A stretch of 22,142 nucleotides of DNA. It comes from a virus. Location of the stretch: IMG/VR virus record IMGVR_UViG_3300037847_001602, positions 1 to 22,142 of that record. One strand, given 5' to 3'. Positions 1 through 22,142 of this stretch are shown in pieces. Numbering within the stretch: the first letter of the stretch is position 1; every line of letters begins with the position of its first letter. Position numbers and translations under genes: made by a program. The notes below the pieces were generated by a model. It was not told the origin of the DNA and made no database searches. It saw only the letters and a list, made by a program, of their open reading frames with translations.

Positions 1-1
1 G

Positions 2-1036
2 TCATTTTCAGTAATAGAGGGCACTGATGATTTCTTATACTTAGGGGACGATGCTAAATTTGACATGGCGGTGTTTGACATAGATACACCCGGCAGTTAC
101 ACAGCACCTTTAAAATATGAATACTTTAATGGCTCTACTTTTAAAGAATTTATCCCTGACACTCAAGAATTTAATTTAGATGATAATGATGATGGTACAT
201 ACTCTGGAGAGGCTTATGGCTTTGCAGGAGATGGTGTTGAAATTTTTCCAGTAAGAGTAATAAGTGATTGGGCTAAAACAACTGTTGATGAAGGACAGTC
301 TGCATATTGGATAAGAATAAGTGCTCCAAATGGCATAACCACTGGTGCGACTGTTAAAAATATTAGAAAAAGACCTGTAGAAGCATATTGCACTACACAA
401 GAAGTATTTGAGTTATTACAACTTGCAAATGTTACGGGGACAACAGATTTTACTACTACAACTATTCCAACTAAAGCTACGGTAGAAACATACATTCATG
501 GAGCTCAAGCTCAAATAGATTATCAAACTAGAAAATCTTGGAGAATGAATTATGTAGCAGATGAAAAACATGATTTTAATATATTTGGATTTAAACCTGA
601 TAGAAGAGACCCATATAAAATATTAGAACTAGCAGTATGGGATGGTTCTGAATTTGATACTAGAAGCAAAGGTAGAGACAAAGATTACTTTTTAGTCAGA
701 GATACTGGTATGATCCATTTCTCTAGATACTTTTTTCTACCAGCAAGATTTAGAGGATTTAATACACCAACATTTAGATTTGGTGGAGGTGAATTTATAA
801 TGCCCGTAAAGATTAAATATTTATATGGTAGAAACATCGGCACAGATGTGCGAGAGGGACCTTTTGTTACTGAAATAGCTAAAAAAATGGCTGCTATAGA
901 AGTGTTAAAAAATTCAGATTTTGGTAACTTAGCTGTAAGTGGTTTAGATAGAGTTCCTTTACAAGCAAAAATCCAACTATTTACGACAGAGGTAGCTGAA
1001 GGAATAGAGTCACTTAAGGGTGTGGAGATTTTTTAA
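2..1036 (+). CDS. Head-tail connector / neck protein, 5' partial
   Basis: The frame is open from base 2, and the 21 residues before the first ATG (base 65) continue the same fold (FLYLGDDAKFD runs straight into MAVFDIDTPGSY), so the true start lies left of the window. Two parts are visible. An N-terminal beta-rich module contains the pattern aromatic-x-G-D-D...FD...FD...TPGSY...YEYFNG, seen in phage virion proteins. The C-terminal part (from about YCTTQEVFELL) is a mostly helical region like gp6/HK97-type connectors, with a segment that would form the ring subunit. The stop overlaps the next start as TAATG, so the two are translationally coupled. Position directly before a tail-terminator-like gene and the tail tube supports a neck or connector role. 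The family call is from sequence style and order, not from a specific motif. Confidence 0.6.
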   Translation, partial: SFSVIEGTDDFLYLGDDAKFDMAVFDIDTPGSYTAPLKYEYFNGSTFKEFIPDTQEFNLDDNDDGTYSGEAYGFAGDGVEIFPVRVISDWAKTTVDEGQSAYWIRISAPNGITTGATVKNIRKRPVEAYCTTQEVFELLQLANVTGTTDFTTTTIPTKATVETYIHGAQAQIDYQTRKSWRMNYVADEKHDFNIFGFKPDRRDPYKILELAVWDGSEFDTRSKGRDKDYFLVRDTGMIHFSRYFFLPARFRGFNTPTFRFGGGEFIMPVKIKYLYGRNIGTDVREGPFVTEIAKKMAAIEVLKNSDFGNLAVSGLDRVPLQAKIQLFTTEVAEGIESLKGVEIF

Positions 1037-1485
1037 TGCCTACTGAACCAGTACCTGTAAATGAATTTATAACAGACTTAGAAAATGAATGGACTTTTAG
1101 TAATGTTAGTGGTACATCTAAAAAACCGGGTTTTATAGAAGTTACTGGTGCTAGTGAACCTATGAGATATAATTTAAATGTTAACGATCAAATAATAGCT
1201 AGACCTTCAGGACCAGCTTTACAAGAAATACCAATAGGTAATAGAAAATTTGGTAACAGAATATATAACATTACTTTAGAACTGTACACAAATACAAGTA
1301 GGCAACGCCTTTATGATGTGATGAGAGAAATTAGAAGAATATGTCACGCTAGAATACATAGTTTGACTAACTTTCAACGTATACAATTTATGGATTTTAA
1401 TGAATTAACAAATGCCCAAGCTAACTTGTGGGCGGGAACAGTATCTGTGCAGTTAGTTAACAGTGCTATTACTTTAGAAACGTAA
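1036..1485 (+). CDS. Tail terminator / tail completion-like protein
   Basis: This 149-residue protein sits between the connector and the tail tube gene, the usual place of tail completion or terminator proteins in siphophages. It starts within the stop of the gene before it (TAATG) and has no SD site of its own, which implies translational coupling. It has an internal basic stretch (RQRLYDVMREIRRICHAR) and then NFQRIQFMDF and ANLWAGTVSVQLVN, a mixed alpha/beta pattern compatible with the gpU/gp17-like terminator fold. There is no signal peptide or membrane segment. The role is inferred mainly from gene order; a second connector or stopper is the alternative. Confidence 0.5.
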   Translation: MPTEPVPVNEFITDLENEWTFSNVSGTSKKPGFIEVTGASEPMRYNLNVNDQIIARPSGPALQEIPIGNRKFGNRIYNITLELYTNTSRQRLYDVMREIRRICHARIHSLTNFQRIQFMDFNELTNAQANLWAGTVSVQLVNSAITLET

Positions 1486-1495
1486 GGTTTTATAG

Positions 1496-1501
1496 TATAA
1501 T
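1496..1501 (+). promoter_or_regulatory. Candidate promoter (-10) before the tail tube gene
   Basis: TATAAT occurs at 1496-1501 in the 36-base gap before the tail tube gene. A weak -35-like TTTAGA lies at 1473-1478, with the normal 17-base spacing. A transcript starting 6-7 bases downstream would begin almost at the AGGAGG ribosome-binding site (1509-1514). The longer string AGTATAATA (1494-1502) recurs before the small membrane genes near 18600. The region is AT-rich, so chance matches are possible. Confidence 0.35.
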
Positions 1502-1521
1502 ATAAAATAGGAGGAAATATA

Positions 1522-3309
1522 ATGGCAGTATTTCGTAGTGATCAATCACAATTGACATATGCAATGGAGACAGCTCCGGGAGGAGATGTTGAATTAAACA
1601 ATGGTACCCGTCAATCTAGCCCATATGTAGCTAGGATTAATGGGGCTGTGTCTGCAGGAGCAACTCAAATTGTAGTAGATAATAAATCAGGTTCTGACCT
1701 TATTATAGGAGACTTTGTAAGAATATCTAGCACTATAACTGATAGTGCTGATGCTAGTTCAACTAGTGTAGAGCCTTATGAAGTTAGAAGAGTAGAGCAT
1801 GCTACAGCTTTAGATGGCGATGCAACGCTTTTCTTAGATAGACCTTTAGGTTTTGGTCACGCTGATAATGGGTATGTAGTTGAAGTTAGTGGTGTAGAAA
1901 GAACTACAGCACAAGTAAAACTAATAACTGAAGTTCCGGGTGTATACGAATCTATAACCGTGCCAGATTTAACTCCCTCATATGAACCAAGATATTTTTT
2001 AGGCACAGCAGCTAAAAGAGATTGGACTAAAATGTATGTTGGAGCACAATCTTTTAGTGGCTCTTTACCGGGCTTTATACCTTTAAGTGGTAAACCTCTT
2101 AGGTGGTCAATTGGCACAGTGTATGATGTGCCAGCATCAGTTACAGGTAGTGCTACAATTACGGAACCCGCAAGTAAAGGTGATATATTTATTACTATGT
2201 CAAGTTCACACGGAGTAACTGCTGGGGATCATATTGCTATATACAATGGAACTAGTGCTACTGTTATAGGAGGTTCTAGTGGAACAGCTCCTACCGCAGA
2301 TAAAAATGTAGAGATACACAAAGTAGAGGCTATTCCAACTACAAATGTAGCTAGATTAGATAAACCTTTACGATTTGATCACGCAGATGACAGTATTATA
2401 AGAGAAGTGGGTGCGGGCACAGTTGTACAACATAGGATCGAAGAATCAGTTTTATTAGACACTATGTCATGGCATTTACACATGAGAGATAGTGGCGAGA
2501 CAGCTGCTAATGATTTTGATAGAAGATTTGTAGGAGGGTTTGTAGACTCTTGTACTATATCAGCTGATGAAGGTGGTATGTTAATGACCAGTTGGGACAC
2601 AGTTACGTTTTTAGATATGATGCATAACCAAGAAGAAGTATCACAGCCTAACGTAAATCCGGGTTCAGAAGCAGCATTAACTAGTATATTTAGTGGAAGC
2701 ACTCCAGCAGGTATGCCTAGATACGCAGAGATGGCGAGCATTACAGATAGTGATATAACTTTCCCATCTACTGAACCATATTATTTCTCACAAGGTTCGG
2801 TTAAATTTATGGGGCAAGAATTTGCAAGAGTAAGAGGTTTTCAACTTGGAATTAGTAATGGTTCAGAACCAAGATACTACATTTCTCCTAGACACGGTAG
2901 GCACAGAGGTCCAACTGAAGTAAGAGAAGGTAGAAGAAGTTACGGTTTTAGTTGTACGCTTGCTTTACCAGATTCTGCAGCTTCAGCTAGTGCAGTGGGT
3001 AGAAATACTGCTACAGAATTTTTTAAACAGTTACTTTTAGAGGGTAACTACGGAAGTGGGATGGAAGGATTTAATATTGAACTTACTTTTACAAGAGGAA
3101 CTAATGATAGTATACAAATATTAATTCCATCTGATTACACTTCAGGGGATGAAACTAGTGGTGCAGCAACGGGATTAAATGAAAATGGAGCGTTTTTAAC
3201 ATCAGCTCCACACATGATTGGTGGAGACCCAATTTTACAAGTATCAGCAGAGTTTAGTTGTAGAAATTTAGCAATAATAGTAACAGATACAGAACGAGTA
3301 TACACATAG
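1522..3309 (+). CDS. Major tail tube protein, enlarged, with duplicated beta domain
   Basis: It has a strong AGGAGG site seven bases before the ATG and its own candidate promoter, which fits a highly expressed structural gene. The 595-residue length is large for a tail tube subunit (commonly about 150-350). The part from about residue 300 carries a segment that reads like the core tube fold (GGFVDSCTISADEGGMLM, about 338-354), and a later EPRYYISPRHGRHRGPTEVREGRRSY region resembles tail tube proteins of other siphophages. Two related beta-rich segments sit upstream, at about residues 40-122 and 207-297; each ends in a nearly identical string (LDRPLGFGHAD and LDKPLRFDHAD). These look like a duplicated decoration domain. 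The next genes are the tail chaperones, the classic order for a tube gene. A contractile-tail sheath is a less likely alternative, because no separate tube gene is seen. Confidence 0.7.
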   Translation: MAVFRSDQSQLTYAMETAPGGDVELNNGTRQSSPYVARINGAVSAGATQIVVDNKSGSDLIIGDFVRISSTITDSADASSTSVEPYEVRRVEHATALDGDATLFLDRPLGFGHADNGYVVEVSGVERTTAQVKLITEVPGVYESITVPDLTPSYEPRYFLGTAAKRDWTKMYVGAQSFSGSLPGFIPLSGKPLRWSIGTVYDVPASVTGSATITEPASKGDIFITMSSSHGVTAGDHIAIYNGTSATVIGGSSGTAPTADKNVEIHKVEAIPTTNVARLDKPLRFDHADDSIIREVGAGTVVQHRIEESVLLDTMSWHLHMRDSGETAANDFDRRFVGGFVDSCTISADEGGMLMTSWDTVTFLDMMHNQEEVSQPNVNPGSEAALTSIFSGSTPAGMPRYAEMASITDSDITFPSTEPYYFSQGSVKFMGQEFARVRGFQLGISNGSEPRYYISPRHGRHRGPTEVREGRRSYGFSCTLALPDSAASASAVGRNTATEFFKQLLLEGNYGSGMEGFNIELTFTRGTNDSIQILIPSDYTSGDETSGAATGLNENGAFLTSAPHMIGGDPILQVSAEFSCRNLAIIVTDTERVYT

Positions 3310-3320
3310 GAGAGTAAAAT

Positions 3321-3695
3321 ATGACAACAGAGTCAAGTTCAACATCAAAAAGTTTTGATGTAGGAAAGTATCAGATCAAAGAAGAACCACAGGTTTATAC
3401 GGTAAAAGTAGAAAACGATGAGTTTGACGTAACTGTCAAACCTATTACTTGGCAATTAAAAAATGAAATAATTGCAAAATGTATGAAGTTTGATGCTAAT
3501 GGAAACTCTACATTTGATAGTGGTGTTTACATAAGAGAGGTGTTAAAAGGTATAATTTTATCAGCTCCTTGGGGTAAAACCAATGATCAATTTTTAGATA
3601 GTATAAACGGTGAGTTAGGTAATGCATTAGAAAAACTAGTGCCTGTAGCTTTTGAAAACAGTTTAAAAGATGTTGACGTAGTAAAAAAAGGATAG
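3321..3695 (+). CDS. Tail assembly chaperone, short (gpG-like) form
   Basis: This 124-residue protein has an SD-like AGGAGAG just upstream of its ATG. It lies between tail tube and tape measure genes, exactly where lambda G and its relatives lie. The sequence is a short beta N-terminus followed by a helical region, typical of gpG-like chaperones that coat the tape measure protein before tail tube polymerisation. Its last codons are GTA AAA AAA GGA TAG, which place a perfect slippery heptamer three codons before the stop. Ribosomes that slip back one base continue into the 3689-3940 frame. The function rests on the family pattern: location plus frameshift signal. Confidence 0.8.
   Translation: MTTESSSTSKSFDVGKYQIKEEPQVYTVKVENDEFDVTVKPITWQLKNEIIAKCMKFDANGNSTFDSGVYIREVLKGIILSAPWGKTNDQFLDSINGELGNALEKLVPVAFENSLKDVDVVKKG
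3683..3689 (+). promoter_or_regulatory. Programmed -1 ribosomal frameshift site (A AAA AAA)
   Basis: Seven adenines in phase with the upstream gene (last base of GTA, then AAA AAA), followed by G, form a canonical X XXY YYZ slippery heptamer. The next in-frame stop is only two codons away (TAG at 3693), and the -1 frame stays open for 83 codons to 3940. This is the standard arrangement that makes the fused G-T chaperone in siphophages. Confidence 0.85.
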
Positions 3696-3940
3696 ATCGA
3701 TTTCTTAGAAACATACAAGTGTCAACAAAGGAGTCGATTATTTTTTCGCACTATGCGACAGTGTTGACACTGCTTACGATAGGATTATCGTTTGCTGATA
3801 TAAAAAATTTATCAACAACGGAGGCGACAATGTTGTTAGCAACATATACGTCTATAGAGGAGTATAAACAGGAACAAATGGAGCGTAATGCAAAGCATAG
3901 ACAAGCAGCAACACATCCACAGTATCCTAGTGCATATTAA
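3689..3940 (+). CDS. Tail assembly chaperone, -1 frameshift extension (gpT-like)
   Basis: Reading from base 3689 in the -1 frame gives 83 residues that join codon 123 of the upstream gene, for a fusion of 206 residues: join(3321..3689,3689..3940). The extension begins RIDRFLRNIQVSTKES, is hydrophobic then helical, and ends in a polar charged tail (about EEYKQEQMERNAKHRQ). In lambda-type phages the fused form binds the tape measure protein and recruits tube subunits, at a low ratio set by frameshifting. An in-frame GTG lies at 3719, but it sits in the middle of the continuous -1 frame and has no SD site, so separate initiation there is not needed. The next gene is the tape-measure-like protein, two bases on. 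Confidence 0.8.
   Translation, partial: RIDRFLRNIQVSTKESIIFSHYATVLTLLTIGLSFADIKNLSTTEATMLLATYTSIEEYKQEQMERNAKHRQAATHPQYPSAY
3718..3771 (+). other. Long stem-loop downstream of the frameshift site
   Basis: Bases 3718-3727 (AGTGTCAACA) and 3762-3771 (TGTTGACACT) are perfect reverse complements, giving a 10-bp stem. A second 5-bp hairpin, TCGCA-CTA-TGCGA, is nested in the loop at 3746-3758. The stem starts 28 bases after the slippery heptamer, further than the usual 5-9 base spacer, so a stimulatory role is possible but not certain. Confidence 0.45.
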
Positions 3941-3942
3941 AA

Positions 3943-4977
3943 ATGGTAGAGGCATATACAGTAGATTTTAATATAGTTTCAAGTGCGGCTCAAACAGCTG
4001 ATATACAATCACAAGGTATTCAATCAGCTGCAAGAGGAGGATTTGTAACCAGCAGGCAAGCTAATAATATTGCTGAAAAAGCTGAAAAAACTAATCAGAA
4101 ATCTATTGCACAACTTATTGGTATCCAATTTACTTTATCAGTATTATTAAAAAGTTCACAGATTTTTACAAATACTTTAGGGGCATTATTTACTATTCTT
4201 GGTGGGTTTATTGATTTAACATTAGCCCCACTTATGCCTTTATTCGCATCTGTTTTACAATACTTAGCCGGTATGTTCCCCGCTTATAATAGATTTATAC
4301 AATCTACTATGAGTAGAGCTGCGTCTGGAATTATGAATATAGTAGATATATTGACACAACTATTTGGCACTGTAGTTGGTTTTCTTCGTGGTGGGGGTGG
4401 TGAAAGCAGAGGCGGAGGCGGCGGAGGTATGTTTAGTCTAGCCACAGGGTTAGAAGGTATGGGAGCCGCTTTAGCAGGAAGGGGTTTAGCAGGAGCTTTA
4501 ATTCCAAGTCAAGCATTAACTAATACATATGTAAGCTCAATAGCTTCTGGTATAACTGGTAAATTAGCAGCGTTTTTAAAGACAGGTGGTTTGGTAGGTT
4601 TAGTTTATCAAGCTGTAGATATTACAAGAACCTTTGAAGAGTCAGGGGCGATAGCAGGAATTGTAAATGCAGCCAGAGCAATAATTTCAGCGATAGCAGC
4701 AGCTATAGGTACTGTTGCAGGTACAGCAATTGCAGGACCATTAGGAGGATTAGTAGGTGGATTAGCGTTTGGAACAGCTGCCACCGCAGGTTTTGGACAA
4801 TTTATGAATCCTAATCAATCATTACCAAGAGGTCCAAACCTTATTCCGGGCACAAGTAGAGAGATGGCATATGAAGAAGACCCGGATCAAAGTTTTCTTG
4901 GTGGTCTGGCAGAAGTTAATGTCTCATTTTATAATAGAAATATTAGAAATATATTAGGTGGGGGTAACACAGCATAA
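3943..4977 (+). CDS. Tape measure protein-like, short
   Basis: Its position right after the frameshifted chaperones is where the tape measure gene lies in nearly all siphophages. The 344 residues include a polar helical N-terminus (about 1-60), a strongly hydrophobic part (about 76-112), a glycine-rich linker (about 150-162) and a long alanine/glycine/isoleucine-rich hydrophobic part (about 236-288). Tape measures commonly contain such hydrophobic stretches, which help DNA cross the inner membrane. At about 0.15 nm per residue, the length would set a tail of about 50 nm, which is short. No lysozyme or peptidase motif is visible. It has no clear SD site and probably depends on coupling to the chaperone gene. 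The stop overlaps the next start (TAATG). A short membrane-active tail protein is the alternative. Confidence 0.6.
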   Translation: MVEAYTVDFNIVSSAAQTADIQSQGIQSAARGGFVTSRQANNIAEKAEKTNQKSIAQLIGIQFTLSVLLKSSQIFTNTLGALFTILGGFIDLTLAPLMPLFASVLQYLAGMFPAYNRFIQSTMSRAASGIMNIVDILTQLFGTVVGFLRGGGGESRGGGGGGMFSLATGLEGMGAALAGRGLAGALIPSQALTNTYVSSIASGITGKLAAFLKTGGLVGLVYQAVDITRTFEESGAIAGIVNAARAIISAIAAAIGTVAGTAIAGPLGGLVGGLAFGTAATAGFGQFMNPNQSLPRGPNLIPGTSREMAYEEDPDQSFLGGLAEVNVSFYNRNIRNILGGGNTA

Positions 4978-5441
4978 TGGCTTTATCAGTTTTATTATAT
5001 AATGGAAAAACAGGGGGTGGAGACGAAAAAAGATTTGCTATAAAAGCAGATTCTTTTTCTGTTAACTATGTAAAAACTCCTGTGCAAATTCCTTTACCAA
5101 ATGGTGTTAGCCCACAAATTATGGACTTTGGTTTTTTACGACCATCAATAACTATTACAGGATTAGTAGATACAGATGATCCGAGTGAAACTGTTACTGG
5201 TCCTGACAAAAGTGGTACAAGTTATAGTGTGCCTACTAAAGAACAATTAGAAGACTTTGTTACTGGAGAGGTTTACGACATTTCTGCGTCTCCTTTAGAG
5301 GTTATGATTGCTGATGGTAGCACTGTTATTGCATCTTATGACATAGCTATACAACAAGCAAGGTTTGATTTAGCTCCCGGAACAGAAGATAGGCATTCAT
5401 TTAGTATTGTATGCGTGGCTAAAAAGAGGTCAGATTCGTAA
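4977..5441 (+). CDS. Small tail-tip / baseplate protein
   Basis: This 154-residue, beta-rich protein starts inside the stop of the tape-measure-like gene and ends inside the start of the hub gene (both TAATG), so the three are one coupled unit. The central string IMDFGFLRPSITITGLVD and the later SFSIVCVAKK fit a beta-barrel. Its place between tape measure and hub is that of distal tail proteins, which cap the tube and anchor the tip complex. I do not recognise a specific family and base the call on order and fold style. Confidence 0.45.
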   Translation: MALSVLLYNGKTGGGDEKRFAIKADSFSVNYVKTPVQIPLPNGVSPQIMDFGFLRPSITITGLVDTDDPSETVTGPDKSGTSYSVPTKEQLEDFVTGEVYDISASPLEVMIADGSTVIASYDIAIQQARFDLAPGTEDRHSFSIVCVAKKRSDS

Positions 5442-8400
5442 TGGCAGGAGATCCTAGAACATTTAAACAATCTAAAGTATATGCTTGGATACAAGTAGCC
5501 CAGTTAAATGATACATCAGATGATGGAGGAGGCGGGGCTGGAACTGGTATATCAAATTCTAGAACCAGTATAACTGTAGATGCTGCTGGGCTTACTCCCG
5601 GTAGTAGTCATCACATAGAAAACGGGATGGACTTGTTGATTGAAAGTGAACAAGTCACTGTAAGCGGTGTTGATGGTAATACTATTACAATAGATAGAGC
5701 TGAATATGGTACATCTGCTGCTGCTCATTTAGACAACACTCCAATTTTTGCATACAAAGAGTTAAAGGACGCTACAAGTGGAGCAAGTTTAGTGCAAAGT
5801 ATACTCATCAAAGATGATATGTACTACCCAAGAATGGCACAATTAGTTGTTTCAAACCCCCCAACAGGAGATAATTATTCTTTAGGGGTATTTGATGATG
5901 TATTAAAAAATAACACCCCAATAAAAATTGTAGATGGGGCTAATTATACAATTCATTTTACTGGAACAATTACAAGTTTTACCAAACAACACGGAATGCA
6001 AGCAGGAAATACTATTCAATTTACGGCAGAAGATGGTTTATACGAATTGTCTAGAAGTAAATTACAAGGGGCTGATAGAACCATAACACTAAAAGATAAT
6101 AACGGGGCTCAGACAAATGCAGATTTTTCTAGTGCAGCATTATCTAAAAAAACATCAGCTTATATTGAAAAATTAATTCAAAGATTTCAATTTAAAGGTA
6201 TCGCTGGATCAGAAAATAATTTAACAACAACTGAAACTTCTAGTGGTAGTTACACAAGATTTGAAACTTCAAAAGTAGATCAAAAAATGAATGCTCGAAG
6301 ACATCAAATTACTTTTGCTAGCACTGATTCAACAGTCTTAAAAGCTATACAAAGACTTGCCCTAAGAGATAGGATTACAGATACAGGGCATTTTTATGGA
6401 TACATATTTTACGCAGACCCAAATGTAACATCTCCTTCAAGTGCTCATAAACCAGCACAAATGTTTAATTATTTTAGAAGTAGTTTTATGCCGGGTACGA
6501 CTGATACAACTAAAGATACTGCTCCTTCAGGGGCTACTAACAGCGTAGGAAATTTAGATTTTAAATATCCTACATCATCTGCTATTACAGAAAACGGTAG
6601 AACTATATTAATGCAACCGGGAGCTTCATTTGATAAAATGGAAAGCGAAAGAGTTAATACTATAGTTGTACGTCTTAGAGATACTGAAACAGGTAAAATT
6701 GATGAAGTACAGTTTGAAGTATTTAATTATACAGAGGTAGTGCAAGCTAGCCAAGGTTTAACAACGGCATATACTAATAAAAAATTAATAGGTAAAATTG
6801 ATGATACCACAGGAGTTGAAGACCCACTTAGGCAAGAAGACGATGCGGCAACTGATTGGGATGCTAGATTAGTTTTAGATGGTGCAGGTAGTGACGAACC
6901 TCTAGTAGGTTATTTACAGTATTTAAGTTCAACTCCAGCTACAGGTAATGGCACTTATGCTGCTGATGGAACAGCTTTGATATCTAGTACCCGTACTGAT
7001 GATGCTGATGCTTTAGTATCTCCGGGAGATAGGCTATATTTAAATAAAGTTAGTGAGGGTAATTACTTAACACTAACAAGTGAAGAAGATCCTGATGCCA
7101 TAACTATTTATAGACCTCAACAGGTTCACGAACAAAGAAGAGCTGTTACTATGGATTTTGGTGTAGACGATAATCCTGATAATATAAGAACAGCTGTTGC
7201 AGCTAGATTTGCACAATTTAATACACCTAAGCAAAGAGGTAGATTTCAATGTAAATTTATGCCTTATTACTCTTTTGAGACTCAAGTAGGATCAAGTGAA
7301 ATAAGTACAGCTACGGTAGGTTCAAAAACTAAGATTACTTTTACAGATGATCACTCAAGTGGTACTACTAGTAGAGAAGGCGACACAATTACAACTAATG
7401 GTTCAATTGGTTTGAGGGCTGGGCATGTTATAGCTAAACTAACTGGACAAGATGGTACTGTTGATACCTTTGGATATTTAGAAAAAGTAACAGATACTAC
7501 TGCTGTGGCTATAATGAACTCTGGAAGTCTAACTACTAATGATTATATTAGATATTATGTGCCTCTAAGAGCTGGTCATATAATAGCAGCAGATGCAGCT
7601 CATTACGGTGTAAGCTCTGCTAATGGGTCAGGACAACAAATAGTTACTTCTATGACATATTATGAAAATGGTGGGCAGGCTTATACTGATATAGAAACAT
7701 TAGCTGTTCCTAGTGCAGCAACTCAAACTGTTATATCTGCAATAAAACCAGATTTTTTGTCAATTGATGATCAAAATGATGATGATAAAGATGGAGATAA
7801 AGAGGGTTTTGAATTTACGGTGCCCCATTTTACTGGGACATTTACTGCTGGTTCATCAGGCACCACTAGAGAAAATGTATCTCTTAGATACTCTGCGGGT
7901 AATTTATATATTGGAAGTGAAGTTTTTCACATTACAGCGGGCACCAGTGAAAATTCAGATGGGGTAGTAGATAATACAGGCGGTGCAGGTACAAATGACG
8001 GGGGATCTTTTCTCCCTGATGACACTGATGAGGATGGATTCCCTGATAGAATATATGTAATTTACTTTGAACCGGGACACAGTACAACACAATTTCAAAT
8101 TAAATCTCAAGCTACTTTTGAAGATAGGAATGGTGGAGATGGTTTGACAACAGGTGGAGATAGATTAATAAGCTCTAGGACTCGTATTAAATTAGGTATA
8201 GCTTATGCTAGTGTAATTCCTGAAGGAAAAGTTAGTTGGTTCTTTACTAATATGACTACTGGATTAGGGTCATCCGATGAAACAGATACCACTGTCCGAA
8301 CCGCACACTCTCCTGACTTAAAAATAGGAGGTGCTCAACTTACTGGAGTTGGTCCAGACAGCAATTTTTTTCCCCCAAAAACTAATACTCATTCATTAGG

Positions 8401-8776
8401 AATAAGTGGAAGTAAGATTTGGACAGCTTTATTTGCAACTAGTAGTAGTGTAACAACTTCTGATGGAAGAGACAAAAAAGACGTACAAGATATTCAAGAA
8501 GGTTTAGATTTTGTAAATGATTTAAGACCAGTAAAATATAAATGGAAAGAAGATGTTATAGATGACGTTCAAACCCACAGAGGTGTGATTGCTCAAGAAG
8601 TAATTGAAGTTTTAAAAAAATATAATATTACAGATTTAGATGATTTTGCTCCAATACATCAAAGCCCTAACGGAAAATTAGGGGCAAGATACGAACAATT
8701 TGTACCTATATTAATTAAAGCTATACAAGAATTGTCTAGTAAAGTAGATAAATTAGAAAATGAAGGCAAAGAATAA
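5441..8776 (+). CDS. Tail hub/fibre protein with C-terminal S74 intramolecular chaperone
   Basis: The 1111-residue protein starts with a short polar segment and a glycine-rich linker, then a beta module at about residues 42-105 (TVDAAGL...SGVDGNTITIDR...AAHLDNTPIF). A region at about 120-205 reads like baseplate hub proteins of the gp27/gp44 type (IHFTGTITSF, TIQFTAEDGLYELSR). A long beta-rich middle follows, with two aspartate-rich stretches: 776-789 and a thrombospondin type-3-like DTDEDGFPD around 861-869, a likely calcium loop. The last about 105 residues are a peptidase S74 intramolecular chaperone. S1007-D1008 with the S-D-x-x-R-x-K pattern is the self-cleavage site, and PVKYKW, GVIAQEV and a C-terminal helix complete it. 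This domain trimerises the fibre, then cuts itself off. Host recognition is the likely role. It overlaps the next gene by 17 bases. Confidence 0.75.
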   Translation: MAGDPRTFKQSKVYAWIQVAQLNDTSDDGGGGAGTGISNSRTSITVDAAGLTPGSSHHIENGMDLLIESEQVTVSGVDGNTITIDRAEYGTSAAAHLDNTPIFAYKELKDATSGASLVQSILIKDDMYYPRMAQLVVSNPPTGDNYSLGVFDDVLKNNTPIKIVDGANYTIHFTGTITSFTKQHGMQAGNTIQFTAEDGLYELSRSKLQGADRTITLKDNNGAQTNADFSSAALSKKTSAYIEKLIQRFQFKGIAGSENNLTTTETSSGSYTRFETSKVDQKMNARRHQITFASTDSTVLKAIQRLALRDRITDTGHFYGYIFYADPNVTSPSSAHKPAQMFNYFRSSFMPGTTDTTKDTAPSGATNSVGNLDFKYPTSSAITENGRTILMQPGASFDKMESERVNTIVVRLRDTETGKIDEVQFEVFNYTEVVQASQGLTTAYTNKKLIGKIDDTTGVEDPLRQEDDAATDWDARLVLDGAGSDEPLVGYLQYLSSTPATGNGTYAADGTALISSTRTDDADALVSPGDRLYLNKVSEGNYLTLTSEEDPDAITIYRPQQVHEQRRAVTMDFGVDDNPDNIRTAVAARFAQFNTPKQRGRFQCKFMPYYSFETQVGSSEISTATVGSKTKITFTDDHSSGTTSREGDTITTNGSIGLRAGHVIAKLTGQDGTVDTFGYLEKVTDTTAVAIMNSGSLTTNDYIRYYVPLRAGHIIAADAAHYGVSSANGSGQQIVTSMTYYENGGQAYTDIETLAVPSAATQTVISAIKPDFLSIDDQNDDDKDGDKEGFEFTVPHFTGTFTAGSSGTTRENVSLRYSAGNLYIGSEVFHITAGTSENSDGVVDNTGGAGTNDGGSFLPDDTDEDGFPDRIYVIYFEPGHSTTQFQIKSQATFEDRNGGDGLTTGGDRLISSRTRIKLGIAYASVIPEGKVSWFFTNMTTGLGSSDETDTTVRTAHSPDLKIGGAQLTGVGPDSNFFPPKTNTHSLGISGSKIWTALFATSSSVTTSDGRDKKDVQDIQEGLDFVNDLRPVKYKWKEDVIDDVQTHRGVIAQEVIEVLKKYNITDLDDFAPIHQSPNGKLGARYEQFVPILIKAIQELSSKVDKLENEGKE

Positions 8777-9176
8777 AGTTGTTAGACTTAGGAAACAAAA
8801 CCCTTTTATGTCTACAGCTGAAATCGCAAGAAAAGTTGGCATAACTAGGCAATACGCAAGAGAAGTTCTATTAAAAAACGACCTACAAACTAACCCACCT
8901 AAACCTAAACGTGTGGTATACTGTAAAGTATGTAGAGAAATAACCACAGATCGCGGTGGGATATGCAAAGGACAATGTTCTTTCAAGTGGAAATTTACTA
9001 AGCTAACTTGTTCTTGGTGTTTAGTGCCTTTTTATAGGACTAGAAAACGAATATTACAAGGATATAGATTAAAATTAAAAAATGTATACTGTACACAGAA
9101 GTGTTATCAGGACAAAAGGAAACATAACAGTGGATATAAACAACGATCTAATTTTGAAATGGGAACCGAAGATTAA
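8760..9176 (+). CDS. HTH and zinc-finger DNA-binding protein
   Basis: The 138 residues hold a helix-turn-helix at about 15-42 (TAEIARKVGITRQYAREVLL) and then two possible zinc sites: C55-x2-C58 with C69 and C73, and C84-x2-C87 with C111 and C115. The protein is highly basic, consistent with DNA or RNA binding. The ATG lies inside the end of the tail hub gene (17-base overlap). It is followed by, and overlaps, a sigma-like gene, so the pair may act as a transcription control unit. A homing-endonuclease-type DNA-binding protein is a possible alternative, but no nuclease motif is seen. Confidence 0.6.
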   Translation: MKAKNKVVRLRKQNPFMSTAEIARKVGITRQYAREVLLKNDLQTNPPKPKRVVYCKVCREITTDRGGICKGQCSFKWKFTKLTCSWCLVPFYRTRKRILQGYRLKLKNVYCTQKCYQDKRKHNSGYKQRSNFEMGTED

Positions 9177-9675
9177 TAAAATGGTTTCTAACATTTATAT
9201 ACAAGGTTATGATCGTGATGATTTAGCTCAAGAGTTACGTTTAATTGTATTAAAAGCTGCTAAATTATATAATCCTAATAGAAATGCAATCTTTCATACT
9301 TATTTACACACAGCTATGGCTAATAGATTAAAAACTTTATGGGTGCAAGCTAGTAAAAAAATACAGAGTTATAGTTTAGACATGCAGTCTGACTCAGATG
9401 ATGACAATACTTATAAACTTAGCGACTTCGTAAAACAGTTGGATGAAAATTTAGATGAAGTAGACTTTATAGATTGGATAGATTCTTTAAATTTAGATGA
9501 AGGTGAAAAACAATTCCTTACTAAAAAGTTACAAAACTATACTATGAAAGACATAGAGCAGTACTTAAAAAACATATCTGATACAAAAACTGTCAATGGG
9601 CAAGAAACTGTGGTAAACTATTCCATATACAAAGTAAAAAAGTCGCTTAGAAATAAGTTAAACGAAGAGAAATAA
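9130..9675 (+). CDS. RNA polymerase sigma-70-like factor
   Basis: I choose the GTG at 9130, not the upstream ATG at 9082. An AAAGGA site sits nine bases before the GTG, and the extra upstream residues are an out-of-frame reading of the zinc-finger gene. The resulting 181 residues have a region-2-like helical part (about 5-72; LILKWEPKINKMV, then DDLAQELRLIVLKAAKLYNPNR and FHTYLHTAMANRL), the pattern of sigma core-binding regions 2.1-2.2. An acidic linker follows (about 88-115), then a region-4-like part (about 118-178) ending in a basic helix. Phage factors of this kind often direct late or middle transcription by host RNA polymerase. Remote similarity only; an anti-sigma or replication accessory role is the alternative. 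Confidence 0.6.
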   Translation: MDINNDLILKWEPKINKMVSNIYIQGYDRDDLAQELRLIVLKAAKLYNPNRNAIFHTYLHTAMANRLKTLWVQASKKIQSYSLDMQSDSDDDNTYKLSDFVKQLDENLDEVDFIDWIDSLNLDEGEKQFLTKKLQNYTMKDIEQYLKNISDTKTVNGQETVVNYSIYKVKKSLRNKLNEEK

Positions 9676-9677
9676 TA

Positions 9678-10916
9678 TTGGAAAACTTTAATTTTATAGA
9701 ATCTGGGGTCATCTTCAGCCTATGTGATCCGGGTAATTTTAAGAACTTTACTTATTCTCCTAAAGATTTTGCTGAACATGGGGATACTTATAGGTTTATT
9801 CAAGAATATATTGATGAATATTCTGACTTTCCATCTGTTGAAGTCTTATTAGAGAAGTTTAGTACCTTAAAACCGGATGCTCAATCAATAAATTTTAATT
9901 ATGCGTTAGATGAGTTTGGTAAACAAGTCATGTTTAGAAACATAGTAAACGCTTTTAATTCAAATCAGACCATATTAGAAGATAATCCTAAGAAAGCATT
10001 AGGTATTATTATGGATAGTCTTAATGATGTAGAGATATTGCACGACCAAGACGTAAATCAATACGATAATGGTGGTTTAGATAGGTACGAGGAGTGGCAA
10101 AGACGTAGTTCAATTAGAAAAATGGGGGATGGTTTGATAGGCATACGCACTCCTTTCCATATGGTCAACGCATCTGGTGTAGGATGGCAACCCGGAGACT
10201 TAATTACGGCATATGCACGCCCTACTGTGGGTAAAACATGGTTGTGTTGTAAATTAGCAGCCGATTCTATAAGAAGTGGGCACAAAACACTGTTAGTTTC
10301 GACTGAAATGCCTACATCTTCTATAGCATTGCGTATGGATGTGTTATTAGGGCACTCATTAGGCTACAAATTGTCTCATAGTGCTATAAGAAACGGTAGA
10401 GAGATAGATGAAGGCGAGTATAAACGCTTTTTACAAGAAGTAAACTATAAAAACTTGTTGGTATGTGACCATATTAGTGGAGAAGACAGTATATCATTAC
10501 CAAGTATCACTAATTTAGTGCGTAAATACAGTCCAGACGTACTAATTATTGATGGGGTGTACTTAGTTTCTACAGCAGATAAGAATAAAGCTGCTTGGGA
10601 GCAGTCACACTCATTGTTTTATGGACTAAAAACTATGGCATTGTCTACAAATACTACAGTTATTGCCTCAACTCAAGCTACAAGAGACGCTTCAAACATG
10701 TACAATCAACCTACTGCAGGTCAGGTTGCGTTTGGAGACGCTTTAATTAGAGCTTCTGATGTGGCAATATCAATGTGTATGATAGAAGATGAACCCCAAC
10801 TAAGAGAGATTATGTTTCAGAAATATAGAGACGGTGACTTAGGGGCATCTACTACTGAATTTGTATGGGATGTAGACAAAGGTAGAATAGAGGAGAATCA
10901 TGACACGTTTAATTGA
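9678..10916 (+). CDS. DnaB-like replicative helicase
   Basis: The 412-residue protein begins at TTG (9678), two bases after the previous stop, with a weak purine-rich site (GAAGAG). It has an N-terminal helical part (about 1-130) and a RecA-fold helicase core. Walker A is ARPTVGKTW at about 180-188, Walker B is DVLIIDG at about 287-293, and the STQATR segment at about 331-336 matches motif H3 of DnaB/gp4 helicases. The GDLITAYARP context is typical of DnaB. It would form a hexamer that unwinds DNA at the fork, working with the primase two genes on. A strict host-loader requirement cannot be judged from sequence. The stop is overlapped by the next start. Confidence 0.85.
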   Translation: MENFNFIESGVIFSLCDPGNFKNFTYSPKDFAEHGDTYRFIQEYIDEYSDFPSVEVLLEKFSTLKPDAQSINFNYALDEFGKQVMFRNIVNAFNSNQTILEDNPKKALGIIMDSLNDVEILHDQDVNQYDNGGLDRYEEWQRRSSIRKMGDGLIGIRTPFHMVNASGVGWQPGDLITAYARPTVGKTWLCCKLAADSIRSGHKTLLVSTEMPTSSIALRMDVLLGHSLGYKLSHSAIRNGREIDEGEYKRFLQEVNYKNLLVCDHISGEDSISLPSITNLVRKYSPDVLIIDGVYLVSTADKNKAAWEQSHSLFYGLKTMALSTNTTVIASTQATRDASNMYNQPTAGQVAFGDALIRASDVAISMCMIEDEPQLREIMFQKYRDGDLGASTTEFVWDVDKGRIEENHDTFN

Positions 10917-11115
10917 CAAGAAATGCGGCAAATGCTCTGATGGTGGTAAATTAAGAGTGGGTAAAACAATCGTAGATATGTACTCACTACTAACTAAACA
11001 AGTATTAGGATTAGTTAAGAATGATCCATATTGTTTTCAATGTGGAACTACTTTTCCTGAAGGGTTTTGGAAAGAGACGAATGGTTATATTTACCGGATA
11101 CGCCCAATTAAATAA
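10900..11115 (+). CDS. Small zinc-ribbon protein
   Basis: The 71 residues contain two CxxC knuckles, C9-x2-C12 and C45-x2-C48, a typical zinc-ribbon layout. The ATG has an AGGAGA site upstream and overlaps the helicase gene by 17 bases. Its place between helicase and primase suggests a replication or nucleic-acid-binding role, for example an accessory zinc domain. No catalytic motif is visible and the name is only descriptive. Confidence 0.55.
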   Translation: MTRLIDKKCGKCSDGGKLRVGKTIVDMYSLLTKQVLGLVKNDPYCFQCGTTFPEGFWKETNGYIYRIRPIK

Positions 11116-11122
11116 TAATAGA

Positions 11123-11986
11123 ATGATAGACTGGACACAAGCACTACTTAATTTAGGCATAGATGTGCCTGTTGGTAATGATGAAGTATCTATATTGTGC
11201 CCTTTTCATCATGATACATCTGAATCTTGCTCTATAAATATAGATAAGGGGGTTTGGATTTGTTTTGCTGGGTGTGGGCAGGGTAGTCTAAAGAGTTTTA
11301 TCCAAGAGTATAAAGATTGGGACTTTAAGCAAGTTAGTAATTATTTAGTAAATTATAAAGATACTTATACAAAGAGTTTATTTACTCAACCAACGCCAGT
11401 TATTGAAGGTCCTTTACCTGAAGTAAGCATACCTTATAAGACAGGCATGGTGCCTAAGTGGATATTTGATAGAGGTTTTGATAAGAAGAGTATGCGAAAA
11501 TGGTTGTGTGGTGTTACACCAAGCAACGGTTTAGTTATACCAGTTAAAGATAAAGACTTCAGGACTGTGGGTTGGATAATTAGACAAGAGAATCAGATAC
11601 CAAAGTATTTATACTCAAAAGGTTTGAAGAAATCACATGTTCTTTTTGGACAACCTTACATACAGGAATCTGAATATGTATGTGTTACAGAGGGACCTTT
11701 AGATGCCATATGGATGAATCAATTAGGTTACCCAACTGTTGCTTTATTAGGCATGAGCATGTCAAATAAACAACGAGATTTACTACTTACATTACCAACT
11801 AAAGAAATAATACTATGTTTAGATAATGATGATGCAGGAAAGATAGGTAAAGATAGAGCTTTTAAATTATTACACAACAAAACAAGAGTTTCTACTATAG
11901 ATATACCTAAAGAATATAAAGATGTGCAGGATATAAAATCTTGTGATATACTTAAAAACGTAATTAATAATAAAAAATACTGGTAA
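11123..11986 (+). CDS. DNA primase with CHC2 zinc finger and TOPRIM domain
   Basis: From the ATG at 11123 the protein has 287 residues. An N-terminal zinc site is visible: C26-x2-H29, then C47 and C51, a CHC2-like arrangement. A TOPRIM core follows, with E190 in VTEGPLDA and DNDDAG at 234-239, the conserved Glu and DxD residues that bind metal. It would synthesise RNA primers at the fork for the adjacent helicase. The ATGs at 11021 and 11081 add residues that overlap the zinc-ribbon gene in another frame. The one at 11081 does have a GGAAAGAG sequence before it, so a start there cannot be excluded, whereas the SD before 11123 is weak. I prefer 11123 because the domain begins there. Confidence 0.8.
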   Translation: MIDWTQALLNLGIDVPVGNDEVSILCPFHHDTSESCSINIDKGVWICFAGCGQGSLKSFIQEYKDWDFKQVSNYLVNYKDTYTKSLFTQPTPVIEGPLPEVSIPYKTGMVPKWIFDRGFDKKSMRKWLCGVTPSNGLVIPVKDKDFRTVGWIIRQENQIPKYLYSKGLKKSHVLFGQPYIQESEYVCVTEGPLDAIWMNQLGYPTVALLGMSMSNKQRDLLLTLPTKEIILCLDNDDAGKIGKDRAFKLLHNKTRVSTIDIPKEYKDVQDIKSCDILKNVINNKKYW

Positions 11987-11996
11987 AGGAGGACAC

Positions 11997-12722
11997 ATGT
12001 CAGGAATCAGTATGATACAAAACAACATATCGTCTAAAGAAACTAGAGCTACACAAAACTCTGAAGCTAATGGTAAAGAGGTTTGGTTAAAAGATGGGGA
12101 CCAAGTGTTCATGAAGTCTATGGCTACAGGAGAAGAAGGCGATATACACATGGAAGAGTTCTATGTATATGAATTTCAACAGGGCGTAGACAAGAGTTGG
12201 ACTAGTGTATTAGTAGAGAATGGAGAACCTGTTTCTGCAGTTCCTAGTGAAGCTATGGTTTACGAAGACGGTAGACGAAAAGCCCCAAGACACAAGTTTG
12301 CACTTTGGGGATATGTAACTGAAATATTACACACAGAGCAGAGAGTTGATTCATGGGAAGAAATTACTAGCCCATCAGGATCAAAAATGTATAAAGAAAC
12401 AGTGAATGATTTTAAAGTTCTTACTCTATCTTTTGGAGCACAGAACAGCAATTGGAATCAATTCGTTGATATATATGAGGATAACGGGTCATTAGATAAG
12501 ACTGTTATGAGAGTAAGAAGAAGAGGTTCAAGTCTTGATACCACTTATACCATTACTTCTACGTCAGGAGCTTTAGAGCTACCTGAAGATAAACAAGCAG
12601 AGGTAAAGAACCTTACTCCAATAAAAGAGTATCTAAGTCAGAGATACGGTAACACGGAGTCCACAACTGATGATGTACCATCGGATGCTGTGGCTATTGA
12701 TGATGACGACTCATTATTCTAA
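11997..12722 (+). CDS. Single-stranded DNA-binding protein
   Basis: A strong GGAGGA site precedes the ATG. The 241-residue protein is a beta-rich, OB-fold-like body with an acidic C-terminal tail that ends in DDDDSLF, the tip type that recruits polymerase and helicase partners in gp2.5/gp32-like and bacterial SSB proteins. The C-terminal region is increasingly acidic, also usual. Its place between primase and DNA polymerase matches replication cassettes of many phages. No single motif names the family, so the call relies on the tail, size and order. A hairpin follows the stop and may limit read-through. Confidence 0.7.
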   Translation: MSGISMIQNNISSKETRATQNSEANGKEVWLKDGDQVFMKSMATGEEGDIHMEEFYVYEFQQGVDKSWTSVLVENGEPVSAVPSEAMVYEDGRRKAPRHKFALWGYVTEILHTEQRVDSWEEITSPSGSKMYKETVNDFKVLTLSFGAQNSNWNQFVDIYEDNGSLDKTVMRVRRRGSSLDTTYTITSTSGALELPEDKQAEVKNLTPIKEYLSQRYGNTESTTDDVPSDAVAIDDDDSLF

Positions 12723-12742
12723 ACTAACCTCCATAAATGCTT

Positions 12743-12774
12743 ACTCCTCGGATTCAAATGTCCTTCCGAGGAGT
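12743..12774 (+). terminator. Perfect 10-bp hairpin between ssb and polymerase
   Basis: ACTCCTCGGA (12743-12752) and TCCGAGGAGT (12765-12774) are perfect reverse complements around a 12-base loop. The stem is followed by only two or three T residues, so it is at best a weak intrinsic terminator or attenuator. Its 3' arm also contains GAGGAG, an SD-like sequence, so it may instead control translation of the polymerase. It lies 20 bases after the ssb stop and 15 before the polymerase ATG, in one of only two gaps above 60 bases between the larger genes. Confidence 0.55.
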
Positions 12775-12789
12775 TTGCACACCTTACCA

Positions 12790-14754
12790 ATGATAGTAAC
12801 ACCAGACACATTTACAGATACTATAAACTCATTACCTGATTCGCCTATGTGGATAATGGATGTGGAGACTAATGGCTTTGATCCATATAATATGAATCAG
12901 CTATGTGGTATTGGTTTAGCTGATCTTGATAGTGAACATGCGTATTACTTTCCTTTTAGGCATCAATCAGACGAACCTAATTTATCTCAAGATCAATTAA
13001 AACGGTTAGTTGAATTTATTAACAACACTTGTAAAACTGTTGTTGGGTATAATGTAAAGTTTGATGCTAAGTTTTTACACAACGAAGGTATAAACATAGA
13101 TGCGATGAAGCTATTAGATGTGCTTGTTATGGTTAGAATGACAGAGCCTACTACAATAAATAGGCTTAGTTTGACGGATACTTTGGTGCGAAGTTATGGA
13201 GAAAAGGCTGGAGCATATGATTTAGAAACTAAAAAAGTTTTAAAGAAAAATAAATGGTTTAGAGATTTTTCATTAGCACCCCCATCCATTTTAGGACCAT
13301 ACTGTATAGATGATGTTAAATGGACACGAAAACTATATAAAGATAGATTCAGAAAATTAGTTACTAGTAATCAAATAGAGCTGTTTCATTTTCAAACAAA
13401 GCTAACTAAAACTCTCTACATGATGGAGAGACGTGGTGTAGTTATAGACAACAAGTATGCCAAACAGGCTTACGATAAAACACTAACTAGAATAGAGGTT
13501 TTGAAGAATAGAATATATGAATTAGTGGGGCATGAGTTTAATATTAGTAGCACTAAACAACTAGGGGAAACATTTAATGCTATGGGTGTACATTCACCAC
13601 TACGCACTGCAAAAGGTGCAGAGGCGTGGAATGAAGAGGCTCTTGTAAGATTAAACTCACCACTAGCAGGATTAATAAGACAATATAGAGCATTAGAAAA
13701 GATAAGGTCTACATATATAGAACCTTATTTAGAACTGCCTGTGCTTCATACTAGTTTTAATAACTGGGGTACGGTAACAGGTAGACTATCATCGAGCACT
13801 CCTAACTTGCAGAATATACCTAGAGATACGGTTTATGTAGAGGACAGACAATTATCTGAATCTGATAAAGAAGATATCAGAGGTAGAGTAGCTGCGATAG
13901 TATCTAGCAAAGGTGGTAACGCTAATACTGAATTGACAGATGATGTTTTAGATACTTGGAGTTTTTTGGGTGGGGATAAGTTTGATCCTACTGATGCTAG
14001 ACAAATAGCCATAAGAAATTTATTCATACCTAGGCAAAACTATAAAATGATAGCGTATGATTATTCACAAATGGAAGTTAGGGTTTTCATGAGTTATGTT
14101 AACAATGAAGAAATGAATGAGTTGATGAAAAAGGATAATGTTGACTTTCACGGTGAGGCAGCAAAGATTGCTTTTAATGTAACAGAGGATGATTCACAGT
14201 TTAAGTTTTTTAGACAATTAGCTAAATCAATTACTTTTGGAGTTATATATGGTATTGGTAAAGATAAGCTAGCACTACAATTAAACACAACTCCAGATTT
14301 AGCAGCTGAATATAAGAATACATATCTAGAAAACATGAAGGGATCTAGAAAGTTTTTTAATTCTGTGATTAGGACAATTAAAACAGAACGACAAGTTAGA
14401 AATAAGTATGGTAGGGTTTACAGGGTGCCTAGTGAGTTTGGGTACAAAGGGGTTAACTATTTAATTCAGGGAACAAGTGCTGATATTATGAGTGAACGAA
14501 TGGTAGCTGTTGCTGATTATTTGAAAGATAAGCAAAGCAATTTATTACTGCAAGTACACGATGAGATTATATGTGAAATACATGAAGACGAGGTTGATGA
14601 TGTAGCTCCTAAGATTAGAGAGCTTATGGTGCAAAATAGTCTTGACATACCATTAGAAGTTGATATGGAAGTGTGTAATCCTTCATGGGCAGTGAAAAAA
14701 GACTTTGAAGATATGAATAAATTTAATTTAATAGAACATATAGACTGGGATTAA
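12790..14754 (+). CDS. polA: DNA polymerase, family A (PolA-like), with 3'-5' exonuclease
   Basis: From ATG 12790 the protein has 654 residues. The longer frame back to 12670 reads through the hairpin and the ssb 3' end, so I reject it. The 3'-5' exonuclease has D24-x-E26, N88/D92 and Y171/D174-175 patterns. The polymerase has motif A DYSQMEVR (D424), the O-helix RQLAKSITFGVIYG (R475, K479, F483, Y487) and motif C VHDE (D591). There is no 5' nuclease domain, as in T7-type polymerases. Phenylalanine at F483, the equivalent of E. coli F762, is the type studied as a phage lifestyle marker. An extra segment of about 60 residues (about 346-405) lies between NLQNIPR and the IRNLFIP strand. No good SD site is close to this start; the GAGGAG 16 bases upstream is in the hairpin. 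Confidence 0.93.
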   Translation: MIVTPDTFTDTINSLPDSPMWIMDVETNGFDPYNMNQLCGIGLADLDSEHAYYFPFRHQSDEPNLSQDQLKRLVEFINNTCKTVVGYNVKFDAKFLHNEGINIDAMKLLDVLVMVRMTEPTTINRLSLTDTLVRSYGEKAGAYDLETKKVLKKNKWFRDFSLAPPSILGPYCIDDVKWTRKLYKDRFRKLVTSNQIELFHFQTKLTKTLYMMERRGVVIDNKYAKQAYDKTLTRIEVLKNRIYELVGHEFNISSTKQLGETFNAMGVHSPLRTAKGAEAWNEEALVRLNSPLAGLIRQYRALEKIRSTYIEPYLELPVLHTSFNNWGTVTGRLSSSTPNLQNIPRDTVYVEDRQLSESDKEDIRGRVAAIVSSKGGNANTELTDDVLDTWSFLGGDKFDPTDARQIAIRNLFIPRQNYKMIAYDYSQMEVRVFMSYVNNEEMNELMKKDNVDFHGEAAKIAFNVTEDDSQFKFFRQLAKSITFGVIYGIGKDKLALQLNTTPDLAAEYKNTYLENMKGSRKFFNSVIRTIKTERQVRNKYGRVYRVPSEFGYKGVNYLIQGTSADIMSERMVAVADYLKDKQSNLLLQVHDEIICEIHEDEVDDVAPKIRELMVQNSLDIPLEVDMEVCNPSWAVKKDFEDMNKFNLIEHIDWD

Positions 14755-14755
14755 C

Positions 14756-14938
14756 ATGATAGTAAAATTAAAGAAAAACGAAACTTTTGAAAAATTACTT
14801 AGAAGATTTAAAAAGAAACTGCAAAAAGATGATTTACTTAAAACATATAGAGACAAACAAGAGTTTGTACCTAAAAGTGTAAGAAGACAATATCAAAAAG
14901 CAAATAAATTAAGAAAGAGTAGGGAACAGAATGTCTAG
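14756..14938 (+). CDS. rpsU: Ribosomal protein bS21 homologue
   Basis: The 60-residue, very basic protein matches bS21 along its length: an N-terminal beta strand (IVKLKKNETFE), a helix LLRRFKKKLQKD, then LLKTYRDKQEFVPKSVRRQ, which lines up with the family pattern RRFKK...E/L...R...F..PS..R. bS21 binds the small ribosomal subunit near the anti-Shine-Dalgarno end of 16S rRNA and affects initiation. Phage-borne copies are known from environmental phages and are thought to replace the host protein. The gene begins one base after the polymerase stop and has no strong SD of its own, so it is likely coupled to it. The C-terminus is overlapped by eight bases with the next gene. The short length is near the family norm (about 55-70). 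Confidence 0.88.
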   Translation: MIVKLKKNETFEKLLRRFKKKLQKDDLLKTYRDKQEFVPKSVRRQYQKANKLRKSREQNV

Positions 14939-15302
14939 TAAAGATGTATTTCATTGTGAAGAAAATGATGATGAAGTTATATATTATGATGGACTCAAAG
15001 AAGCATTTATAGGTTTAGGGCATCAACAGTTTAAAGGACCCTACGCTATATACGATAGAGAAAAAGCTATTGAAATAATTGCAAGAGACTTTTATAAAGA
15101 AAAAAAGAAAGAATATACTTTTGATGACATGGATGCAGAAACACGACTAAATGTTGTACAAGCAGTAGGGGATGAAGCGTATGAAGAAGCAATGGAATAC
15201 TTTGAATACAACACTGAAGGTGCGTGGTTAGGAGATAGAACTCCCATATTCGTAATCATGAAAGACTTATTAACACCAATAGAACCTATAGAGGAGGACT
15301 AA
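14931..15302 (+). CDS. Conserved phage protein of unknown function (YDG..EAFIGLG type)
   Basis: This acidic 123-residue protein has YYDGLKEAFIGLG near the start, YAIYDREKAIEIIARD in the middle and EAMEYFEYNTEGAWLGDRTPIF near the end. I recognise this string as a widespread small protein family in phages and prophages, with no assigned function that I can name. There is no membrane segment or catalytic motif. It overlaps bS21 by eight bases and ends one base before DUF3310, so it is co-expressed with the accessory block. Confidence 0.7.
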   Translation: MSSKDVFHCEENDDEVIYYDGLKEAFIGLGHQQFKGPYAIYDREKAIEIIARDFYKEKKKEYTFDDMDAETRLNVVQAVGDEAYEEAMEYFEYNTEGAWLGDRTPIFVIMKDLLTPIEPIEED

Positions 15303-15725
15303 ATGTCAGCAGGATGGAAAAACCCAAATGCCCCTTATGATTTTACACAAGCAATGTGGAATGACTTCAATACAAATTATGCTCATTTATCATGGGAAGA
15401 ATATATGCAGATGACAAAGTGGGGTATAAAAGAGATAGTAGAAAAAACACCAGATAAACCTAAAGAAGAAAATAAAAAGTATAGTTTTACTGAGTCATAT
15501 AATAAATCTGTAAAAGAAACTACTGACCCTGTACACTATCACTTTGATATAGAACCTTTTGATTACATACATGACAATCAGATGGGTTTTGCAGAGGGAA
15601 ATGTGGTAAAATATATAACAAGGTGGAGATATAAAGAAAATGGTATAGAAGACCTATACAAAGCAAAGCAGTATATAGATATGCTGATCGCAAAGGAGAT
15701 AACAGATGGCGAAAGTCGGACTTAA
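15303..15725 (+). CDS. DUF3310 domain protein
   Basis: A GAGGAGG site precedes the ATG. The N-terminal about 70 residues are variable. Residues about 75-132 give the DUF3310 pattern: DPVHYHFDIEPFDYI, then GNVVKYITRWRYK and GIEDLYKAKQYIDMLI. The domain is common in phages and has been called nucleotide kinase-like in some annotations, without solid proof. No P-loop is seen. Its neighbours (MazG-like, bS21) suggest a nucleotide or host take-over role. Confidence 0.82.
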   Translation: MSAGWKNPNAPYDFTQAMWNDFNTNYAHLSWEEYMQMTKWGIKEIVEKTPDKPKEENKKYSFTESYNKSVKETTDPVHYHFDIEPFDYIHDNQMGFAEGNVVKYITRWRYKENGIEDLYKAKQYIDMLIAKEITDGESRT

Positions 15726-15939
15726 ATTAGGATTTACATTTAGAGTAGGTCCACTAGATACAAATCAGTATGCAAGAATGGACATGGAGATTCATGACAT
15801 TGATACTGAACTACCAATAGAAGAACAATTAGACGAAGCAGGATTAACTTTAGATAAAGCCTATAAAGCGGTGCATGATAAAGTAGACGGTGAAATTAGG
15901 AACATCCTAAAGAAGGGTAAAAAGAAGGATGGAGATTGA
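15706..15939 (+). CDS. Small conserved phage protein, unknown function
   Basis: The 77 residues start with a beta-type segment (GLKLGFTFRVG, then ARMDMEIHDIDTELPIEEQL) and finish with a lysine-rich tail. A GGAG site precedes the ATG, and it overlaps DUF3310 by 20 bases. It resembles small phage proteins that carry a conserved acidic DIDTELPIEEQL string, which I cannot link to a function. There is no membrane segment or cysteine pair. Confidence 0.6.
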   Translation: MAKVGLKLGFTFRVGPLDTNQYARMDMEIHDIDTELPIEEQLDEAGLTLDKAYKAVHDKVDGEIRNILKKGKKKDGD

Positions 15940-16210
15940 ACACGTTAGAGCTATAATTACAGAACAAGTTTTATCTGAACGAGAGGCACAGGAAAAACAA
16001 TGGGGTGAACAACTAAATCACACAGATGAATATTGGACCGTAATTTTAGGCGAAGAGTTTGGGGAAGTAGCTAGAGAAGTATATGAAAAAAATACAGCTA
16101 AATTATATAATGAACTTATTCAATGTGGTGCTGTATGCATGGCATGGGCTGAAGCAATACAAAAAAGAAATATAAAAAGACGAGTTGAAAAAGGGGATGA
16201 TTTAATATGA
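15929..16210 (+). CDS. MazG-like nucleotide pyrophosphohydrolase
   Basis: The 93-residue, all-helical protein shows a REAQEKQWGEQ...DEYWTVILGEEFGEVAREV pattern with the acidic EExxE metal-binding motif (E42, E43, E46) and a second helix (NELIQCGAVCMAWAEAI, about 61-77), as in compact all-alpha NTP pyrophosphohydrolases of the MazG superfamily. The second ExxD motif of classic MazG is not clear here (ELIQ), so activity is uncertain. It would hydrolyse nucleoside triphosphates and change nucleotide or alarmone pools. It overlaps both neighbours and uses an ATGA junction with recA. Confidence 0.65.
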   Translation: MEIEHVRAIITEQVLSEREAQEKQWGEQLNHTDEYWTVILGEEFGEVAREVYEKNTAKLYNELIQCGAVCMAWAEAIQKRNIKRRVEKGDDLI

Positions 16211-17217
16211 AGTCAACTGCTAAAGAAATATTTAACACATTACTTAACGATAAAAAAGTAAAAGCTACCACAGGCGATGATACTAGTTTTGAATATACAA
16301 AGATACCTTTTAATATTCCACAGCTAGATAAAATTACAAACGGTGGTATACCTAGAAAAAGATTTACTTTATTATTTGGAGGCTTTTCATCAGGCAAGTC
16401 CTATGTTGCTTCACAATTGTGTAAAACCGTGCAAGAAGAAGGTGGAGTAGCTGTGTGGGTTGATTTAGAAAAATCATGGGATAGTGATTGGATGACCAAG
16501 AGTGGATTAAAAACTAAAGAAATGGTGGTATATAATCCTGATACATCAGAAGAAGCATTTAAAGCTGTAAGAAACTCTTTACAAGCTGGTGCAGACATTG
16601 TAGTAATTGATAGTGTAGCTGGTTTAGTGCCAGCGGATATCTTTACTCACGAGGATGGTATTGCCCACAGTCCTATTGCGTGGCAATCTAGAACTTGGAA
16701 TCAAATGTTAATGAGACTTATACCTGAGTTAAAACACGGTGGGGCTTTAGTTGCGATTAATCAGACTAGAGGCACTATGGGCAATGTTCAGATGATGGAC
16801 ACTATGCCCGGTGGAGAAGGTCAGAAATACTTTACGCATTGTTGTATGCATTTTACAAGAGGTTCTTGGTTAACTAAACCCGGCAAAAGTAATTCAAAGA
16901 ACATGGCAGATAGGATGGGGTTTGAGATAAACGCTAGACTGTTAAAAGATAAGTTTGGTGGGGAAAAGTTTGAACAAGCAATTATACCATTTAAGTTTGA
17001 TGGTGGTATAGATATGGTAGAAACGTATATTAGAGTTGCATTAGAAGAAGGCATTGTAGAACAAAGCGGTGCTATGTATTATTACAAAGATCAAAATTTT
17101 AGGGGTATGAATGCTGTGGTTACATGGTTTAAAGAAAACCCAGATAAATATGAGGAGCTTGTAGATGCCACGAAAGAGTCATACCTTACAGGAGAATCTG
17201 ATAGCGAGAGTGCTTGA
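16207..17217 (+). CDS. RecA/UvsX-type recombinase
   Basis: The 336-residue protein has a RecA-fold ATPase. Walker A is GGFSSGKS at 58-65, Walker B is IVVIDS at 131-136 and the polymerisation/allosteric segment AINQTRGTMGN is at about 183-193. It would form filaments on ssDNA for strand exchange, repair and recombination-dependent replication. A start with ATGA overlaps the MazG-like gene. It is followed by nucleases that would process the intermediates. Length is near that of bacterial RecA (about 350). The N-terminus is shorter than canonical RecA, and similarity to UvsX-type phage proteins looks at least as good. Confidence 0.88.
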   Translation: MKSTAKEIFNTLLNDKKVKATTGDDTSFEYTKIPFNIPQLDKITNGGIPRKRFTLLFGGFSSGKSYVASQLCKTVQEEGGVAVWVDLEKSWDSDWMTKSGLKTKEMVVYNPDTSEEAFKAVRNSLQAGADIVVIDSVAGLVPADIFTHEDGIAHSPIAWQSRTWNQMLMRLIPELKHGGALVAINQTRGTMGNVQMMDTMPGGEGQKYFTHCCMHFTRGSWLTKPGKSNSKNMADRMGFEINARLLKDKFGGEKFEQAIIPFKFDGGIDMVETYIRVALEEGIVEQSGAMYYYKDQNFRGMNAVVTWFKENPDKYEELVDATKESYLTGESDSESA

Positions 17218-17449
17218 TGAGGTAGGTTTACGATATACATGGCAAACGCCTGTAGGTAAGTATGTACCTGACTTTGTAATAACAGAAATGAATATTATAA
17301 TAGAAGCAGATGGTCCATTTGGACACTTTGCAAAAAGAGATGCACTACGAGATGAGTATCTAAAAGAAGCTGGATATGAAATCGTACATGTAAAAGAAAA
17401 AACATATAAAGATATAAAGGCAAAGATATGGCAGGAATTAAAGCTATAA
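17165..17449 (+). CDS. Vsr/DUF559-like restriction-fold endonuclease
   Basis: The 94 residues match the compact nuclease pattern of DUF559/very-short-patch-repair-like proteins: an N-terminal helix, GKYVPDFVI, IIIEADGPFGHF and a C-terminal RDEYLKEAGYEIVHVKE. The PD...E-x-D arrangement (D36, E48, D50) is the restriction-endonuclease-fold active-site style. A GAGGAG site seven bases before the ATG supports the start, although the gene overlaps recA by 53 bases. It could act as a small resolvase-like or repair nuclease in the recombination module. No methyltransferase partner is nearby, so a classic Vsr role is unlikely. Confidence 0.65.
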   Translation: MPRKSHTLQENLIARVLDEVGLRYTWQTPVGKYVPDFVITEMNIIIEADGPFGHFAKRDALRDEYLKEAGYEIVHVKEKTYKDIKAKIWQELKL

Positions 17450-18102
17450 ACAGCAAAACTCCTTCAAAAGGGAAACGAACTAAAAATCAAGATAGATGGT
17501 TGTTAAAATCTATAGATAATGTGTTGGGTAGGAAAAACAGCCCACCAACTAAAGGTAAGTTTTATCCTTCTTTATTTGGCAATCCTTGTGATAAATACTT
17601 ATACATGGCATACAATGGGTTACTTGATTGGGATACTATAAAACCTCGTATACAAAGAATCTTTGACCATGGAGGCACTTTTGAAGAACGCATGAAAAAG
17701 TATTTAGAAAAAGCAGAATTATATATTGACGATGAAGTATCTATAAAAAATGAAGACCCTCCAATATCAGGTAGAATTGACTTTGTAATAAAGCACGATA
17801 AACATGAAGAAGCCTTACTAGAGTTAAAAACTATAAAGGATGAAGACTTCAAAGATTTAAAAGAAGCTCCAAAACATGAACACATGATACAGTTACAAAT
17901 ATATCTTAACTTAACTGACAGAGATTACGGTGTGGTTATGTATGAAAACAAAAATGATCAAAACCTAAAAGCATTTAAAGTTGACAGGGATAAAAAAGTA
18001 TGGGATGATATACTTAAACGATGTAAAAAAATAATGACAATGACTATAGAACCTGAAACATGTACAGGTATGTGGTATTGTAAATGTAAAAATAGGAGGT
18101 AA
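17428..18102 (+). CDS. Cas4/RecB-like exonuclease with candidate Fe-S cysteines
   Basis: The 224-residue protein is a PD-(D/E)XK nuclease: H81 in IFDHGG, D118 in SGRIDFV, E132-x-K134 in LELK and Q155 in QLQIYL make the RecB/Cas4 active site. Cysteines C54, C212, C218 and C220 could bind a 4Fe-4S cluster as in Cas4 and AddB (one N-terminal, three C-terminal). It would resect dsDNA ends to make ssDNA for the adjacent RecA. It overlaps the upstream nuclease gene by 22 bases. Without cas1, cas2 or a CRISPR array it is not part of a CRISPR system. Confidence 0.82.
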   Translation: MAGIKAINSKTPSKGKRTKNQDRWLLKSIDNVLGRKNSPPTKGKFYPSLFGNPCDKYLYMAYNGLLDWDTIKPRIQRIFDHGGTFEERMKKYLEKAELYIDDEVSIKNEDPPISGRIDFVIKHDKHEEALLELKTIKDEDFKDLKEAPKHEHMIQLQIYLNLTDRDYGVVMYENKNDQNLKAFKVDRDKKVWDDILKRCKKIMTMTIEPETCTGMWYCKCKNRR

Positions 18103-18103
18103 A

Positions 18104-18589
18104 ATGGAAAAAAGATGGGGTTATCAAAATGCAATAGACTTTGCAAAAAAAGAAAGAGACTCAATTCCTAATGTTCCTTGGGTTGAATTTCAACAAGATG
18201 CAGCAGATACATTAGATTTTGCTGATGTAATCGGGGCTACTAATAAAGAATTAGAAATATATCTGTCTAAGTATGGAGGAACAAAAGCTATACTAGAACA
18301 GGTTGTAGCTAGCCATGAGATGAAGTTAGGGGCAATGCAAGCTCAATTTGATGAAGAATATAACGCAGCTTTTGCTAGAGTTATGCAAGAAGCTACAGGT
18401 AAAAAACCTACTAGAGATGAAGCTAGAGGGATGATTATGTCTTCTAACAAACATCTTATAGAATTGTTTAAGAGAAAGACTGAAATGGAGGCTGCTAAAA
18501 AGTATGAAGAAGGTAGGCTTAAATTATATACGCAGTGTTGGGTAACTATTTCTAGAATTGTAGCTCTAAGAACTAAAGGAATTGACTAA
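18104..18589 (+). CDS. Helical protein of unknown function in the recombination module
   Basis: A strong AGGAGG site precedes the ATG. The 161 residues are mostly amphipathic helix with no membrane segment or motif that I recognise, and only one cysteine. The segment from about 50-160 (ELEIYLSKYGG, EMKLGAMQAQFDEEY, GKKPTRDEARGMIMSSNKHL) is charged and coiled-coil-like. It starts two bases after the Cas4-like gene, so it may be a partner or DNA-binding helper in end processing; this is inference from position only. Confidence 0.6.
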   Translation: MEKRWGYQNAIDFAKKERDSIPNVPWVEFQQDAADTLDFADVIGATNKELEIYLSKYGGTKAILEQVVASHEMKLGAMQAQFDEEYNAAFARVMQEATGKKPTRDEARGMIMSSNKHLIELFKRKTEMEAAKKYEEGRLKLYTQCWVTISRIVALRTKGID

Positions 18590-18596
18590 AACTTAG

Positions 18597-18602
18597 TATA
18601 AT
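18597..18602 (+). promoter_or_regulatory. Candidate promoter (-10) before the small membrane genes
   Basis: TATAAT at 18597-18602 lies just upstream of an AGGAGG site (18609-18614) and the small membrane genes. It is within AGTATAATA (18595-18603), also found before the tail tube gene at 1494-1502, with 5 and 6 AT bases to the AGGAGG in the two cases. No good -35 box is present at standard spacing. Confidence 0.3.
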
Positions 18603-18622
18603 AATAATAGGAGGATACTAAC

Positions 18623-18775
18623 ATGATGGGAAAATTAAGACCTCAAATATTTCTAGCAATCATAGTCCTTGGACTTTTAAGTGCTGTTGGAGTATATTTT
18701 GGATATACAGAGATAGCCACAGGATGTACAGGGGGTATTATAGCATTAGGGATGAAAGTATTAGAATCAGAATAA
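18623..18775 (+). CDS. Small membrane protein, two possible transmembrane segments
   Basis: This 50-residue gene has an AGGAGG site eight bases before its ATG (a second ATG follows directly). The segment IFLAIIVLGLLSAVGVYFGY (about 9-28) is a clear membrane helix, and TGCTGGIIALGM (about 33-44) is a shorter hydrophobic one, followed by a charged end. This could be a holin-like or other inner-membrane protein. The holin idea is weak because no lysis enzyme is nearby. It is the first of two tiny genes that fill the 380-base gap between the larger ones. Confidence 0.65.
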   Translation: MMGKLRPQIFLAIIVLGLLSAVGVYFGYTEIATGCTGGIIALGMKVLESE

Positions 18776-18791
18776 ATAAAAGGAGATAAAC

Positions 18792-18965
18792 ATGACAAGT
18801 AAAGACATAGCAAAAGGAATAGTAAAGACTTTACCAGCATTAGGAGCACTTGCAGTAGGTGTGGGAGCAACTATAGCTGTATTTAAAAGAGATGCACTAG
18901 AAGATAAAGTGTACGATAAGTTGACATCTAGACAAATTATAAAGGAAAATATACCTTTACAATAG
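18792..18965 (+). CDS. Small single-pass membrane protein
   Basis: An AAGGAG site precedes this 57-residue gene, 16 bases after the previous stop. Residues about 13-31 (TLPALGALAVGVGATIAVF) form a membrane helix or glycine/alanine-rich hydrophobic helix. A basic, polar C-terminus follows (FKRDALEDKVYDKL). It ends four bases before the resolvase gene. The function is unknown. Together with the previous gene it may form a membrane pair, but this is inference. Confidence 0.6.
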   Translation: MTSKDIAKGIVKTLPALGALAVGVGATIAVFKRDALEDKVYDKLTSRQIIKENIPLQ

Positions 18966-18969
18966 AACT

Positions 18970-19449
18970 ATGAAATATTTAGGGCTAGATACGTCTAGTA
19001 AAGCAATTCACATTGTTGAATTAGATGAAGATGTAAACTTAATAAACATCTACAAAGCTGAATGCAACGCTAAAAAAACATTCAAGGACAGATTTCCAGA
19101 GCTTATGGACAACTTCGCTAGAATCTTGGTAGAAGAAATTAACATTGATACCGTAGATTACGCTGTGATTGAAGAACCTATATTTGCACAGAACAGAAAT
19201 GTAGTGCGTACTTTATCAGAAGTAGTAGGAGCTGTTTGGGGAACTTTATGTTTAAGTGATATCCCAACTACATTAGTTGACAACGGCACTTGGAAGAAAC
19301 AAATCTTAGGTAGTGGTAAAGCTACAAAAGATGATATAATGAAATATGCAATAGAACAGTGGGGAGATAATTTCCCTGAACAAGATTATGCTGATGCAGC
19401 TTGCATCGCATTATACTCAGTGAAGGAGAACAGAAATGGCAGCACCTAG
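18970..19449 (+). CDS. RuvC-like Holliday junction resolvase
   Basis: The 159-residue protein has an RNase H-type fold: GLDTS with D7, AVIEEPIF with E68/E69, and QDYADAACIA with D139/D142, the four acidic positions that bind metal in RuvC. The VRTLSEVVGAVWG and NGTWKKQILGSGKATKDD segments match RuvC-like phage resolvases. It would cut branched DNA (Holliday and replication junctions) before packaging, just upstream of the terminase genes. The ATG follows the small membrane gene by four bases, with weak SD. Confidence 0.85.
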   Translation: MKYLGLDTSSKAIHIVELDEDVNLINIYKAECNAKKTFKDRFPELMDNFARILVEEINIDTVDYAVIEEPIFAQNRNVVRTLSEVVGAVWGTLCLSDIPTTLVDNGTWKKQILGSGKATKDDIMKYAIEQWGDNFPEQDYADAACIALYSVKENRNGST

Positions 19450-19927
19450 AGGTTATAAAAAAACTACAGGTCAAAAAAATAAAACATATTTTTATGACAC
19501 ACCTGAACCAAAAGATAATAAAGTTGAAGATAAGTTACCTGAAGGCATGACTGCCGAAGAGTTCAAAGCAAAGTATGCTAAGGTTGTATGGTGTGACTAT
19601 TACAAATGTATACACAATATACAAACTGAAGGAGCTAAACGAACTATAGCAACTTTACTAGAAAATCCTCAATATAAACCTCTTGGTCCAAAAGACGCAA
19701 TGATAAGAGGAGTATGCAGCAGAGCTGAGATAGGTATTAAATTTAAAGAGATAAGCACAACGGGTGGCGTAAAGCACAAAGTTCCAGAGTGTTTTAATGC
19801 TGCTGGTAATAAAAACAAAGGTGGTATGGATTTTAGTAAGTTGTTACAATCGGATGGAAGTCCGCATGGAGGAAGCATTGAATCAGGAAACGCTGATACA
19901 GGATGGTCTAATGCTGCATATATGTAA
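19436..19927 (+). CDS. Cysteine-bearing protein of unknown function
   Basis: The 163 residues overlap the resolvase gene by 14 bases, with a GAAGGAG site before the ATG. The N-terminus is basic and disordered-like. A central globular part has VWCDYYKCIHN (C53, C58), RGVCSRAEIG (C94) and VPECFNAA (C119), which may bind one metal ion. The C-terminus is glycine/serine-rich. It starts the packaging block, and its stop overlaps the terminase small subunit start as TAATG. I do not recognise a family. Confidence 0.6.
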   Translation: MAAPRGYKKTTGQKNKTYFYDTPEPKDNKVEDKLPEGMTAEEFKAKYAKVVWCDYYKCIHNIQTEGAKRTIATLLENPQYKPLGPKDAMIRGVCSRAEIGIKFKEISTTGGVKHKVPECFNAAGNKNKGGMDFSKLLQSDGSPHGGSIESGNADTGWSNAAYM

Positions 19928-20430
19928 TGCCTAAAAAATTACCTAAAGCGGTTAAAGACCGTGCATTTAAATTATATCTGACAGAAGAATACTCTGCTAA
20001 AGAAATAGCTTTACAAGTATCTGCAGAACACAGTGTGGTCATGAGTGAGCAAACTATATACGCTTGGGTGCGGGCAGAAGATTGGAAACAGAAGTTAGCT
20101 GAAACAAAAGCTAAAGCTATAGAAAAAGTACAAGAAAGCGAATCTACAAAACTTGCTAGAATGCAAGAAGAACACCAACAAATGTATAAAGGTATCAGAG
20201 ATAAAGCTGGCTCAGAGTTACAATTACTTAATTTTGAAAGAGCTTTTGATGCAGTTAAAGCATTAGATATAGGTATACAAGGTGAAAGACAGGTTGCAGA
20301 AGGTTTAATTAATGTTCAATTTATTCAGGATGTAGTTAATATATTAGTAGAGGAAATAGAAGACCCAGAACTAATTAAAAAAATAGCGGCAAAATTAAAA
20401 GTACTGATGGCATCAAAAGACAATGAGTGA
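19927..20430 (+). CDS. Terminase small subunit
   Basis: It lies directly upstream of, and overlaps by eight bases, the large terminase gene. The N-terminal part (about 8-55) is helix-turn-helix-like: AFKLYLTEEYSAKEIALQV, then SEQTIYAWVRAEDW, a DNA-binding pattern found in small terminases. A long coiled-coil-like region follows (about 55-100), then a C-terminal region of the kind that oligomerises and contacts the large subunit. It would recognise the phage DNA and start packaging. The call rests on order and the HTH. Confidence 0.75.
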   Translation: MPKKLPKAVKDRAFKLYLTEEYSAKEIALQVSAEHSVVMSEQTIYAWVRAEDWKQKLAETKAKAIEKVQESESTKLARMQEEHQQMYKGIRDKAGSELQLLNFERAFDAVKALDIGIQGERQVAEGLINVQFIQDVVNILVEEIEDPELIKKIAAKLKVLMASKDNE

Positions 20431-22066
20431 TGATTTAACAACATATGGAAAAGCCTTTGAACTACTTGCGGAAAGACTAGAAAAAAGTAATAAGTATAAG
20501 ATAGGCAGTTTTTGGGAGTTCACTAGAGACATATGGTCTCAAGGGTTTGAGCACCCAGAATACTTTCAAGCGTGGCATGTAGGTAAACTAACTGAAGAAG
20601 TAGAGAAGTGCATTGAAGATGGGCTTAATTATTTAGCCATATTACCAAGAGCACACTTCAAGTCTACTATATTAGGACACGCGTTTAGCATTTGGAGAAG
20701 TTTAAAGATTCAAGGTAATGCTAATATTTTATATCTATCTTACAGTGACACTATGGCTAAGTATCACATATCTGAAATAAACAAAGAGGTAAGCCGTAAT
20801 CCTTTATTAAAAGATATGATGACGAACAGAGCCCCGAAAGCAGACTTTACCTTTAGATACGACACAGGTAATGGTGGTAGTGCTGAGATATTACATGGAG
20901 GATTATTTTCTTTCAAAAGAGGTATGCACGTTAATGGAGCATTGATTGCTGATGATATATTAAAAGACCCTGAAAGTCCTTTAGCATTAGGGCAAATGAA
21001 TAAGATTGAAGACCACTTTTTAACAGAGTCTTTATTCATACCTAATCAAGGTGTCCCTGTTGTGATAGTGGGTACTCCAATGATGCCGGGAGATTTACTT
21101 ACGGTGTTAGAAAAAGATGATAGATTTGTAACAAGAAAACTACCAGCACTAGATCCAGAACCGGGTAGAAGAGTATTGATGCCAGAGTTATATAGTGAAG
21201 AATGGTTGTTAGAACAACAGAAAGCTAAACCTAAGTCATTTGCATCAGAGTTTTTACTACAACCACATTTTAATACAGAGGCATATTTTGATTCTGAAGA
21301 TATAGAGAAATGTGAAGACGCAAACTTGCGGTCTTTACCCACAACTGTTCAACATAACTTCGCAGATGATGAAGATGTGTTTGCAGGATTTGACGTGGGT
21401 AAAAAAAGGCACCCATCTCATTTAGTTATATTTAGAAGAAAAGGTGAACGTGTAGAACAAATACATCAGTCTTGGTTAGATGGTTGGGACTATTCAGAAC
21501 AAATAGAATATTTAAATGAAGCTGCAAGAAACTTCGGGCTTACAAAAGGTTACATAGATAATACGAGAGGGGAGTTAGAAGATAGAGGATTAGATAGAAC
21601 ATGGTATCCTTTATCTTTTAGTTTAAAGTCTAAAAACAATATGGCACATATATTTGAACAGTATGTGCATTCAGGCAATTTATTTTTAATTAGAGATACT
21701 AGACAACGACAACAAATACTATCAGTTAATAATGAATTAAAAGCTCCAGAGACTCCAATGGGTCACGGAGATGCTTTTTTTTCTATAGCTATGGCATTAC
21801 AAGCTGCTTATGAAACAGGCGTATATAATATGCAAACTGTAGGTGATTTGCAAGAGTTTGTTCATGATATAGATCCTTCATTAAAATATCAAAATATAGA
21901 CAAAAATAAGCCAGAAAAGTTAATCGATTTTGATAAAAACGTGTATAATGATAATAGCAAAAACTTAGAAGCACCCAATCCAAATTGTACAGAGGACTTC
22001 TGTGGTCCTTCATTATGGGTACCGGCTAGGGGTTTGTGTCTTTATTGTAATTATAAAAAATCATAG
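20423..22066 (+). CDS. Terminase large subunit
   Basis: The 547-residue protein has an ATPase with LPRAHFKST at 74-82 (Walker A-like, as in many terminases), ALIADDI at about 173-179 (Walker B) and VVIVGTP at 213-219 (coupling motif). An RNase H-like nuclease follows, with D324 (GFDVG), D379 (GYIDNTRGE) and D450 (HGDAFFS). It translocates and cuts DNA at the portal. The C-terminal end is unusual: C522-x4-C527 and C539-x2-C542 look like a zinc finger. It overlaps the small subunit gene, so the two are coupled. Confidence 0.92.
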   Translation: MSDDLTTYGKAFELLAERLEKSNKYKIGSFWEFTRDIWSQGFEHPEYFQAWHVGKLTEEVEKCIEDGLNYLAILPRAHFKSTILGHAFSIWRSLKIQGNANILYLSYSDTMAKYHISEINKEVSRNPLLKDMMTNRAPKADFTFRYDTGNGGSAEILHGGLFSFKRGMHVNGALIADDILKDPESPLALGQMNKIEDHFLTESLFIPNQGVPVVIVGTPMMPGDLLTVLEKDDRFVTRKLPALDPEPGRRVLMPELYSEEWLLEQQKAKPKSFASEFLLQPHFNTEAYFDSEDIEKCEDANLRSLPTTVQHNFADDEDVFAGFDVGKKRHPSHLVIFRRKGERVEQIHQSWLDGWDYSEQIEYLNEAARNFGLTKGYIDNTRGELEDRGLDRTWYPLSFSLKSKNNMAHIFEQYVHSGNLFLIRDTRQRQQILSVNNELKAPETPMGHGDAFFSIAMALQAAYETGVYNMQTVGDLQEFVHDIDPSLKYQNIDKNKPEKLIDFDKNVYNDNSKNLEAPNPNCTEDFCGPSLWVPARGLCLYCNYKKS

Positions 22067-22085
22067 TAACCATAGGAGGTTCATT

Positions 22086-22142
22086 TTGGTCACGTTAACA
22101 CAACAAGCAGAAACAGTAGCGTCAAAGAGATATTATTTAAAA
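22086..22142 (+). CDS. Unknown gene, 3' partial
   Basis: An AGGAGG site (22074-22079) lies six bases before a TTG start at 22086, and the frame is open to the right edge (19 codons). The residues MVTLTQQAETVASKRYYLK end in a string (RYYLK) like the start of class II ribonucleotide reductases, where the next residues are usually acidic. A portal protein would be the usual gene after a large terminase, so this is only a hint. The start codon is chosen for the SD spacing. Confidence 0.45.
   Translation, partial: MVTLTQQAETVASKRYYLK

Follow-up and report, generated by a model that had tools for sequence, protein, structure and literature searches.

Homologues of the ribosomal protein bS21 are already established as phage proteins. 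In 2019, 1,310 phage genomes and large contigs with a bS21 gene were counted, and viral ribosomal proteins showed an average pN/pS of 0.10 (PMC6375957). The bS21 of the Pelagibacter phage HTVC008M is closest to the copy of its SAR11 host and was incorporated into E. coli 70S ribosomes (PMC6375957). On the ribosome, bS21 assembles late, is loosely bound and can be exchanged (PMC9578407). In Flavobacterium, the bS21 content alters which mRNAs are initiated (PMC9976891), and in Bacteroidia the anti-SD is hidden by bS21 (PMC9976891, PMC9723584). For Bacteroidetes, the group in which the anti-SD is hidden, published work places the phage bS21 gene with the late virion genes. A replication-gene context (exonuclease, endonuclease, helicase) is also known for some published bS21 phages (PMC9723584).

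The window analyzed here, which denotes the whole stretch of 22,142 bases of a virus record, adds a further case, real and conserved. On its plus strand, an rpsU homologue at 14756-14938 (60 codons plus stop; MIVKLKKNETFEKLLRRFKKKLQKDDLLKTYRDKQEFVPKSVRRQYQKANKLRKSREQNV) encodes a protein with a net charge of +14, directly behind the gene of a family A DNA polymerase (polA).

The bS21 gene and its operon

Judged by sequence and predicted fold, the protein encoded at 14756-14938 is a bS21. Pfam S21 (PF01165) matched residues 3-55 with 37.7 bits (1.7e-9; curated cut-off 27) and TIGR00030 (NCBIfam) matched residues 2-56 of 60 with 42.9 bits (3.2e-11; curated cut-off 28.95). PHROG 21469, 'ribosomal protein S21', matched at 4.6e-6, so the original prediction of a basic 60-residue protein that is bS21 over its whole length holds. 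A phmmer search led to solved bS21 chains. The designed TPR proteins among the PDB profile matches were discarded as chance matches summed over repeats. The AlphaFold2 model, computed from a 26-row alignment, has a pLDDT of 84.8 and predicted helices at residues 11-24, 27-35 and 40-59. With this model, the top 13 Foldseek matches were all bacterial bS21 chains (probability 0.89-1.00, TM about 0.6; E-values of 0.01-0.24, weak because the chain is short), and structure prediction thus returned the expected bS21 fold.

Relatives are common among uncultivated viruses. A first scan of IMG/VR gave 51 relatives, nearly all full length and 63-100% identical, and a profile scan gave more than 80 bS21 loci. 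The final set holds 91 full-length loci, with some contigs represented by more than one overlapping piece, and comprises 44 distinct proteins of 58-64 aa. Over 688 pairs of phage bS21, the median pairwise dN/dS was about 0.18; the gene is therefore real and under purifying selection. A DNA search against annotated phages gave no match to the window, and tblastn with the window bS21 against 50,697 phage records (INPHARED, E 0.1) gave none either. The bS21 of a relative found only weak matches there, several of them in records resembling bacterial sequence.

In the second half of the window, replication and packaging genes form an operon on one strand. It encodes a sigma-70 region-2 protein, a DnaB helicase, a primase, an SSB-like protein, DNA polymerase A, bS21, an acidic protein and a DUF3310 protein, followed by a RecA/UvsX recombinase, two nucleases, a RuvC-like resolvase, a TerS-like protein and TerL. 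The polymerase, with a 3'-5' exonuclease domain, occupies 12670-14754 on the plus strand as the longest ORF (PF00476, 3.8e-79; PF01612, 3.2e-8), and its true start probably lies further in, at about 12790, as had been noted earlier. Behind bS21 on the same strand, the conserved acidic protein (14931-15302, net charge -18, PHROG 13182) shares 8 nt with the end of the bS21 gene, and the DUF3310 protein follows at 15303-15725 (PF11753, 3e-12; 'nucleotide kinase'-type in PHROG). The S21 gene thus lies inside a virus genome and is no contamination, with polA, primase, helicase, RecA, RuvC and TerL around it and the same place in 91 viral loci. Of the 'replication/accessory block' proposed earlier, the replication part stands; the gene sits in a replication operon and not in a moron-like accessory patch.

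Two other genes of the window deserve mention. The sigma-70 region-2 gene (9082-9675, plus strand; PF04542, 3.7e-8; PHROG 351 sigma factor), a possible regulator of phage genes, adjoins the helicase gene on its upstream side. Read as the longest ORF, it would begin about 95 nt inside the preceding ORF, and its true start probably lies further downstream. Positions 5441-8776 encode a structural protein of 1111 aa with a C-terminal intramolecular chaperone (Peptidase_S74) domain. In most loci, relatives of this protein reach only 25-41% identity while neighboring genes mostly stand at 60-90%, as expected of a host-recognition protein.

The spacing between polA and bS21 is tight. In the window, the polA stop TAA (14752-14754) is followed by a single C and the bS21 ATG at 14756, which bears out the one-base distance first described. 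In all 91 full-length loci the distance between the stop of the upstream ORF and the start of bS21 is between -4 and +1 nt, with TAATG, ATGA or stop-N-ATG junctions, and in nearly all of them this ORF is polA. The exceptions carry an extra ORF between the two genes, of about 184 codons in L032 (7447-7998), L033, L055 and L056 (also in L085 and L091, which come from the same contigs as L033 and L032) and of about 100 codons in L053 (4004-4303); L140 has an extra ORF there too. Where the contig reaches that far, the extra ORFs end with a duplicated polA C-terminal tail (EHIDW-like), and they stop beside bS21 at the same spacing as polA elsewhere. Since the upstream stop always lies at the bS21 start, insert loci included, coupled translation is the likely mode of expression, and bS21 is therefore predicted to be made together with the polymerase. 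By their spacing, polA and bS21 of the window are probably translationally coupled. Promoter-like sites in the region were no more frequent than in shuffles (27 against 35 expected), so no promoter of its own is claimed for bS21.

The inserted ORF of about 184 aa carries a D...LEVKSK pattern and is perhaps, by eye, a PD-(D/E)XK-like nuclease; it had no Pfam match and a weak PHROG match to a family of unknown function. In L056 (7436-7999; contig shared with L145), it consists of the first 20-odd bS21 residues fused to the nuclease-like protein, with a complete bS21 behind it, which may reflect gene conversion or an assembly chimera. The C-terminal tail of polA itself (14737-14754 in the window), IDW with one or two further residues, is conserved whether or not a phage carries bS21, is absent in one clade and may serve the polymerase as a protein-docking motif. 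The conserved tail CATATAGAYTGG was considered as a bS21 signal and rejected, the same ATAGATTGG tail being present in phages without bS21.

Inheritance, SD use and host lead

On a polA tree of 72 rows (58 with and 14 without bS21), the bS21 label needs only two changes, be they gains or losses, against a mean of 13 after shuffling. Distances of bS21 and polA are correlated (Spearman 0.62, reached by 0 of 500 permutations). The polymerase and bS21 have been inherited together over the long term, and throughout the phage lineage bS21 has long been kept in the DNA-replication operon and not among the virion genes. The two downstream genes follow the same distribution. The acidic protein is present in 26 of 27 bS21-bearing loci and the DUF3310 protein in all 27, and neither occurs in the 13 sister loci without bS21. 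In these outgroups, bS21, the acidic protein and the DUF3310 protein are absent together, and polA is followed, directly or past other small genes, by a homologue of 15706-15939. No S21 match was found in the whole contigs of 16 relatives without bS21, which may be fragments. Sister phages lacking only the bS21 block offer a natural comparison of genomes with and without it.

This comparison was applied to SD use, a strong SD being defined as an aSD pairing of -6 kcal/mol or better. As anticipated, strong-SD and SD-less genes are mixed in the phage: 55% of the 29 starts in the window reach this value, against 11% of other ATGs. Among orthologous starts, 58% of 301 in bS21-bearing phages and 63% of 122 in phages without bS21 reach it (backgrounds 11% and 14%); the Mann-Whitney p value of 0.22 is only indicative, as the rows are related and the positions of the starts come from alignment rather than from the SD. 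Shared genes are thus alike, and the idea that SD strength marks the genes favored by the phage bS21 found no support in this test. Of the eight SD-less genes in the window, seven either overlap the upstream stop or begin no more than 4 nt from it. Ordinary translational coupling can therefore explain them, weakly so as many SD-bearing genes are equally close.

As for the host, the phage bS21 profile matched 350 of 400 Chloroflexota genomes, at best with 64 bits, and PDB bS21 chains with at most 35 bits. The closest Chloroflexota copies share ESFE.LL.RF and the KLRKS tail with the phage copies. Chromosomal Chloroflexota bS21 (for example L154, where rpsU is followed by a YqeY-like gene, and L156) are up to 57% identical to some phage copy and 46% to the window copy. 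Most phage copies differ from them by G26 to D, E30 to T, EKPS/EPPS to xPKS and K/R45 to Q. All phage copies have PKS at 39-41, and their genes stand behind polA. The closest bacterial bS21 among those compared is tentatively that of Chloroflexota. This is a lead only, because a protein of 55 residues carries little signal and the comparison was limited to the 400 Chloroflexota genomes and PDB chains. The suggestion that the copy could point to the host is thus upheld in part: a copy of bacterial type points to a bacterial host, with Chloroflexota-like as best match, but the lead is weak. Of two scans of genome contigs, the first gave no match and the second one Chloroflexota MAG. No co-binned polA of the phage lineage was found in the 400 Chloroflexota genomes at E 1e-60, in a search that had no positive control and therefore carries no weight.

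Proposed role

A working phage bS21, made from the replication operon through translation coupled to the DNA polymerase, would be present during phage genome copying, a timing suggested by its coupling to polA. From published phage and bacterial bS21, we infer that it would displace the loosely held host bS21 on the 30S subunit, beside the 3' end of 16S rRNA. There, it could tune initiation toward phage messages, or keep the 30S competent when host bS21 is short; these benefits to the phage are conjectural. We regard such a replacement of host bS21 as the probable role, with reasonable but far from full confidence. Some points weigh against it. Poor translation by ribosomes with HTVC008M bS21 (below) raises the possibility of a poison. 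Being coupled to polA, bS21 may be made in moderate amounts only, possibly not enough for the refitting of many ribosomes, and no SD-strength signature accompanies bS21.

Its main rivals would be host shut-off and backup supply. In the former, the phage bS21 enters host 30S subunits and impairs the initiation of host messages, polycistronic coupled phage messages being less affected; the protein would be an inhibitor and no enhancer. Ribosomes with incorporated HTVC008M bS21 gave only about 5% of normal GFP in vitro (PMC6375957), so a phage bS21 might poison translation instead of redirecting it. Many genes of the window are coupled, and the residues common in Chloroflexota are replaced in most phage copies at the sites listed above. 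Nevertheless, the 5% may only mean that a protein from a Pelagibacter phage fits E. coli ribosomes badly, and the same ribosomes serve phage translation. We hold shut-off to be unlikely. Alternatively, host bS21 could become limiting in infection, and the phage copy would keep new 30S subunits active without any choice of messages. The equal SD usage of shared genes in phages with and without bS21 fits such a supply, and the strong purifying selection would suit an ordinary bS21 function. However, P39-K40-S41 and Q45, invariant across the phages, differ from most bacterial copies examined, which suggests a specialized role and makes a mere supply somewhat more doubtful still.

Incorporation into the 30S with bias or support for phage translation, argued by analogy, is thus the most likely reading. 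A more elaborate version, in which the three-gene block (bS21, acidic partner, DUF3310) coupled to polA in phages of Chloroflexota-like hosts would form a replication-stage bS21 exchange system, the acidic partner helping to strip or load bS21 and ribosomes being refitted as replication starts, is speculative and in our view improbable. Least credible of all is an extra-ribosomal role of an RNA-binding bS21 derivative, acting with the acidic neighbor or on phage RNA: the two proteins of opposite charge are adjacent and co-occur, and bS21 is described as a component of the OLE ribonucleoprotein in Halalkalibacterium (PMC12054373), but the whole S21 profile is kept, basic residues included, and DUF3310 co-occurs equally well, so that co-occurrence may only mean gain or loss of the block.

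Comparison with known systems

Like HTVC008M, the lineage has a complete S21-family phage protein under purifying selection (pN/pS 0.10 there, dN/dS about 0.18 here). The closest bacterial copy is that of the SAR11 host in HTVC008M and, among those examined, that of Chloroflexota here. Cultivated bS21 phages exceeded 130 kb in that work; the present lineage is known from contigs, the longest with bS21 being 82 kb.

The bS21 phages of freshwater Bacteroidetes (PMC9723584) share three features with the lineage: bS21 is kept across several related phage clades, a conserved neighbor of unknown function co-occurs with it, and the first helix and loop diverge from bacterial copies. In those phages, however, bS21 lies on the opposite strand among the TerL, portal, protease and MCP genes and is expressed late, whereas here it is a gene of the replication operon, read from the same strand as polA and immediately following it. 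They have an aromatic residue at position 54; the present lineage has no conserved aromatic after F37. Positions 47-58, searched for an equivalent of Tyr54, the residue that sequesters the anti-SD (its matching position here being approximate), hold no aromatic in 43 distinct proteins, and Y at position 46 occurs only in the window copy. Moreover, the Bacteroidetes type belongs to hosts without SD-led initiation, whereas the present phage uses SD sites (55% against a background of 11%). Without a conserved C-terminal aromatic and with SD sites in use, the anti-SD-hiding scheme of Bacteroidia does not fit.

As far as the literature consulted shows, there is no earlier description of the fixed coupling to polA, of the three-gene block or of a Chloroflexota-like setting with SD use, although some of the contigs may be part of published sets. 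Since bS21 is kept in the replication operon of SD-using phages, sequestration of the anti-SD, the scheme known from Bacteroidetes, is unlikely to be the general reason why phages carry bS21.
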